Part shown: positions 1 through 64,000 of the stretch, piece by piece | How the letters are laid out: the number at the start of each line of letters is the position of its first letter | Numbering within the stretch: the stretch's first letter is position 1 | DNA from: Halioglobus maricola | Lineage (GTDB): Bacteria > Pseudomonadota > Gammaproteobacteria > Pseudomonadales > Halieaceae | DNA: 64,000 nt | Assembly: GCF_009388985.1 (NCBI RefSeq) | Contig: NZ_CP036422.1 | Span: forward strand, 3,114,501 to 3,178,500 | Reading direction: 5' to 3' | Notes under the pieces: model-generated | What the model saw: only the letters and a program-made list of their open reading frames with translations | Databases searched by the model: none | Told to the model about the DNA's origin: nothing | Translations under genes and position numbers: made by a program

Positions 1-747
1 GGCAGAGAAAATACCCTTTTCCTGGTTGGTCATTGCGGGGCCATCGAGGAAGCCAGCAACGTGTACAGCGTTGTCGCCGAATTCTACACCGGTCTCGTCA
101 GACTTGATGAAGTAAGAAACCTTCAGTGAGTCAGGAGAAGCTACATACGTTGTAGTCTCGCCGTCAGAGTCAATGGTCTCAGCGAAGTTCACGTTACCGT
201 AAGATTCACCTTCCATGTCGAAGAAGTTATCACGAACCAGGTCGCAATCTTCGGGCATGCCGTCTGCATCGTGCAGAGCGTTTACAGCCAGTGCCATAGC
301 CTCATCTTCGGGAGAACCCATGGAGATGATTTCGATGTAACCAGTGTCAGCGTCGGCGCGGTAGATGCCAGGCATGGTGAACTTGTTGCCAGTCATCGCC
401 GGAGCAGTACAGCTGTTGTCGTTAGACGTCCAGGTGATGTCGTCGCCAGCTGCAGACAGGAAGCCTGTGTACATATCGTAAGGTGACAGAACAACGTTAA
501 AGTCCAGCGCGTCCATGGAATCAGTTGCGCGACGGAAGCGGAACTTGATGACCTGGGTCTGGGCTGAAGTGTTGATGATGTTTACGCCGGTGGCATACCC
601 TTCCAATACTGTGTAGTAAGGAACGATAGCCAGGTCGCCAAGCTCAGTCGAACTTGCGTAGGACTGTGCATTCGCAACACCCGCGTAGCCAGCGGTTGCA
701 GTTGCAACTGCAGCGGCGAGGCCAAGAGGCTTGAAATTTGCGTTCAT
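1..747 (-). CDS. Exported protein of unknown function, C-terminus outside window
   Basis: The frame is open from an ATG at 747 to the window edge (249 codons, no stop), so only the N-terminal part is seen. An AGGAG stands 7 bases before the ATG. The protein starts with a positively charged stretch and a long Ala-rich hydrophobic segment ending in VANA-Q, a typical Sec signal peptide cleaved near residue 27. The mature part has strand-like segments (LAIVPYYTV, VIKFRFRRA) and two cysteines that could form a disulfide (in DNSCTAP and EDCDLV). I do not recognise a domain. It is likely periplasmic, outer-membrane associated or secreted. The type II secretion operon lies upstream on the same strand, which makes it a possible substrate, but nothing in the sequence proves this. 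Confidence 0.8.
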   Translation of the reverse strand, partial: MNANFKPLGLAAAVATATAGYAGVANAQSYASSTELGDLAIVPYYTVLEGYATGVNIINTSAQTQVIKFRFRRATDSMDALDFNVVLSPYDMYTGFLSAAGDDITWTSNDNSCTAPAMTGNKFTMPGIYRADADTGYIEIISMGSPEDEAMALAVNALHDADGMPEDCDLVRDNFFDMEGESYGNVNFAETIDSDGETTTYVASPDSLKVSYFIKSDETGVEFGDNAVHVAGFLDGPAMTNQEKGIFSA

Positions 748-801
748 AGGAGACTCCTAATATTTAGTCTTGTTTACAACCTAAAAGTAAAGTTGCTAGC
801 G

Positions 802-831
802 CTATTATTGCTAGCTGCAGCCAGCTGTCAA
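802..831 (-). promoter_or_regulatory. Sigma70-type promoter for the exported protein
   Basis: On the minus strand a perfect TTGACA (826-831) is followed after 17-18 bases by ATAATA or TAATAG (802-808). Transcription would start near 795, leaving a leader of about 50 bases before the ATG at 747. The octamer TTGCTAGC occurs twice inside the promoter and could be an operator half-site pair. Confidence 0.5.
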
Positions 832-844
832 CTTACATATACAG

Positions 845-1303
845 CTAATAGTTGGCACTAAACCACCACTCACTGTCGACAAGGATCCACCTCTCGTGCA
901 GTTCGCGTGGCATCGCACCAATCGCCTTAGCCGCTGCAGAGGTTTGTTTGGTGGGTTTGGACATGACCCGAACCACCACACTCGCTACAGCTGCAGACGG
1001 ATCATAATTGGTGACTTCCAAACCTGTCAACTCCCAGTTAGCCGTATATGAAAACTTTTTTACATACAGGTGCTTAGGGAACACTTCTCGATAAGCGGGC
1101 GAAGTGAATTCCCAGGCCTTTTCCCAGTCGTGCGCAATGCGTGCGCGCCACCGTTCTTCCACCCGTATTTCGAGGGCCTCGCGCTGACTATCAGTCAGCT
1201 CAGCAGACTCCTGAACGGGCTTATCACAGGCAACTAAAAGCAGGGGAAAGAGAAGTAAAAGGGGGCGCAATAACTTAGCTAACATACTGTTTTTCTTGAT
1301 CAT
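845..1303 (-). CDS. Small lipoprotein, unknown function (possible NTF2-like fold)
   Basis: This is a 152-residue protein with a lysine-rich start, a leucine-rich core and a lipobox ending LLVAC, so it should be lipid-anchored at the cysteine. The start at MIKKN is chosen because a longer reading (to 1339) adds an untypical leader; a third ATG at MLAKLL (1285) is also possible, and no start has a strong ribosome site. The mature part has a helix-rich beginning (REALEIRVEERWRARI) and strands with aromatic residues, reminiscent of NTF2/SnoaL-like domains, but this is only an impression. It lies about 250 bases downstream of gspD on the same strand. It does not look like a known secretin pilotin. 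Confidence 0.7.
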   Translation of the reverse strand: MIKKNSMLAKLLRPLLLLFPLLLVACDKPVQESAELTDSQREALEIRVEERWRARIAHDWEKAWEFTSPAYREVFPKHLYVKKFSYTANWELTGLEVTNYDPSAAVASVVVRVMSKPTKQTSAAAKAIGAMPRELHERWILVDSEWWFSANY

Positions 1304-1555
1304 TTGGTTTCGAAGGGGCGCGATTATACGCGATGGCAACTAAAATTGATATGCGCTCCGAGGCTTCACCTCGCAACGCTAAATTCAGACCTGTTTTCCG
1401 CACAGCCCAAGGTCGGGCACGCGTTCAAGCCGAACAATAACGAGAGCGCAGTATGTTGACAGTGAACCAAGGGTGGCTCGTCATCGCTGCCCGAGGCCGG
1501 CCGTTTGTGAAAAGTACCATTTTGGTGCAGCTGGCGCTCAAGTGGCCCGCGAGGG

Positions 1556-3745
1556 TCACTGGAGCACGGGCTCCTGGACGTCAATTAGCTCAAGATTGCG
1601 CAGCCGGGAACGCATTTCCTTACTCACTTCGCGCAGCTCGCTCTCGTTATACATCACTCGGGGGGTAATAATCACAAGTAACTCAGTCCGATCCGTCGTC
1701 TCAGTATCGGTTCCGAACAAACTGCCCATCACCGGGATATTGTGCAGCCAGGGCACCCCCTGTGAGGCTTCAGTAGCATTTTCCCGGATCAGGCCACCCA
1801 ACACCACTGGCTGTCCAGAACGGACCGCCACGCGGCTCTGGATATTGCGTTCAAGAAAACGACGCTGCCCAGAGGCGTCGTCTATCGGGCCCACATCTGT
1901 CACAGACTGCATCACATCCATGGTCACCAGGCCGCCCGCGTTGACCGAGGGCTTAACCTCCAGCTTCACACCCGTATCCCGATAGGAAATTGACTGAGTC
2001 ACCCGATCGCTATCGCTGGCGAGAGACTCTGTTTGCGAATCGACCACAGGTACCTGCTGACCGACGTGGATATACGCCTCGTGATTATCGAGGACCATCA
2101 CTGAGGGCGTGGAGATGATATTGAGCAGGCTTTCCTGTGCCAGTGCATTCAGAACCGCGCTCACCTGGGCAGCAGAGTTGGTAATGGTGTATGAGAAACC
2201 AGGGACGATCGACGCTGGACTACTGACGCCCTCAAGCGATGACAGGAAGCCGGTGCCGTCGTAATCGCTGCCCAAACTGTTATTAAAGGTCCACTCTAGG
2301 CCGTAACTGAGTTCATCAGTGAGGCTGACCTCCATAATACTGGCCTCTATGATCACCTGGGTCGCGACAATATCGAGCTGCTCCAGCGCCGACTCGATAA
2401 TCCGGTACTGCATCGCGGTAGCGTATATCATCAGCGCATTGTTTTCATCGTCGGCCACCACACGCACGTCGGACACAGCTTCCATATCACCCACGACGCC
2501 GCCACCAACGCTCACCGAGGTGCTACTACTGCCGCCACCTCGGGAACCGGAGTTACCGGTGGAGAAACTACTATTGGAAAGGCTGCCACTGCGCGTGCTG
2601 CTGCCGAGGCTCTCTGAAGTCAGGCCGGGCGCTACACCACCTGCATCCCTGCTTGAGCCATTGTTGCGATCATTGCGGTTGCGGCTCTGGCCCGAATAAA
2701 TTTCGTTGATCAGGTCCGCGAGACGGCTCGCCGTGGTGTTCTGCACCGGGTAGACATACAAGCGCTGGTCATATTCCGAGTAGTGGGCCTCGTCCAGGCG
2801 CTCCACCCATTTCTGCATGGTCGCCAGATAATGGGCTCGTGGGGTGACCAGTAAAATACTATTGAGGCGCTCGACCGGAATCACTCGCACAAGGTCCTTC
2901 AGATTGGCACCTTCTCCGCCTGCATTCATCATCGCATCCAGCGCGGTGGTGACTTCATCGACACTGGAGTTCTCGAGCGGAAACAGGGCCACGGACATTC
3001 CCTGCAACTGGTCCACGTCAAAGGTGGCGACCATATCCAACCAACCATCGAGCTGAGTCCGGGTTCCCGCCAACATCAGAAGATTACGGCTGCTGTCAAC
3101 GCGCACAAATGCGGATTCCTCCGCCACCGGGCGCAAAACCTCCGCCATATTCTTGGCGCTGATGTACTGCAAGGGCACGATGATTGTGGAATAACCAGCA
3201 GCAGAGTCGCCCGCGTTCGACAGTGTTGGATTGAGGCGAGTACCTCGGCCAACGTTAGTCACCAGATAGCGGCCGTCACTGCCACGAACCATAATCGTGT
3301 CATTCGCCTTCAGCAGTGACTCAAGCACGGTCAGCAGCTGATCGCGCGGGATCGGCGTACGAGTGCGCAGGGTCACCTGCCCCTGGATCTGGTGATCCAC
3401 GGCGTAGTCCAGCTTCAGAATGTCGCCCATAATCGCATGAGTGACCTCGGCTAGCGGGGCCTGTTCAAAATTCAGGCTGACGTCTTCGCCAAGAAAACTT
3501 ACGGGCTCGCGTTTGGCCGGCAGGGCGACTGTTCTGTCGGTCCCCTTGTAGACTATCGCCTCGCGTGCTTTTGCCTCTTCATCCTGTTCAGCAACGACAG
3601 TGTCCGCCAACTCCGAAGCAGAGGTGGCCAACTGAGGCTCTGGGGTCGGCGCAGTAGCCTCGTCCTCCGGAGTATCCTCCAGAGTCGCGCAACCAGCCAG
3701 TGCAAGCAGCACCAGTGTCGACATCGAATTTCTAAGCGTTTTCAT
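1556..3745 (-). CDS. gspD: Type II secretion secretin GspD, lipidated
   Basis: This is the outer-membrane channel of the type II secretion system. The protein (729 residues from this start) has a lipobox LALAGC, four N-domains with LNFEQAPLAEVTHAIMG in the first, a Ser/Gly-rich low-complexity stretch in the third (about residues 365-410), and the secretin core with ISTPSVMVLDN and GQQVPVVDS, ending in ELLVIITPRVM. A GTG at 3778 overlaps the stop of the preceding gene, but the ATG at 3745 has AAAAGG before it and gives a classical lipoprotein signal. Lipidated secretins such as XpsD and HxcQ are known and can reach the outer membrane without a separate pilotin. It is the last gene of the eleven-gene operon. 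Confidence 0.95.
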   Translation of the reverse strand: MKTLRNSMSTLVLLALAGCATLEDTPEDEATAPTPEPQLATSASELADTVVAEQDEEAKAREAIVYKGTDRTVALPAKREPVSFLGEDVSLNFEQAPLAEVTHAIMGDILKLDYAVDHQIQGQVTLRTRTPIPRDQLLTVLESLLKANDTIMVRGSDGRYLVTNVGRGTRLNPTLSNAGDSAAGYSTIIVPLQYISAKNMAEVLRPVAEESAFVRVDSSRNLLMLAGTRTQLDGWLDMVATFDVDQLQGMSVALFPLENSSVDEVTTALDAMMNAGGEGANLKDLVRVIPVERLNSILLVTPRAHYLATMQKWVERLDEAHYSEYDQRLYVYPVQNTTASRLADLINEIYSGQSRNRNDRNNGSSRDAGGVAPGLTSESLGSSTRSGSLSNSSFSTGNSGSRGGGSSSTSVSVGGGVVGDMEAVSDVRVVADDENNALMIYATAMQYRIIESALEQLDIVATQVIIEASIMEVSLTDELSYGLEWTFNNSLGSDYDGTGFLSSLEGVSSPASIVPGFSYTITNSAAQVSAVLNALAQESLLNIISTPSVMVLDNHEAYIHVGQQVPVVDSQTESLASDSDRVTQSISYRDTGVKLEVKPSVNAGGLVTMDVMQSVTDVGPIDDASGQRRFLERNIQSRVAVRSGQPVVLGGLIRENATEASQGVPWLHNIPVMGSLFGTDTETTDRTELLVIITPRVMYNESELREVSKEMRSRLRNLELIDVQEPVLQ

Positions 3746-3774
3746 CCCATTAGACCTTTTAATTCTTGTCTGTT

Positions 3775-4506
3775 TCACTTTTTGTCGCCGCCTCTGTTAC
3801 GGTCCCCACCGCCCAGGCCCAAGCCCGAACCACCTGAGCTACCCGCTGCCGGAACCACTGGTGCCGCACGATGTCGAGCACTCGCAGGCAAAGGCTCTGC
3901 AGGTACCGGTTCTGGTTCGGCGCGCTCGGGGGCTGTTGAGGCTGCAGCGCTGCCATCCGACCGCTTGGCTGACTTCGACAGCTTACCCCGGTTCAATTGC
4001 AGCACCGCCTCATTGGCGCCGTCCACGAACCGGACTTCCGTAGGCTGCACCGAATCAAGCGTCCAGCCATTAAGGCTATCACCTACCAGCAGGCGCCGCT
4101 TTCGATCCTTACTGAGTACGATCACGCCTGCATCCTCTCCAGCGCCAAATACACCCTTAAGCGTGACACCCTTTAGCGGTTTTGCCGCGGTAGGTTCATT
4201 GACCGCGGTGAGAGGTTCCTCAGCAGCGGGTTCAAGAGGTCTGCGGGAAGGCCAGAATAATGGCCGCGACTGAATCTCCACTCGCTGCTCCTGAGCCAAT
4301 TCTCCAGGGCCACCGGCTACGGTGACACCGAGCGAATCCAGCGATGGAGGAATCGGCGCGGACAACGATGGGGACACAACCCGGAAGGCACCGAAAGCAA
4401 CGAGCAACAGCAATAATATGACTGCCGCCAGCAAAACTAACTCGGCCCGGCGCTCACTTCGCAGAGGCTCTTCGGCGCTCGAATACCTACTCCCTAGAGA
4501 GGTCAT
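3775..4506 (-). CDS. gspN: Type II secretion inner-membrane protein GspC/XpsN-like
   Basis: This 243-residue protein sits between gspM and gspD, where xpsN lies in Xanthomonas. It has one N-terminal membrane helix (about residues 25-45), then a proline-rich linker, then a domain with LKGVTLKGVFGAGEDAGVI and GDSLNGWTLDSVQ, which fits the HR/PulC domain that contacts the secretin in the periplasm. The last 70 residues are low complexity, with Ala/Pro/Glu and then a Gly-rich tail. No PDZ or coiled-coil end of a classical GspC is visible. The gene overlaps gspM by four bases. It could equally be labelled gspC; the symbol follows the xps order. Confidence 0.8.
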   Translation of the reverse strand: MTSLGSRYSSAEEPLRSERRAELVLLAAVILLLLLVAFGAFRVVSPSLSAPIPPSLDSLGVTVAGGPGELAQEQRVEIQSRPLFWPSRRPLEPAAEEPLTAVNEPTAAKPLKGVTLKGVFGAGEDAGVIVLSKDRKRRLLVGDSLNGWTLDSVQPTEVRFVDGANEAVLQLNRGKLSKSAKRSDGSAAASTAPERAEPEPVPAEPLPASARHRAAPVVPAAGSSGGSGLGLGGGDRNRGGDKK

Positions 4507-5075
4507 AACAGAGACCTCAAGGCTACGAGCTCAATCGTCGCTGTCACCTGCTGCGTTGGCTCAGCCCCCTTGCTTCGGCGCTGCCGGGTGGGCCAGACAT
4601 CAAAAGTCGCAACTGTGACTCGCGGAGAAAAGTCATTGAGAGATGCCAGCGCCCGATCAAGTGCGGGCAATTCACCCGCTACCGTCAACTTCAGACTGAC
4701 GCGATCGAACTTTTCCTCTTCCCGGACTGGCAGCAATTGGCTATTGCTAACCGCAAGACCAGCGCTGCCCATCAACTGGCGAACTTCCTTCTGCAGTGAG
4801 GTGCCCGCGGAGGCTGCGTCGATACTTGGCGGATAGACCAGATCGGCTACCTGACGGCGAACGGTCCCTGCAGAAGCGCCCAACTCTTTCTCGAACGCCT
4901 GAATGCCCTGCATACGCGCGATACGGGGCTGCAAGCGCTCGATGTCTTCCTGGTAAGACGCACGTAGCCCCCATGCGTCCACGACCAGGCTAAGATAAAC
5001 CAGCAGCGGCACTAACAACGTGAGGCCACAAATTGTCGCACTGCGCCTATGCATTTTGGCCCAGGCGATCATCAA
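4503..5075 (-). CDS. gspM: Type II secretion protein GspM
   Basis: This 190-residue bitopic inner-membrane protein has a short cytoplasmic start, one transmembrane helix (about residues 15-35, LTLLVPLLVYLSLVVDAW), a heptad-like helix (YQEDIERLQPRIARMQ) and a ferredoxin-like periplasmic domain with LKLTVAGELPALDRALASL. This is the layout of GspM/PilO proteins, which pair with GspL in the assembly platform. It overlaps both neighbours by four bases (ATGA), so translation of gspL, gspM and gspN is likely coupled. Confidence 0.85.
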   Translation of the reverse strand: MMIAWAKMHRRSATICGLTLLVPLLVYLSLVVDAWGLRASYQEDIERLQPRIARMQGIQAFEKELGASAGTVRRQVADLVYPPSIDAASAGTSLQKEVRQLMGSAGLAVSNSQLLPVREEEKFDRVSLKLTVAGELPALDRALASLNDFSPRVTVATFDVWPTRQRRSKGAEPTQQVTATIELVALRSLL

Positions 5076-6082
5076 CCCGGCTCTCCCATGGTGATTTTCA
5101 AATGGAACTGTTCCTTGTCCTGCCCTGGCACACGTCGAATCGGACTGGCAGCCGATACCCGACCATAATCAGCCTGCTCAGTTAGTACTTGCATCAGGCT
5201 CGAGGCGTCAGTCGCACGGCCACGCAAATCGATTTCAGTACCGGACATGGAGAAACGCTCAATAAAGGCATCGTCACTCAATAGACTGGTTAGACGAGCC
5301 AACTCCAGATGGGGGCTCGGATGATCCTGCTGCAGCGTGTTGATCTCAGCGATCGCCTCGTTGGCCTGGCTCAACTCTGCCCGCATCCGCGAGGCCTCAG
5401 CCGTCTCCATTTGGGTTCTTTGAGCTATCTCTTCAACGTTGCCAAGTTCCACTTTTTTCAAGCCGGCAGAGGCTGCAATCGCGACCAACACTACCAGCGC
5501 CGCACCGCCCAACATTGAAGCAACGCGCACCAATCGTCTTTTGTATCTTTCTCTGCGCTGACCTTCACCGAACCCCTCTACGACGACCTTGGCACCTTCG
5601 CTATCGACCCAAAGCTCCTGGGCTAGAGGATCATGACTGCCATATTCTTGCGCCACGTAGGTCATCGCAGCACTGCGCGATACGATAACCAGCACGACCT
5701 TGAGTTGTTGTTCGCCGCGTTCTATTACGCGCCAACCATAGCCCGTATCGTCAGCAGAGAAAGGGCTGTTGGCGTTAACCTCTAGCGCCACCACCGCGGG
5801 CAGATCGCTTTCCACGGCCAGCGGCAGTCGCAGCAGGCGGCTCAGAACCAGGTCTTCTGGCAGTAAAACAGCCGCGCAATCAGCGCCGGTCCCAGTGCAC
5901 AATTCACCCGCCTGGTAGCACGCCACGCCGTCCATTGACTGCAGCCTCACAGGTTCGTCCAGGCGCGCGCGCACTGGCGAATCATATGCCCAGAGAAAAT
6001 CGCGCCAGGCAGCGGTGAAGTGCCGCCCCAGATCGCGCATATCGTAGCCGAACAACTCCCAGTTCTGCTGCGATTCAAACAT
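5072..6082 (-). CDS. gspL: Type II secretion protein GspL
   Basis: This 336-residue protein has a cytoplasmic part of about 185 residues, a single membrane helix (about 188-208, VASMLGGAALVVLVAI) and a periplasmic part with a coiled-coil-like stretch (AEASRMRAELSQANEAIAEI) and a ferredoxin-like end. GspL recruits the ATPase GspE to the membrane and pairs with GspM. The cytoplasmic domain is short for the family (usually nearer 230-250 residues) and has PilM/PilN-like character. Identification rests on layout and operon position more than on strong motifs. A 13-base gap separates it from gspK. Confidence 0.8.
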   Translation of the reverse strand: MFESQQNWELFGYDMRDLGRHFTAAWRDFLWAYDSPVRARLDEPVRLQSMDGVACYQAGELCTGTGADCAAVLLPEDLVLSRLLRLPLAVESDLPAVVALEVNANSPFSADDTGYGWRVIERGEQQLKVVLVIVSRSAAMTYVAQEYGSHDPLAQELWVDSEGAKVVVEGFGEGQRRERYKRRLVRVASMLGGAALVVLVAIAASAGLKKVELGNVEEIAQRTQMETAEASRMRAELSQANEAIAEINTLQQDHPSPHLELARLTSLLSDDAFIERFSMSGTEIDLRGRATDASSLMQVLTEQADYGRVSAASPIRRVPGQDKEQFHLKITMGEPG

Positions 6083-6095
6083 TGCTTCGTCCCAT

Positions 6096-6959
6096 TTATT
6101 CTGATTCCCGCATCCCTTGCGCTACCACGCGCGGGGCTTCGGTACGCACCACCCGCCACGGCAGGCTCGAATTTGCACCTGACACCACGCTCACCCAACG
6201 TCGCCGCAGCCAGGTCCTGCCACCGTATTCAACAAGCGCATCTGCCCTGAACGCCGTCGGTCCGCGGTTCCTACCAGAACTCTGACCCCTTTTCAGGCCA
6301 CTAGTTCGCGACTGAGCGTCCCGTCGTTGCCGCACCGTATTGGCGCGCTCCGGATTCACTTGCTCCAATAGCCCCATCACTGCTTCTGGGGAAGCATTCC
6401 AATCGATGCCACCAGATGCCCATGGTCCAACCACAACATAGTCCCGAATAGAGTCCAGCAGACTGCGTGTCATACCATCCACCCGGAGCACGTCTTCCGG
6501 CGCATAGAAGCGATTTATGCTGCTCCCACGGCCCATGCGTGCGCCCGTTTTCGGCTGGCGCCACTGTACCACATTGTCTGCTACGATTTGCGCCTGCCCT
6601 ACATCCACAGCGCCTCCCAGGACAAAAAGTCCCATTAGAATTTCTTTGGGGGCCGTATTCAAATCGACGAGGCCATTCGCGGGCATCAGCTGCACGCGCA
6701 CCCCGATGCTGCCCAACATGTGAGCGCTCTGTGAAGCAGCCGACTGCGACGCTGCGCTGGAACCCTCGTTCAATCGCTCGAGCATGGCCAGAGCAATGGC
6801 ACCGTCGCCAGCAGCAATGGTTTTCGCTCTGGCGAGATGCAATTGGGTCATACCCGCATCGACCCGCGCATGAGAAACAATTCCTGCAACCAAAAGCGAC
6901 ATACCCGCGATAAACCAAACCACCAACGCCAGCGCCACCCCACTCTGATGTCGTCTCAT
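6096..6959 (-). CDS. gspK: Type II secretion minor pseudopilin GspK
   Basis: This 287-residue protein begins with a short basic leader and HQSG-VALALVVWF, a class III signal cut after glycine. The glutamate at mature position 5, present in the other pseudopilins, is absent, which is the rule for GspK, the tip subunit. The large body contains GLVDLNTAPKEILMGL and FYAPEDVLRVDGM, motifs of the GspK helix-hairpin insertion domain. It forms the pseudopilus tip with GspI and GspJ. The start overlaps the stop of gspJ (ATGA). Confidence 0.92.
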   Translation of the reverse strand: MRRHQSGVALALVVWFIAGMSLLVAGIVSHARVDAGMTQLHLARAKTIAAGDGAIALAMLERLNEGSSAASQSAASQSAHMLGSIGVRVQLMPANGLVDLNTAPKEILMGLFVLGGAVDVGQAQIVADNVVQWRQPKTGARMGRGSSINRFYAPEDVLRVDGMTRSLLDSIRDYVVVGPWASGGIDWNASPEAVMGLLEQVNPERANTVRQRRDAQSRTSGLKRGQSSGRNRGPTAFRADALVEYGGRTWLRRRWVSVVSGANSSLPWRVVRTEAPRVVAQGMRESE

Positions 6960-7561
6960 CGCTGCACCTGCATAATCAGCACAGGCCAGAAACGCCCGGA
7001 TGACTTGATTTGCATCCGGGTCAGCGCGGGCGCTATATTTTCTTGTTCCCAGCGGTCCACCCAGTCGTCAGTGAACTCGGGGCGGAACTCGACATAAAAT
7101 TCCTCTACTTCGGCAAGTAACACCCTGTAGGGGCCATCGTTCCAAAGGTCTGGCGAGTCACCCGACTCCGTGGGCTCTGCCCAGCGCAATACCAGCGCAT
7201 CACCTTCCTTGGCAAGCCGGACGATGTGCGACCCACCATAGGCCTCGCCGAACAGGATGGTCGACTTCCACTCAACTCCGCCGTCGCGAAGACGAAAATA
7301 CGTAGTATCCTTCCCGCCAGTACCGAGCGTGAGCCCGCCGGACGACTCCCCCACCACGGCGGCTTCCATCAAGTCACGCAAGAACCCACTGAGAGTGCGA
7401 ATTTCATCGACGCGCTCCGTCTTCCGCTCCAACGCCACCTGGGTATTACCGAGCGTGCGCAAACCCGTCACCAGCGCCAACATCACCAGCGACAAAATAC
7501 TGATAGCAACCATCACTTCGACAAGAGTAAAACCGCTGGAGGCGCGCTTGCGAGGCTTCAT
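6956..7561 (-). CDS. gspJ: Type II secretion minor pseudopilin GspJ
   Basis: This 201-residue prepilin-like protein has the cleavage motif SSG-FTLVEVMVAISIL with glutamate at mature position 5, then a long hydrophobic helix and a beta-rich body. Length and position between gspI and gspK identify it as GspJ, part of the GspI-J-K tip complex. It would be cut and methylated by a prepilin peptidase, which is not encoded in this window. It overlaps both neighbours by four bases. Confidence 0.9.
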   Translation of the reverse strand: MKPRKRASSGFTLVEVMVAISILSLVMLALVTGLRTLGNTQVALERKTERVDEIRTLSGFLRDLMEAAVVGESSGGLTLGTGGKDTTYFRLRDGGVEWKSTILFGEAYGGSHIVRLAKEGDALVLRWAEPTESGDSPDLWNDGPYRVLLAEVEEFYVEFRPEFTDDWVDRWEQENIAPALTRMQIKSSGRFWPVLIMQVQR

Positions 7562-7935
7562 CGATAGGCCTCGACCACAGAATCGAGCACTATTTGCCGG
7601 GTTTTACTACCATCGTCCCAGCTCACGACAACCCGCAAATCATGCAACTCGGCGCGCACCCGGCTGCTGCGATTCTGCTCGCGTGCATTGCTGCTGACCT
7701 CCCAGCGATAACCGCTTTCAGTTTCACCCGCATCTCCAACGCCCTTAGCCGGCACCTGGGCATTCTGCGCAAGCAAAGATCGCGCAAGCTCCACACCGTA
7801 GGCGTAGCGTTCCGCTGTACGCACATTGCGTGTTGCCCCGGTGGCTGCCTGATAGAGCGCTCCGAGCGAGAGTGAGAGAATCGCAATAGCTACCAGCATT
7901 TCCAGCAGCGAGAAGCCGCGGGATTTACGGTACAT
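7558..7935 (-). CDS. gspI: Type II secretion minor pseudopilin GspI
   Basis: This 125-residue pseudopilin has the motif SRG-FSLLEMLVAIAIL at its start. The ATG at 7935 is chosen over an upstream GTG (7959) because AGGAG stands eight bases before it and the leader then has the usual length (MYRKSRG). The gene overlaps the end of gspH by 11 bases. The family role is to nucleate the tip complex with GspJ and GspK. Confidence 0.9.
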   Translation of the reverse strand: MYRKSRGFSLLEMLVAIAILSLSLGALYQAATGATRNVRTAERYAYGVELARSLLAQNAQVPAKGVGDAGETESGYRWEVSSNAREQNRSSRVRAELHDLRVVVSWDDGSKTRQIVLDSVVEAYR

Positions 7936-8389
7936 CGAAAGGCTCCTGGCTGAGACCACCCATCAGCCAGTCAACGGAGATCACGACACCGCGCCCGGTG
8001 GGGGATTCCAGCACCACGTCTCCACCGCTGGAGCTGCCCTCAGGGTAGAACCGAATAATGCCGAGCCCGTCGCGGTTAACCTCTGCCGCGGTGGTCACCG
8101 CGAGGTTGAAGTCATCAGGCAATTGCTGCTGATCGTCTCCCAGCGCGATGACGTTGCGCTCAAGGTCAAAAGAAACATCCAGGGTACGGCCGGTGTCGAG
8201 AGAGCGCTGGCGCGCAGTGCCCAGAGTGGTAATCACCTCGCGAACCGCCTGGCGATACTGAATTGATTCGTAAAAATTTAGAGCGCCGGGCACCGTCACT
8301 GCCATCAACAGGCCGACGATGGCGATTGCTACCAACAGCTCCACCATAGTGAAGCCTGCGCTCCTACCACCGCCTCGCTGGCAGCTCAT
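7925..8389 (-). CDS. gspH: Type II secretion minor pseudopilin GspH
   Basis: This 154-residue pseudopilin has the motif SAG-FTMVELLVAIAIVGLL with glutamate at mature position 5, followed by the hydrophobic helix and a beta domain typical of GspH/FimT proteins. It joins the pseudopilus shaft to the tip. It follows gspG by 23 bases. A GGGG stands before the ATG. Confidence 0.9.
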   Translation of the reverse strand: MSCQRGGGRSAGFTMVELLVAIAIVGLLMAVTVPGALNFYESIQYRQAVREVITTLGTARQRSLDTGRTLDVSFDLERNVIALGDDQQQLPDDFNLAVTTAAEVNRDGLGIIRFYPEGSSSGGDVVLESPTGRGVVISVDWLMGGLSQEPFDVP

Positions 8390-8412
8390 TGCCCCGACCA
8401 GGTGCCAGGCAT

Positions 8413-8856
8413 TTACTGTTTCCAGTTACCCACGTCGCGATCCTCACCCTCACCTCCGGGTGTGCCATTGGCGCCGTAGGTGAAGATGTCCACTTCTGAC
8501 TTCTCGCCGGGGTATTTGTAGCTGTAGGCCCGATTCCACGGATCCATGGGGACATCGGACTTGAGGTAGGGGCCGTTCCAACCGGTGATGTTGCCGGGCT
8601 TGTTCACAAGCGCTCCCAGGCCTTCCTGGGTTGATGGGTAACGACCCACGTCCAGCTTATACATCTCCAAAGCCTGCTCCAGATCCTTGATCTGAATGCC
8701 CGCTGTCTTGGTTTTGGCTCCGCCCAGCTGATTGAGAACATTGGGGCCAACAAGCGCCATCAAGAGGCCGAGAATAGCCAGCACTACCAGCAGTTCCATC
8801 AGGGTGAAGCCGCGTTGACGGCGCTGCCCGAAGCGAGCTCTGTTGTTCAGTTCCAT
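8413..8856 (-). CDS. gspG: Type II secretion major pseudopilin GspG
   Basis: This 147-residue protein has the leader QRG-FTLMELLVVLAILGLLMALVGP, the C-terminal hallmarks of the major pseudopilin (LYKLDVGRYPSTQEGL, PWNRAYSYKYPG) and acidic residues near the end for calcium binding. It builds the pseudopilus that pushes substrates through the secretin. GAGGA precedes the ATG. It lies 11 bases after gspF. Confidence 0.97.
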   Translation of the reverse strand: MELNNRARFGQRRQRGFTLMELLVVLAILGLLMALVGPNVLNQLGGAKTKTAGIQIKDLEQALEMYKLDVGRYPSTQEGLGALVNKPGNITGWNGPYLKSDVPMDPWNRAYSYKYPGEKSEVDIFTYGANGTPGGEGEDRDVGNWKQ

Positions 8857-8867
8857 CTCTTTTTCCT

Positions 8868-10076
8868 CTAAATAGCCAGATTATTCACTGACATGATACC
8901 CATCAGGATGGCGATAATAATAATTGCGATGACAAAACCCATGGTCAAGATAAGTAGCGGCTCCAGTAAGGCGAGACCGCGTTTGACGCCGGACTGCACA
9001 TGGTCATCAAAAACCTTGGCCAGCTCCAGCAGCATTTTATCCAGGCTGCCGGACTCCTCGCCCACGCGAACCATCTGGATAACCATGGGGGTAAATTTTC
9101 CGGACTCTTCCAGCGCGATCGACATGCGCTGACCGCCTTTCACTGCCGGCGGCAACACCTGCAACGAATCCCGCATCACCCGGTTGTCCACGGTGTCGAT
9201 CGCAATCGATATCGCCTTCAGCAGCGACACGCCGTTGCCCACGAGGGTTCCGACGGTGCGAGCAAATTTCGACATCTCGAATTCGAATATGATCCCACCC
9301 GCGAGTGGTAATTTTAACAATCGCTCGTCAAACGCCACTTTGCCTGCATCAGATGCCATCCAGTTCCGCAGAGCGATACCGCCAGCAACGGTCACCAACG
9401 CAAGCAACCAGCCCCAGGACTTGATAAAGTCCGCACCCGCCAGCACCCACTGGGTGAGCAATGGCAGGGCATCACCCATATCCTCGAATAATGCCTCAAA
9501 CTGGGGGACCACAAAACCGAGCATCAAAACTACGGACAATACGGCCACCACCAGCAATATGGTTGGGTAAATAAGCGCGGAAACTACGCTGTCGCGATTA
9601 GCCTTTGCGTTCTCCAGGTACTCCACCAGCCGGTCGAGCACGCTCGAGAGTTGACCACTGGCCTCGCCTGCCCGAACCATGCTGATATAAAAAGAGCCGA
9701 ACACGTGTTCATGAGGCTCAAGGGCCGCGCTGAGAGGCTTGCCGCCTTTGACGTTCTTGAGCAGGTCTTGCAGCAGCATTTCCACTTGCGGGAGGGACGC
9801 CATGTCGATCAATACCTTCAGGGCGCGATCCAGTGGCAGGCCAGCGCGCAGCAGCACTGCAAGCTCGGTCGTCATTGACAACACTTCCTGCCGTCCCGGC
9901 GGCTTCGCCACCACTTTCTTGCCACCCGAGGCAAGTTTGTCACCCGGCTCCAGCTTCAACAGGGTGAGACCCTGGGCCCGCAGTTGCCGCGAGGCCAGCT
10001 CCATACCGTCTGCCTCTACGCTGCCATTGTGTGGCTTACCGTCACGGCCTACCGCTTTGTAGCTGAATGTGGCCAC
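8868..10076 (-). CDS. gspF: Type II secretion platform protein GspF
   Basis: This 402-residue polytopic inner-membrane protein has two repeated GspF domains: ELAVLLRAGLPLDRAL with MVRAGEASGQL in the first, KFARTVGTLVGNGVSLLKAI with MVRVGEESGSLD in the second. Membrane helices are near residues 165-195, 210-230 and the C-terminus (LLILTMGFVIAIIIIAILMGIM). It is the rotor-like platform contacting GspE and the pseudopilins. It starts three bases after the gspE stop. Confidence 0.97.
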   Translation of the reverse strand: MATFSYKAVGRDGKPHNGSVEADGMELASRQLRAQGLTLLKLEPGDKLASGGKKVVAKPPGRQEVLSMTTELAVLLRAGLPLDRALKVLIDMASLPQVEMLLQDLLKNVKGGKPLSAALEPHEHVFGSFYISMVRAGEASGQLSSVLDRLVEYLENAKANRDSVVSALIYPTILLVVAVLSVVLMLGFVVPQFEALFEDMGDALPLLTQWVLAGADFIKSWGWLLALVTVAGGIALRNWMASDAGKVAFDERLLKLPLAGGIIFEFEMSKFARTVGTLVGNGVSLLKAISIAIDTVDNRVMRDSLQVLPPAVKGGQRMSIALEESGKFTPMVIQMVRVGEESGSLDKMLLELAKVFDDHVQSGVKRGLALLEPLLILTMGFVIAIIIIAILMGIMSVNNLAI

Positions 10077-10079
10077 CGT

Positions 10080-11822
10080 TTAGACCGTGGCCTGCGTTTC
10101 GACGTCTGCTGCCACATCCACCAGTTCTTCCAGTGCACCGTCGTCGCTCTGATCCTGGGTGACCCGCAACACCTCTTCCATAGAGGTGAGGCCCGCAGCA
10201 ACTTTACGCAGGCCATCCTCGTACAGGGTATACATTCCCTGGCGACGCGCCGCGGCGTGCAATGTCGTGGCATCCGCACCGGTCATGATGACCCTGTGCA
10301 TTTCGTCATCAAGCGGGAACAGTTCATGGATCGATGTTCGGCCCGAGTAGCCAGTGTGCATGCAGTGTTCACAGCCCGTCGCCTGATAAATCGAACGCTG
10401 GCCCGGCTCGAGGAAAGGTGTAATGCCTGACGCGGCCGCAGCCTCCGAACTCAGCGGAGCTTCTTCTTTGCAGTGCCGGCACAGCCTGCGCACCAGACGC
10501 TGAGCCAATACACCATTGACGGAGGAAGTAATGAGGTAACGCTCCACGCCCATGTCTTCCAGCCGGGTAATCGCGCCAGCAGCAGTATTGGTGTGTAGCG
10601 TCGATAACACCAGGTGCCCGGTGAGCGCCGACTGAACACCGATCTGGGCGGTTTCGGTATCGCGCATCTCACCGATCATGATGATGTCCGGGTCCTGGCG
10701 CAGAATCGCGCGCAACGCACGGGCAAAGGTGAGCTCTATCTGGGCCTGCACCTGAATCTGGTTGACGCCCTGCAACTGATATTCAACCGGGTCTTCCACC
10801 GTAATAATTTTAAGTTGCTCGGAATCCAGGGACGCCAGCGAGGCGTAGAGAGTGGTTGTCTTACCCGAACCGGTAGGCCCGGTCACCAACAGCACACCGT
10901 GTGGGCGCGCCAGCAAGTTCTGGTATTTTTCGAGCGTATCCTGGGAAAACCCCATGTCCGGCAGGCTGAGTTGAATACTCTCCCGGTCTAACACGCGCAT
11001 CACAATGCTTTCGCCGTGCACGGTAGGAATGGTCGACACACGTAAATCGAGCTCGTGGCCTTTGACCCGGGTCATGATGCGCCCATCCTGGGGCAGGCGC
11101 TGCTCGGCTATATTCATCTGCGACAACAGCTTGATCCGTGAGGCGATCGCGGCGGAGAGATTTGCTGCCGGGGGGTCCGGATGATCCTGCAAAACGCCGT
11201 CAACCCGATAGCGCAGGTGGAGGCCATCTTCGAAGGGCTCGATGTGAATATCTGATGCTGAATTGTCTACCGCGCGATGAATGATCTGATTGACCAGACG
11301 AATCACTGGCGCTTCGCTCGCCAGATCCCTCAGGTGTTCGATAAATTCGTCGTCGCTCTGACCGCCAAACTGATCAAAACCTTCTTCTTCGTCGTCTTCA
11401 CCCTGCTGAATATAGAGCTGTAGCGCGCGGTTAACGTCAGATTCAAGTCCCAGAGATATCTCTACCGGGCAATCCAGCGCCATCTGCAGGGCCTTGGCAA
11501 GAAATGGATCCTGCGGCACCGCTGCAGCAAAACGGATGCCGGCATCACTTTTCGCGAAGGGTACCACCAGGTGGCTGAACATGAAATCCTGCGCAAGGGC
11601 TTCCAGTATGACAGGTTCCTCCGGGTAGTCGGCGGCAGCCAGCAGTGGAATATCGAGTTGCGCAGAGAGGACCGTTGCGAAATCGAATTCAGACACCAAG
11701 CCCAGCTTGATCAGGACTTGTCCGAACATATCGCCCATTTCGCCCTGGGCAAGCAGCGCGCGCTCCACATCTCGCTCGGAGAGCTTCCCCTGCTCGACCA
11801 GCATTTCGCCGATTTTTTTCAT
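10080..11822 (-). CDS. gspE: Type II secretion ATPase GspE
   Basis: This 580-residue cytoplasmic ATPase powers pseudopilus assembly. It has an N1 domain at the start (MKKIGEMLVEQGKLSERDV), the Asp and His boxes around SASDIHIEPFEDG, Walker A GPTGSGKTT, the Walker B region RQDPDIIMIGEMRD, and a zinc-binding four-cysteine element (CRHC and CEHC). The frame extends upstream to 11900, but the ATG at 11822 has GGAG just before it and begins at the conserved N1 sequence. It is the first gene of the secretion operon; a TACAAT box lies near 11899-11904, without a convincing -35. Confidence 0.96.
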   Translation of the reverse strand: MKKIGEMLVEQGKLSERDVERALLAQGEMGDMFGQVLIKLGLVSEFDFATVLSAQLDIPLLAAADYPEEPVILEALAQDFMFSHLVVPFAKSDAGIRFAAAVPQDPFLAKALQMALDCPVEISLGLESDVNRALQLYIQQGEDDEEEGFDQFGGQSDDEFIEHLRDLASEAPVIRLVNQIIHRAVDNSASDIHIEPFEDGLHLRYRVDGVLQDHPDPPAANLSAAIASRIKLLSQMNIAEQRLPQDGRIMTRVKGHELDLRVSTIPTVHGESIVMRVLDRESIQLSLPDMGFSQDTLEKYQNLLARPHGVLLVTGPTGSGKTTTLYASLASLDSEQLKIITVEDPVEYQLQGVNQIQVQAQIELTFARALRAILRQDPDIIMIGEMRDTETAQIGVQSALTGHLVLSTLHTNTAAGAITRLEDMGVERYLITSSVNGVLAQRLVRRLCRHCKEEAPLSSEAAAASGITPFLEPGQRSIYQATGCEHCMHTGYSGRTSIHELFPLDDEMHRVIMTGADATTLHAAARRQGMYTLYEDGLRKVAAGLTSMEEVLRVTQDQSDDGALEELVDVAADVETQATV

Positions 11823-11934
11823 TATGCTCCAGTTCAAGCAGCTGTTTAAAAATTCATCAGCGCGACCTGGAAGGGCCACTCCGAATGGAATGGCCGACAT
11901 TGTAGCAGTAGATGCAATGACAAGGGAGAGACAA

Positions 11935-11954
11935 GCGGAGCAGGATCACTCCGC
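11935..11954 (-). terminator. Probable terminator of the HIP operon
   Basis: On the minus strand, 13 bases after the thiolase stop, GCGGAG and CTCCGC form a six-pair stem with an eight-base loop, followed by TTGTCTC. It would end the 15 kb catabolic transcript before the secretion operon. The T-run is imperfect. Confidence 0.4.
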
Positions 11955-11967
11955 CGCAGGATACAGA

Positions 11968-13170
11968 TCAGGCGACCTCGAAGAGACCCGCTGCGCCCAT
12001 GCCACCGCCGATACACATGGTAACAACCACGTATTTCGCGCCGCGACGCTTACCCTCGATCAAAGCGTGCCCCACCATCCGCGCACCGCTCATCCCGAAA
12101 GGATGGCCGATGGCAATGGAGCCGCCATTGACGTTCAACCTGTCATTGTCGATCCCCAACTGGTCACGACTGTAGATAACCTGACAGGCGAATGCCTCAT
12201 TTAGTTCCCACAGGTCGATATCATTTACGGTCAGGCCGTGACGGGCCAACAGCTTGGGCACAGCAAACACAGGACCAATACCCATCTCATCCGACTTGCA
12301 ACCGGCAACAGCCAGTCCGCGATAGATACCGAGCGGGGCGAGCCCTTTCTGTTCCGCCAATTTACTGTCCATCACTACACAGGCAGACGCACCATCGGAC
12401 AGCTGGGACGAGTTGCCAGCGGTGATAAAACGGCCCTGTTTGACCCACTGGCCATCTTTAAACACTGGCTCCAGTGAAGCCAGATTCTCCAGCGTCGTGC
12501 TCGGGCGGTTACAATCGTCGCGATCAACTACAGTGTCCTGAAAGCTCGTCTCCTTGGTCTCGCGGTTGAATACCGACATGGTGGCATTCATCGGCACGAT
12601 CTCATCGTCGAACAGCCCCGCCTGCTGTGCTGCAGCTACGCGCTGCTGACTCTGTAGCGAATACGCGTCCTGAGCCTCGCGGCTGATACCGTAGCGATCG
12701 GACACCACTTCGGCTGTTTCGAGCATCGGCATATAGGCAGTGGGATCGATCGCCGTGACCGTTTCAGAAACCGCCCGGTAGGTATTCTTGTGCTTGGTCT
12801 GCACCAGGGAAATCGATTCGACACCGCCGGCCACGGCGATATCGTATTCATTGCACATAATGCTTTTCGCAGCGGTGGCGATGGTCATCAGGCCGGAAGA
12901 GCACTGACGATCCATGGACATGCCCGCCACAGTGTCGGGCAATCCACCGGCAATGCCGCAGAGACGGCCAATGTTATAGCCCTGTGAGCCCTGCTGGGCA
13001 GCTGCGCCGAACAGGCAGTCGTCCACTTCCGCCGGGTCGATGCCAGCGCGCTCCACCGCGGCGCGCACAACGTGCCCCCCCATGGCGGGAGCCTCGGTGT
13101 TGTTGAATCCGCCACGGAAAGACTTGGCCAACCCGGTGCGGGCGGTAGATACGATAACTGCTTCTCTCAT
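11968..13170 (-). CDS. Thiolase (acetyl-CoA C-acyltransferase)
   Basis: This 400-residue thiolase has the nucleophilic cysteine in DRQCSSGL, the His motif in [12 protein letters not shown] and the second catalytic cysteine in TMCIGGGMG, with ELNEAFACQ between. It cleaves a 3-ketoacyl-CoA to acetyl-CoA plus a shortened acyl-CoA, or the reverse. The ATG at 13170 has GGAG seven bases upstream; the longer frame (13227) is not supported. It is the last gene of the steroid-type operon, 28 bases after the ipdF homologue, and probably acts on a late ring-derived fragment. It is a different thiolase branch from the FadA6-like gene in the same operon. Confidence 0.93.
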
Positions 13171-13198
13171 ACTCATTCTCCGATTGAAATTTTGTTGC

Positions 13199-13990
13199 TC
13201 AGGCGTGCTGACTGGACACTGAAACATTCTCGCCTGTCATGTAGCTCGAATAGTCGGATGCCAGGAACATCATGACATTGGCGACTTCCCAGGCCTCCGC
13301 CGCGCGTCCGTAGGCTTCCTTGGACTCCAGCTCCTCGAGAAGTTCCTGAGAAGCAGACTTGCGCAGCATCGGGTGTAACACGATCGATGGCGACACCGCG
13401 TTGATGCGCACATCAAACTCTGCAGCTTCCAATGCGGCACAACGCGTGAGCGCCATGACCCCGGCCTTGGCCGCCGCGTAATGCGCCTGCTCTTTCTGAG
13501 CGCGCCAGCCCAGCACCGAGGCGTTGTTAACAATCACGCCGCCCTGCCCCCGCGCCTTCATCGTGCGCATCATGCAGCGCGTCATCCGCATGGTGCCGTT
13601 CAAGGTGACGTCGATGACCTTGTGCCACTCGTCATCTTCCATTTCGATCAGAAGTTTGGAGGTACCGAGACCGGCATTGTTAATCAGGATATCTGCGCCG
13701 CCCAGCGTTTCCTCGGCATAAGCAACCAGCGCCTGCACCTCATTTTCCACGGCGACGTTACAGGTCTTACCGTAGATATCGGCAAGGCCGGTCTCTGCCT
13801 TCAGCTTATCGACCGCCGCCGCAAGGCGTCCTTCATGTATGTCGCTGATCACTATGGCACGCGCGCCCTCTTCGGCAGCCCGGGTCGCGGCAGCAAAGCC
13901 AATACCGGCACCAGCTGCTGCGGTGACCAGCACCGACTTGCCTTTGATCAGCCCGTGACCAGGCACATATTCAGGTGTTTTAAGGCTCAT
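13199..13990 (-). CDS. ipdF: IpdF-like short-chain dehydrogenase (HIP-CoA ketoreductase)
   Basis: This 263-residue SDR has the cofactor motif [13 protein letters not shown], and the catalytic Ser-Tyr-Lys in [11 protein letters not shown] and YAAAKAG. The stretches GWRAQ...[23 protein letters not shown] and [12 protein letters not shown] match what I remember of mycobacterial IpdF (Rv3559c), which reduces the C5 ketone of HIP-CoA. The true start is the ATG at 13990 with AGGA upstream; the frame runs to 14107 without support. It lies next to the FadE30 homologue, as in actinobacteria. Similarity is from memory, not from an alignment. Confidence 0.9.
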
Positions 13991-14000
13991 ATCTGTATTC

Positions 14001-15203
14001 CTATTTCGCTGTGCCTTTCGGTTCCCGAGGCATCCCCAGGCCGCGCTCGGCGATGATGTTTCTCTGAATCTGGTTAGTGCCACCGTAGATGGTGTCGGAA
14101 CGCACAAACAGGTACATGGATTGAAGTCGGCTCAATTCATATGGACCACCTTCGAGAATGTCGCATTCTGGCCCCATCACATCCATAGCGAGCTCCCCAA
14201 GGCTGCGGTGCCAGGTTGCCCAGAACAGCTTGTAGATCAACGCTTCTTTCTGCAGGGAACCATCAGAGCCGCTCTGCCCGGATAGCATGCGCAGCGAGTT
14301 GTAGCGCATGATCTTGAGCTCCGCATGCGCCCTGGCAATTCGATCGCGAATGGATGGGTCTTTTGCAGCGCCGTTTTCCCTCGCCAACTCGACGACATCG
14401 TCAAGCTCATTCTGAAACTGCATCTGCTGGCCCAGAGTTGATACGCCACGCTCAAACCCGAGCAAACCCATGGCAACCTTCCAGCCATCACCGGGCGCTC
14501 CAACCATATCACTGGCATCGCAATGGGCGTCGTCGAAAAACACTTCGTTGAACTCGGAGGTGCCGGTGATCTGCTCAATTGGCCGCACATCAATACCCGG
14601 CTGATCCATCTTGATCAGGAAAAAGCCCAGGCCCTTGTGCGCAACAGAGTCGGGATCGGTGCGTGCAATGACAAAACAATAGTCGGATTCATGGGCAAGA
14701 GAAGTCCAGACTTTCTGGCCATTGATGATCCACTTGCCCTGCTCATCGTCGAAGCGCGCCTTGGTTTTCACGTTAGCCAGGTCGGAACCTGCGCCGGGCT
14801 CAGAGTAACCCTGACACCACAATTCGGTTCCCGCCACGATACCCGGCAAGTACTTCTGTTGTTGTTCTTCCGTGCCGAAGGCAATGAGTGTCGGACCAGT
14901 AAGGCCCTCCCCGATATGCCCTACGCGCCCTGGGGCGCCGGCGCGAGCATACTCCTCGAAAAAGATAACCTGCTGTTCAATGCTACAGCCACGACCGCCG
15001 TGCTCCTTCGGCCAACCCACACAGGTCCAGCCACCTTCAGCCAGCCTCTTTTCCCAGTCCTGACGCTCCTGCGGGAACATATGCTCGTCCCCCGGGCCGC
15101 CGCGATACTTGAGTTTGGCGAACTCTCCCGTAAGATTTTCTGCCAGCCACCCTGCAACTTCGGCGCGGAACAGTTCGTCCTCAGCACTAAAACTCAGTTT
15201 CAT
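14001..15203 (-). CDS. fadE30: FadE30-like acyl-CoA dehydrogenase
   Basis: This 400-residue flavoprotein has the acyl-CoA dehydrogenase signatures WCQGYSEPGAGSDLA, NGQKVWTSLAH, ITGTSEFNEVFFDDA, FERGVSTLGQQ and a C-terminal IYGGTNQIQRNIIAERGLG. These match remembered Mycobacterium FadE30 (Rv3560c), which desaturates the propionyl side chain of reduced HIP-CoA. It overlaps the next upstream dehydrogenase gene by four bases, suggesting that the two make a hetero-oligomer, as steroid-degrading dehydrogenases often do. Confidence 0.9.
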   Translation of the reverse strand: MKLSFSAEDELFRAEVAGWLAENLTGEFAKLKYRGGPGDEHMFPQERQDWEKRLAEGGWTCVGWPKEHGGRGCSIEQQVIFFEEYARAGAPGRVGHIGEGLTGPTLIAFGTEEQQQKYLPGIVAGTELWCQGYSEPGAGSDLANVKTKARFDDEQGKWIINGQKVWTSLAHESDYCFVIARTDPDSVAHKGLGFFLIKMDQPGIDVRPIEQITGTSEFNEVFFDDAHCDASDMVGAPGDGWKVAMGLLGFERGVSTLGQQMQFQNELDDVVELARENGAAKDPSIRDRIARAHAELKIMRYNSLRMLSGQSGSDGSLQKEALIYKLFWATWHRSLGELAMDVMGPECDILEGGPYELSRLQSMYLFVRSDTIYGGTNQIQRNIIAERGLGMPREPKGTAK

Positions 15204-16372
15204 GCCACATCCTCCCCGTCGAGAAGCGCCGCGGCTATTCGCTCTCGATGTTGTGCACCATTGCCCAGCAAATGCTCTGAAGACTTGGCGCGTTTAAAGA
15301 ACAAGTGCACATCGTATTCCCAGGTAAAGCCAACCCCTCCGTGCAATTGCATCGCATCTCCGGCAACAGCAAAGTAAGCGTCCGAACAGTAGGATTTTGC
15401 GACGCTGGCAGCCTCGGGCAACTCACCCGCGAGTTCTGTGCCGGCCAACGCTTCCTGGGCAACGCAGGCTGCGTAATAGATCGCGGAGCGCGCCACTTCG
15501 GTTTGCAGCATCATATCGGCGGCCTTGTGCTTCACCGCCTGAAAACTGGCGATAGTGCGACCAAACTGCACCCGCTCGCTGGTATAGGCGATCGTGCTGT
15601 CCAACAGCTGCTGACTACCGCCAACCTGTTCAGCAGCGAGTGCTATTGCGGCGAGATCCTGCACCTGACTCAAAGTATCCCAGCCGGCACCTTCTTCTCC
15701 CACAAGAGCTTGCGCGTCCAGCACCACTCCCTGAAGTGCCAGTGCGGCCTGCTTGCGCGTCTGATCCATCGTGGGCAGCCACTCGCGCTGAAGACCTGGA
15801 GCGTCTGCCGGCAAGAGAAAAAGGCTTATTCCCTGCTCGCCGCTGCTGCCCTCTTCTCTCGCCGCGACGATAATGAGTTCCGCGGTGTGGCCGTCGATGA
15901 CATAGCGATACTCGCCATTGAGTTCAAAGCCACCGGCACAATGGCGCCAGGTAGCGGTGACAGAATCTGCAGCCCAGTGAGCAACACCCCCGTTACTCGC
16001 GATCGTCGCGGTAATGCCGCGCTCGCAGAGCGCTCCCAACCACTGGGCTTTCTGCGTCTCACTGCCCGCCAGCAGCAACGCGTTTGCCGCCTGACAAACT
16101 GTCGCGAAGTACGGCGAGCACAATAAGTGACGCCCCATCTGTTCCATCATTGCGACAACTTCAACATAACCCAGGCCCATGCCGCCGTATTGCTCAGGGA
16201 TATGAATGGCCTGCCAGTACATCTCGCCGCAAACACGCTGCCACAGCTCTGCGTCGTAGCCGATGTCGGTGGCCATCGCCGTGCGCACGGCCTCGCTGGT
16301 AGACACCTCCGCCAGGAACGCAGCGGCAGTGTCGCGAATCATTTCCTGCTCTTCGGTAAATGCAAATTCCAT
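15200..16372 (-). CDS. Acyl-CoA dehydrogenase, partner subunit of FadE30-like enzyme
   Basis: This 390-residue acyl-CoA dehydrogenase family protein has the N-terminal helical domain (FTEEQEMIRDTAAAFL), a middle domain and a C-terminal domain with TSERVQFGRTIASFQAVKH and QLHGGVGFTWEYDVHLFFKRAK. It starts with ATG at 16372 and is translationally coupled to the fadE30 homologue (ATGA overlap). Adjacent pairs of short and long dehydrogenase genes encode alpha2-beta2 enzymes in actinobacterial steroid catabolism; the same is inferred here. Which exact substrate it acts on cannot be read from the sequence. Confidence 0.88.
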   Translation of the reverse strand: MEFAFTEEQEMIRDTAAAFLAEVSTSEAVRTAMATDIGYDAELWQRVCGEMYWQAIHIPEQYGGMGLGYVEVVAMMEQMGRHLLCSPYFATVCQAANALLLAGSETQKAQWLGALCERGITATIASNGGVAHWAADSVTATWRHCAGGFELNGEYRYVIDGHTAELIIVAAREEGSSGEQGISLFLLPADAPGLQREWLPTMDQTRKQAALALQGVVLDAQALVGEEGAGWDTLSQVQDLAAIALAAEQVGGSQQLLDSTIAYTSERVQFGRTIASFQAVKHKAADMMLQTEVARSAIYYAACVAQEALAGTELAGELPEAASVAKSYCSDAYFAVAGDAMQLHGGVGFTWEYDVHLFFKRAKSSEHLLGNGAQHRERIAAALLDGEDVA

Positions 16373-16426
16373 GATTGTTCTCTTGAACTATTTTCGTCGC
16401 TGATTCTGATCGATTCCGAGGCGGCT

Positions 16427-17314
16427 TCAGGTGCCCCAGACTTTCTGGGCGGGTGTTTCCTGCGCCAGTAACTCAGTCATAGCCTCGCCAATCTCGGCAG
16501 GCGCCCAGGCAGCGCCTCGATCGACGCCCTCCGTGGTTCGCCATCCATCACAGATGCAAATGCGCCCGCCTTCAGATTCGAAGACACGGCCCGACACATG
16601 CGCCGCTTCAACAGAGCCAAGCCAGGCCAGCAGGTTGGAAACATTTTCGGGAGCGAAGTGATCGAAGCTGCCGTCTTCAGGCTTTTTCATTCGCTCGGCC
16701 ATGGCTGGAACCGCGCTGGTCATGCCTGTGCGCGCGGAGGGGGCCACTGCGTTGGCGGTGATACCGTAGCGCCCCAATTCTGCAGCCTGGTTGAGCGTGA
16801 GTGCGGCGATGCCAGCCTTGGCCGCGGCGTAGTTTGACTGACCAATAGAGCCCTGCAAGCCGGCACCGGAAGTCGTATTGATAATTCGCGCGTCGACCTC
16901 ATGCCCTTCCTTGGCCCGGCCACGCCAGTAGTGCACAGCATGTGAACTGATACAGAAATGTCCCTTCAGGTGAACACTCATAATCGTGTCCCACTCGTCC
17001 TCCGTCATGGAGGCGAACATACGATCGCGATTGACCCCCGCATTGTTCAGTACAATGTCCAATGTGCCGAAGCTATCAATCGCCTGTTTGATCGCGTTCA
17101 GACTGTCGTTGTAATTGGTAATGTCTGAGCTGTTCACCGCGGCCTGGCCACCGGCAGCGACGATGTCATCGACCACGGCCTGCGCTGCGTCTGTGTTGAT
17201 GTCATTGACAATCACTGCACAACCTTCACTGGCGAACACTTTCGCATGGGCAGCACCGAGGCCGCCGCCAGCACCGGTAACAATGGCTACACGCCCTTCA
17301 AGAATTCCACTCAT
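16427..17314 (-). CDS. SDR of the hydroxyacyl-CoA dehydrogenase (MFE-2-like) type
   Basis: This 295-residue short-chain dehydrogenase has TGAGGGLG for NAD(P) binding, NNAGVNRDRMF, and the Ser-Tyr-Lys set in NTTSGAGLQGSIGQSNYAAAKAG. NRDRMF and the C-terminal extension of about 50 residues are typical of 17beta-HSD4/MFE-2-type 3-hydroxyacyl-CoA dehydrogenases. The ATG at 17314 is preferred over the adjacent GTG because AAGGA lies nine bases before it. Its place between the FadA6-like thiolase and an acyl-CoA dehydrogenase suits a beta-oxidation dehydrogenase step on a ring-opened intermediate. Confidence 0.9.
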   Translation of the reverse strand: MSGILEGRVAIVTGAGGGLGAAHAKVFASEGCAVIVNDINTDAAQAVVDDIVAAGGQAAVNSSDITNYNDSLNAIKQAIDSFGTLDIVLNNAGVNRDRMFASMTEDEWDTIMSVHLKGHFCISSHAVHYWRGRAKEGHEVDARIINTTSGAGLQGSIGQSNYAAAKAGIAALTLNQAAELGRYGITANAVAPSARTGMTSAVPAMAERMKKPEDGSFDHFAPENVSNLLAWLGSVEAAHVSGRVFESEGGRICICDGWRTTEGVDRGAAWAPAEIGEAMTELLAQETPAQKVWGT

Positions 17315-17328
17315 CACTTTTATCCTTT

Positions 17329-18477
17329 TTACAGTCTTTCCAGAATCGTGACGTTCGCCTGACCGCCACCTTCACACATGGTCTGAAGACCATATCGGCC
17401 CCCGCTGCGTTCGAGTTCATGCAGCAGCGTTGTCATCAGCTTGGTGCCGGTGGCACCCAAAGGATGCCCCAGGGCAATAGCGCCGCCATTAACATTGGTT
17501 TTAGCGTGGTCGTAACCGGTTTCTTTCAGCCAGGCCATCGCCACCGAAGCGAAAGCTTCGTTGATTTCAACGCAATCGATGTCATTCATGCTCATACCCG
17601 CTTTCTTCAACGCGTATTCTGTCGCAGGAATCGGTGCGGTCAGCATCCAGATAGGGTCGTCAGCTCGCACGCTCATATGCGCTATGCGCGCACGGGGTAT
17701 CAGCTGATAGCGTTTCAAGGCTTCTTCGGACACGATTAGCATCGCAGAGGAACCATCACAGGTCTGGCTGGAAACGGCTGCTGTCACCTTGTCGCAGCCA
17801 AACAGGTAATCCAGCTCTGCCATTTTCTCCAACGTGGATTGGCGGGGAGTTTCATCCGTGGCCACGCCTTCCAGCGGAGCGATCTCTCTCTCGAAACGCC
17901 CCTCCTCAATCGCTCTCAGAGCGCGCGTATGCGATTCGAGTGAGTAGCGCTCAAGATCTTCACGAGACAGATCCCATTTGTCCGCAATCATTTGCGCCGA
18001 ACGAAACTGTGTCGGCGGAACATCACCATAGCGCTCCACCCAGCCTTTGGAGCCTGTAAACGGGTCGGTAAAACCCAGTGGCTCCGCGGCAGTCATGGCC
18101 GAGGAGATCGGAATCTGGGTCATGGTTTGCACGCCACCGGCAACGACCACATCGTTCACTCCCGCCATCACGGCCTGAGCTGCAAAGTGCACCGCCTGCT
18201 GCGAGGAGCCACACTGGCGATCGATGGTGGTTCCGGGAACAACATCAGACAAGCCGGCCGCGAGCCAGCATGTGCGTGCGATGTCACCGGCCAGGGGGCC
18301 GATGGTATCGACGCAACCAAACATCACGTCATCATACTCGCTGTCCGGAATATCATTGCGCTCGACCAGAGTCTTGAGCACATGAGCACCCAGGTCTGCG
18401 CCGTGGACATGCGCCAGGCCTCCCTTGCGGCGCCCTGTGGGCGAGCGCACTGCATCTACAATATAGGCATCTGCCAT
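17329..18477 (-). CDS. fadA6: FadA6-like thiolase
   Basis: This 382-residue thiolase has the nucleophile in [24 protein letters not shown] and a catalytic cysteine in [14 protein letters not shown]. The stretches [16 protein letters not shown] and [12 protein letters not shown] match remembered FadA6 (Rv3556c), the thiolase of late steroid C/D-ring degradation. AGGAG stands eight bases before the ATG at 18477; the frame upstream of it is not used. The gene lies 16 bases after the preceding dehydrogenase gene. Confidence 0.92.
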
Positions 18478-18493
18478 GATTCTATCTCCTCGA

Positions 18494-19540
18494 TTAGCCG
18501 AAGGTGCCATCGGCACCCAGTGCCGCGCCCTCAGCAAAAATATGTTGTGCCACGCGCTCCTTGTGGAATGCGGCGTCGCCCCAGGTATTGGCCAGAGCCC
18601 AGGCCTTTTTCATGAAAATATGCAGATCCACCTCCCAGGTGTACCCCATCGCGCCATGCACCTGAATACAGTTCTTGGCTGCCAGACTGGCCGCTTCACA
18701 AGCGACCAATTTCGCCTGGGAGACCGCGTGTGAGGCAATCTCTTCCCCGCCCGCAATCGCATAGGCAGCGCGATGGACCGGCGCTTTGGCGTACTCCAGG
18801 CGAACGGCAACATTCGCCATGTGGTGCTTCACCGCCTGGAAAGCACCAATCGCCTGGCCAAATTGCTGACGCTCACTGGTGTACTGCACCGAAATATCAA
18901 TCATCCGCTGGGCAAGACCCAGAGCCTGGGCAGCAGCGCCGAGAGCACCGCGATTTCGCGTGGCTTCAAGCAGCGTGGATGCCTCATCGCCAGTCGCCAC
19001 CGCGGCGACGCCGTCATTGACCGTCAGGCTGAACAGCTTGCGTGACGGGTCTACCGACTCGTTGAACTGCAAAGTCATCTGTTCCGGCGTCAGCGCAAAC
19101 CACTTTCCATCGGTGTACCACAGCACGAGATCGGCGACATGGGCGTCTTCCGCCAGCATATTCTGCTCGATGCCTGCCACCACACGCGCTTCACCTGCGG
19201 CCACTTTCGGTAACCACAGCTCCGCCAGCTCTCCCCCCATCGCCTGCAACAAGGGAACCGCCACCAGCACGGTATTGACCAGAGGTTCGGGCAGGGCGAC
19301 ATAGCCGCACTCCTGCGCCAGCAGTACGAAATCGAGTTCGCTCATGCCGAGACCGCCATGCGCTTCAGGCACCGTCAAGCCTGTTAATCCGAGCTCAGCC
19401 AGTTGCGCCCACAATTCGGGACTGCGGCCTGTTTCGGTTTCCCAACTGGCACGAATCCGCTCCGGTGTGATTTCGTTCATGAGGAAATCGCGCACCGATT
19501 CCTGAAACAACAGTTGGTCTTCAGTAAACGTGAAATCCAT
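18494..19540 (-). CDS. Acyl-CoA dehydrogenase, small subunit type (FadE32/33-like)
   Basis: This 348-residue acyl-CoA dehydrogenase family protein has a shortened and divergent middle domain, with a conserved C-terminal domain (TSERQQFGQAIGAFQAVKHHMA, QVHGAMGYTWEVDLHIFMKKA). It follows the FadE31-like gene by three bases. In mycobacteria FadE31 pairs with FadE32 or FadE33, and this protein is the natural counterpart. It probably acts in oxidation of the methyl-branched CoA ester left after ring C opening. The pairing is inferred from gene order. Confidence 0.87.
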   Translation of the reverse strand: MDFTFTEDQLLFQESVRDFLMNEITPERIRASWETETGRSPELWAQLAELGLTGLTVPEAHGGLGMSELDFVLLAQECGYVALPEPLVNTVLVAVPLLQAMGGELAELWLPKVAAGEARVVAGIEQNMLAEDAHVADLVLWYTDGKWFALTPEQMTLQFNESVDPSRKLFSLTVNDGVAAVATGDEASTLLEATRNRGALGAAAQALGLAQRMIDISVQYTSERQQFGQAIGAFQAVKHHMANVAVRLEYAKAPVHRAAYAIAGGEEIASHAVSQAKLVACEAASLAAKNCIQVHGAMGYTWEVDLHIFMKKAWALANTWGDAAFHKERVAQHIFAEGAALGADGTFG

Positions 19541-19543
19541 GGC

Positions 19544-20710
19544 TTACTTCCTCGGCATTCCGAGCATGCGCTCGGCAATAATGTTTCTCTGGACTTCGTT
19601 GGTACCGGCATAGATGGGCCCAGACTGGGAGAACAACCAACCATCCAGCCAGCTGCCTACGCCTACCGCATCCGGTGCATGGGGCAGCAGTTCGGCGCGG
19701 GCACCGAGAATACTCATGGCGGTGGCGTGCATATCTTGGTCGAGTTCGGACCAGAATATTTTGTTGGTGGATGACTCAGCGCCGATCTTGCCCCCCTTGT
19801 TCAGGCGACAGGCTGTCTGGTAGGTTGTCAGGCAATAGCTCTCCGCCGCCATGTAGGCACTTATCACCGCATCCTTGACGGCCGGATCACGCTCGGCAAC
19901 TGCACGGTTTTCACGATAAAGCTCTACAAGGCGTCGCGCAGTCTCCTGGAAGCGTGCCGGAGAACGCAGCATCAGGCCTCGTTCAAAACCGGCAGTGGCC
20001 ATGGCCACACTCCATCCTGCACCCTCGTCACCAAGGCGATTTGAGACATCCACTTCAACATTGTCGAAGAAGATTTCAGCAAAACCAGGCAAGCCATCCA
20101 GCTGTGGAATCGGCCGCACAGTGATACCCGGCGAATCCAGTGGCACGAGGATAAAAGTCAGACCCCGGTGGCGCTCGGAGTCAGGGTCAGTGCGAAACAT
20201 GCCAAAGCACCAGTCCGCCCACACCGCGCGAGTAGACCAGGTTTTCTGGCCATTGATAATGTATTTGTCGCCTTCAAGCTTCGCAGTGGAACGAATCGCT
20301 GCCATATCGGAACCAGCGTTAGGCTCCGACCAGCCCTGGGCCCATACCTCTTCGCCATTCGCCATCTTGGGCAGGATCCGGGCTTTCTGTTCTTCGGTAC
20401 CGTATTCCATCAGCGTGGGCCCGAGCAGGAAAATACCATTCTGGTTAACCCGCAATGGCGCGCGAGACTTGTAGTACTCTTCCTCGAAGATCAGCCACTC
20501 GATCAGGTCGCAGGCGCGCCCCCCTAGCTCTTCGGGCCAGGTCACCATGCCCCAGCAGCCCGCATTCAGTTTCGCTTCCCACTCGCGGTGCTGCTCGAAA
20601 CCCTCAGCGGTGTCGAAAGTCGTCAGCGGCTCGGCAGGTACGTTCGCCGCAAGCCAGCTGCGCACTTCTTCACGGAAGGCGTTTTGTTTCTCGGTAAAAT
20701 TAAGATCCAT
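19544..20710 (-). CDS. fadE31: FadE31-like acyl-CoA dehydrogenase
   Basis: This 388-residue flavoprotein has WAQGWSEPNAGSDMAAIRST, NGQKTWSTRA, ERGLMLRSPARFQETA, GAESSTNKIFWSELD and GPIYAGTNEVQRNIIAERMLG. This set matches remembered FadE31 (Rv3562). The ATG at 20710 begins with the typical MDLNFTEKQ. It is the larger partner of the short dehydrogenase downstream and lies nine bases after the echA20 homologue. Confidence 0.9.
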   Translation of the reverse strand: MDLNFTEKQNAFREEVRSWLAANVPAEPLTTFDTAEGFEQHREWEAKLNAGCWGMVTWPEELGGRACDLIEWLIFEEEYYKSRAPLRVNQNGIFLLGPTLMEYGTEEQKARILPKMANGEEVWAQGWSEPNAGSDMAAIRSTAKLEGDKYIINGQKTWSTRAVWADWCFGMFRTDPDSERHRGLTFILVPLDSPGITVRPIPQLDGLPGFAEIFFDNVEVDVSNRLGDEGAGWSVAMATAGFERGLMLRSPARFQETARRLVELYRENRAVAERDPAVKDAVISAYMAAESYCLTTYQTACRLNKGGKIGAESSTNKIFWSELDQDMHATAMSILGARAELLPHAPDAVGVGSWLDGWLFSQSGPIYAGTNEVQRNIIAERMLGMPRK

Positions 20711-20719
20711 AATTGTTCT

Positions 20720-21472
20720 CTAGAATTTGGCGTCGCGCTTTTCGACAAAAGCGTCGCGAGATTCCTGGGAGTCACCTGCGGTATAGGCTTCCAGGGTAAA
20801 GCCCTGCTCCCACCGGTATTTGTCTTCCAGGTTACCGTCCTCAATACCCGTGAGAGCCTCCTTCGCCAGCTTGACCATGGCGGGAGATTTCTCGGCTATT
20901 TTCGCCGCGATTTCGCGCGCGGTAGCCATCAGATCATTCAGCGGCACAACCTTTTCAACTGCGCCCAGACGATAGGCCTCCTGAGCGTCGATAAACTCGC
21001 CGGTAAAATACATGTAGCGAACTTTCTGCACCGGGAACATGCGCTGCAGGTGTGCGCCGCCACCCATGGCGCCACGGTCGATCTCGGGCACACCAAAACG
21101 GGCACACTCTGAACACACAATGATGTCTGCTGCGCCCGCCATACCGATACCGCCGCCGAGCACAAAGTTGTGCAACGCAACGATTACCGGCTTGGGATTG
21201 CGATGGATGGCGCGGAAGGTTTCGTAATTGCCCTTGTTAACATCGACAATCTTGCTGCCATCCGCGGCGAGTTCCTTGATATCAACGCCGGCGCAAAAAC
21301 CTTTGCTGGCGGAACCAATTACAATCACACGGACGTCATCATTCGCGCCGAGTGCATCGATTTCGTCGGCAATGGCAAACCAGCCGGCACTGTCAAAGGC
21401 GTTCACCGGCGGATGATCGAGCATCATTTCAGCGATGCCGTGTTCAATACTGGTGGTAAAGGGCTTGGTCAT
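20720..21472 (-). CDS. echA20: EchA20-like crotonase (ring D hydrolase of steroid catabolism)
   Basis: This 250-residue crotonase-fold protein has the oxyanion-hole regions FCAGVDIKEL and NFVLGGGIGMAG, and EIDRGAMGGGAHLQRMFP where ordinary hydratases carry their second catalytic glutamate. These match remembered EchA20 (Rv3550), which hydrolyses ring D of HIEC-CoA rather than hydrating a double bond. The ATG at 21472 has GGGAG seven bases before it; a TTG two codons earlier is less likely. It sits directly after ipdC. Confidence 0.88.
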   Translation of the reverse strand: MTKPFTTSIEHGIAEMMLDHPPVNAFDSAGWFAIADEIDALGANDDVRVIVIGSASKGFCAGVDIKELAADGSKIVDVNKGNYETFRAIHRNPKPVIVALHNFVLGGGIGMAGAADIIVCSECARFGVPEIDRGAMGGGAHLQRMFPVQKVRYMYFTGEFIDAQEAYRLGAVEKVVPLNDLMATAREIAAKIAEKSPAMVKLAKEALTGIEDGNLEDKYRWEQGFTLEAYTAGDSQESRDAFVEKRDAKF

Positions 21473-21485
21473 CGTCAACTCCCTG

Positions 21486-22550
21486 TTAATTGACCCGCTG
21501 GGCGAGTATTTTGAGCCGCTCTTCAGCTTCGCTCACAATAGAATTCATCAGCTCTTCACAGCTGAGCAGTTGGTCGATCACACCGGCTACCTGCCCCGAG
21601 GGCAATACGCCTTCAGACGGTTGCCCATCGACCATGGCTTTCTGGATAATCATCGGCGCATTGGCCGACATCATGGCCTGCGAGGTCGTAATGTCGGCGT
21701 CCTTGTGCATTTGCCAGGCCGACTTCAGCAGGCTGGTGAACGTAGCGCCGGTATGCTCACGAAAGGCGAGGCCATTGCGCAAAGCGATGATCAGCTTCTG
21801 CAGTGGTCCGGCCTTCTCCAGGCCCGCGAGTAGTTCATTCATGATCATGCGCTGCGGCAGACCATCCATCGCCCGGGAAACAATGATCGCGCCCGGATTG
21901 TTGCAATCGATGTAGCGCTGCAAGGTTTCCCGCGGCACCGGGCTCTCCTCGGTCATGAGGAAACGTGTACCCATCGCAATCCCATCGGCGCCCCAGGAAA
22001 GCGCAGCGGTAAGGCCGCGGCCATCTTTGAAGCCACCGGCGGCGACCACTGGCACTTTGTCGCCAACAGCATCCACAATTTGCGGAATCAGCAGTGTGGT
22101 GGGTATGGCGCCAGTATGGCCACCGCCCTCGCCACCCTGCACTGTGACCACGTCGGCGCCGAGTTCCACCGCTTTGATGGCGTGTTTCGGTAAACCCACG
22201 GTCGGCATGCAGACAACGCCGGCGTCCTTTAACTTGCCGATCAACTCGGGACCCGGAGAGCGCGAATAACTCACGGCCTTCACGCCGTGGCGAATAACCA
22301 TGTCGACAATGTCAGCCGCGTTGGGCTGGTACATGTGGAAGTTCACACCAAAAGGCTTAGCGGTGAGATCCTTTACCCGCAAGATATCCCGTTCCATTTC
22401 ATCGGCGGGAATAGTCGCACCAGCCAGAAAGCCGAAACCGCCAGCGTTGCAGCTGCCTGCTACCAGCCTGGGATCAGCCACCCAACCCATCGCGGTTTGC
22501 ACGATGGGGTATTGGCAGCCAAGTAGTTCTGTCAATCGCGTCTGGAGCAT
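21486..22550 (-). CDS. ipdC: IpdC-like flavin oxidoreductase (nitronate monooxygenase family)
   Basis: This 354-residue TIM-barrel protein of the 2-nitropropane dioxygenase family has PIVQTAMGWVADPRL at the start, VQGGEGGGHTG, VPVVAAGGFKDGRG and GADGIAMGTRFLMTEESPVP for FMN binding. In Mycobacterium and Rhodococcus the family member in this operon, IpdC, oxidises the HIP-derived CoA ester before EchA20 acts. The context here is the same (ipdA-ipdB-ipdC-echA20), so a nitronate-detoxifying role is unlikely. It follows ipdB by three bases. Confidence 0.9.
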   Translation of the reverse strand: MLQTRLTELLGCQYPIVQTAMGWVADPRLVAGSCNAGGFGFLAGATIPADEMERDILRVKDLTAKPFGVNFHMYQPNAADIVDMVIRHGVKAVSYSRSPGPELIGKLKDAGVVCMPTVGLPKHAIKAVELGADVVTVQGGEGGGHTGAIPTTLLIPQIVDAVGDKVPVVAAGGFKDGRGLTAALSWGADGIAMGTRFLMTEESPVPRETLQRYIDCNNPGAIIVSRAMDGLPQRMIMNELLAGLEKAGPLQKLIIALRNGLAFREHTGATFTSLLKSAWQMHKDADITTSQAMMSANAPMIIQKAMVDGQPSEGVLPSGQVAGVIDQLLSCEELMNSIVSEAEERLKILAQRVN

Positions 22551-22553
22551 GAC

Positions 22554-23354
22554 CTAGCCGCGCTCCCCGGCGGGATTGTCCTTAATCTGATAGGCGCGCT
22601 GATTATGCGGATCCATCTCAGCGATGATGGCCAGCTGCTCCAGGGTAGGTGCTTCGGTGGTGGGTATATCACCCTCAACAAAGACCGGATAGGCGGTGTT
22701 CTCCTGCACCTGCGCAGCGGTGATTCCCGGATGCAGGGACACCAGCCGCACCTGATGATCAGGGCCACCAAAATCCATGACGCACAGATCGGTGACAATC
22801 AGGCGGATATCGATATCGTCGAGACTGTGCCCTTTGGGCAAGCGCTCAGGGTTGTAACCAATGGACGATACGAAATCACACTCACCTTCCATGAACACGC
22901 GCGTGTTATGGCTGGGAACGAAAAAGCTATTGGGATGTGAAATAGAGTTTCCCGGGAAGCCGCGGGCGCCCAGCATCATCACCTTGGGGGCCTCGTAGGT
23001 CCCGCCCAACGCGGACGTGTTGGTCTGCCCGTATTTGTCGATCTGGGTAGGACCCAACATCGCGTGACGCCGCCCGCTCCAGACATTGTCAAAGATACGG
23101 GAGAAGCCCATCCAACTCTCATTGGCTTGCACGTGGTCGTCACCGCGCTTGCCGATGGGATTAGGCTCGCTCAGCATCCAGGCTTCTGAGTCAGTCATCA
23201 TCAGATCCGGATTCGATGTCTTCATCGCCAGGCTGGCTGCCAGGCGTGGAATCACGCCAATGCCCGTGGCGAGTACTTCGCCGTCATTCGCAAAAGCCTT
23301 GCTTGCGGCCACGATGCAAAGTTCGGCCAGGGTGTAATCGCTTGCTACAGTCAT
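22554..23354 (-). CDS. ipdB: IpdB, beta subunit of ring C-opening CoA hydrolase
   Basis: This 266-residue protein of the class I CoA-transferase beta type has LATGIGVIPRLAASLA, MLGPTQIDKYGQTNTS, GARGFPGNS and TDLCVMDF. IpdAB looks like a CoA transferase but opens ring C of COCHEA-CoA hydrolytically in steroid degraders. The gene lies 17 bases after ipdA. Automatic annotation would probably call it a glutaconate or 3-oxoacid CoA-transferase subunit; the operon argues for IpdB. Confidence 0.9.
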   Translation of the reverse strand: MTVASDYTLAELCIVAASKAFANDGEVLATGIGVIPRLAASLAMKTSNPDLMMTDSEAWMLSEPNPIGKRGDDHVQANESWMGFSRIFDNVWSGRRHAMLGPTQIDKYGQTNTSALGGTYEAPKVMMLGARGFPGNSISHPNSFFVPSHNTRVFMEGECDFVSSIGYNPERLPKGHSLDDIDIRLIVTDLCVMDFGGPDHQVRLVSLHPGITAAQVQENTAYPVFVEGDIPTTEAPTLEQLAIIAEMDPHNQRAYQIKDNPAGERG

Positions 23355-23371
23355 TTCTCTCTCCTCGCCGA

Positions 23372-24247
23372 TCAGTAAGTGGGCAGTTCAATGGCACGGA
23401 TAGCGTCAAGGCCACCCACATTCTGCTGATATTCTTCCTCATTGGCTCCGAGGAACGTGTCCAGATACCCCTGAAACCCGGTCTCCTCCTTCGCGGAACC
23501 GGTATATGCCTTGAAGTGCGGCACATCAAAACCGTACGCCGGTGAGCAGGAAGTCGGATGAGCCCCGCCGGCAATTTCAACCACACCAGTGGTCTGGGAG
23601 CGTTCCCAGTGCACCAGGCGAGCCTGGGCAGGGTCGTGGAAGTATTGGCTATCTACCATCTCGTCACAGGAGACGAAGGTCTTGTCGGCAGCACGAGCAA
23701 ACCAGTCATCCATATAATGGTCCGGCCCGGCTATCTGACACACACCCCGGTCATCAGCCCGGTCGGCATGAATGAGCGATACGTCGAGTTTCAGTGCGGG
23801 CATGGCAACCCACTCTTTGTCGTCATAGGGGCTGTCGACAACTTTGATGTCAGGGTTTTTAGTGACGATATCAGTACCCAGCCCCACTTCAGTAGGTATA
23901 TAGGGCACTCCCCAGGCGGCAGCGCGCAGGCCCAGCAACATCATGCCTTCGTCGATTTCCATCACCTCGATAGAGCCAGACTGACGCGCTTTGCGGAAGT
24001 AGGGTTCAAGAGGAATAAAATCCAGCGATACAAAGGCAAAAACCACCTTCTTTACTTTGCCCGCTGCACACAGCATACCCACGTCGGCACCGCCGTAGGA
24101 CACGATAGTCAGGTCCTTGATATCGGAGCGCAGAATCTCCCGCACCAGAGCCATGGGTTTACGCCGGGGGCCCCAGCCGCCAATACCGATGGTCATACCA
24201 TCTTCCAGTTGGGCGACGACGTCAGCCGCTGTCATCTGCTTGTTCAT
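23372..24247 (-). CDS. ipdA: IpdA, alpha subunit of ring C-opening CoA hydrolase
   Basis: This 291-residue CoA-transferase-like alpha subunit has GIGGWGPRRKPMALVREIL, VSYGGADVGMLCAAGKVK, FVSLD and MEIDEGMM. The glutamate of DEGMM (E100) stands where I expect the essential glutamate of IpdA; this is from memory of the family. Together with IpdB it should hydrolyse the last steroid ring. It begins 14 bases after the second AsnC-type regulator and is the first catabolic gene after the regulators. Confidence 0.9.
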   Translation of the reverse strand: MNKQMTAADVVAQLEDGMTIGIGGWGPRRKPMALVREILRSDIKDLTIVSYGGADVGMLCAAGKVKKVVFAFVSLDFIPLEPYFRKARQSGSIEVMEIDEGMMLLGLRAAAWGVPYIPTEVGLGTDIVTKNPDIKVVDSPYDDKEWVAMPALKLDVSLIHADRADDRGVCQIAGPDHYMDDWFARAADKTFVSCDEMVDSQYFHDPAQARLVHWERSQTTGVVEIAGGAHPTSCSPAYGFDVPHFKAYTGSAKEETGFQGYLDTFLGANEEEYQQNVGGLDAIRAIELPTY

Positions 24248-24261
24248 ATCGTTTTCCTTAC

Positions 24262-24726
24262 TTAACTGACGATCCGCGCCATGCGGTAATCGTGCTTGAT
24301 AAAATTAACCCCGAGCGTGCTTTCTGTGCGCCGCACCCCGTCGATACTAGTGATTCTTGCGTGGACGAACTGGGCCAGGTGTTCAGCATTACGCACCATC
24401 GTGATGGCGAGAATGTCGGAGCGACCGAGCATCACACCTACGAACCCGAGCTCTTCCACTTCTGACAATTTGCTGGCGACCTGCCGGGCCTGATCACTGC
24501 GCTCTACTTCTATCCAGATGTACGCGAGCGCGTGATTTTCGAAACGATCGATATTGGTCACCGCGGTGATGCGCACCTGCTTTTCTTCTTCCATGCGCTT
24601 GATCCGCGCGCGCACCGTGCCCTCACTGACGCCCAGACTCTCGGCAATCTCGCGATTGCTAATCCGTGCATCGGGCGCCAGCCGTTCGACAATAGCCTTG
24701 TCGACTTCGTCGAGCTTACGCGTCAT
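24262..24726 (-). CDS. AsnC/Lrp-family regulator (second of a pair)
   Basis: This 154-residue protein has an N-terminal winged helix-turn-helix (LDEVDKAIVERLAPDARISN, then REIAESLGVSEGTVRARIKR) and a C-terminal RAM ligand-binding domain (VEELGFVGVMLGRSDILA). Such proteins form octamers and bind DNA in response to small ligands, here possibly an acyl-CoA or a HIP derivative. It overlaps the end of its sister gene by 11 bases, so the two are co-translated and may form hetero-oligomers. Lying inside the operon, it probably regulates it. Confidence 0.92.
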   Translation of the reverse strand: MTRKLDEVDKAIVERLAPDARISNREIAESLGVSEGTVRARIKRMEEEKQVRITAVTNIDRFENHALAYIWIEVERSDQARQVASKLSEVEELGFVGVMLGRSDILAITMVRNAEHLAQFVHARITSIDGVRRTESTLGVNFIKHDYRMARIVS

Positions 24727-25213
24727 GGAATGGCACCCAGTCCGGCTGATTCTTGAGTACGTCCACCGCGAGTGAAGGGGTCAGCTTGCACACTCCAGCA
24801 AGCGTCGCCAGCGTCTCACTGAGCAGGGTATTCAGGCCCTGCTGGTCGGCGGCGACAACGAGGATTTCTATATCGTGGGTGCCCACCACTGCGTTCACCG
24901 AGAACACTTCCGGTATCTGTGCGAGTTCGCGCGCCACCTCTTCCGGTGCCCTGCCCTCTACCTGAACCCCGACGGCGAGCAACATATCGAAACCTGCCGC
25001 CTGGGTGTCGGTTACCGCTACCACGCGCATGGTGTTGGTTTCTTCCAGCCGGCGAACCCGGCTGCGCACCGTGGCTTCGGTAATGTTCAATTCACGTGCG
25101 ATGGCGCGATATGGCATGCGGCCATCCGTACGCAATAATTCGATGATTCCGATGTCCGTCTCGTCCAGGTCGATGGATGGCCCGGAGTTATCGGTGCTGG
25201 CAGCGAAATTCAC
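24716..25213 (-). CDS. AsnC/Lrp-family regulator (first of a pair)
   Basis: This 165-residue protein has an N-terminal extension of about 17 residues, a helix-turn-helix (LDETDIGIIELLRTDGRMPYR, then AIARELNITEATVRSRVRRL) and a RAM domain (FSVNAVVGTHDIEILVVAAD). Its GTG start overlaps the fadD3 stop as GTGA and has AGGAG seven bases before it. It differs clearly from its neighbour, so the pair is an old duplication. A role as regulator of the surrounding catabolic operon is inferred from position. Confidence 0.92.
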   Translation of the reverse strand: MNFAASTDNSGPSIDLDETDIGIIELLRTDGRMPYRAIARELNITEATVRSRVRRLEETNTMRVVAVTDTQAAGFDMLLAVGVQVEGRAPEEVARELAQIPEVFSVNAVVGTHDIEILVVAADQQGLNTLLSETLATLAGVCKLTPSLAVDVLKNQPDWVPFHDA

Positions 25214-26805
25214 CGTGACTCCTCAGCGGCCAGATCACGCAATTTGTTTTTAAGGATTTTTCCGCCTGCGTTCATGGGAAACTCTTGAAGGAACCCCACG
25301 CTACGAGGCACTTTGTAGTTCGCCATCTGCTCACGCGACCAGGCGATAACCGCAGCCTCGTCAATATCAACACCAGCCTCAACCACTATATAGGCATGCG
25401 CCACTTCGCCCATGCGCTCATCGGGAACCCCGATCACCGCAGCGCGCGCTACTCCGGGCATGGAGCAGAGAATGTTCTCTATTTCAGCCGGGTACGTATT
25501 GAATCCACCGACAATGAACATGTCCTTGATGCGATCGGTAATGCGAACATAGCCATCTTCATCCATCACCCCGACATCGCCGGTTTTCAACCAGCCATCC
25601 TCAGTAATGGTCTTGTGCGTTTCCTCGGGGTTATCAAGGTAACCGCGCATAACATTGAAACCCCTGAACCAGATTTCTCCCTCTGCACCTGGAGCGACGG
25701 TATTGCCTTCGCTGTCCACGCACTTCATCTCCACACCATCCATGGCGCGACCAGAACTGTGGGAAATTCGCTCGGCACTGTCATCAGCGCGACAGATGGA
25801 AACCACGCCGCAGGATTCCGTGAGGCCATAGGCGGTAACAACAACTTCAAAGCCGAGTTCACCTCGCATCTGGTCGACCAGCGCCACAGGCACCGGTGCG
25901 GCCCCGGTCACGGCCAGGCGCAAACTGGAAAGATCGAATTCGTGGCGTCGAGGATGGGCTAGCAGTGACTGATAGATCGTCGGAGGGCCAGGGATCATGG
26001 AAATGCGATCGCGAGCGATCTGCGCCAGCACTTCGTCCAAATCAAAACTGCGCACCGGCAGAATATGGGCGCCGCGAATGATTGCAGCCAGCCACCCGGC
26101 CTTATAGCCAAAGGAGTGGAAAAAAGGATTGATCACCAGGTAATTGTCGTCTGCGCGCAGACCAACAGTGGCACTCCAGTTTTCGAAAGTGCGAATGTTC
26201 TGTCCGTGGCAGGTCACCACCCCCTTGGGATTGCCCGTCGTGCCTGACGTGTAGAGAATATCCAGCACATCATCGGGCACAACTTGCGCGGCTCTGGCTG
26301 CCACCTCGCCAGCGGCAATAGCTTCTCCGGCAGCGAGAAAATCCTCCCAGGCCGGGCCGCCCAAACCACCATCGAGCATCACCGTACTCTCCAGAGCCGG
26401 CAGAGATTGGCCCTCGAGTAAAGCAGGGTAATTTACCCCGAGAAATTCCCCCACGGTGAATAGCAACCTTGCGCCACTGGCGTTGAGCACATAGGCCGCT
26501 TCAGCGCCCTTCATCCGGGTATTCAAGGGCACCAGCACACCACCCACTGACTGGGCGCCGAGGGCAGCAATAATCCACTGATAGATATTGGGCGCCCAGA
26601 TCGCGATACGGTCGCCCTTTTCAAGTCCCGCTGCAATAAAAGCCCGGCCAGCCTCGACACGTGCCGCATCGAGCCCCGTATAGCTCAACTGCACATCGCC
26701 ATCGGTAATAGCAGTGCGATCACCGTGCTGGGCAGCGGCTTCGGCCACTAACTGGGGCAGAGTTCGGGGCTGGTAGGAATCCGGCATGGTAGCTGGCGTC
26801 CTCAT
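25210..26805 (-). CDS. fadD3: FadD3-like HIP-CoA ligase
   Basis: This 531-residue adenylate-forming enzyme has the P-loop-like motif YTSGTTGNPKG, FFHSFGYKAGWLA, PGPPTIYQSLL, AYGLTESCGV and the C-terminal hinge and lysine region ITDRIKDMFIVGGFNTYP and NAGGKILK. FHxFGYKAG and PGPPTIYQSLL match remembered FadD3 (Rv3561), which activates the propanoate chain of HIP with CoA, the entry step of the pathway. ATG codons at 26805 and 26787 are both possible; the predicted promoter would leave only about 12 bases before the first. It is the first gene of the operon. Confidence 0.92.
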   Translation of the reverse strand: MRTPATMPDSYQPRTLPQLVAEAAAQHGDRTAITDGDVQLSYTGLDAARVEAGRAFIAAGLEKGDRIAIWAPNIYQWIIAALGAQSVGGVLVPLNTRMKGAEAAYVLNASGARLLFTVGEFLGVNYPALLEGQSLPALESTVMLDGGLGGPAWEDFLAAGEAIAAGEVAARAAQVVPDDVLDILYTSGTTGNPKGVVTCHGQNIRTFENWSATVGLRADDNYLVINPFFHSFGYKAGWLAAIIRGAHILPVRSFDLDEVLAQIARDRISMIPGPPTIYQSLLAHPRRHEFDLSSLRLAVTGAAPVPVALVDQMRGELGFEVVVTAYGLTESCGVVSICRADDSAERISHSSGRAMDGVEMKCVDSEGNTVAPGAEGEIWFRGFNVMRGYLDNPEETHKTITEDGWLKTGDVGVMDEDGYVRITDRIKDMFIVGGFNTYPAEIENILCSMPGVARAAVIGVPDERMGEVAHAYIVVEAGVDIDEAAVIAWSREQMANYKVPRSVGFLQEFPMNAGGKILKNKLRDLAAEESR

Positions 26806-26823
26806 GCAAACAAGTGAGGCGCA

Positions 26824-26852
26824 ATAATAGGCCGCTAGCGGACGAGCAACAA
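26824..26852 (-). promoter_or_regulatory. fadD3: Promoter of the HIP operon
   Basis: On the minus strand TTGTTG (26847-26852) and TATTAT (26824-26829) are separated by exactly 17 bases, a good sigma70 arrangement. The start point would be near 26818. It is the only promoter-like element seen before the operon of 15 genes. Confidence 0.5.
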
Positions 26853-26879
26853 CCGGATTTCGTAACTATTGGTTCAATT

Positions 26880-26930
26880 TTCTACGAATAGCGTTATTTA
26901 TTCTTAAAATTAACGGCGTTATTCGCAGAA
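26880..26930. promoter_or_regulatory. Inverted repeat upstream of the HIP operon promoter
   Basis: TTCTACGAATA (26880-26890) and TATTCGCAGAA (26920-26930) are inverted copies matching at 10 of 11 positions. Shorter matching arms, GCGTTA and TAACGGC, continue inward, and the centre is AT-rich. The element is centred about 88 bases before the predicted start of fadD3 transcription, a usual place for AsnC/Lrp binding. It is a candidate operator for the paired regulators. Confidence 0.5.
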
Positions 26931-26957
26931 GCTCTAAGAATACAGGGGCGCCCGTCT

Positions 26958-27794
26958 TTACAGAGTGATCAACTCCCAGGTGTCGTCTTCCGGATGCTGC
27001 AGGGCTCGATTCTCATGGTGCAACTTGATCAGATGAGCGCTCATGGAAAGCTTGGCCATCTCGTGCAGGCCCTCGTCCACATCGTCGTAAACCACCTTTA
27101 CCAACGTGTCCAGCCCAGCCCTGCCAATGCTCTGCAGGCCTTTGATGACCTTCGCTTCGCGTTGCAGGCGGTGATTCACCAACCAATCCACAATAGCCCT
27201 GGAATCTTCCATCACCTCGCCGTGACCGGGCGCTATCAGGTGCAAGTCGTAGCGCAACAGTAATTGCAGCGATTCGATATACGCTTTCATATCGCCGCTG
27301 GGAGGCACGATCACCACGGTGGAGCCATTCATGATGTGGTCGCCGGCGAACAGCATGCGCTCCTCCTCCAGAAAGAAGCAGAAATGATTACTCACGTGGC
27401 CGGGGGTATGGATGGCCCTGAGGGTAAACTCATCACTGCGCAACACATCGTCGTGTTCAAGCTCCCAGATAGGCTTGAAGGTCTCATCCTGAAACATATT
27501 GTCACCAGGAGACATTCCCAACGGCTTGGCGCCGGTGGCCTCAGCAATCGCCTTCCAGGCAGGGGAATGATCAACATGCGTGTGAGTGCAAACCACCCAT
27601 TTAATCCGGTCGCCGCCCGCCTCAAGAATCGCGTCGATATGCGAGGGGATCGCCGGGCCAGGGTCCAGTACCGCAACCTGTTCGTCGCCCAGCAGGTAGG
27701 TATTGGTGCCCGCGCCAGTCATAGCACCTGGATTAGGCGCAACAATACGCCTGACCAGTGGGTTCAGCCGAAAAGGTACGCCGTGATCAAGCAT
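26958..27794 (-). CDS. Metallo-beta-lactamase-fold hydrolase (LACTB2-like)
   Basis: This 278-residue protein has the metal-binding motif HTHVDH (residues 71-76), IHTPGHVSNH, LFAGDHIM and APGHGE, with a C-terminal helical part (HRLQREAKVIKGLQ) like LACTB2 and related hydrolases. Substrates in the family range from nucleic acids to thioesters. It is co-directional with fabV upstream (three-base gap) and ends 150 bases before the HIP operon, so its link to either is uncertain; a thioesterase role would suit both. No signal peptide is present. Confidence 0.85.
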   Translation of the reverse strand: MLDHGVPFRLNPLVRRIVAPNPGAMTGAGTNTYLLGDEQVAVLDPGPAIPSHIDAILEAGGDRIKWVVCTHTHVDHSPAWKAIAEATGAKPLGMSPGDNMFQDETFKPIWELEHDDVLRSDEFTLRAIHTPGHVSNHFCFFLEEERMLFAGDHIMNGSTVVIVPPSGDMKAYIESLQLLLRYDLHLIAPGHGEVMEDSRAIVDWLVNHRLQREAKVIKGLQSIGRAGLDTLVKVVYDDVDEGLHEMAKLSMSAHLIKLHHENRALQHPEDDTWELITL

Positions 27795-27797
27795 GAC

Positions 27798-28988
27798 TTA
27801 AACCATATTCTCGATGTTGGCTATCGGATCGACATCGGCGTCGTAATCAACACCATCGACCTCGAAACCAAACAGCTGCAGAAACTCACGCTTGTAACCC
27901 GCGAAATCGGAAAGCTCTCTCAGTGTCTCGGTATTGATGTCCTGCCACAGATCAGCAACTGCAGCCTGAACTGCAGGATCCAGCTCCTTACGATCTGCCC
28001 GCAAGCGGCCGTCCTCATCAAGATAGGGCTCGGCGCCATACAGTGAATCGCGGAAAAGGCCATCGACCTGCTCAATACAACCCTCGTGACTGCCGTTCTC
28101 TTTCATCACCTTGAACAGCAGCGCCAGATAAATCGGCATGGCGGGAATGGCCGCGCTGGCCTGCGTGACCACGGCCTTGAGTACGGAAACCCTCGCATCA
28201 CCACCCTTGGCGGCAAGGCGTTCGCGAATATCGACAACGCGCTTGTCGAGATCTTTCTTGGCCGCACCGATGGTGCCGTGCCAGTAGATATCCCAGGTGA
28301 GCTTGTCACCGATGTAGGTATAAGCTGTCGTCTTGGCGCCCTCGGCCAGTACTCCGGCCGCATCCAGGGCCTCGATCCACATCTGCCAGTCTTCACCGCC
28401 CATAACCGCCACGGTGTTAGCGATTTCTTCATCGTTGGCCTGCTCGATATGGAAGTCCTGCACCTCTTCCTTGTCGGTGTTAACACCCTTCTGCACAGTG
28501 TCTTTGCCGATGGGCTTGAGTGTTGAGTTGTGTATCTCACCCGTGACAGGGTGTTGGCGGCGCGGCGCGGCCAGGCTGTAGACCACCAGATCCACCTGGC
28601 CCATATCGGCCTTGATTGTCTCGATGGTCTTCTGCTTAATCTCGTCGGAAAATGCATCGCCGTTAATGCTCTTGGCATACAAACCTTCCTCGCCAGCAAA
28701 CTTGTGGAAAGCCGCTGAGTTGTACCAGCCTGCGGTGCCGGGCTTGCGTTCAGTGCCCTCTTTCTCGAAGAAAACTCCCAGTGTGGACGCGCCCGACCCA
28801 AAGGCAGCACTGATCCGGGACGCCAGGCCATAGCCGGTGGAGGCACCGATCACCAATACGCGCTTGGGTCCGTCAGCCAGCACACCCTGGGACTTTACGT
28901 AGTCGATCTGCTTTTTGACATTGGCCTCACAGCCGGTGGGATGGGTAGTAATACAGAGAAAACCGCGAACGCGTGGTTTGATGATCAT
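27798..28988 (-). CDS. fabV: Enoyl-ACP/trans-2-enoyl-CoA reductase FabV
   Basis: This 396-residue NADH-dependent reductase catalyses the last step of the fatty acid elongation cycle. The nucleotide motif is [12 protein letters not shown] (about residue 48), the C-terminal part contains [18 protein letters not shown], and the catalytic Tyr-x8-Lys pair is Y235 and K244 in [10 protein letters not shown]. The length and these positions are exactly those of FabV. FabV enzymes are less sensitive to triclosan than FabI. AGGA lies ten bases before the ATG. Confidence 0.97.
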
Positions 28989-29038
28989 TGGCTAAAAATC
29001 CTGGCTTGAATAGTTTCCAAGGCCGGGAGTTTAGCACA

Positions 29039-29059
29039 GCCTGAGGCGCCTGCTCAGGC
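29039..29059. other. Hairpin between fabV and the glucosylglycerate operon
   Basis: GCCTGAG (29039-29045) and CTCAGGC (29053-29059) form a seven-pair perfect stem with a seven-base loop. It lies about 50 bases upstream of fabV. It has no T-run, so it may be a processing or regulatory structure rather than a terminator. Confidence 0.35.
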
Positions 29060-29075
29060 CTTGCAGCGTAGAAGA

Positions 29076-29094
29076 AAAGCGCCCCTCAGCGGGG
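29076..29094 (-). terminator. Probable terminator of the glucosylglycerate operon
   Basis: Directly after the phosphorylase stop, the minus strand has CCCC, five bases, GGGG, then CGCTTTTC. The stem is short but it is well placed and followed by T residues. Confidence 0.4.
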
Positions 29095-29101
29095 AAAAAT
29101 C

Positions 29102-30877
29102 TCAGAGAGCGTCGGAGTATCCCGCCAGATTAGTAATCCACAACGTTTGGTAGGGCTGCACGTCAATGACCTCGTCGCGACCGTGATAGTGAATACCGCT
29201 GATCAGCTCTATCCAGTCATCCGTGCCAATCAAATTGATATCCGAGAGTGACAGCGGCAACACCTTGTCGGAAATATTGCTGATGCAAAATACACTCTGG
29301 CGGCGATCCATACTCTGACGCCAGAAGCCAAATATGCCTTCACCCAGATGCAGCGTGAACTGGGTGGCATTGGGGTGGAAAGCTGCCTGCTCCCGGCGAA
29401 TACCGAGCAAGGCCTTGATTCGGGCCAGCACCTGAGCGTGAGTGGACTCCTCGCGCGCAAGAGCCGCCTCCAGGGCCCCATACTCCCACTGATGCCGGTT
29501 GATGGCCCGATAGTGCCCGGCGTTCTCGACCCGATCGTAGTCGTTGCGAGTACCCAGCAAACTGTGAATATAAATACCCGGGATACCTTCTAGACCTAGC
29601 ATGATGGCGTGAGCACAGACAAAGCGGTCAACACCCCAGGCATCAGGTCCAGAGGTGGTTCCCTGCAGCGCATCGAACAGGGATATGTTGATTTCGTAGG
29701 GTTTGCTCTGGCCGTTTTCCAGCGCACGGTAGGAAACATGGCCACCAAAATGGCTCATGGTGTCGACCAGCGACTCCAACTCCTGGTCACTCAGCAACCC
29801 CTCTGCCGGCCGCAGACCGATGCCGTCATGTGACGCGATAAAGTTGAAATAAGCGGTGCCGTTCTGGGCGGGCGGCATGCTCATCATCCACATCTTAAGG
29901 TGCTTGCAGTTGCCGGTGACAAGCGTGTTAACCAGCAGCGGCGGCAGTGAAAAATTGTAGATGCAATGAGCTTCGTTGGAATTACCGAAGTAAGAGAGGT
30001 TCTGCTGGTTGGGAATATTTGTTTCGGTAATCAACAGCGCCCCGGGCACCGCGTGCTCGACCAACGTACGAAACAGGCGCACCACCTCGTGAGTCTCCTC
30101 CAGATTGAGGCTACTGGTACCAGGCACCTTCCAAAGAAAGGCTACTGCGTCCAGGCGAAAAATACGCACCCCCTTATCCAGGTAGTGGCGCACGATGGTG
30201 ACAAATTGCTTGAGCACCTCCGGATTGCGGAAATCAAGATCGACCTGATCGTGGCTGAAGGTGCACCACACATAGCGGGTGCCATCGGTGGTTTCCACCT
30301 CGCGCAACAGATCGGAAGTGCGCGGACGAACGACATGACTCAAATCGTCATCCGGTGACGCGGTATAAAAGTAGCCCTTACCTGGCGACTCATCTTTCAG
30401 AAAATTCTGGAACCAAAGACTGCGAGAGGAACAGTGATTAATCACCAGGTCGGCCATCAGGTCGTAATCAGAGGCAATGCTCTCTACGTCATCCCAGGCA
30501 CCTAGTGACTCATTCACACTGGAGTAATCCAGTACCGAAAAGCCATCATCGGAACTCCAGGGATAGAAAGGCAGAATATGGACGCCGGTAAGCAGGCCGT
30601 CGCTGTACTTATCGAAGAAGCGCTTCAATGTAACCAGCGGCTTCTCGCCCTCTTGAAGAATAGTGTCGCCGTAGGTGATGGCAATGGCGTCGCGCTGGGT
30701 CCAGTAATTGACGTATTGTGCTGGCGGCGTGATACACGCATCCAATCGCATCAACCCCAGCAGCTCCTCCGCCAGGCCATCCAGGTTAGCGTCCAACGGA
30801 TTGCTCCGGTAGATCAAATCCACATGGTGTTGAACCCTATCCAGCAACATCGCTTGTTCCCTACCTCGCTGCAGCAT
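29102..30877 (-). CDS. GH13_18 phosphorylase, probably glucosylglycerate phosphorylase
   Basis: This 591-residue protein is of the sucrose phosphorylase branch of family GH13. Catalytic residues visible are the nucleophile D243 (IFRLDAVAF), the acid/base E285 (LLITETNIP) and D351 (IASHDGIGL). It phosphorolyses an alpha-glucoside to glucose-1-phosphate. The operon with GpgS, a phosphatase and a glycerate kinase points to glucosylglycerate as substrate, a known activity of this subfamily, rather than sucrose. An alternative ATG at 30850 with GGGA seven bases before it would remove nine residues. It follows gpgS by eight bases. Confidence 0.88.
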
Positions 30878-30885
30878 TTACCTAC

Positions 30886-32115
30886 CTACTCCCCCTGCCC
30901 AAAGTCCCGGTGATCAGCTTCCACCGCCTCGTGCAGCTGCTCAAGTACATCCGGGAGCGCACTAATCACGCGACTCCAGCTGGGAATAAACGGCCGCTCC
31001 ATAGGCCTGGCCAGGAAGGCCTCACCCGCTTTCATAATATTCTCCGCAAACATCTCAACCGCCTTCTCCTCATTGTGGATATCGAGGGTTAAGCCATTCA
31101 TCACTGCATCGTTATGGTAAGTCTCGACAAAATCCAGGGCGATGCGATAGTAGGTAGCCTTGATCGAACGGAAAAGCTCCGTGTTAAAGGTCACGCCGCG
31201 AGTCGCCAGTTTACGGATCAAGGCTTTGGTGATATCGATGGACATTTTCGATAGCCCACCCTGGTCATCCTCGGCCGAGAGCTCCTGGTGCTTGTGGTCG
31301 TAGATATCGGCGATATCTGCCTGACACAGGCGATTGTTCGCATAATTGCGATACATCTCGGACAGTACGCCAATTTCAAGCCCCCAGTCGCTGGGAATGC
31401 GAATGTCGTTTAGCACATCCCGGCGGAACGAGAACTCACCCGCCAGGGGATAGCGGAAACTGTCCATGTACTCCAGGTACTCCATCTCACCCAGACACTT
31501 CTTGAGGGCCCGCAGTAAAGGCGTCACCAGCAAGCGACTAACGCGGCCATTGATCTTGCCGCCGGCAACGCGAGCGTAATAACCCTTGCAGAATTCGTAA
31601 TTGAAACGCGGGTGGGCCACAGGATAGATCAGCCGCGCCAGCATTGAACGTTCGTAAGTCACGATATCGCAATCATGCAGGGCTACAGATTCCGTGCGAT
31701 TTGACGCGAGCACGTAACCCATGCAGTACCAGACGTTGCGCCCCTTCCCTAACTCTTTTGGCGCAAGATCCTGCGCCTGCAACTGTGCGTCCAGCGCTTG
31801 TAGCCGCGGACCCTCATTCCACAGCACACGGTGACGCTGTGGCAGTTGACCAAAAAATTTCAGCGCCGCCCGATACTGGCCTTCAGTCGCCCGATCGAGA
31901 CCGATGACAATCTCCGAGAGATAACTCGCCGGTTTCAGCTCGTCGATAATCTTCGGTAGCGCCTCCCCTTCCAACTCGGAATAGAGTGACGGCAGTATCA
32001 GGCCAAGCGGCCGCTCACGAGAAAAACCCAGCAAGTCTGCCTCGAGCTCCTCCACTGGCCTGTCCGATAAATTGTGCAGCGTCGTGATGATGCCGTTCTG
32101 GTAAAAATCGCCCAT
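30886..32115 (-). CDS. gpgS: Glucosyl-3-phosphoglycerate synthase GpgS
   Basis: This 409-residue glycosyltransferase of the GT81 type has a nucleotide-sugar fold with GLILPSLYSELEG, the acceptor region LGKGRNVWYCMGY, and the metal-binding DxD as HDCDIVTY. LAGEFSFRRDV and DWGLEIGVLSEMYR are typical of GpgS. It transfers glucose from a nucleotide sugar to 3-phosphoglycerate. The product is dephosphorylated by the next upstream gene's enzyme and can be recycled by the downstream phosphorylase. Glucosylglycerate is a compatible solute used under salt stress or nitrogen limitation. Confidence 0.93.
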   Translation of the reverse strand: MGDFYQNGIITTLHNLSDRPVEELEADLLGFSRERPLGLILPSLYSELEGEALPKIIDELKPASYLSEIVIGLDRATEGQYRAALKFFGQLPQRHRVLWNEGPRLQALDAQLQAQDLAPKELGKGRNVWYCMGYVLASNRTESVALHDCDIVTYERSMLARLIYPVAHPRFNYEFCKGYYARVAGGKINGRVSRLLVTPLLRALKKCLGEMEYLEYMDSFRYPLAGEFSFRRDVLNDIRIPSDWGLEIGVLSEMYRNYANNRLCQADIADIYDHKHQELSAEDDQGGLSKMSIDITKALIRKLATRGVTFNTELFRSIKATYYRIALDFVETYHNDAVMNGLTLDIHNEEKAVEMFAENIMKAGEAFLARPMERPFIPSWSRVISALPDVLEQLHEAVEADHRDFGQGE

Positions 32116-32131
32116 CTTTTATTCCTTTTAT

Positions 32132-32962
32132 TCAGCTTGCGCTGTGCGTGGAGGCAAGCCAGTGCTCGACTCCTTTGGCCCAGCCCGCGGGGCCGAACGC
32201 ATCGCTGTAAATGACATCACCGGTACGCTTCAACTCAGGGAAATCGTTAACCGGCGAACGTATCACCAGGGCAGTCTGTGCCGCCTCTAACATGGCCACG
32301 TCATTGCCGCTGTCGCCAGCAGCCAGGTCCGCGACCTGTTCAATCTGCCAGGCCTCGGCGAACGCCTGGCGCAGCCAGACGAGCGCTCGGCCCTTGTCAC
32401 AATCGCCCGCCACTGAGAGAAAGCGCCCACCCTGTAATGGGTTGGCACCTTTCTGCCGTAGCCGGGCGACAAATTCGGCCTTGTTATCATCACTGCCCAG
32501 CCATCGCACGGGCTCGCTGTATTCGCGATGATTGGCAAGTCTCGCTGCCTCGGATGAGAGCCCAGTCATCGCCACGATACCGTCAACGCCTGCACTGGAG
32601 AATGACTCAAACTGGCCTGGGTACTGATGACTCAGCACCGCCAAGTGCTCAAGCCAGTGACTGCGTGATAGCGAACGCTCATGGATCCAGTATCCATCGC
32701 GCTCTACTGTGCCCAGCGGTTGGCTGGAAAAATAGCCCACAGGAATGAAAACAGCCGCGCCATTTTCGACGATGAACGGATGCTCATTGCCAAGCGCCAT
32801 CCTGATAGATTCGATCTCCGCCCGGGTTTTACTGGTGGTGGGAATCACCGGCACCCCGAGCTGCGCCAACTGCTCCAGAGCAGGTAGTGCGGGCGCAAAG
32901 CTATAGCTGTGATGGTCGAGCAGCGTGCCGTCAAGGTCGGTAAAAACAAGCCGTCCGGTCAT
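32132..32962 (-). CDS. HAD phosphatase, glucosyl-3-phosphoglycerate phosphatase type
   Basis: This 276-residue HAD-superfamily protein has DLDGTLLD (D9 nucleophile, D11), TSKTRAEI, a cap insertion in the middle and GDSGNDVAML. It belongs to the mannosyl-3-phosphoglycerate phosphatase family, whose bacterial members also act on glucosyl-3-phosphoglycerate. Being between the glycerate kinase gene (ATGA overlap) and gpgS, it most probably releases glucosylglycerate from the GpgS product. Confidence 0.88.
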   Translation of the reverse strand: MTGRLVFTDLDGTLLDHHSYSFAPALPALEQLAQLGVPVIPTTSKTRAEIESIRMALGNEHPFIVENGAAVFIPVGYFSSQPLGTVERDGYWIHERSLSRSHWLEHLAVLSHQYPGQFESFSSAGVDGIVAMTGLSSEAARLANHREYSEPVRWLGSDDNKAEFVARLRQKGANPLQGGRFLSVAGDCDKGRALVWLRQAFAEAWQIEQVADLAAGDSGNDVAMLEAAQTALVIRSPVNDFPELKRTGDVIYSDAFGPAGWAKGVEHWLASTHSAS

Positions 32963-33855
32963 CCCCTAACTCCGGGTGCAGCCAGATAGGATTCGATCTT
33001 GCGATCAGAATCCAGGGTAAACAGGTGGTTAACCCGCCGCGGCAATTGCTGCAGGCAGTGATTAGTTACACGCTGGTAGTGCTGGATAAAGCGACCGACT
33101 TCTTCAGCCGACATAACACCGCTTCCGGCACGCCGCTGCGCGAGCTTTTCCTCCTGTTCCAGGCGCCAGCGATAGACGCAGTCAAAGGACGGCGCCTTGA
33201 GCATCAACCACTCGTCGACAAGATCGTAGAGCACGGGAAAATCCGTCGCGAGTGCCTGGTTTACTCTATCGCGCCAGGCCCCATCAGTATCCTCGAGCGA
33301 CTCCAGCGCATTGACCGGGACTGCGAGCTCTGCTGTGTCCACCGACCGAGCCCCGAGGCACCAGCCTTCCAACAGAATAATATCTACCGGGGCCTCAGGG
33401 TATTCCCAGGCCTCGGCAGGCGCTCTGTCATCGGTCGCTTTGTCGAAACGGGGAATGACCGGGGTCTCACCTGCCAGCATCGCCTCAAGCGTCTTTAGCA
33501 GCAACGCCATATCGTGCGTACCAGGCACGCCCCGGGTCGCGAATAGCGGGTGAACACTTGCCGCGAGTTCTTGCCGCTCGGCGCGCGTCAGATAGAAATC
33601 ATCCAGAGAGAGCGAGAGCGCCACGAGGCCATGCTCGTGGCGAAAGCGGGAGACGAGGTACGCACAGAGGGTACTCTTGCCCGAGCCCTGGCTGCCATTC
33701 ACAGCGACCAACAGCGGCCGGCGCGCACCGTTTTGGTGCTCCACCAACAAGTTCGCCACAGGGGCGAACCATTTCAGTGCGCTATCCAGATAAGCCGGGG
33801 GCAGTGCATGCGCCTGCAGGAACGCTTCTTGCCAGTCTGGGCCTTGCTCGGCCAT
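32959..33855 (-). CDS. D-glycerate 3-kinase (GLYK/YggC type)
   Basis: This 298-residue P-loop kinase has Walker A GSQGSGKST (residues 54-62), SLDDFYLTRAER, TRGVPGTHD and LLEGWCLGAR, all typical of the plant-type glycerate kinases. It phosphorylates D-glycerate to 3-phosphoglycerate, which closes a cycle: phosphorolysis of glucosylglycerate releases glycerate, and this enzyme returns it to glycolysis or to GpgS. It is the first gene of the operon. Confidence 0.9.
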   Translation of the reverse strand: MAEQGPDWQEAFLQAHALPPAYLDSALKWFAPVANLLVEHQNGARRPLLVAVNGSQGSGKSTLCAYLVSRFRHEHGLVALSLSLDDFYLTRAERQELAASVHPLFATRGVPGTHDMALLLKTLEAMLAGETPVIPRFDKATDDRAPAEAWEYPEAPVDIILLEGWCLGARSVDTAELAVPVNALESLEDTDGAWRDRVNQALATDFPVLYDLVDEWLMLKAPSFDCVYRWRLEQEEKLAQRRAGSGVMSAEEVGRFIQHYQRVTNHCLQQLPRRVNHLFTLDSDRKIESYLAAPGVRG

Positions 33856-33905
33856 CGTTTTACCATCTTGCGGAATAGTATTACTCCGAATGTAGCAGTT
33901 TCTAT

Positions 33906-33938
33906 GCCAACGGCACCAAGAGTGGCCAATGGCACCAA
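33906..33938. repeat. Two direct 14-bp repeats before the glycerate kinase gene
   Basis: GCCAACGGCACCAA (33906-33919) and GCCAATGGCACCAA (33925-33938) match at 13 of 14 positions and are spaced 19 bases start to start, about two helical turns. They lie in the 94-base gap between the glycerate kinase start and the aceF stop, so they are candidate operator sites for the glucosylglycerate operon. No convincing promoter was found next to them. Confidence 0.45.
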
Positions 33939-33949
33939 AATGGTGAGCC

Positions 33950-35587
33950 CTACATGATGATCTGGCGGATATCCCCCAGTAGAGATACCAACTGAGTCAT
34001 AAAGCGGCCGCCGTCACCGCCATTGATCACGCGATGGTCGTAGGACAAACATAGAGGCAACATTTTCCGAGGCTCAAATTCTGCACCGTTCCAGACCGGC
34101 TTCATGTCCGCTCTGGAAACGCCCAGAATGCCAACTTCCGGCGCATTAACAATCGGCGTAAAACCGGTTCCGCCGATGCCACCCAGGCTTGAAATAGTGA
34201 AGCACCCACCCTGCATATCCACGGGCCGTAGCTTGCGATCGCGCGCCTTGCCCGCGACTTCAATCACTTCCTCAGCCAGCTCCCAGATGCTCTTCTTGTC
34301 GACATCGCGGATCACCGGGACCACAAGACCGGCGGGGGTATCCACCGCCATGCCTATGTGGATGTACTTCTTGTAAACCAGCGACTCGCCCCCGTCGGCT
34401 ATGGAGGAGCAAAACTTGGGGTTGTCCCGAAGGGCCACTGCACAGGCCTTCAGCAAGAACGGCATGGGCGTGAGCTTGACACCCCGGCGCTCTGCTTCAG
34501 CTTTCATGCTCCCGCGGAAGGCTTCGAGATCAGTGATGTCCGCGTCGTCATACTGAGTGACGTGAGGCACGTTAAGCCAGCTGCGCTGCATATTATTGGC
34601 AGTGACCTTGTCCATTTTGGACCGCTGGGTCACTTCTACATCACCAAACTGACTGAAATCCATTTCCGGTATGACAGGAATGCCGGCACCAGTGCTGGCC
34701 GCTGCAGCGGGTGACTTGATGCGCTGCTGCACAAAGGCATGCAGGTCTTCCTTGAGCAAACGACCTCTGGGGCCAGTGCCGGTGACTTCCGCCAGAGGCA
34801 CGCCAAATTCGCGGGCTAATTTGCGCACCGCAGGCCCTGCATAAACACCCGCACCGGCGCTGGCAGGCTCTGACTGAGTCAAAGGCGTGGGTTTGCCTGG
34901 TGCAGGCGCAGGTGACGCCGCGGCAGCTACTGGCTGAGAAGCAACCGGGGCAGGTGCCGGCTCACTGACTGCCGCGGGCACAGGCGCAGATGCTGCTGAG
35001 CCTTGCAATACGAGCAACTCGTCGCCCTGCTTGACCTGATCGCCTTCACTGACACGAATCTCCAGCACCTCTCCCGCGAATGGAGCGGGAACCTCCATCG
35101 AGGCCTTGTCTGACTCGAGCACGACCAGTGAATCGCCCTCGGCAACGGTATCGCCAACGCTGACGGGAATCTCTATCAGCTCGACAGCATCGTCGGTTCC
35201 TATGTCTGGGACCGCCACTATCTCGGGCGCAGCCGCAGCTGCCACAGGTGCCGGTTCTGGCTGGGATACAGGTTCTGTTTCGGCCGCAGGGCTGGACGCA
35301 GGCGGCGCCTCAGGAGTCTCTTCTGCCGGGGCAGCGGCAGGAGCGTCGCCCGCTGCTTCAATGATCGCGACCAGCGCGCCCTCGGCCAATTCCTGACCTT
35401 CAGCCACCAACAACTCAACCACGGTGCCAGCTACTGACGAGGGAATTTCCATCGACGCCTTGTCTGACTCCACCACACAAAGGCCCTGGTCGACTTCAAC
35501 CTCGTCGCCTACTGCCACCAGCAGCTCGATGACTTCGGCCCCTTCGGCGCCACCAATATCGGGTACGGTTACTTCTTGCTTAGCCAC
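33950..35587 (-). CDS. aceF: Pyruvate dehydrogenase E2, dihydrolipoamide acetyltransferase
   Basis: This 545-residue protein has two N-terminal lipoyl domains, each with ESDKASME (lipoylated lysines K43 and K161), joined by Ala/Pro-rich linkers. Next come an E3/E1-binding domain (about 250-290, AVRKLAREFGVPLAEVTGTG) and the acetyltransferase core ending with LSYDHRVINGGDGGRF, which holds the catalytic His and Asp. It forms the core of the pyruvate dehydrogenase complex. It follows aceE by 17 bases; no E3 (lpd) gene lies in the window. Confidence 0.97.
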   Translation of the reverse strand: MAKQEVTVPDIGGAEGAEVIELLVAVGDEVEVDQGLCVVESDKASMEIPSSVAGTVVELLVAEGQELAEGALVAIIEAAGDAPAAAPAEETPEAPPASSPAAETEPVSQPEPAPVAAAAAPEIVAVPDIGTDDAVELIEIPVSVGDTVAEGDSLVVLESDKASMEVPAPFAGEVLEIRVSEGDQVKQGDELLVLQGSAASAPVPAAVSEPAPAPVASQPVAAAASPAPAPGKPTPLTQSEPASAGAGVYAGPAVRKLAREFGVPLAEVTGTGPRGRLLKEDLHAFVQQRIKSPAAAASTGAGIPVIPEMDFSQFGDVEVTQRSKMDKVTANNMQRSWLNVPHVTQYDDADITDLEAFRGSMKAEAERRGVKLTPMPFLLKACAVALRDNPKFCSSIADGGESLVYKKYIHIGMAVDTPAGLVVPVIRDVDKKSIWELAEEVIEVAGKARDRKLRPVDMQGGCFTISSLGGIGGTGFTPIVNAPEVGILGVSRADMKPVWNGAEFEPRKMLPLCLSYDHRVINGGDGGRFMTQLVSLLGDIRQIIM

Positions 35588-35604
35588 GTTATTGTCCTTT
35601 TTTA

Positions 35605-38256
35605 TTACACCGTCACAGGGTCAATTTTGTCCGCTGAAATACCGAGATCCGCCATAGCCGCGGAGACGGTGGAAACTTCTATGAGACCTTCGTCCGCCAG
35701 TGCCTTAAGTGCCGCCAGCACCACAAATTCGCGGCTCACCTCGAAGAAATCACGCAGCTTGGCGCGCGTGTCGGAGCGACCAAAGCCGTCAGTGCCCAGG
35801 GCAGTGAAATGCGTCGGGATAAATTCACGAATCTGGTCGGTGTAAGACTTCATATAATCCGTTGCTGCGACCACAGGGCCTTCGGCACCTTCCAATAACT
35901 GGGTAACATACGGCACCTTCGGCGTTTCTTCCGGGTGCAGCATATTCCAGCGCAAGGCTGCCTTGCCCTCTCGCTGCAGCTCATTGACGGACGTCAGGCT
36001 CCAGACATCCGCACTCACGCTGTACTTGCTCTCCAGGATCTCCGCAGCAGCTTCTACTTCACGCAGGATCGTCCCGGCACCCATCAACTGAACCCGCATC
36101 CCGTGCTTGGCGTCACTCTTGCGCAAGCTGTACATGCCCTTGATGATGCCTTCTTCAGCACCTTCCGGCATGGCGGACTGCACGTAGTTCTCATTCATCG
36201 TGGTGATGTAGTAGAACTTGTTCTCACCTTCCTGGTACATGCGGCGCAGACCATCCTGCACAATCACCGCCAGCTCATAAGCGTAAGTAGGATCATAGCT
36301 GACACAGTTGGGAATGGTGCTGGCCTGAATGTGGCTATGGCCATCCTGATGCTGCAGGCCTTCGCCATTGAGTGTCGTCCGGCCAGCAGTCGCGCCAATC
36401 AGGAAGCCGCGTGCCTGGCAATCGCCGGCCGCCCAGGCCAGGTCGCCGATACGCTGGAAGCCAAACATGGAATAGTAAATATAGAACGGCACCATGGGGT
36501 AGGCACTGGTGCTGTAGGAGGTAGCCGCTGCCAGCCAGGCGGAAAATGCACCGGCTTCATTGATACCCTCTTCCAGAATCTGACCCTGGATATCTTCCTT
36601 ATAGAACATGATCTGGCCGGCGTCGTGAGGCGTGTAACGCTGACCAACAGAAGAGTAAATACCCAGCTGACGGAACATACCTTCCATACCGAAAGTACGC
36701 GCCTCATCCGGCACGATAGGCACAATGCGCTCGCCAATCTCTTTGTCCTTCACCAGATTGGACAGCATGCGCACAAAAGCCATGGTTGTCGAGATAGCCC
36801 GCTTGCCACTACTTTCGAGCTGTTTCGAAAACGCATCCAGTGGCGGCGTTTTCAGCAGCTGCATCTCGCTGCGGCGGGAGGGGATCATTCCTCCCAGCTC
36901 TTCCCGGCGCTGGCGCATGTAACGCATCTCCGGGCTGTCTTCTTCCGGCTTGTAGTAGGGTACGGTCGCCAACTCTTCATCATTGATCGGGATGCCGAAG
37001 CGATCACGGAACGCCTTGAGGCTATCAATGTCGAGCTTTTTCAGGGAGTGAGTCTCGTTATTCGCCTCTCCCGCTTCGCCCATACCATACCCTTTCACGG
37101 TCATGGCAAGGATGACTGTCGGCCGCTCGGTTTCGGCGACTGCCTCGGCATAAGCTGCGTACACCTTGTAGGGGTCGTGACCGCCGCGATTGAGATACAT
37201 GATCTCATCATCCGAAAGATCCTGAACCAGTTCGAGACTCTCAGGATACTTGCCGAAAAAGTGCTCACGGGTATAAGCGCCACCGTTGTACTTGTAGTTC
37301 TGCAACTCACCGTCGCACACCTCGTCCATGCGCTGACGCAGGCGACCGCTTTCATCATTGGCAAGCAGGGGATCCCACTTGCGGCCCCAGATCACCTTGA
37401 TCACATTCCAGCCAGCGCCGCGGAACACACCTTCCAGTTCCTGGATGATCTTGCCGTTGCCGCGCACCGGGCCATCCAGGCGCTGCAGATTGCAGTTGAT
37501 GACGAAGTTCAGGTTGCCCATCTTTTCGCGCCCGGCGAGGGAGATGGCCCCCAGTGATTCGGGCTCGTCACACTCACCGTCGCCCATAAAGCACCAGACA
37601 TTGCGATCACCGTGCTCAACCAGGCCTCGGTGCTGTTGGTATTTCATAACCCGCGCCTGATAAATCGCCTGGATCGGGCCAAGACCCATGGAGACTGTGG
37701 GGAACTGCCAGTAGTCAGGCATCAGCCAGGGATGGGGATAGGAGGACAGACCATTGCCATCCACCTCGCGGCGGAAGTTATCCAGTTGACCTTCACTCAG
37801 GCGCCCTTCGAGATAGGAACGAGCGTACATACCGGGGGCGGAGTGGCCCTGATAGAACACCAGGTCACCCGGATGATCGCCGTCGCTGCCGCGGAAGAAG
37901 TAGTTGAAGCCCACGTCGTAGAGAGTGGCGCTGGACGAGAAACTGGAGATATGCCCGCCAAGACCCTCGTCATTGTCATTGGCGCGCATGACCATGGCCA
38001 GCGCATTCCAGCGCACCAGCGAGCGAATCCGACGCTCCATGAACAGGTCGCCGGGCATGCGCTTCTCGTCCGCGGGGGAGATGGTGTTTACAAAAGGCGT
38101 GGTGATGGAGTCGGGCAATTTCACCTGGTTGTCCAGGGCGTGACGCCCCAATTCCATCATCAGGTGGTTGGCGCGCTCCGGACCACTGTTGCGAATGACC
38201 TCGTCAAGCGCGTCCAGCCACTCTTTCGTCTCTATAGGATCTTTATCTTCTGCCAT
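35605..38256 (-). CDS. aceE: Pyruvate dehydrogenase E1, homodimeric
   Basis: This 883-residue thiamine diphosphate enzyme oxidatively decarboxylates pyruvate. It shows HISSFSSSATLYDVGFNYFFRG, YQGHSAPGMYARS and the cofactor motif GDGECDEPES. Length and lack of separate alpha and beta genes fit the proteobacterial AceE type. The ATG at 38256 with AGG before it is preferred to a GTG three codons upstream. It is the first gene of aceEF. Confidence 0.97.
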   Translation of the reverse strand: MAEDKDPIETKEWLDALDEVIRNSGPERANHLMMELGRHALDNQVKLPDSITTPFVNTISPADEKRMPGDLFMERRIRSLVRWNALAMVMRANDNDEGLGGHISSFSSSATLYDVGFNYFFRGSDGDHPGDLVFYQGHSAPGMYARSYLEGRLSEGQLDNFRREVDGNGLSSYPHPWLMPDYWQFPTVSMGLGPIQAIYQARVMKYQQHRGLVEHGDRNVWCFMGDGECDEPESLGAISLAGREKMGNLNFVINCNLQRLDGPVRGNGKIIQELEGVFRGAGWNVIKVIWGRKWDPLLANDESGRLRQRMDEVCDGELQNYKYNGGAYTREHFFGKYPESLELVQDLSDDEIMYLNRGGHDPYKVYAAYAEAVAETERPTVILAMTVKGYGMGEAGEANNETHSLKKLDIDSLKAFRDRFGIPINDEELATVPYYKPEEDSPEMRYMRQRREELGGMIPSRRSEMQLLKTPPLDAFSKQLESSGKRAISTTMAFVRMLSNLVKDKEIGERIVPIVPDEARTFGMEGMFRQLGIYSSVGQRYTPHDAGQIMFYKEDIQGQILEEGINEAGAFSAWLAAATSYSTSAYPMVPFYIYYSMFGFQRIGDLAWAAGDCQARGFLIGATAGRTTLNGEGLQHQDGHSHIQASTIPNCVSYDPTYAYELAVIVQDGLRRMYQEGENKFYYITTMNENYVQSAMPEGAEEGIIKGMYSLRKSDAKHGMRVQLMGAGTILREVEAAAEILESKYSVSADVWSLTSVNELQREGKAALRWNMLHPEETPKVPYVTQLLEGAEGPVVAATDYMKSYTDQIREFIPTHFTALGTDGFGRSDTRAKLRDFFEVSREFVVLAALKALADEGLIEVSTVSAAMADLGISADKIDPVTV

Positions 38257-38362
38257 GCTATTCACCTGCGAACATCAGGGGATACTTATGGTTTTCTTAT
38301 AGTTTCCTTTTGGAACCAACAGCTTGAAAACACGTCATCCCAGTATAGTAGATACAAAGAAA

Positions 38363-38389
38363 GTCGCCGGGCTTTATTGCCCAGGCGAC
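38363..38389 (-). terminator. Rho-independent terminator upstream of aceE
   Basis: On the minus strand a ten-pair GC-rich stem with one bulged base (38363-38372 against 38379-38389) and a six-base loop is followed by TTTCTTT. It lies about 110 bases after the M16 protease stop and before aceE, so it should end the tusA operon. It could also be an aceE leader attenuator. A TATACT box just downstream (38342-38347) may belong to the aceE promoter. Confidence 0.6.
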
Positions 38390-38422
38390 TGAATCTGTAA
38401 AAATATTACACTATGCAGGGGT

Positions 38423-38446
38423 AAAATGGAACATCAGTTCCATTTT
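38423..38446. promoter_or_regulatory. Perfect 10-bp palindrome between aceE and the M16 protease gene
   Basis: AAAATGGAAC (38423-38432) and GTTCCATTTT (38437-38446) are perfect inverted copies around ATCA. The stem is not GC-rich. It may be an operator or a bidirectional terminator; a PdhR-type consensus is not seen. Confidence 0.4.
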
Positions 38447-38481
38447 GGGACGTTAATTAGGGCTAAATCAGCCTATTTTTT

Positions 38482-38502
38482 GTAGTTTTGTTACAAAACT
38501 AC
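38482..38502. repeat. Perfect palindrome overlapping the M16 protease stop codon
   Basis: GTAGTTTTGT (38482-38491) and ACAAAACTAC (38493-38502) are perfect inverted copies around one base. The right arm contains the stop codon of the protease gene. On the minus strand it is followed by A residues, so it is not a classical terminator. Confidence 0.4.
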
Positions 38503-41372
38503 TCAATGATGTAAACATTGTGGGAAGCTTTGATTTCGGCGGCAGAGGGATACTCCTGCTGGTCACCTGTTGGCAATACTCCCCACTTGCCAGGCGCCGC
38601 GACCTGCAGGGAACGAGAGAGGCTGAGGAAGTTCTGCCGGTAGTACGCCGACCAGTCGGCAAGTGTCATAGCCTCCACTGCCTCGGCTAACTGCTCCCGG
38701 CCATCGAACGCATAGCGCTTCTTGGCGATTGACTGCCAGTAAAATTCAGCACGCTCCCACATGTTCTTCTGCGGACGATTAATTTCATTGACCAGTACTC
38801 GGCGATGGCGGAGATACTGCTCTTCATCCAGTTCCCCCTCTACCCTTCCAAGGTAGGCCTCCATCGCCTCTGCCAGCGCGGCACTGTCAGCCACTGGAGA
38901 CTGAATCAGCATCACCAGGCCGGGCACATCCAGCTGCGACCATGAGAACGCCTGCACAATGTAGCCCAATTGCTGTTCGGTACGCAGCTGCTGGAAGAAG
39001 CCGGACTTCATAATCTGCGCCGTGAGCGCTGTTGCCGCGCGATCTTGCCAGCTATTGCCCGCTCCCTGCAGGTACCAGGCCAGCACGGCGTCGTCGTGTT
39101 CTACGCTCACTGGAAAGAGCGCGCGCTCCCCTTCAGCGAGCTTTGTCACCTGAAGTGGTGACAGCGCGGGGGGCTTACCGGAGGGCACCACCATATCGAG
39201 CATGCCTGCCAGGTCGTCCACTGCGGCATCGGTGTAATTGCCGTAAATGAGTGCTTCCGCACTCGCACTGGCCCAGAAACTCGCTGCATAGGCATTGAGC
39301 GTATCGAGCTCTGTAGATTGCAGCGCTGCAATCAGTGCCTGCTCGCCCCACTCTCCGTGCAAAAGGGATTCGCGCAAGTCGTCGAACACCTGGCTGGACG
39401 GTCGCTTGGCCACTGCGTTCTCCAGAGAGCGAACAAAGTTGGCGCGGATATTATCGAAACGCTGCTGATCGAACCCCGTCTCGGCAATGTCGGCCAAGAT
39501 GTCTTTCAGCAACACGAACTGCTTGTCGGTATAACCACTGATGCGCAGACTGACCCCCTGCGCATGCTTGTAGAAGCTGAAATTGAGACCTGCCAAGAGT
39601 GCGGGATAAGTGTACTCGTTGACCTGATCACGCAGCAGGGACGTGTAGAGCGCAGCCATCGCCGCCTGCTCCGCGTTTTGCCCGACTTCCGGCGAGCGGA
39701 AATTCACATACATCGCGCCCTTCGGAATGCGGTACTCATCATCCTGGGCAAACCAGATGCGCTTGCGTGGCTCGTTGAGCACCAGCTTGGGGTTTCCCGC
39801 AGAGGCCTTGTCGACACTTACCAGCGCAACATCGTCAACAATAAATTCGTTAGCCGCCGGCAGCGCCAGCGGCAGCTCACCCGCGTCGCCCTGCCATACC
39901 GCGAGTTGCGCCTCGCGGACTTGTGCTATCGAATAAGGCGCACCATAGTGCTCGGACACGCGATCTGTGCTCACACTCTGATCATCAAGAATGACCAGCG
40001 CATTGGCTGGCTCAAGATGACTGAACATATCCTCAAGCATCTGCGCCTGGTAATCGCTCATGATGTAGTTGCCCTGCAACACATCCTCGGGCGCGTAATA
40101 GTGCATGCTACTGGCAAGGGACGCGACATAGTTTATGGGCTCCGCGCGCTCCTTGAAACGAAACGCCAGCTCTGCCACGCGCGATTGCTCTTCGTACAGC
40201 CAGCGCTTCGGCCCCGCCTCGCGCACCATGTCCAGATAATTGAACAGCAGCTGAACTACCCGGTCGTAGTTTTCCACCCCTTCCTCTGTCAACGTGACGC
40301 TGACATTGAACAGCGAACCGCCTCGCCAACCGAGGCCGGAGCCCGCTGACAGCGATTCGGCCAGGCCTTCGGCCTTGAGCTGCGACAACAAACTGCCCTC
40401 GCCCTCATGGCCCACCAGATTGCCCAGATAGGACATCGGTTTTACGCGGTAATCGTCGCGATAATCGTCAAGTGGGAACATCACCTGCAGCAAGCGGCGC
40501 GTCGCCTGGGGCTTAATCTGCAGCATCGCCGGCAATTCACCCGCAGTAAACAGGGGTGCAGCTATTGTCTCGTGCTCGAATGCCTTGTTGGGCACCGGTG
40601 AGAACATCGGGGCAACCATCGATTCCAGCTCATCCAGGGACCCAGCACCCAGCACCACCAACCGCATCAGATTGGCGGAATAGTACTTGTCGTAGAACAC
40701 CAACAAATCATCGCGCACGCTGGCCTGCGGCGTATCCGCCAGCGTGTCCAGGCTGCCGACCGAGAATCGGCTGAAGGGGTGCTCGGGATTCATCACTTCC
40801 TGCAGCACATCGAGGCCGCGGCGGGAGTCGCTCTTCAAGCCCATCTGGTATTCGGACTGAACTGCATTCTTCTCCTTGTCTACCAGCTCTTCATCAAAGC
40901 GTGGAGAGATAAAGAACTGGGCGAAACGATCCAGGGCCTCCGGCAAGTAGGCAGCATCGATATCAAAGAAATAGTTAGTGTGCTCGAAGCTCGTATAGGC
41001 GTTGCGATTACCGCCATGCTCGGTGACAAACTTCTCGTATTCTGCCGGGTCCGGGTACTTGTCCGTACCCAGGAACAACATATGCTCAAGGAAATGGGCA
41101 AGGCCTCCGCGGTCATCCGGATTTTCGGCGTGCCCTACATTCACATCCAGGGACGCGGCGGCTTTGGGTGTCTGCGGGTCGGAGATCAATAGCACCTGCA
41201 TCTGGTTTTCCAGCGTAAGCAGGCGATACTGCCTGTCGTCATTCGGGCTCTGTACCGGCGATACCCCTGGGTTAGGCGAACCCGTACAGGCAGTAATCAA
41301 TACGACTAAAAAAGAAACAACAAACGACAAGGGCATCAGCGAACGCTGGCGCCCGGAGGTTACAACCGACAT
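38499..41372 (-). CDS. M16 zinc metalloprotease (pitrilysin/insulinase family), lipoprotein
   Basis: This 957-residue protein has an N-terminal signal ending in the lipobox LITAC, so it is probably anchored in the periplasm. The inverted zinc motif HFLEH lies at residues 93-97 and the third ligand is the glutamate in NAVQSEYQMG. Four M16 domains are expected for this length, as in pitrilysin, with only the first active. The ATG at 41372 has GGAG six bases before it. The role is presumably degradation of small peptides in the envelope. It is the last gene of the tusA operon, three bases after the permease. Confidence 0.95.
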   Translation of the reverse strand: MSVVTSGRQRSLMPLSFVVSFLVVLITACTGSPNPGVSPVQSPNDDRQYRLLTLENQMQVLLISDPQTPKAAASLDVNVGHAENPDDRGGLAHFLEHMLFLGTDKYPDPAEYEKFVTEHGGNRNAYTSFEHTNYFFDIDAAYLPEALDRFAQFFISPRFDEELVDKEKNAVQSEYQMGLKSDSRRGLDVLQEVMNPEHPFSRFSVGSLDTLADTPQASVRDDLLVFYDKYYSANLMRLVVLGAGSLDELESMVAPMFSPVPNKAFEHETIAAPLFTAGELPAMLQIKPQATRRLLQVMFPLDDYRDDYRVKPMSYLGNLVGHEGEGSLLSQLKAEGLAESLSAGSGLGWRGGSLFNVSVTLTEEGVENYDRVVQLLFNYLDMVREAGPKRWLYEEQSRVAELAFRFKERAEPINYVASLASSMHYYAPEDVLQGNYIMSDYQAQMLEDMFSHLEPANALVILDDQSVSTDRVSEHYGAPYSIAQVREAQLAVWQGDAGELPLALPAANEFIVDDVALVSVDKASAGNPKLVLNEPRKRIWFAQDDEYRIPKGAMYVNFRSPEVGQNAEQAAMAALYTSLLRDQVNEYTYPALLAGLNFSFYKHAQGVSLRISGYTDKQFVLLKDILADIAETGFDQQRFDNIRANFVRSLENAVAKRPSSQVFDDLRESLLHGEWGEQALIAALQSTELDTLNAYAASFWASASAEALIYGNYTDAAVDDLAGMLDMVVPSGKPPALSPLQVTKLAEGERALFPVSVEHDDAVLAWYLQGAGNSWQDRAATALTAQIMKSGFFQQLRTEQQLGYIVQAFSWSQLDVPGLVMLIQSPVADSAALAEAMEAYLGRVEGELDEEQYLRHRRVLVNEINRPQKNMWERAEFYWQSIAKKRYAFDGREQLAEAVEAMTLADWSAYYRQNFLSLSRSLQVAAPGKWGVLPTGDQQEYPSAAEIKASHNVYIIE

Positions 41373-41375
41373 CAA

Positions 41376-42473
41376 TTACTCCAAAGCAGTTTCGGTATCA
41401 GGGGGTGGCAACTCAAGCGGATTACTATCCCGGCTCGGCCAGGCATAGATAATGGCTTTGATAAGAGTCGCCAGGGGAATTGCAAAAAACACCCCCCACA
41501 TACCCCAGATACCGCCAAAAAACAGTATTGCGAGAATGATGGCCACAGGATGCAGGTTCACCGCCTCTGAAAAGAGGAAAGGTACCAACACGTTGCCATC
41601 CAGACCCTGGATCACAAGATAGACAACACACAGCGTATAAAATTCACTGGCGAAGCCCCACTGAAAGAAACCTACCAGCACAACCGGCAGGGTGACGATG
41701 ACTGCGCCGATATAGGGAATGATCACAGAGAGGCCGACAAGCAGCGCCAACAGCGCGGCATAGTTGAGCCCCATCCACGCGAAAGCCACGTAGCTCACAG
41801 CCCCCACCACAATAATTTCGATGACTTTGCCGCGAGCATAATTGGCGAATTGCAAATTCATCTCAGACCAGATTCGCTTCAGCAACGGCCTTTTCTCCGG
41901 CAGGAACTCACCAAGCCAATTGAGGATCAGCTCCCGGTCACGCAGGAAAAAGAAAACAAGAATAGGTATTAGGATCATGTACACCATCAGTGAGAACAGC
42001 CCGCTGATATTGGCCAGGCCCTGGGTCACGACGAACTGCCCCAGATTGGCCGCCTCGGCCTGGGCCATACTCACCAGGTCACTCATCTGCTGCTCACTGA
42101 AGAAATCGGGGTACCGCTCAGGTAACACCGCCAGCAACTGCTGGCCTTTGCCCAGCATTGCAGGCAACTCCGAAGCCAGGCTCAGGAACTGACGCCAAGC
42201 CAGCGGCAACAGCCCCAGGGTCACCGCGAAAAACGCGCCGACAAAAATCAGGAACGAGACACTCACCCCCACCCACTGAGGCAGGCCATAACCCTGCAGC
42301 TTGGACGAAATCCCCTGCATCAGGAACGCCAGTACCATCGCCGCGAGCAGCGGCGCGAGAATATCGCCGATAGTCACCAGCAACGCTATCGAGATCGCCA
42401 ACATGACCAGCAGGAGGATCGCCTCCTCCTCGAATAGATAGCGCTTGTACCACTTGTTGAAGATGTCCAGCAT
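41376..42473 (-). CDS. AI-2E family transporter (PerM/TqsA type)
   Basis: This 365-residue inner-membrane protein has about eight hydrophobic segments: a pair near residues 18-55, one at 65-95, then a large soluble loop, and a C-terminal bundle with GLSVIIPYIGAVIVTLPVVLVG and FFGGIWGMWGVFFAIPLA. These are the marks of the AI-2E transporter family, whose members include autoinducer-2 exporters and sodium/proton antiporters. The substrate cannot be read from the sequence. It lies 15 bases after tusA. Confidence 0.92.
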   Translation of the reverse strand: MLDIFNKWYKRYLFEEEAILLLVMLAISIALLVTIGDILAPLLAAMVLAFLMQGISSKLQGYGLPQWVGVSVSFLIFVGAFFAVTLGLLPLAWRQFLSLASELPAMLGKGQQLLAVLPERYPDFFSEQQMSDLVSMAQAEAANLGQFVVTQGLANISGLFSLMVYMILIPILVFFFLRDRELILNWLGEFLPEKRPLLKRIWSEMNLQFANYARGKVIEIIVVGAVSYVAFAWMGLNYAALLALLVGLSVIIPYIGAVIVTLPVVLVGFFQWGFASEFYTLCVVYLVIQGLDGNVLVPFLFSEAVNLHPVAIILAILFFGGIWGMWGVFFAIPLATLIKAIIYAWPSRDSNPLELPPPDTETALE

Positions 42474-42488
42474 CAGTCAGTTCCGTCC

Positions 42489-42719
42489 CTAGGCCTTTTC
42501 GATGAGGTGGATGTAAACGCCGTCGGCGGTTTCCTGTGAAGACAGGAGCTCATTGCCCGATTGCTCGGCAAATACCCTGAAATCACGCATGGATCCCTGG
42601 TCGGTCGCCAGGATGCGCAGGCGCTCCCCCGCGGCCATGGTATTGAGCGCGCGCTTGGCCTTGAGCAAGGGCATCGGGCAATCCAGGCCCTTGGCGTCCA
42701 GTTCTACCGGTTCTGTCAT
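42489..42719 (-). CDS. TusA/SirA-family sulfur carrier protein
   Basis: This 76-residue cytoplasmic protein has the conserved LDCPMPLLKAK motif with the persulfide-carrying cysteine at position 14. TusA proteins pass sulfur for tRNA thiolation or molybdenum cofactor. This member has C14 and a GERLRILATD strand, but it belongs to a permease-protease operon, which is also seen with YeeD-like paralogues, so the exact role is open. GGAGGT stands 11 bases before the ATG. Confidence 0.88.
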   Translation of the reverse strand: MTEPVELDAKGLDCPMPLLKAKRALNTMAAGERLRILATDQGSMRDFRVFAEQSGNELLSSQETADGVYIHLIEKA

Positions 42720-42747
42720 GTGCGATTCTTACCTCCAGAAGCGCCAC

Positions 42748-42776
42748 AGTATACGCATTACACTCCTGTGAATGAA
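42748..42776 (-). promoter_or_regulatory. Promoter of the tusA operon
   Basis: On the minus strand TATACT (42748-42753) is preceded by TGCG, close to an extended -10, with a weak TTCATT 17 bases upstream. The predicted start is about 20 bases before the tusA ATG. Confidence 0.4.
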
Positions 42777-42885
42777 CTTTGACTGAACCCCGCCCTCTAA
42801 CTCACCACGGGGTATTGCCCCAAGTGCGGCCGGTTGCAGTACAATGCCCGGCACCTGAAGTTCACAAGCAACCTGGTCTGAGTTA

Positions 42886-44358
42886 GTGCTATTTATCCGC
42901 CAATCGGCAGCCCCCTTTCTGCGCCTGACTGCACTGCTGCTCTGCACCATGCTGGCGGCCCCCGTTTCAGCCAACACTGAAGAGCTCAAGCTGCCCAACC
43001 TGGGCGAATCCAGCACCAGCTTGTTTTCCGCAGAGTATGAACATCAGTTGGGCCGAACCTGGCTGAAGATATTTCGCAGCCAGGTGCCTACCGTCACCGA
43101 CCCCTTGATGTTCGACTATCTCGAAAACCTGATCTACGAGTTGGCGATTCACAGCAAGCTGGAGGACCGACGCCTGGAGTTGGTGGTGGTCGACAATGCA
43201 ACTATCAACGCCTTCGCCGTACCCGGCGGGGTGATCGGCGTGCACAACGGCCTGCTGTTGTATGCCCAGACCGAAGACGAATTGGCCACGGTCCTCGCCC
43301 ACGAACTAGCGCACCTGAGCCAGCGCCACTTTTCCCGGGGCGTGGAATTCCAACGCTCCCAGGCGCCGGTGAATCTGGCGGGCATGCTCGCCGGACTGGT
43401 GCTCATGGCCACCGCCGGTGGTGACGCTGGCATGGCAGCCCTCGCGGCGAGCCAGGCCGCCGCCCAGAACAATGCCTTGCGTTACAGCCGCAGCAATGAG
43501 CAGGAAGCCGACCGGGTAGGCATGCAAACCATGGTTGAAGCCGGGATGGACCCACATGCGGCCCCGGCAATGTTTGAGCGTATGCTGCAGTCTTCGCGCT
43601 ATTCCAGTGGCGAGCGCATTCCTGAGTTTATGCGCACCCACCCACTATCAGAAAACCGAATTGCCGACACCCGCAACCGGGCCCGGCTGTACCCGAAGAT
43701 GATGCGCCCGATAAGCCTGGACTACCAGCTCATGCGCGCACGCGCCTACGTGCAACTGGCCAACACGCCTGAAGAGGCCGTGCAGCGCTTCAAAGGGGAG
43801 CTGTCCGGCACGCCCCGTTCAGAAGAAGCGGCGCAATATGGCCTGGTGCTTGCACTGACAGAGGCGGGCCGCGCGGATGAGGCAGCTCTTACGCTGGACG
43901 CTATCTGGTCGAGCAACCCCGATCGATTGGAATACATTCTGGCAGACGCTGACATCGAGATGGCACGCAACGCACCGGAAAAAGCGGCGAAGAAACTCGC
44001 CCGACAACTGGAGCTGAGCCCAGGCAATCATCCGCTCACCATGAGCTACGCCACTGCTCTCATGGCTAATGGCGAATCGCATATAGCGGAAGAAGTGCTG
44101 TTGGCACAAAGCACTCGCCGGCCCCACGACCCAGGCCTGTGGTACCTGCTTGCGGAAGTACAGGGCCTGTCGGGAAATATCGCCGGGCTGCACCGTTCAA
44201 GAGCGGAATACTTCATTCTGAATGGCATCCTGGACGAGGCAGAGCGACAGCTTAACTACGCCCTCAAACTCACCCAGAATGATTACCACACCTCGGCCCA
44301 GATCCAACAGCGCCTGCGCGATGTGGCGCTGCTACGACAGCAAATGGAAAGCCTCTAG
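42886..44358 (+). CDS. M48 metalloprotease with TPR tail (BepA/YfgC-like)
   Basis: This 490-residue periplasmic protein has an N-terminal signal peptide (hydrophobic core LTALLLCTMLAAPVSA), a zinc motif HELAH at 139-143 with the third ligand in NEQEADRVGM, and a C-terminal half of TPR-like helical repeats (ARAYVQLANTPEEAVQRF, LVLALTEAGRADEA). This is the architecture of BepA, which controls assembly and degradation of outer-membrane proteins such as LptD. The start is a GTG with a poor ribosome site; it is chosen because it gives a proper signal peptide. The gene is divergent from tusA and convergent with nadA. Confidence 0.92.
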   Translation: MLFIRQSAAPFLRLTALLLCTMLAAPVSANTEELKLPNLGESSTSLFSAEYEHQLGRTWLKIFRSQVPTVTDPLMFDYLENLIYELAIHSKLEDRRLELVVVDNATINAFAVPGGVIGVHNGLLLYAQTEDELATVLAHELAHLSQRHFSRGVEFQRSQAPVNLAGMLAGLVLMATAGGDAGMAALAASQAAAQNNALRYSRSNEQEADRVGMQTMVEAGMDPHAAPAMFERMLQSSRYSSGERIPEFMRTHPLSENRIADTRNRARLYPKMMRPISLDYQLMRARAYVQLANTPEEAVQRFKGELSGTPRSEEAAQYGLVLALTEAGRADEAALTLDAIWSSNPDRLEYILADADIEMARNAPEKAAKKLARQLELSPGNHPLTMSYATALMANGESHIAEEVLLAQSTRRPHDPGLWYLLAEVQGLSGNIAGLHRSRAEYFILNGILDEAERQLNYALKLTQNDYHTSAQIQQRLRDVALLRQQMESL

Positions 44359-44376
44359 CAGAGGCGCTTGTCTACG

Positions 44377-45450
44377 TCAGGCATTACCTTTCACAGTGAC
44401 ATTGAGCTCGGCGGCAAAGTCGAGCATGCGCCGCAGCGGCACCATGGCCCGCTCACCCAGAGCAGGATCGACGAAGACTTCGTTGTCATTCCGGTCGAAA
44501 ACGCTTGCCAGGGTTTCCAGTTCATTCATTGCCATCCAGGGACAATTCGCACAGCTGCGACACGTGGCCCCTTCACCCGCGGTGGGCGCGATAATGAACT
44601 CTTTGTCCGGCGATAGCTGTTGCAGCTTGTAGAAAATGCCCTGATCGGTGGCCACGATAAAGCGCTGGTTGTCCATTTCCTGGGACGCGCGAATAATCTG
44701 AGTGGTCGATCCCACCCGATCGGCAAGCTCCAACACCGACGCGGGTGACTCAGGGTGCACCAGCACAGCGGCGTCCGGATAGACGTTCTTGAGGTCTGCG
44801 ATGCCGCGCGCTTTGAACTCCTCGTGCACGATGCACGCGCCGTCCCACATGATGATATCGGCGCCGGTCTCGCGTCTCACGTAGTCGCCCAGATGCTGGT
44901 CCGGCGCCCAGATGATCTTCTCATCCTGCTCGGCCAGATGCTCGGCTACGTCCAGAGCGATACTGGACGTTACCACCCAGTCAGCTCGCGCTTTGACCGC
45001 GGCGGAGGTGTTGGCGTATACAACCACTTTGCGATCCGGGTGCTGATCACAGAACTCGGAAAACTCCTCGATGGGGCAGCCCAAATCGAGAGAACAGGTC
45101 GCCTCGAGAGTAGGCATCAGAACCCGCTTCTCAGGCGTGAGAATCTTGGCCGTTTCGCCCATGAACTTTACCCCGGCCACCACCAGAGTCTCAGCGGGGT
45201 GATCGTGGCCAAAGCGCGCCATTTCCAGGGAGTCTGACACGCAACCGCCGGTTTCCTCGGCAAGTGCCTGCACCACGGGCGAGGTGTAGTAATGGGCCAC
45301 GATGGTCGCATTTTCCTCGATCAAGCGGGCCTTGATCAGGGCTTTCAGCTCGGCTTCGCGAGCAGGATCACTGCGGCGCTGTTCAGCATGGTCAAGATGA
45401 TGCTGTACCTGCTGGCGAATCGTTTCCAGTTTGTCGGTTGCTATGCTCAT
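44377..45450 (-). CDS. nadA: Quinolinate synthase A
   Basis: This 357-residue 4Fe-4S enzyme condenses iminoaspartate with dihydroxyacetone phosphate in NAD synthesis. It shows [47 protein letters not shown] and [10 protein letters not shown]; the cysteines in the first, middle and last of these regions supply the cluster. The ATG at 45450 is taken although the frame continues to 45792, because homology-like sequence begins there. It stands alone, 18 bases from the convergent M48 gene. Confidence 0.96.
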
Positions 45451-45555
45451 AAATTTCGGAATGTGGAGGGGCAAACAGGCCGCGATTCTAGCACAGATTG
45501 GCAGCAGTGAAATCGTCCTATAAGCTGTCGCATCCAATCTGCGGATAGAACAACA

Positions 45556-46044
45556 ATGAAGAAATACGATTATGTAAAAACCAAGCGCGAGGACGTGTTC
45601 CAGTACAAGGAAAGCCAGTTGCCGGCGATCAAGGCATTCCTGCGCTGGGGCAGCAAAGCCCAGGCCAGCGTCTTCCGCATGAGCAAGGGCCGGCTGATGA
45701 AGTCGTTCCTCGGCGGGCCGGTGTGTCTGGTGACAATGACTGGCGCCAAATCCGGTAAGACTCGCCATATCCCCCTGATCCACATCCGTCATGGCGAGAA
45801 CAAACTACTGGTGGCGTCCTCGGGCGGCATGCCCAAGAACCCAGTGTGGTACTACAACCTGAAGGCACATCCACAGATCAAGATTATGGCGGACGGCCAG
45901 GAGCGGGAATACATTGCCCGGCAAGTCGATGACGAGGAGAAAGCCGCACTGTGGCCGCTACTTGTAGACACCTACGCCGATTTTGACGAATACCAGGCCC
46001 GCACCGACCGCAATATCCCGGTCTTCAACTGCGAACCCGTGTAA
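45556..46044 (+). CDS. Nitroreductase/deazaflavin-type oxidoreductase (FDOR family)
   Basis: This 162-residue split-barrel protein has [22 protein letters not shown] and [19 protein letters not shown], the hallmark motifs of the F420-dependent Ddn-like group common in actinobacteria. Proteobacterial members exist in steroid-degrading and marine lineages; whether this one uses F420, FMN or another cofactor cannot be told. No signal peptide is seen. Its stop codon directly abuts the stop of the convergent DUF3604 gene. Confidence 0.85.
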
Positions 46045-48039
46045 TTAGCCGCGAGGTGTGTACCAGATCGGTGAACTCCAGGCCCGTTCCTGAATAACAG
46101 GTTCAAACACCGGGTCGGCACAATCAGCCGGCCGGTCCGCCTCAGGCAGCGCCAGGCACTGCTGGGCTGAATAGCGACAACTGGGGTTCTCCACCGCGCG
46201 CAAATAATAGATGGCTGAACTCTGAGGATCGAACTCCGGGTCTTGCCACACGGTACAGAGCTGGGCAAAGCCCTCGCCTCGAGGGCGACAGGTATCCATG
46301 TCCACGTCGGCGCCGTTATCTGGGTCGCCAGCGACCTCAAATACTCGCTGGTGGTGGTTACCTTCATCGTCGGCCCATCCTTTTATCACCTGCAATTGCT
46401 GTAACGGCGTACCCGGATAAGCCGCGGTGCCGCCGTCCGCATTGGCTGCCACCAGGAAAGTAGGCGCATCAGATGCGCGCGCAGGAAGATCTGCGCCCAT
46501 CGGGACCGCCTGAGCATAAGCCTTATCCAACATTTGCGGATCGCCGCATAGATCTGAGGGTAAATCCCAGGCGCCAAAAAAGCGCGGCTGGATGCGAGGC
46601 CCACTGGTACCGAAGGTTTCCTTGCGCTGCATGGCATCAAAAATCGAGTCGCGTGAATTCTCCGTTGCCCACACTCCGATCAGGCCGCCCGGATTATTGT
46701 AGGCATTGCCTTCATTCTCACTGCTGAAACTCGCGCGCTGTTCGGCGCGAGAGTCACCGTTACCCAAATGTCCTTCGAAGGCCGCTTCCTGCACGCCGCC
46801 GCTAGTAGCATTGTGCGTGTCCGTGCTGGCCATGATGCCGAACTTAAAGGGATTGACGCCAATACGCTGCTCCTCCTTGAGACCTTCTACCAGGGCATAG
46901 CGCACATAACTCTTGCGATCCAGGCAGTTGGGACCAAGATGCGGCAGCCAGTCGGCCAGAGGGCCGCTGTAACACTGGCCCGGTTGCTCGCCTTCCCCCA
47001 CGAAACGGGCAAAGGCCAAATCCTCGAAGCGCTCCAGATCACACAGCTCATCTTCCGCTCCGAGCACACCCTCGAGCCCATTGCGGCACTCCGAATCGCC
47101 CTTGTGCTGGGTAATTTCCACCAGCGGTTCTATCTGCTGACGCAGCCGAGCGCGATCAGCTTGTTCCTCGATACTATCGGCGCCGGGGTAATCCACTGCA
47201 AACATACGTCCGTTGCTAATGTTGGGGTTGTGGGGGATCGCGAGTACATCGCAGCCCGTACCGCTCTCTATGCACTGCTCCTTCAGAATACGCCACAGGT
47301 CCCACTCACGGTGCACATCGATATAGCTAACAGGGCGCTGCAGGACGGCCGCATTGCGGAATATCACGTTGCGGTGCAGATTGGAGCCCAGGCGGAAAGA
47401 ACTGTATTCATAGGCCACGAAGGCTGTGCGCTGGCAGTCGCTACTGGTGTCCTGCCAGGCTTGTGCGGCATCAATGGTGTTGCGCCAGTATTCGGCGGCG
47501 CGTGCGGCACAGTCAGCACCCTCTTCGCCACACACGTCCGCGCGGCGCTTGGAAAACGGCGACATAATTTGCATCACCAATTGTGGGGCGCGACCATTGC
47601 CGCTGCGCATCACCTCACAGAAGCTACTGCTATAGCCAGCAGCCACCGGATCGAAACACACATCCTGCTCACCAAAAAATTCCGCGTGGTCGGTAACGCC
47701 AGCGAAATCCAGCGGCCGGTCGATATACACTTCCCGTGCCTTGTGGTCATCACCCAAGGGCAGTTGCAGCGGGCCGCCGAAGGCATAGCGATAGGCATCC
47801 GCCGGCTCCATGCGGACATCAAAATTCCAGGCGTCATTGGAATAGGCCGTGTGAATGTGCAAATCACCAAACAGTGCCTGTCGATTGGGGTCGCTGGATG
47901 CGCAGGGTTCAGCCACCTGGCCAGCACTGAAGTCCTTCGCTGCATAGGCCGACTCGGAGGGAGGTTCAAGACCTTTGCCGCAGGCCGACAACACCATGCC
48001 TGCCAGCACAATTGAGACTACTCTCACTCGGCTATGCAT
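46045..48039 (-). CDS. DUF3604 lipoprotein, PHP-like metal-dependent hydrolase
   Basis: This 664-residue protein has a lipoprotein signal (VLAGMVLSAC) followed by a large DUF3604 domain with FGDLHIHTAYSNDAW, FAGVTDHAEFFG, AIPHNPNISNG and MASTDTHNATSG. The histidines and aspartates in these motifs resemble the metal-binding set of PHP phosphoesterases. Substrate is unknown. The ATG at 48039 has GGAGG about nine bases before it; the longer frame to 48132 overlaps the upstream gene. It follows the enoyl-CoA hydratase gene by four bases, so the two are co-transcribed. Confidence 0.9.
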   Translation of the reverse strand: MHSRVRVVSIVLAGMVLSACGKGLEPPSESAYAAKDFSAGQVAEPCASSDPNRQALFGDLHIHTAYSNDAWNFDVRMEPADAYRYAFGGPLQLPLGDDHKAREVYIDRPLDFAGVTDHAEFFGEQDVCFDPVAAGYSSSFCEVMRSGNGRAPQLVMQIMSPFSKRRADVCGEEGADCAARAAEYWRNTIDAAQAWQDTSSDCQRTAFVAYEYSSFRLGSNLHRNVIFRNAAVLQRPVSYIDVHREWDLWRILKEQCIESGTGCDVLAIPHNPNISNGRMFAVDYPGADSIEEQADRARLRQQIEPLVEITQHKGDSECRNGLEGVLGAEDELCDLERFEDLAFARFVGEGEQPGQCYSGPLADWLPHLGPNCLDRKSYVRYALVEGLKEEQRIGVNPFKFGIMASTDTHNATSGGVQEAAFEGHLGNGDSRAEQRASFSSENEGNAYNNPGGLIGVWATENSRDSIFDAMQRKETFGTSGPRIQPRFFGAWDLPSDLCGDPQMLDKAYAQAVPMGADLPARASDAPTFLVAANADGGTAAYPGTPLQQLQVIKGWADDEGNHHQRVFEVAGDPDNGADVDMDTCRPRGEGFAQLCTVWQDPEFDPQSSAIYYLRAVENPSCRYSAQQCLALPEADRPADCADPVFEPVIQERAWSSPIWYTPRG

Positions 48040-48043
48040 CGCC

Positions 48044-48856
48044 TCAATCCTCCATCCAATCCGGCCACTCTGTGGAGACCGACCCCGTCCATTCAGGAGG
48101 GCGCCGCTCAAAATACGCCATACCGCCCTCAATCGCGTCCGGCTTGGTCATGCTGAGGTTAAGCGCCCTGCTCTCTAGCCCGGCGAATTCCCCAAGGTCC
48201 ATATCCATGCCTTTCCAAAGCAAACGCTTGTGGAAAGCCATTGCCAGCGGTGCACTGTTCACAGCAATATCCCGGGCGATATCCATCGCGGTGTCCAAAA
48301 CCTGCTCGGCAGGTACGCTGCGACCGGCCAGGCCCCAGGCTACCGCCTCCTGTCCGCTGAGGCGCTGACCGCGCATCAGTAATTCCAATGCCCGCTCCAT
48401 CCCGATCACTCGCGGCAGCACATACTCCATGGCGAAATCGGTGACCACGCCTCGGCGCGCCTGCAGAAAGCCGTACTTAGCCTCATCGGCGAAGACCCGC
48501 ATATCTGCTTGCATCGCCATTCCCAGACCAGCGCCCACTGCATGACCATTGCAAGCCGCAATGACCGGCTTGCGCACATCCCAGGCCTGGGTGCTGAGGG
48601 GGCAAGAGTCAACTTCCACCGCGACCGAATCACTGTCGAAGGTTGCCCCGCCGCCACTCATATCAGCGCCGGCACAAAAACTCCTGCCGGCGCCGGTGAC
48701 CACCACCACACGCACAGCATCATCCTCATCGCACTGCTTATAAGCTGCGCCCAAGCCTTCTATTACACCCGAAGTCAGGGTGTTGTGAGCCTCGGGCCGG
48801 TTGAGGGTGATAAGCCCAATACCATCATTTATCTGCAGTAGTAATTCGTCATTCAT
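48044..48856 (-). CDS. Enoyl-CoA hydratase/isomerase family protein
   Basis: This 270-residue crotonase has the oxyanion-hole motifs SFCAGADMSGGG and ACNGHAVGAGLGMAMQADM and the region FLQARRGVVTDFAMEYVLPRVIG, in which no clear second catalytic glutamate is seen, so it may be an isomerase or another crotonase reaction. The ATG at 48856 is chosen; a GTG at 48883 is possible. Neither has a good ribosome site. The partner DUF3604 gene gives no clue to the pathway. Confidence 0.88.
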   Translation of the reverse strand: MNDELLLQINDGIGLITLNRPEAHNTLTSGVIEGLGAAYKQCDEDDAVRVVVVTGAGRSFCAGADMSGGGATFDSDSVAVEVDSCPLSTQAWDVRKPVIAACNGHAVGAGLGMAMQADMRVFADEAKYGFLQARRGVVTDFAMEYVLPRVIGMERALELLMRGQRLSGQEAVAWGLAGRSVPAEQVLDTAMDIARDIAVNSAPLAMAFHKRLLWKGMDMDLGEFAGLESRALNLSMTKPDAIEGGMAYFERRPPEWTGSVSTEWPDWMED

Positions 48857-48902
48857 AATAGTTTTATAGGCTGGAATACTCACTCAGCTTAATACATGCC
48901 CA

Positions 48903-48924
48903 CCCCGCCACAATGCCGGCGGGG
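48903..48924. other. GC-rich hairpin in the divergent region before the c-di-GMP gene
   Basis: CCCCGCC (48903-48909) and GGCGGGG (48918-48924) form a perfect seven-pair stem in the 250-base gap between two divergent genes. Further right, ATAAC and GTTAT (49013-49027) form a small palindrome next to a TATATAAA box, possibly the promoter of the GGDEF-EAL gene. Nothing else is seen in this gap. Confidence 0.35.
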
Positions 48925-49106
48925 GCCACGAATCGTTAGCGGCTTCGCTCACTGAGCGCTAGTTCGGTAATTTTTAATAAACATCCACTAGAATTCCGCT
49001 GAATTATTCCGTATAACTTCATGTTATATAAAGAATAAGGGGCACCGCTTCGAAATTGGGCAGAGAGCGGGCTTCACGACTATAAACGGGCATTCAGGGC
49101 GAATTG

Positions 49107-50813
49107 GTGGCACAACACACCGTACTCATCATCTCAGAGAACCAGACAGACCACCTGGTACTGTCGGAATGCCTTGAGCGCTCGCCTCTCAAGCAGTTTC
49201 AGCTGGCAAACTCCGAATCGATGGAGCGCCCGCTGGAGGCCCTGCTAGACCCGGCTATTGATGTCGTCATCATGTCCTACGGCCCGGAGACCGAGTACCT
49301 GCTCCGATTGGCCCAGAAGCATGACGCTACAATTCCCCTGATACTAGTACTGGATAACCCCGAACAGACCACACTGGAACAGCTGCGGGACCTTGGCGCG
49401 CAGGACTACCTGATTCGCGGCCAGATTCAGGACGCTCTCGTTCACCGCATTCTCGATTACTGCATCCAGCTCAAGCAGGCCAAGGACAAAATCCAGCAGT
49501 TGTCCAATCGCGACAGCCTCACCGGCGCACTCAACCGCGTCGGCTTCCGCGCGCATCTTGAGCGCGCTATGGAACGCTCCTCGCGCTACGGATTCAATAC
49601 TGCCCTCCTCTATATCAACATGGATCAGTTCGCCAATATCAACGACCACTACGGCGAGGCGGATGGCGACCTACTGATAAAAACGATTTCACGCAGGCTG
49701 ATCAACAAGATGCGCAGCACCGACAGTATTGCGCGCCTCGGCGGTGATGAATTCGCAGTAGTGCTCGAAGACGTTAACTCGTTTGCTGACGTTGAATTGA
49801 TTGCCGAAAAAATGCTCAAGTCCATCGCCGCACCCATGATCCTGAGTGAGCAACAAGTCTCTATCGACGCCAGCATCGGCGCGGCGATGTATCCGGATGA
49901 CAACAAAGAGTTTTCCGAGCTTGTAGAGAGTGCTCGCAGCGCGATGCAGCAGGCCAAGACCGTTGATGGCAACAAGTTTATTCGCTACTCCGAGCAACTG
50001 ACCTTTGACGATTCCGGCGCCACCTCGCTGGCGGCAGAACTCCGCACCGCGGTGCGCAAAAATCAGTTTGAGCTGCACTACCAGCCCCGCGTCGACCTGG
50101 AAACAGGTGCGCTGGTGGGCCTTGAAGCGCTACTGCGCTGGAACCACCCGGAGCGGGGTCTCCTCTGCCCAGGTGAATTCCTGTCTGCCTGCGAAGATAT
50201 GGGCCTGATGAAAACCATCGGTTACCAGGTGATTCAACACGCTTGCGCAGCCCAGGTCTGGATCGAAGAACAGGGTATTCGCAATGTGGATGTTGCTGTC
50301 AACATCTCCTTCTCCCAGATTCAGGACGATCGCTTCGTAGACATCGTCAAGGACATCATCAGCCGCACCGGCACCGATGCCTCCAAACTTGAACTTGAGT
50401 TGACCGAGACCACGATTCTCAAGAGCCCGGATGCGATTAAAGAGCGAATGGATGAACTGCGCCTACTGGGCGTCTCTTTCTCGCTGGATGATTTTGGCAC
50501 CGGGTTCTCGCAGCTTTCGCACCTGACCGAGCTACCGATTTCTGCCCTGAAGATTGACGCCTGTTTTGTACGTGACCTGCCCTACAATGCGCACCAGGAA
50601 GCCGTGTGCACCATGATCATCGAGATGGCTCGCCGTCTGGGTATGTTAGTGGTTGCAGAGGGCGCAGAAACCTATGAGCAGGTGGAATACCTGCGCGAGA
50701 AACACTGCCAGCAGGTGCAGGGTTTTTACTACAGCCCGGCAATACCGCTACAACAAATCCCCCGTTTTGTGGAAGAGCAGCGCCTCAAGCGCAACGACCC
50801 ACTCTTTTCCTGA
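49107..50813 (+). CDS. Pseudo-receiver/GGDEF/EAL c-di-GMP enzyme
   Basis: This protein of about 568 residues has three domains. Residues 1-125 look like a receiver, but the acceptor aspartate position reads VVIMSYG and the acidic pocket is SENQTD, so it is probably not phosphorylated. The GGDEF domain (about 145-300) has an intact RLGGDEF and an RxxD inhibitory site (RSTD) five residues before it. The EAL domain (about 310-560) has GLEALLRW, ELTET, DDFGTGFS, LKID and VVAEGAET, so hydrolysis of c-di-GMP is expected. The start is GTG with AGGG seven bases before it; a TTG one codon earlier is possible. Its stop abuts the stop of the convergent cyclase gene. Confidence 0.93.
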   Translation: MAQHTVLIISENQTDHLVLSECLERSPLKQFQLANSESMERPLEALLDPAIDVVIMSYGPETEYLLRLAQKHDATIPLILVLDNPEQTTLEQLRDLGAQDYLIRGQIQDALVHRILDYCIQLKQAKDKIQQLSNRDSLTGALNRVGFRAHLERAMERSSRYGFNTALLYINMDQFANINDHYGEADGDLLIKTISRRLINKMRSTDSIARLGGDEFAVVLEDVNSFADVELIAEKMLKSIAAPMILSEQQVSIDASIGAAMYPDDNKEFSELVESARSAMQQAKTVDGNKFIRYSEQLTFDDSGATSLAAELRTAVRKNQFELHYQPRVDLETGALVGLEALLRWNHPERGLLCPGEFLSACEDMGLMKTIGYQVIQHACAAQVWIEEQGIRNVDVAVNISFSQIQDDRFVDIVKDIISRTGTDASKLELELTETTILKSPDAIKERMDELRLLGVSFSLDDFGTGFSQLSHLTELPISALKIDACFVRDLPYNAHQEAVCTMIIEMARRLGMLVVAEGAETYEQVEYLREKHCQQVQGFYYSPAIPLQQIPRFVEEQRLKRNDPLFS

Positions 50814-52058
50814 TTACTTTCTCGAGCCTGGCCAGGCTACGCGATTGCGCCCCCCGCGCTTGGCGCGATAGAGCTGCTTGTCGGCTGCCGCAAGCACTTC
50901 CTCGGGCGTCTGCAAATCGTCGTCGCGATTGGCAATCCCCGCACTGACCGTGACATACACCGATTCAGCAGAGAGCCGTGTAGCGCCACGGCGGCGCGTG
51001 CCCTCTTTTGCTTTGACCGGGCGCTTGCCCTGATCACGAATAGACATACGGTAATTTGATATCCCCTCCCGCGCCTTATCCAGCGCGCCGGCGCATTCGT
51101 CCGCCGACTTCCGCGGGAAGACAACGCAAAACTCCTCACCACCATAGCGGTAAGCTGTGCCGCCGCCCCCAACCCGGCGAATACGCGAAGCGACAAGCTT
51201 GAGCACCTCGTCGCCCACGTCATGGCCATGGGTGTCGTTGAATTTCTTGAAATGGTCGACATCCACCATCGCGATACTATAGTTGCGCCCAAGGCTTTGC
51301 AGACGCTCGTTAAGCGCCCTGCGACCCGGCAAGCCAGTGAGTTCGTCGCGATAAGCCATGGAATGCGAGCCACGCAGTAACCCCCAACCCACCGACAGCA
51401 GGCCGGCACACGCCATCACAACAGAAATATACTCGAGATGGAGAAATGCGAGCGCACAGAAACCTGCCAGCAGCGCCCCGAATAAGGCGCTCTCTGTTTC
51501 ATCGTCGCGCGCCAGCACCAGATAGATCGCGACCAGGGCCGCCCCTGCAATCAGCCAGGACACCGCGCGTGAGAGCATGTACTCCTCATGCGTAGGCGCG
51601 GCGAATTTCTCCGCCCAGACAGCCTCAGTGGTGCCTATCCAACCCGACGCCGCATAGCAAAGCCCCAGCAGCGCGGTGAATACGACAACCATCAGCAAAC
51701 TACGCAGCGTGAGCAAGCCATAGTCCCGCACCACCAGCAGATAGGTGATACCCACAGCGAGGGCCAGACCGGCAAAAAGAAAGAGCTGACCGGCTGCCGG
51801 CTGGGTCAGGCTCACCTGCAGGTGGAACTTGATCAGTAAATAGAGGCCAGTAGAGGCCAGCGCAGCCAGCGCCAGACGCAGACGATTAAACATCCACGCC
51901 AGCCCACAGCAGATAAGGCAGAGGAAATAAGGTAAATAGTCGAGGAAAATACTGGCTTCCTGCCCCAACTGAGAGGCAAAGCTGCGCGCCCACATAGCCA
52001 GCGCAACGAGCAACAAAGGAACCACCAGCCTGTATCCTGCAGACAGATGTACTCGCAT
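50814..52058 (-). CDS. Membrane diguanylate cyclase (GGEEF)
   Basis: This protein of about 414 residues has six or seven hydrophobic helices in its first 240 residues and a C-terminal GGDEF domain with MAYRDELTGLPGRRALNERL, DVDHFKKFNDTHGHDVGDEVL and an active RYGGEEF. The RxxD inhibitory site is replaced by glycines, so product inhibition is unlikely. A basic loop (about 360-385, Lys/Arg-rich) is inserted before the last strands. The ATG at 52058 is chosen; a GTG at 52097 would add 13 residues. It senses an unknown signal within the membrane. Confidence 0.9.
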   Translation of the reverse strand: MRVHLSAGYRLVVPLLLVALAMWARSFASQLGQEASIFLDYLPYFLCLICCGLAWMFNRLRLALAALASTGLYLLIKFHLQVSLTQPAAGQLFLFAGLALAVGITYLLVVRDYGLLTLRSLLMVVVFTALLGLCYAASGWIGTTEAVWAEKFAAPTHEEYMLSRAVSWLIAGAALVAIYLVLARDDETESALFGALLAGFCALAFLHLEYISVVMACAGLLSVGWGLLRGSHSMAYRDELTGLPGRRALNERLQSLGRNYSIAMVDVDHFKKFNDTHGHDVGDEVLKLVASRIRRVGGGGTAYRYGGEEFCVVFPRKSADECAGALDKAREGISNYRMSIRDQGKRPVKAKEGTRRRGATRLSAESVYVTVSAGIANRDDDLQTPEEVLAAADKQLYRAKRGGRNRVAWPGSRK

Positions 52059-52189
52059 GCTCAGTCCGTCACTCCCCCATAAATGATTCTGCTCCACCGA
52101 TAACCCCGATGCTTTTATTATTCGGGCTAGGCGGGCGTTGTTAGTGATGATAGCCTACCTCACTCTCAAAAAATTTTCCGCTTCTAATC

Positions 52190-54001
52190 ATGCCCAGCGA
52201 CGACCGCGCTCACTACCGCGCCAAAATTCTAGTTTGCGACGACGACTTCAACGTTCGTCTTCTCACACGCCAGTGTCTGGAAGCAGAAGACATGGTGGTA
52301 GTCGAGGCCGCCGATGGCACCGAGGCGCTGGATGTGTTCGCTCGAGAGCGCCCCGACCTTGTGTTCCTCGATGTTGAAATGCCTGGAATGACTGGCCTGG
52401 AAGTCTGCCAGCGCATTCGCCAGATGCCTCAGGGTGAATCGATCCCGATCATGATTGTGACGGGTTCCGATGACCGCAAGTCCATCGACCAGGGCTTTGA
52501 AGCCGGCGCCACCCAGTACAAAACCAAGCCCGTCAACTGGTCACTCCTGGGCCGCGACGTGCAATATATGCTGCGCGCCTCCGACGCATTCAACTCGCTC
52601 AAACGTCAGGAAGACCGCCTGCGTTACCTCGCCTACTACGACCCGCTCACCAGCCTGCCCAACCGGCGCAGCTTCAACGAGCAGTTGAATCGAATTCTGA
52701 AACGCTGTCGCCGACACGAAACCGGTGCTGCGCTTCTCTTTATCGACCTTGACCATTTCAAACGCATCAACGATTCCATCGGTCATAGCCGTGGCGATCG
52801 CCTGTTGGTAGAGATTGCCAAGCGGCTCACGGTAGAACTGCGCGAAGACGACGCGATCAACTACTACACCGACAATGACGCAAGCACAGAGGAAGCCTTC
52901 ACCAGCAACACCGAGATCGCGCGCCTGGGCGGCGACGAGTTCACTGTTGTACTGTCCGATGTGAACGACATCAGCCACATCGAAAAAGTGGCCAAGCGCA
53001 TACTGCACACACTGTCGGAACCTATTTCACTGCAATCGCACAATCCGGTGGTAACCCCAAGTATTGGTATCGCAGTCTTCCCGCAGGACGGCGAGGATCC
53101 CGATGCCCTGATCCGCAATGCCGACACGGCCATGTATGTAGCCAAGGCCGCCGGCCGCGCATGCTTCCGCTTCTACAATGAGGAAATGAACGCGCGTGCC
53201 GTGGAACAGCTCAAGATGGAAGAAGAGCTGCGCTACGCAATGAGCAGCAATCAGCTGGAACTTCGCTACCAGCCCCAGATCGATACCCGCACCGGCGCGG
53301 TGGTTAGCATGGAGGCCCTGATGCGCTGGAAGCATCCGGAGCGCGGCATGATCTCGCCACTGGATTTTATCCCGGTTGCCGAGCGTACCGGCCAGATCAT
53401 CGAACTGGGTGACTGGGTACTGGGTGAGGTAGACCGCCACTGCCGCTACTGGGACTCCCTCGGGTTGCCAGAATTTCGGGTGTGCGTGAATATCTCACCC
53501 ATCCAGTTCAACCAGGACGACCTGCCCCGACGCATCAAGCGCTTTCTGGATAATGCCAAACTTCCAGCCAGCCGCCTCGAGCTGGAACTCACAGAGAGCG
53601 CGATCATGACCGATGCGCCGGCAAACATTAAGAAACTCGGACAGTTGAAGGAACTCGGGCTGGATGTGGCCGTGGACGACTTCGGTACCGGCTACTCCTC
53701 GTTGAGCTATCTGAAGCGTTTCCCCATCGACACGCTGAAGATTGACCAGAGCTTCGTAGCAGACCTGGACACCACCGACGGTGCGGGCATTGTCGATGCG
53801 ATTATCGCGCTTTCCAACACCTTGAACCTGCGTGTTATTGCCGAGGGCATAGAAGAGAAGCCTCAATTGGATTATCTCGTCGCCAAAGGCTGCCACCTGC
53901 TCCAGGGCTACTTCTTCGCCCGACCTCTCTACCCCGAAGACGTACCAGACATGCTGCAGCAGAATTTCTCCCAGGACCTTATTCCTGCAGAGCAGCACTG
54001 A
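52190..54001 (+). CDS. Response regulator REC-GGDEF-EAL
   Basis: This 603-residue protein starts with a complete receiver domain: CDDDF acidic pocket, acceptor D61 in LVFLDVEMPG, IVTGSD and YKTKP. It is followed by GGDEF (about 135-320) and EAL (about 335-590) domains. RLGGDEF is intact, but about 20 acidic residues are inserted between REDD, which would be the inhibitory site, and the GGDEF motif. The EAL part has SMEALMRW, ELTES, DDFGTGYSS, LKIDQSF and VIAEGIEE, so both activities may be present. No kinase gene is adjacent; phosphorylation presumably comes from elsewhere. Confidence 0.95.
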   Translation: MPSDDRAHYRAKILVCDDDFNVRLLTRQCLEAEDMVVVEAADGTEALDVFARERPDLVFLDVEMPGMTGLEVCQRIRQMPQGESIPIMIVTGSDDRKSIDQGFEAGATQYKTKPVNWSLLGRDVQYMLRASDAFNSLKRQEDRLRYLAYYDPLTSLPNRRSFNEQLNRILKRCRRHETGAALLFIDLDHFKRINDSIGHSRGDRLLVEIAKRLTVELREDDAINYYTDNDASTEEAFTSNTEIARLGGDEFTVVLSDVNDISHIEKVAKRILHTLSEPISLQSHNPVVTPSIGIAVFPQDGEDPDALIRNADTAMYVAKAAGRACFRFYNEEMNARAVEQLKMEEELRYAMSSNQLELRYQPQIDTRTGAVVSMEALMRWKHPERGMISPLDFIPVAERTGQIIELGDWVLGEVDRHCRYWDSLGLPEFRVCVNISPIQFNQDDLPRRIKRFLDNAKLPASRLELELTESAIMTDAPANIKKLGQLKELGLDVAVDDFGTGYSSLSYLKRFPIDTLKIDQSFVADLDTTDGAGIVDAIIALSNTLNLRVIAEGIEEKPQLDYLVAKGCHLLQGYFFARPLYPEDVPDMLQQNFSQDLIPAEQH

Positions 54002-54010
54002 TTCAAACCC

Positions 54011-55975
54011 ATGAGATTGATGGCCCACACAAGGGCGATACTGACAGCCGCCATCGCGGCTACCAGCCTCTGCACCAGCGCGAGCGAAGAGCACCTCCAT
54101 GTCATGCTGCAGGGCGAGTCTGCATCAGCCATGGCCGACCTCGTGCAAGCTCAAGGTGGCGAACTCACGCACAAACTACCGGTTATCGATGCCGTTGGCG
54201 CCCAGCTGAGCCGCGCCCAACTTGATGCCATTCTCACGTCAGATGAAGTACTACGCCACATCGACGATCTCGCGTTTGATCCTCCGGACGATAACCGCCC
54301 TGAACGGACCAGCTGTGATGTAGGCGGCTATCTGCAGTTGCAGTTCGATGAACTCGGCCTGGAGTGGCAGCTCCTCAATAAGACCGACAAAGCCGTCAGG
54401 GCCAGCCAGCTTACCCTGGACTGGCCGCATGAGTGGGGCGCTGCCACCATGCTGTCACTGGGTGACACCCAATGGACAGGGAGCCAACTTCCCTCAGCAC
54501 CGGGCGGGCTCACACTGAACTTTACAGGCGACAAAGCGCCAGCACTGCGAGGAAGCGGCCACCTGAAAGTACGCTTTGCCAATTCCAGCAAGAGGCCCGG
54601 CCCTGAACGCCAGAACCTCTTCAGCAGCGAAATCACCTTTGGCCCCGACTGCACACTATCCAGCCCACCCGCCTATCCCGACAATCACAACGATTTTTAC
54701 TACGCCACTGTCACTGGGGCCGACAACCTGCATAGACACCATATCCGCGGCCAGGGCGTAACTGTGGCCATGCTCGATTCAGGACTCTGGGAACATGACA
54801 GCCTCGCACTAGACACATCAGGCGCTCCACGCGTGGTAGCGCGCTACGACGCCATCAGCGGCCACGAAGTCAACGAGGCCTTCGACGAAAGCGGACACGG
54901 ATCGCACTTGACCAGCGTGCTCGCCCACAGTGGCCCTACGCTAAGAGATGGCAAAGCCACCGGCACCTACAAGGGCATTGCCCCGGATGTGAAGCTCGCC
55001 GTCATCAAGGCGTTCAATGTAGAAGGCCAGGGCGGCATGCTCGACATCGTACGCGGCGTCCAGTGGGCCATCGACAACCAGGCGAAACACAATATCCGCG
55101 TGCTGAACCTGTCTTTCGCTTCCCGCCCGCGCTGGCCCTACTTCCTGGACCCGGTAAACCAGGCTGTTATGCGCGCGTGGCAGGCAGGTATTGTCGTAGT
55201 CGCAGCCGCCGGTAACGAAGGCCCCGAGCCGATGTCTGTCGGTTCTCCCGGCAACCTCCCCTACATCATCACCGTGGGCGCCGTCACCGACTCATGGACA
55301 CCACTGGACCGGTCCGACGACTACGTACCCGACTTTTCCTCACGAGGACCCACACCGTCGGCGCACATCAAACCCGATATCGTTGCCCCCGGCGGCCACA
55401 TGACCGGACTAACTCGCCCGGGCTCCAGCCTCACCACCGATCACCCCGAATATCTGCTCGATACCGGCGAGTTCGTGATGACTGGATCGTCCCAGGCTGC
55501 CGCACTGGTATCGGGATTGGTGGCACTGCTGCTGCAGCTGGAACCTCAGCTGACGCCAGACAATGTCAAATGCATGCTGACGAGCTCCGCTGATCCCGCG
55601 ATCAACCGCGATGGGCTATTGGCCTACAGCCCCTTCGAGCAAGGCCAGGGCTACGTGAGCGTGACCCGGGCACTCACCCTGGGCGCCAGAGATTGCGCCA
55701 ACGAGGGCCTTAACCTGGAGCACGACATTTCCGGAAAAGACCACTTTGAAGGCCCCGCCGTAATGTCAGAAGATGGCGAGATCACCCTGCCCGGCCTCGA
55801 GCAAATGCTCTCCCCCGCACCGCCCGCCAAAGGCGCGAGCGATATCCGGACCTGGGGTGTTAAAGCCCATATCGAAAGACTCCCTCCCGGCGCCAGTGAC
55901 AGCCCAGATTCACCCTTCAATTGGGAGCAGCTGTACCAAATCGAGAAAAAACGCATGGAGGAGATAGGTAACTAG
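54011..55975 (+). CDS. Secreted S8 subtilisin-like serine protease
   Basis: This 654-residue protein has a signal peptide (to about residue 24), an inhibitor I9-like propeptide (HVMLQGESASAMADLVQAQGG), a beta-rich module (about 100-215) and a subtilisin domain. The triad is visible: D256 (VAMLDSGLW), H296 (ESGHGSHLTS) and S494 in GSSQAAALVSG, with the oxyanion asparagine in AAGNEGPEP. The serine motif reads GSSQAA instead of the usual GTSMAA. The C-terminal 100 residues are Pro/Glu-rich and unrecognised. It starts nine bases after the response regulator gene, and may be a type II secretion substrate. Confidence 0.93.
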   Translation: MRLMAHTRAILTAAIAATSLCTSASEEHLHVMLQGESASAMADLVQAQGGELTHKLPVIDAVGAQLSRAQLDAILTSDEVLRHIDDLAFDPPDDNRPERTSCDVGGYLQLQFDELGLEWQLLNKTDKAVRASQLTLDWPHEWGAATMLSLGDTQWTGSQLPSAPGGLTLNFTGDKAPALRGSGHLKVRFANSSKRPGPERQNLFSSEITFGPDCTLSSPPAYPDNHNDFYYATVTGADNLHRHHIRGQGVTVAMLDSGLWEHDSLALDTSGAPRVVARYDAISGHEVNEAFDESGHGSHLTSVLAHSGPTLRDGKATGTYKGIAPDVKLAVIKAFNVEGQGGMLDIVRGVQWAIDNQAKHNIRVLNLSFASRPRWPYFLDPVNQAVMRAWQAGIVVVAAAGNEGPEPMSVGSPGNLPYIITVGAVTDSWTPLDRSDDYVPDFSSRGPTPSAHIKPDIVAPGGHMTGLTRPGSSLTTDHPEYLLDTGEFVMTGSSQAAALVSGLVALLLQLEPQLTPDNVKCMLTSSADPAINRDGLLAYSPFEQGQGYVSVTRALTLGARDCANEGLNLEHDISGKDHFEGPAVMSEDGEITLPGLEQMLSPAPPAKGASDIRTWGVKAHIERLPPGASDSPDSPFNWEQLYQIEKKRMEEIGN

Positions 55976-56320
55976 CTGTAATTGCTTACATGACCGACTC
56001 GCGTACATTACCCCTCACGGGTCAATCTTTAACCAGCCCCCTCCATTTCGGCCAATAGCTTTTATTTTTCAACAGCTTAGAGCCACCCCCGCAAGCCCGA
56101 AACATACTTTCCAGTCCTAACCACCAGCCCGAATAACCCAAAATGGTTATATGGTGTGGTTTATTTTGGTTAGTTGTTACTCGTATAACGAAGTCAAGCA
56201 CCGCTAGAGAAGAGTGTGACCCAGGTCGCAAAGACGACCCTAATCAACCCGAATAACCAGATGCGCGTCACATTTTCCCCGCGCGCATGCATTCCCAGTC
56301 TGTAAAAAAGGTAGGCAAAC
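55976..56320 (+). promoter_or_regulatory. Leader region of the repeat-protein gene
   Basis: This 345-base stretch contains no supported gene. It holds the 11-mer CCCGAATAACC twice (56128-56138 and 56248-56258, 120 bases apart), and a palindrome ATAACC/GGTTAT (56133-56150) that overlaps the first copy. These are candidate regulator sites. AAGGTAGG lies about six bases before the downstream ATG. No clear promoter was identified. Confidence 0.4.
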
Positions 56321-56950
56321 ATGAACGCTATGAAGAACATCAAAAACTTGGGTCTCGGCAGCATTGCAGTCGTGATGATGGCGACGTCCGCGGCAACTGT
56401 TGCAGAAGTTTCACAGCCGAACATAACCACAGGTGCCGGCGGCCATAGCCTTGTGAAGCGGGTTACGTATTCTTTGGCGGAGTCAACCTCCTACACTCGC
56501 TCGGAAACCACTGGGTACAAGTGGGGCAAAAGAACTGAAGCTAGCACTCAAGCCTTCAAGTGGGGCAATGCAGATCATAGTCGAAGCGGCTATAAGTGGG
56601 CTGATAAAGGCTCCAAAAACCTGAGCTCAGAACAGACAGTGATGACGTCGGCCGCCTACCAGTGGGGCTCTAAGAGCTTCTCTGAGCAGTCTGCCTTCAA
56701 ATGGGGGCTCAAATCCTCAGGCGAGCAGAGTGCTTTCAAATGGGGCCTCAAGTCCTTCGGAGAGCAAAGTGCATTCAAGTGGGGGCTTAAGTCTTCTCAC
56801 GATCAGAGTGCATTCAAATGGGGTCTCAAGTCTTTCGGCGAGCAAACAGCGTTCAAATGGGGTTTGAAGTCATTTTCCGAGCAAAATGCATTTAAATGGG
56901 GCCTCAAGTCTTATTCCGAGCAGAATGCATTCAAGTGGGGTCTCAAATAG
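56321..56950 (+). CDS. Exported protein with tandem 13-residue AFKWGLK repeats
   Basis: This 209-residue protein has a signal peptide (to about residue 28, ATSAATVA-EV). A non-repetitive stretch with scattered degenerate copies (GYKWGK, AFKWGN, GYKWAD) precedes a regular array from residue 112 to the end: one AYQWGSK copy and then seven with the invariant core AFKWGLK. The linker consensus is S-S/F-G/S-E-Q-S/N. The repeat is cationic and aromatic. There is no cysteine in the array and no recognised domain; the last copy is cut at LK, right before the stop. It may be a structural matrix protein or a multi-copy peptide precursor. It lies between a secreted protease and a giant sensor kinase. 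Confidence 0.88.
   Translation: MNAMKNIKNLGLGSIAVVMMATSAATVAEVSQPNITTGAGGHSLVKRVTYSLAESTSYTRSETTGYKWGKRTEASTQAFKWGNADHSRSGYKWADKGSKNLSSEQTVMTSAAYQWGSKSFSEQSAFKWGLKSSGEQSAFKWGLKSFGEQSAFKWGLKSSHDQSAFKWGLKSFGEQTAFKWGLKSFSEQNAFKWGLKSYSEQNAFKWGLK
56654..56947 (+). repeat. 39-bp coding tandem array (seven full units and one partial)
   Basis: Units begin at 56654, 56693, 56732, 56771, 56810, 56849, 56888 and 56927, each 39 bases apart with no indel. Codons for the invariant residues differ between units (glycine as ggg, ggc and ggt; leucine as ctc, ctt and ttg; lysine as aaa and aag). The protein motif is therefore conserved beyond simple DNA copying. Confidence 0.9.
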
Positions 56951-57044
56951 CATTCAGCCTCTAGTCAGCGCCTTTCGCTGTCTTTACACATATTTTCATC
57001 GCTACATTTAGCCGCGACATCTGAAAAAGTCCGGCTAGGCTTTT

Positions 57045-57085
57045 GGCGCGGAGACTCTAGGGCCGCCTACCCCTAGCTCCGCGCC
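57045..57085 (+). terminator. Strong hairpin after the repeat-protein gene
   Basis: GGCGCGGAG (57045-57053) pairs with CTCCGCGCC (57077-57085), and inside it CTAGGG (57057-57062) pairs with CCCTAG (57071-57076), giving 15 pairs with a three-base bulge. Only GACTTTA follows, so termination is plausible but not classical. It lies about 95 bases after the repeat-protein stop and just before a new promoter. The rest of 56951-57171 shows nothing more. Confidence 0.5.
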
Positions 57086-57113
57086 GACTTTACTCCAAAT
57101 CTTCACTTCCCTT

Positions 57114-57143
57114 TTGAAATCTGTGTCAACAATGACATAGAAT
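57114..57143 (+). promoter_or_regulatory. Promoter of the hybrid kinase gene with internal palindrome
   Basis: TTGAAA (57114-57119) and TAGAAT (57138-57143) are 18 bases apart. Between them TGTCA and TGACA (57124-57137) form a small inverted repeat that could bind a repressor. The kinase ATG is 28 bases downstream. Confidence 0.4.
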
Positions 57144-57171
57144 TCTTACTCCGAATAAAAAGAAGCTAGGC

Positions 57172-60100
57172 ATGCAGCGCGTATTTCTAATCATTGTTCT
57201 GTCATGGGTCGCTAGCTCCTCACTCGCGTTCGATCAACATCGCTATATTAGATTCAGTAAATCCGCGATTTCAGATCAGCTTACTCAGCAAACCGTACGA
57301 CAGATTCATCAGGACTCACAAGGCGCTCTATGGCTCGTAACTCAAGAGGGACTTACCAAATACACCGGCAGACATCTCGAAAGTTTCACTTCGTCTGCAA
57401 GCATCCATGATTCCCTAACGTCAGACACCGTCTCAGGCATCGATGAGGATAATGATGGCAACCTATGGGTAGCTACGCATGGGGGAGGGCTAAATCTTTA
57501 CAACCGGGTCACCAATGGATTTTCAGCTTTTCGCTACAATCCGGCGGATAAGAACTCTCTATTATCGGACGATATACAGTCAATATTCGCGGACAATAGC
57601 GGCAAAATTTGGGTCGGATATATTGATAGAATTAGTGTCCTCGATCCAAGTAAGCGAACATTCTCGCACCTCATCCCAGACAACCGGAAAATACCCAACT
57701 TCGGTATCGTATACGCATTCGATCAAGCCAAAGATGACGATGTGATCTGGGCAGCAACTCAACGCGCCGACCTGGTCAGTATCAAGGAGAATGGACTATC
57801 GATAGAGGCCCATGAGCTCCAGACTACTTCAGAGATGCCGTCAGAGAAACCCAGGGTGACATACATCGAAGCCTACTCCAAAGACGTCATTTGGATAGGG
57901 ACAGAGAATCACGGAGTCTATAAGTATAGCCCTACCACAAAAAAAGTAACTCACTACGGACACGAAGAAGACGACCTCGATTCAATTTCCAGCAACAATG
58001 TCACTGAGATCTTTATCGACTCACAACAGAACACCTGGTTTGCAACGCAGACTGGGCTAAATCTCTACAACCCCGAAAACGACAATTTCATACGCTACTC
58101 AGAACAGAACTCGGGGCTCCCTGAAATTGCCGTGTATTCCATTTATCAATCGAGAGACGGGCAATACTGGGTTGGCACCCTTCACGGACTAGCTAGCGGT
58201 AGTGAAAATAGATTTGAAGCTTACGACGAAATCCGGGGCGGGCTGTCGAGCAACTCAGTGAACGCGTTCGCCAGAACCTCAGATGGCAGTCTTTGGGTCG
58301 GCACAGATCGCGGGCTTAACAGGTTACGCAGTGACTCCGAGAGATTTGAATGGATAAATCCATTCACCGAGCCAGGTATCTCATCTGACACTGTAATGAG
58401 CCTTCTCGGAGAAGAGCAGCATCTCTGGGTGGGAACCTATGATGGAGGACTAAACCGGCTCAACCTTGAAACAAATGACATCGACATCTATCGCCATTCG
58501 CCACTATCAGAGGGCACCATCAGTAGCAATGGAGTGACATCACTCTTGCGACTATCGAGCGGCGAACTACTAGTTGGCACATACGGTGGAGGATTAAACG
58601 TCTACCACGATGAAAGCGGCTCATTTACTCATTTCCAACATGACGAATATGACATTCAAAGCATTAGCGACGATCGCGTGCTAGCAATGATCGAAGACAG
58701 TCTGGGTTATATCTGGATTGGAACGCAAAATGGACTGAACAGATTCTCGTTAGAAGACGGCACATTTTCCCGTATCTACGCTGATAACCAGATTCCAAAA
58801 AGCATCGAAAGCGACATGGTGTGGTCCTTTCAAGAAGACAATGAGGGCACGCTGTGGCTAGGCACTGCAGGTGGTGGTATTTCTCGCTGGAGAAGTGACT
58901 ATCGAACAGAACTTCGACCAGTTTTTGACAATGGCCTACCGAACATTACGCTGCCAAGCTCGAGCATCTATGGCATTCAAATCGACTCATCGAATAGTTT
59001 GTGGCTATCACACAACAGGGGGCTCACTAGACTCGACCCATCACTTGCATCTTCCACAAATTTTGGAATAGAGGATGGACTGCAAGCTCTAGAATTCAAC
59101 ATGGGAGCATCTTTCCAGGACTCTGACGGTAAGATTCTCTTTGGAGGAGTCTCAGGGTTCAATGTTGTAGATCCAGCCCTAATTCAACCTCGTGAAAGTC
59201 TGCCGGAAGTATCCATCTACTCTATCAAGGTAATGAATGAACTCCGAACCTTCGATGTACCTTACCATGAGCTCAATAAGCTCGAGCTGAGCTACGAAGA
59301 CAAAATGCTATCGATAGAGTTCTACGCAGCAGAGTTTTCTGCCCCTGAGCTTGTTCAATATGCATACAAGATTGAGGGACTAAATTCGACTTGGAATATT
59401 TCTCCAGACTCACGAATCGTATCTGTCACAACCTTACCACCAGGCTCATATACGCTAAAACTTGCCGCGGCTAGTACTGCTGGCGATTGGAACTGGGATG
59501 CTCTCAGCCTTCCAATCGTCGTCTCACCACCACCGTGGCAGAGCCCGTTAGCGTATCTTTCTTACACCGCTCTATTTTCATTCATGATCGCGATGTACAT
59601 ACGCGGCCAGCGACGACAAACAGCTCTCGCCATCGAAAGACAACATGAACTCACGCGAATGGTGGAGGAGAGAACGCAAGACCTTCAAGAAGCGCGCGTT
59701 ATTGCGGAATCTGCAAACACCGCGAAATCACAGTTTCTGGCAACGATGAGCCATGAGATCAGAACCCCAATGCATGGGATGATCGGCATGACCGAGTTAC
59801 TGCTGCACACCGAGCTAGATGAGCAACAGCGCCAGTTCGCCACAGCAGCGCATAAGAGTGGTAATGCGCTTTTAGACCTAATAAACGAAATACTCGACTA
59901 CTCTAAGCTAGAAGCGTCAAAAGTTGAGTTAGAAAATATAGAATTCAGCCTAACCGCATTACTTGACGAAGTGTGCTATCTACAGGCAGAACCAGCTGCT
60001 CGCAAAGATCTAGACATTAATATAATTATAGGCAGCTCTGTCTCTAGTGGTTACAGAGGAGACCCTACCAAAATTCGCCAGGTTGTAATGAACCTCGTAA

Positions 60101-61608
60101 GCAATGCAATAAAATTCACTCATCACGGTTGCGTTGATGTCTTGGCTTCGACCAAAGCTCATGGAAATATGGATGAACCCGATCTAGTACTGATTTCAGT
60201 GCGCGATGACGGAATCGGCATGGATGAACAGACACAGTCAAAGATCTTTGACGCTTTCACCCAAGCCGATGCTAGCACTACGCGGCAGTACGGAGGAACG
60301 GGACTTGGGTTATCTATTTCGAAGCATTTCGTGGAAATTATGGGCGGCGAAATAGACATCCGATCAGAGAGCGGTGTCGGAACCGAAATTTCTATTGCGA
60401 TTCCACTATATTCAATGCCCGAAAATGAACTGCCTATGACTAGAGAATCCAAGCCTGTGTACATTGCGACATCGTCGCCGGCTTTCTTCAAAATGGTTGA
60501 AAGTCATTTGACATACATGAATGTCGATTGCGAATGGCACGATGACTTAAAGACAATAGAGCAGCAAGGAATATATATTGCTGATTTCAATGATATCAAA
60601 GACTTTCCGAAGCTCGCTGAACACATTCAAGAAGACGAAGGCACGCATGGATATTTAATGCTGCGCGTGAACGAGACTCCGCCGCCATCTGCTGCGAGCT
60701 CCTGGTCAGTCATGTCTAAACCATTTACGCTTGAAAACGCAGCTGATATCTACGACTCAGTTCGATCAAACATAGGTCTAAATGAAGCAGAACCGCACCA
60801 ACCTCAAGAAGGAGTCGGTCGAAAATTGTCCATATTGGTTGCTGAGGATGTGACGACCAATCAAGAAATCGTAGTTGAAATGCTTAGCATGCTCGAGCAG
60901 GAAGTTACGATTGCAGAAAACGGCGCGGACGCACTTCGCAAGTATCAGAGCACGCCATTTGACTTAATTCTTATGGATTGCCAAATGCCAATCATGGATG
61001 GATTCCGAGCCACTGAAAATATCAGAAAATTTGAACGGGAGAGCAATCTAAGTTCGTCGAAAATAGTCGCTCTTACCGCAGGAATAAACCCCACCGACAG
61101 AGAGAAATGCGTAAAAGCCGGAATGGATCATTTTATCTCAAAACCGTTCTCCATAGATGACATCAAGCAAGCAATAGATCTCACTAGGCAAAGTACGCCA
61201 GATACTGAAATCAATTTCGAACTCAAGGGCTCCGTATCGCCACCCCCCCAAAGGCTCCATGAAATTCTCGACACTAAGGCAATTTCTAACATTCTCGAAG
61301 TCGAAAGATCGACGGGCAAACCGCTGCTCTCGAGAGTTTTCGATGGATACAAGAGTCAGTTCTCGCAAAAAATCGGCGAGATAGAAGACCATATCGGCGC
61401 CGATAACTATGAAGAAACCGCTCGCGCCGCCCATGCGATAAAGTCACTAAGTGCCAACGTTGGTGCTACTAAAGTTCGAAGCATTAGCTCCGCCATTGAA
61501 GATGCAGCAAAGATTAAAAGTAGCTTATCTATGGTGTCAAATTTAGAAATTCTGCGCACTGCCGATCGAGAATTTCAAGCTGAATTCCAGAAACAGTATA
61601 TCGCCTAG
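57172..61608 (+). CDS. Hybrid sensor histidine kinase with two beta-propellers, REC and Hpt
   Basis: This 1478-residue protein has, in order: a signal peptide; 14 Reg_prop blade motifs of the LWVGT-GLNRL type, enough for two seven-bladed propellers (about 25-670); a Y_Y_Y domain (about 700-785); one membrane helix (about 792-812) and a coiled coil; HisKA with H861 ([10 protein letters not shown]); an ATPase domain with N974 and GGTGLGLS near 1042; a degenerate receiver (about 1085-1185); an intact receiver with D1269 ([11 protein letters not shown]); and an Hpt domain with H1421 (AAHAIKSL). It should sense an extracellular or periplasmic ligand and relay phosphate to a separate regulator, since no DNA-binding output is present. 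Base composition is clearly lower in GC than the core. Confidence 0.95.
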
Positions 61609-61728
61609 AAATACAGTCGAGCTTTTTTCACCTGTATTGAATCGCCACTCAAGACGCGATCCAAGGGCACAGAATCTGTACTAAACTGTTCACCTATAGT
61701 CGAATAGTCATAGGGTGACGTCCCTTCA

Positions 61729-64000
61729 ATGCCTCGCCAGAAACAAAACCCGATTGTCTTGATCGTGGCATTGTGCCTCTTCGCTACTCCCGTTTTTGCA
61801 AGCACGGGCTATCAGATCGTCACACCACAATTCGTCAAGCAAATTGCCCAACCAACTATCACATCACTAATGCAGGATTCTCTCGAGAACCTTTGGATCG
61901 GCACACAAGAAGGTCTGTATAGGTTCAACGGAACCACTCTTTCGTCATATCGTGAAGGGATATCTAAGAGTGGCCCGATTCACTTCTCGGATATTCGAGG
62001 CATAGTTGAGTCGCAGAATGGCCAGATTCTTGTAGCTGCGTATGGGATCGGAATTGTCTCTATATCGCAAAAATCGAGCCAAGCTACTTTGGCGTTCGAA
62101 GATCAAGACATCAGCCTCAATTCTGTAACTGGAATTTCCAAAGGTCCAAATGGCACCATCTGGATAACTACAAGAAGTGATGTATTCCGCCTGCAAGCTA
62201 ACCAACGAATATCGAAAATCGAACTTGGAATGACTGAGCCAAAGGAATCCGCGGAGTTGCTGTACATCACCCACACTAGAAATGGTGATACGTATCTTGG
62301 AGGCTCCTTTGGTCTTGCAAAATATTCTCGCAAAACCAATTCTTTTCGCATCGATACATCTCTAATCAGGGACGAACACATTGTAGCTCTAGGTGAGGGA
62401 CCGGAAAACTCTATTATTGCTGCCACACAATCTGGCCAGATCTATCAAATCCCTAGCAATTCCGCGACATCTCCATCGTCCAAAATTCTCGATGTCGAAC
62501 AGGGTCTGCATATATCTAAACTAGCTACTAACAAAGAAAGGTTCTATATAGCCACCAATAGAGGAATCTACATATATTCATCAAACTTCTCTCTTTTTTC
62601 TGTTATTAGATCAAAAGACTCCGCACTGGGGAATGACGCCATAATGAGCTTGCTCTTCGTCGGCGAAGACATCTGGATAGGTACATTCCAGGGGTTATTT
62701 GCTGCAACAGAAAGGGAAGTCGAACTCTACAACAAGTCTAACGCAGAAATACACGACGAGGTCTTATCCTTTACACAGGATGCCGAAGACTACCTTTGGA
62801 TTGGAACCTACAATGGACTTTATCGGGCCAACTTCAAGGGAGAACAACACTACCCTTTTGGAAGGATATACCAGTCGAAACTTACAGATCACCGGGTAAT
62901 GTCTCTGGCCAGCGACAAGGATAAACTTTGGATAGGCTATCAAGAACACGGCGTTGATCTGGTTGACCTTAGCACGGGGAAAGTCACCCGGCCTTTACCG
63001 GAGGGTACAGAGAATTTCGCGGTCACAGCAATACTTCCTACTGAATCGAATACTGTATGGATTGCCACATACAACTTAGGACTCTACCGACTTTCAGGTC
63101 AGGTATTGAAGCGCTTCAGGTCTCTTGGCGAGCCATCAGTTACTGTAATAGCTCAAACCAGCAGTGGCTCGATTTACACCGTGACTGAAAAAAATTTGTA
63201 CCGACACAATGCTAGTACGGACGAGTTCCAAAGAGTCGACCTAGAGTTCGATTCATTGGAAGAGACACCACGAATCCTATCATTCGCTGAACATCCTAAC
63301 GGAGCCATTTTTCTAGGAACCAAAGACCACGGACTATTTGAACTAAATGGCGAGTTCCAGCATCTCACAGGACCGGTAAAAGCTATTGCAGTTTCAAAGC
63401 TCTCAATGAGCAATACAATTTATAGTATCGAGATCGACTCTACAGGCCAAATTTGGACTGCCACAGAGGAAGGAATTCGTGTTTTCAGCGCGAACAAAAA
63501 GCCACTGCGACACCTACTCGTTAGAGACGGCCTACAGGGCAACGACTTCAATTTCGGGGCTTCATTAGTCGACCGAGAAGGAAATTTGCTGTTTGGCGGA
63601 GTTAATGGATACAACAAAATTACGCCTAACAAGGTATCTACGGATATGGTTCCGCCTGTCCTCCGGATCACAAACATTCGAACTCTTTCTGATAATATTC
63701 AAACAAACTTTGAAAACAGCAATGGAAGAGCTTATCTAGATTACACTGACGAGTTCATCATGTTTCAGTTTTCGGTCTTGGACTACATCGCACATGATTC
63801 ATACAAGTATCGATATCGACTAATAGGGTTCAAAGACGAGTGGATCTACTCTGGATTCGAGCACTCAGCAACCTACACGAACTTACCTGCAGGGCTTTAT
63901 AGATTTGAGGTACAGTCGACCAACCTTTCAGGCGCCTGGACAAATAATCCAACGAAAGTTGATCTAATAGTTAACCAATCTCCTTGGTTAACTCCATGGG
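61729..64000 (+). CDS. Second beta-propeller sensor protein, 3' end outside window
   Basis: The frame is open from the ATG at 61729 to the window edge (757 codons). A signal peptide (LIVALCLFATPVFA) is followed by 14 Reg_prop blade motifs (such as LWIGTQEGLYRF, IWIGTFQGLF and LLFGGVNGYN) and a Y_Y_Y domain (YRYRLIGFKDEWIYSG to VNQSPWLTPW). The sequence stops just where a membrane helix is expected, so kinase or other output domains lie beyond the edge. It is a clear paralogue of the upstream kinase's sensor part, with only 120 bases between them. Confidence 0.88.
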   Translation, partial: MPRQKQNPIVLIVALCLFATPVFASTGYQIVTPQFVKQIAQPTITSLMQDSLENLWIGTQEGLYRFNGTTLSSYREGISKSGPIHFSDIRGIVESQNGQILVAAYGIGIVSISQKSSQATLAFEDQDISLNSVTGISKGPNGTIWITTRSDVFRLQANQRISKIELGMTEPKESAELLYITHTRNGDTYLGGSFGLAKYSRKTNSFRIDTSLIRDEHIVALGEGPENSIIAATQSGQIYQIPSNSATSPSSKILDVEQGLHISKLATNKERFYIATNRGIYIYSSNFSLFSVIRSKDSALGNDAIMSLLFVGEDIWIGTFQGLFAATEREVELYNKSNAEIHDEVLSFTQDAEDYLWIGTYNGLYRANFKGEQHYPFGRIYQSKLTDHRVMSLASDKDKLWIGYQEHGVDLVDLSTGKVTRPLPEGTENFAVTAILPTESNTVWIATYNLGLYRLSGQVLKRFRSLGEPSVTVIAQTSSGSIYTVTEKNLYRHNASTDEFQRVDLEFDSLEETPRILSFAEHPNGAIFLGTKDHGLFELNGEFQHLTGPVKAIAVSKLSMSNTIYSIEIDSTGQIWTATEEGIRVFSANKKPLRHLLVRDGLQGNDFNFGASLVDREGNLLFGGVNGYNKITPNKVSTDMVPPVLRITNIRTLSDNIQTNFENSNGRAYLDYTDEFIMFQFSVLDYIAHDSYKYRYRLIGFKDEWIYSGFEHSATYTNLPAGLYRFEVQSTNLSGAWTNNPTKVDLIVNQSPWLTPW

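Follow-up and report, generated by a model that had tools for sequence, protein, structure and literature searches.

What is the function of an exported protein that ends in seven copies of one 13-residue unit and is encoded between a protease and a large sensor kinase? The question is raised by a locus of Halioglobus maricola in the window that we analyzed (the whole stretch of 64,000 nucleotides from contig NZ_CP036422.1; all coordinates are window positions). An earlier note on this DNA had offered two answers, a fiber or matrix protein and a precursor cut into many short, cationic, tryptophan-containing peptides. We favor a multi-copy peptide ligand that would be processed by the protease, read by propeller sensors, and fed into c-di-GMP control, a reading to which we give an even chance of being correct. 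The repeat protein is laid out as follows:

56321 to 56950, plus strand: open reading frame of the repeat protein, 209 amino acids, ATG start, TAG stop at 56948 to 56950
56321 to 56404, plus strand: signal peptide, by eye and from an alignment of homologues
56405 to 56674, plus strand: leader of the repeat protein, a conserved block and degenerate WG copies, from the alignment
56675 to 56947, plus strand: seven 13-residue units S-x-x-[ED]-Q-x-AFKWGLK, the last reaching the stop codon

The N terminus reads by eye as a Sec-type signal peptide of about residues 1–28 (...SAATVA|E), and we agree with the earlier note that the protein is probably exported. The seven invariant AFKWGLK cores that the note described are present at an exact 13-residue period in residues 119–209, the last core forming the C terminus, and the degenerate WG copies N-terminal to them read GYKWGK, FKWGN, YKWA, and YQWGS. 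Since TRF finds a 39-bp period with only 76% matches between copies, codons differ among the units, and within-array counts for the core (pS 0.819, pN 0.017) bear out the proposal that the motif is held by selection. No other locus of this repeat type occurs in the whole 4,306,437-base genome.

Does the repeat belong to a known family? The Leptospira KWG repeat, curli, and other functional amyloids are exported and contain short repeats with WG or Q. The window protein differs from these in having no Pfam match at E ≤ 1, whether to the KWG and WG repeat families, as the earlier note had anticipated, or to the curlin repeat model. NCBIfam likewise gives no family at E ≤ 1 and PHROGs no match, and no solved structure is convincing, so within these collections the note's statement that the repeat has no known family stands. 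A sequence search of the PDB returned 9iaq at an unconvincing E of 1.3. We attribute a profile match to lysostaphin (6rk4, E 8.6e-4) to common period and composition rather than homology, the source presumably being the 13-residue prolysostaphin repeats. On plasmids, no protein match was found, and DNA matches of the locus are confined to an EAL gene.

All eight genomes of the genus encode the repeat protein (the G006 copy is cut by a contig end), as do 27 of the 37 Halieaceae genomes in a wider sample; among other families of that sample, the single match in 21 genomes (E 0.9) is taken as chance. A profile search of genome contigs with alignment A1 recovered 29 named loci where a single-protein query had found none. 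The named relatives are Halieaceae (HTCC2148, Seongchinamella sediminis, S. unica, Pseudohalioglobus lutimaris, Haliea, Parahaliea, Chromatocurvus, Kineobactrum, Mangrovimicrobium, and others), and further relatives are MAGs named only as Gammaproteobacteria. Each lineage has one core dialect: AFKWGLK, AYKWGLR, GYKWGLR, AYRWALR, GYRWGVR, GYKWGIR, GYKWGFR, GYKWSIR, GYKWRIN, GYIWGIR, GNRWGRR, GSKWGRR, ASRWIIR, and more. The invariant or nearly invariant alignment columns include the W and the Q five residues before it.

If the units of an array are so alike, is this due to selection on each copy or to homogenization of the DNA? We pooled 50 arrays that have period 13 and four or more units, excluding period-12 and shorter arrays; 13 named genomes were passed over because of contig ends, a missing array, or the choice of a wrong frame. 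The core has pS 0.392 and pN 0.0055, a contrast in which the residues from W−1 to W+1 are biased toward no change because units were chosen by them; the four core positions outside this selection have pN 0.004–0.017. The linker has pS 0.463 and pN 0.128, with pN 0.027 at its Q. Core pN is 0 in 33 of the 50 arrays and core pS exceeds 0 in 48. Array pS spans 0 to 0.875, and the low end indicates that some arrays are recent amplifications; many others, the window's included, hold their amino acids with far-drifted codons, which argues for selection per copy and not for DNA homogenization.

The earlier note had also asked whether the array decays without constraint. Most relatives keep a constrained array, with the exception of G299 and G315, where the place between the subtilase and the kinase is taken by a small, seemingly exported protein that has single W motifs but lacks an array. 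At L154 and L156 (minus strand, about 0.5–1.0 kb from the start), a small protein of about 105–108 amino acids contains a single QWGSTP and ITWPST; this array-less protein, found in two genomes of one genus, is perhaps a reduced form. At L149 (G297, a one-contig genome), the subtilase match falls into two pieces in different open frames and the last array unit is altered, reflecting either sequencing errors or decay of the locus.

Copy number, which the earlier note had proposed to compare, ranges in relatives from 2 to about 20 units, with a short form of 2–3 units in one genus (G030, G271, and G273). The period is 13 in 50 of 52 accepted, stop-closed arrays. At L119, L131, and L136, from three relatives, it is 12, one core residue apparently having been lost. 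Such lengths, and the period of 12, are easier to reconcile with an array of peptides than with one fold. Period-13 arrays end exactly three residues past the last W in 47 of 50 cases (46 by script and G002 by eye; the exceptions are G297, G353, and G366), after G006, G008, and G031 were dropped as wrong picks; the closed period-12 arrays of G362 and G364 end two residues past it. This common end phase can be simple inheritance, and we give it little weight.

What surrounds the array gene? Its neighbors in the window are:

49104 to 50813, plus strand: GGDEF-EAL protein (Pfam), with homologues near the locus in many Halieaceae
50814 to 52097, minus strand: GGDEF protein (Pfam), probably with a membrane segment as judged by eye; some of the relatives also have it close to the locus
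52190 to 54001, plus strand: response regulator with GGDEF and EAL domains (Pfam; synteny), candidate c-di-GMP output
54011 to 55975, plus strand: S8 subtilase (PF00082, E 7.8e-47), probably exported, by eye
57172 to 61608, plus strand: hybrid kinase HK1 (Pfam), with Reg_prop repeats, Y_Y_Y, HisKA, HATPase, receiver, and Hpt domains
61729 to 64000, plus strand: second Reg_prop/Y_Y_Y sensor (Pfam), truncated by the window end

The subtilase has a Peptidase_S8 domain with catalytic motifs visible by eye, and HK1 unites Reg_prop repeats, a Y_Y_Y domain, a kinase, and a receiver on a single polypeptide, as expected of a Reg_prop/Y_Y_Y hybrid sensor. A search of this genome for Y_Y_Y genes found just two, and they directly follow the array gene; the same holds in G003. 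Between the repeat gene and HK1, an inverted repeat, GGCGCGGAG...CTCCGCGCC, can be seen by eye at 57045–57085 without a clear T-run after it.

Upstream of the repeat gene lie three candidate regulatory sites:

56009 to 56024, no strand assigned: dyad copy TACCCCTCACGGGTCA, operator candidate
56134 to 56149, no strand assigned: dyad TAACCCAAAATGGTTA, operator candidate, about 187 bp before the ATG
56215 to 56230, plus strand: TGTGA-N6-TCGCA box in the leader, which we take to be CRP-like

Within the window, the pattern TAMCCC-N5-GGKTA with at most one mismatch occurs only at the two dyads, giving four strand-wise matches against a chance mean of 1.35; 6 of 100 shuffles also reach four. In 22 homologous upstream regions, a looser dyad pattern is found in 19 (mean 0.07 in shuffles) and the CRP-like box in 12 (0.05), with the caveat that these loose patterns were drawn after viewing the alignment and compared with plain letter shuffles. 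The two dyad copies are perhaps the site of some regulator. A scan of 55900–57250 for Rfam-type RNA elements gave no riboswitch match; a SCARNA8 match inside the array (E 0.46) was put down to chance, and a scan for consensus promoters and terminators gave counts no higher than in shuffles.

Is the neighborhood maintained in relatives? The subtilase is upstream of the repeat gene in all 26 loci found by the repeat protein itself. At E ≤ 1e-40, the subtilase is present in 84 of 140 family genomes; it occurs in 63 of the 78 with at least 90% completeness and at most 5% contamination, and in a sample of the order (244 genomes) it occurs in 10 genomes of the family and 1 of another (G249). Of 49 Halieaceae loci that could be tested, 42 have an HK1 homologue starting within 1.2 kb past the repeat gene (at 1.4 kb in G276), a count that excludes G006, G008, G016, G031, and loci without a detected array and sets aside 14 loci with fewer than 1500 bases past the stop, several of which end inside the array. 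Against a ligand, six genomes of one genus have no HK1 past the repeat gene; five of them have an HK1 sensor match elsewhere (46–48% identity), and in G361 (87% complete) no such match was found. We count for a ligand the joint loss of the repeat gene and the HK1 sensor match in G008, where the subtilase is kept, the repeat gene was not found, the next gene resembles an enoyl-CoA hydratase (25% identity), and HK1 matches cover only the kinase and later parts. In G015, one locus (L206:325–13565) keeps the c-di-GMP genes and an HK1 homologue, with subtilase and array absent; a subtilase with its own repeat tail lies on another contig (L205), adjoining a Reg_prop-GGDEF gene.

In 12 relatives, W- or F-centered repeats are found inside the subtilase chain itself, at its C terminus:

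G013: GNYWNA, 56 copies
G015: SYFFND type, 8 copies
G290: SFVWND type, 8 copies
G249: GYIWNM, 14 copies, spacings 6, 12, and 44
G389: GYLWNN, 9 copies
G439: AYLWFD, 5 copies
G397: GDPWGGGY, 3 copies, spacings 12 and 46, not all in tandem
G1014 and G1032: [ND]AVIWRL type, 4 copies, spacings 11 and 22
G1036: EAFMWD, 9 copies
G1016: GGLIWKN, 6 copies, spacing 12
G967: EGVVWNN, 2 copies

G013, G015, and G290 are Halieaceae, and the GYIWNM-SDADNA unit of G249 resembles by eye the Halieaceae unit GYKWGIR-SNADQA. At strict cut-offs, tailed subtilases outside Halieaceae number 1 in 244 order genomes, 3 in 369, and 5 in 398 besides the window's own, and the subfamily therefore appears thinly spread; scanned against Pfam and NCBIfam, the window subtilase matched no described family of repeat-tailed type. 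Past the repeats, seven tails share a similar W-containing end motif (L080, L199, L207, L210, L211, L212, and L214, with INTWVDPQ, VNNWVDQQ, INNWVEPE, INLWVPAE, VNTWAPQE twice, and QESWLRQE). In a midpoint-rooted tree of the catalytic domain, in which two outgroup rows fill less than half of the columns and G008, missing its repeat gene, is counted as tail-less, a branch (95/100) sets the 21 tail-less subtilases apart from the rest, and the tailed ones do not come together in any supported single group. From these sequences, one change between fused and separate arrays, in either direction, seems likely.

In 10 of the 12 tailed loci, the gene immediately beside the subtilase, on one flank or on both, encodes a Reg_prop/Y_Y_Y sensor. 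The sensors are histidine kinases in G013 (both sides; L150 on the minus strand, L079, and L208, where a Reg_prop kinase flanks the subtilase with the tandem hexapeptides on either side) and also in G967 and G1036, where a receiver-GGDEF-EAL gene follows. They have GGDEF output in G015, G290, and G439, GGDEF-EAL output in G397, and weak GGDEF matches in G1014, G1016, and G1032 (23.2–24.8 bits, cut-off 23.8). G249 and G389 show no sensor on the side that can be read, and on the other side the contig ends; their single Y_Y_Y genes lie on other contigs. Y_Y_Y genes number one each in G397 and G439, two in G013, four in G015, and four or five in five genomes of family f185, and in G397 and G439 the only one found adjoins the tailed subtilase. 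With so few per genome, chance adjacency is unlikely, yet the tailed loci are not independent, five being of f185 and two of one Halieaceae genus.

Could the array form a surface fiber or matrix? Its aromatic units would stack as antiparallel β strands, much like a functional amyloid, with the subtilase required for maturation and the c-di-GMP genes and sensors controlling or monitoring the fiber. Consistent with this, c-di-GMP genes adjoin the locus, identical units suit self-assembly, and a 20-copy relative yields, in one of its five AlphaFold models, an antiparallel β-meander to which each unit contributes a strand (block-mean pLDDT about 75–85 over residues 301–370); the VIA-align matches of that model are generic barrels and sheets of many kinds (Z up to 10.7). 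The array may be structured, but we do not trust this model: the other four have mean pLDDT 32–43, Foldseek with the best finds nothing at E ≤ 0.001, and AlphaFold predicts no fold for the window protein (27 sequences; mean pLDDT 43.8, pTM 0.12). Also against a fiber are arrays of only 2–3 units, repeats that are fused to a protease and in some cases are hexapeptides without linker, and the absence of a secretion or nucleation gene among the window neighbors scanned. The fiber or matrix proposed in the earlier note, favored by a model of a relative and not by that of the window protein, is in our judgment unlikely, if still to be taken seriously.

It is also possible that the array is never cut and, as a multivalent ligand or adaptor, gathers propeller sensors into clusters, or that it tethers the protease to the sensors. 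The repeats that belong to the protease chain in relatives and the one core common to all units of an array would fit, but the array has a gene of its own, apart from that of the protease, in most Halieaceae that carry the locus, and we consider such a role improbable. More doubtful still is a decoy substrate or inhibitor, in which the repeats would occupy or inhibit the subtilase and the sensors would read protease activity; fusion and adjacency to the protease favor it, but by itself it explains neither the company of propeller sensors nor the common lineage-specific core, and we rate it very improbable. A multi-core precursor of an antimicrobial or modified peptide (RiPP), for which repeated Trp-containing cores and a protease would speak, is hardly credible, as no modifying enzyme is present among the window neighbors scanned and the units of fused relatives (SFVWND, EAFMWD, and AYLWFD) are neutral or acidic, which speaks against an antimicrobial peptide and also means that the cationic character named in the earlier note is not what the units have in common.

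How, then, might a peptide ligand work? The repeat protein would be a Sec-exported precursor containing many copies of one short Trp-centered peptide of the general form small, aromatic or aliphatic, x, W. The neighboring subtilase would cut it into short peptides or unit oligomers, which would be released, exported through the outer membrane, and bound by the neighboring Reg_prop/Y_Y_Y propeller sensors, either in the periplasm or on the cell surface. Sensor outputs of kinase or diguanylate-cyclase type would feed the c-di-GMP proteins of the locus, the peptide serving as a self-made signal of cell density or of the state of the envelope or of proteolysis. The precursor proposed in the earlier note gains from the adjoining subtilase, from its fusion to repeats in relatives, and from the propeller sensors beside it. 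What we observed is the architecture of the genes, their conservation, the selection on single units, the fusion to the protease, and the proximity of the sensors; cleavage, release, binding, and the c-di-GMP output are inferred from these.

Several observations stand against such a ligand. The array has no evident cleavage site, and the K/R within the core would also be open to trypsin-like cutting. The known ligands of such sensors are glycans, and the β-meander model of the 20-copy relative, the array-less proteins of G299 and G315, the lack of an adjacent sensor in G249 and G389, and the weak tails of G397 and G967 also count against it. Does the unit evolve with the sensor? Across 37 genomes, the partial correlation of unit and sensor given the kinase part is 0.31 for the core (permutation p 0.014) and 0.43 for the linker (p 0.0005). 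In a control of 20 genomes, unit distance correlates at 0.69 with the sensor and at 0.78 with the GGDEF-EAL protein, and the subtilase and the GGDEF-EAL protein show like partial correlation with the sensor; that the unit correlates no better with the sensor than with the GGDEF-EAL protein may speak against a ligand.

Parts of this design recall known systems. The agr and Phr systems of Gram-positive bacteria combine a peptide pheromone precursor, a protease, a receptor, and lineage-specific signal variants, all of which the proposed system would share, but their precursors and receptor classes are different. Cyanobactin precursors are multi-core and are processed by the subtilisin-like proteases PatA and PatG. 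The window locus resembles them in pairing a multi-core precursor with a subtilisin-like protease, but its subtilase scores 45.9 bits on the PatA model (cut-off 421.05), its precursor has a Sec-type signal peptide, and no modifying enzyme accompanies it among the neighbors scanned. Kex2 of fungi is also a subtilisin-family protease. One report describes fungal Kex2-processed repeat proteins (KEPs) as exported repeat precursors cut by Kex2, a class that includes pheromone precursors, among them yeast α-factor (PMC7329392). Like the window protein, KEPs have a signal peptide (by eye here) and tandem, near-identical short cores, a likeness in architecture. KEPs have a dibasic Kex2 site at unit borders, whereas the window units are joined K|S and RR precedes the border only in some relatives; the present system also differs in being bacterial, in having the protease gene adjacent or fused, and in its putative receptor, a propeller kinase or cyclase.

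For the sensors, the closest comparison is with Bacteroides. Four Bacteroides sensors with the Reg_prop-Y_Y_Y order bind oligosaccharides directly, as measured by ITC, and such sensors lie in glycan loci and sense oligomers cut from repeating polymers (PMC3243724). These hybrid sensors resemble HK1 in having periplasmic Reg_prop and Y_Y_Y domains before kinase and receiver; HK1 differs by having no AraC-type DNA-binding domain in Pfam, and its neighbors, in contrast to those of the glycan loci, are a protease, a peptide array, and c-di-GMP proteins. By analogy, sensing of oligomers would fit sensors of this domain order.

The repeat, the tailed subtilases, and their pairing with Reg_prop sensors are described in none of the matches listed from open-licence papers, in part the best 12 or 20 of many more, which is weak evidence of absence; the parts of the locus and their pairing appear new, and by kind they would be a variant of precursor-protease-receptor signaling. 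To our knowledge, Gram-negative bacteria rarely have dedicated peptide pheromones with receptors of their own, and we know of no ligand for most Reg_prop/Y_Y_Y sensors outside Bacteroides. Our findings suggest that the repeat protein, protease, and sensors constitute an undescribed Gram-negative peptide signaling system. More tentatively, and with somewhat less than even confidence, we propose a signaling family spread across several families of Gammaproteobacteria, in which short W-centered peptides released by a subtilase, from its own tail or, in Halieaceae, from a separate exported protein, would be read by propellers and set c-di-GMP, each lineage using its own dialect. The locus thus offers a concrete ligand candidate, protease, and receptor, linked to c-di-GMP in marine bacteria. 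The candidate ligand can be tested in the form of synthetic peptides of 7 to 13 residues (AFKWGLK, SFSEQSAFKWGLK, and the dialects of other lineages), and the same pairing elsewhere, with very different unit sequences, would provide a natural specificity panel.
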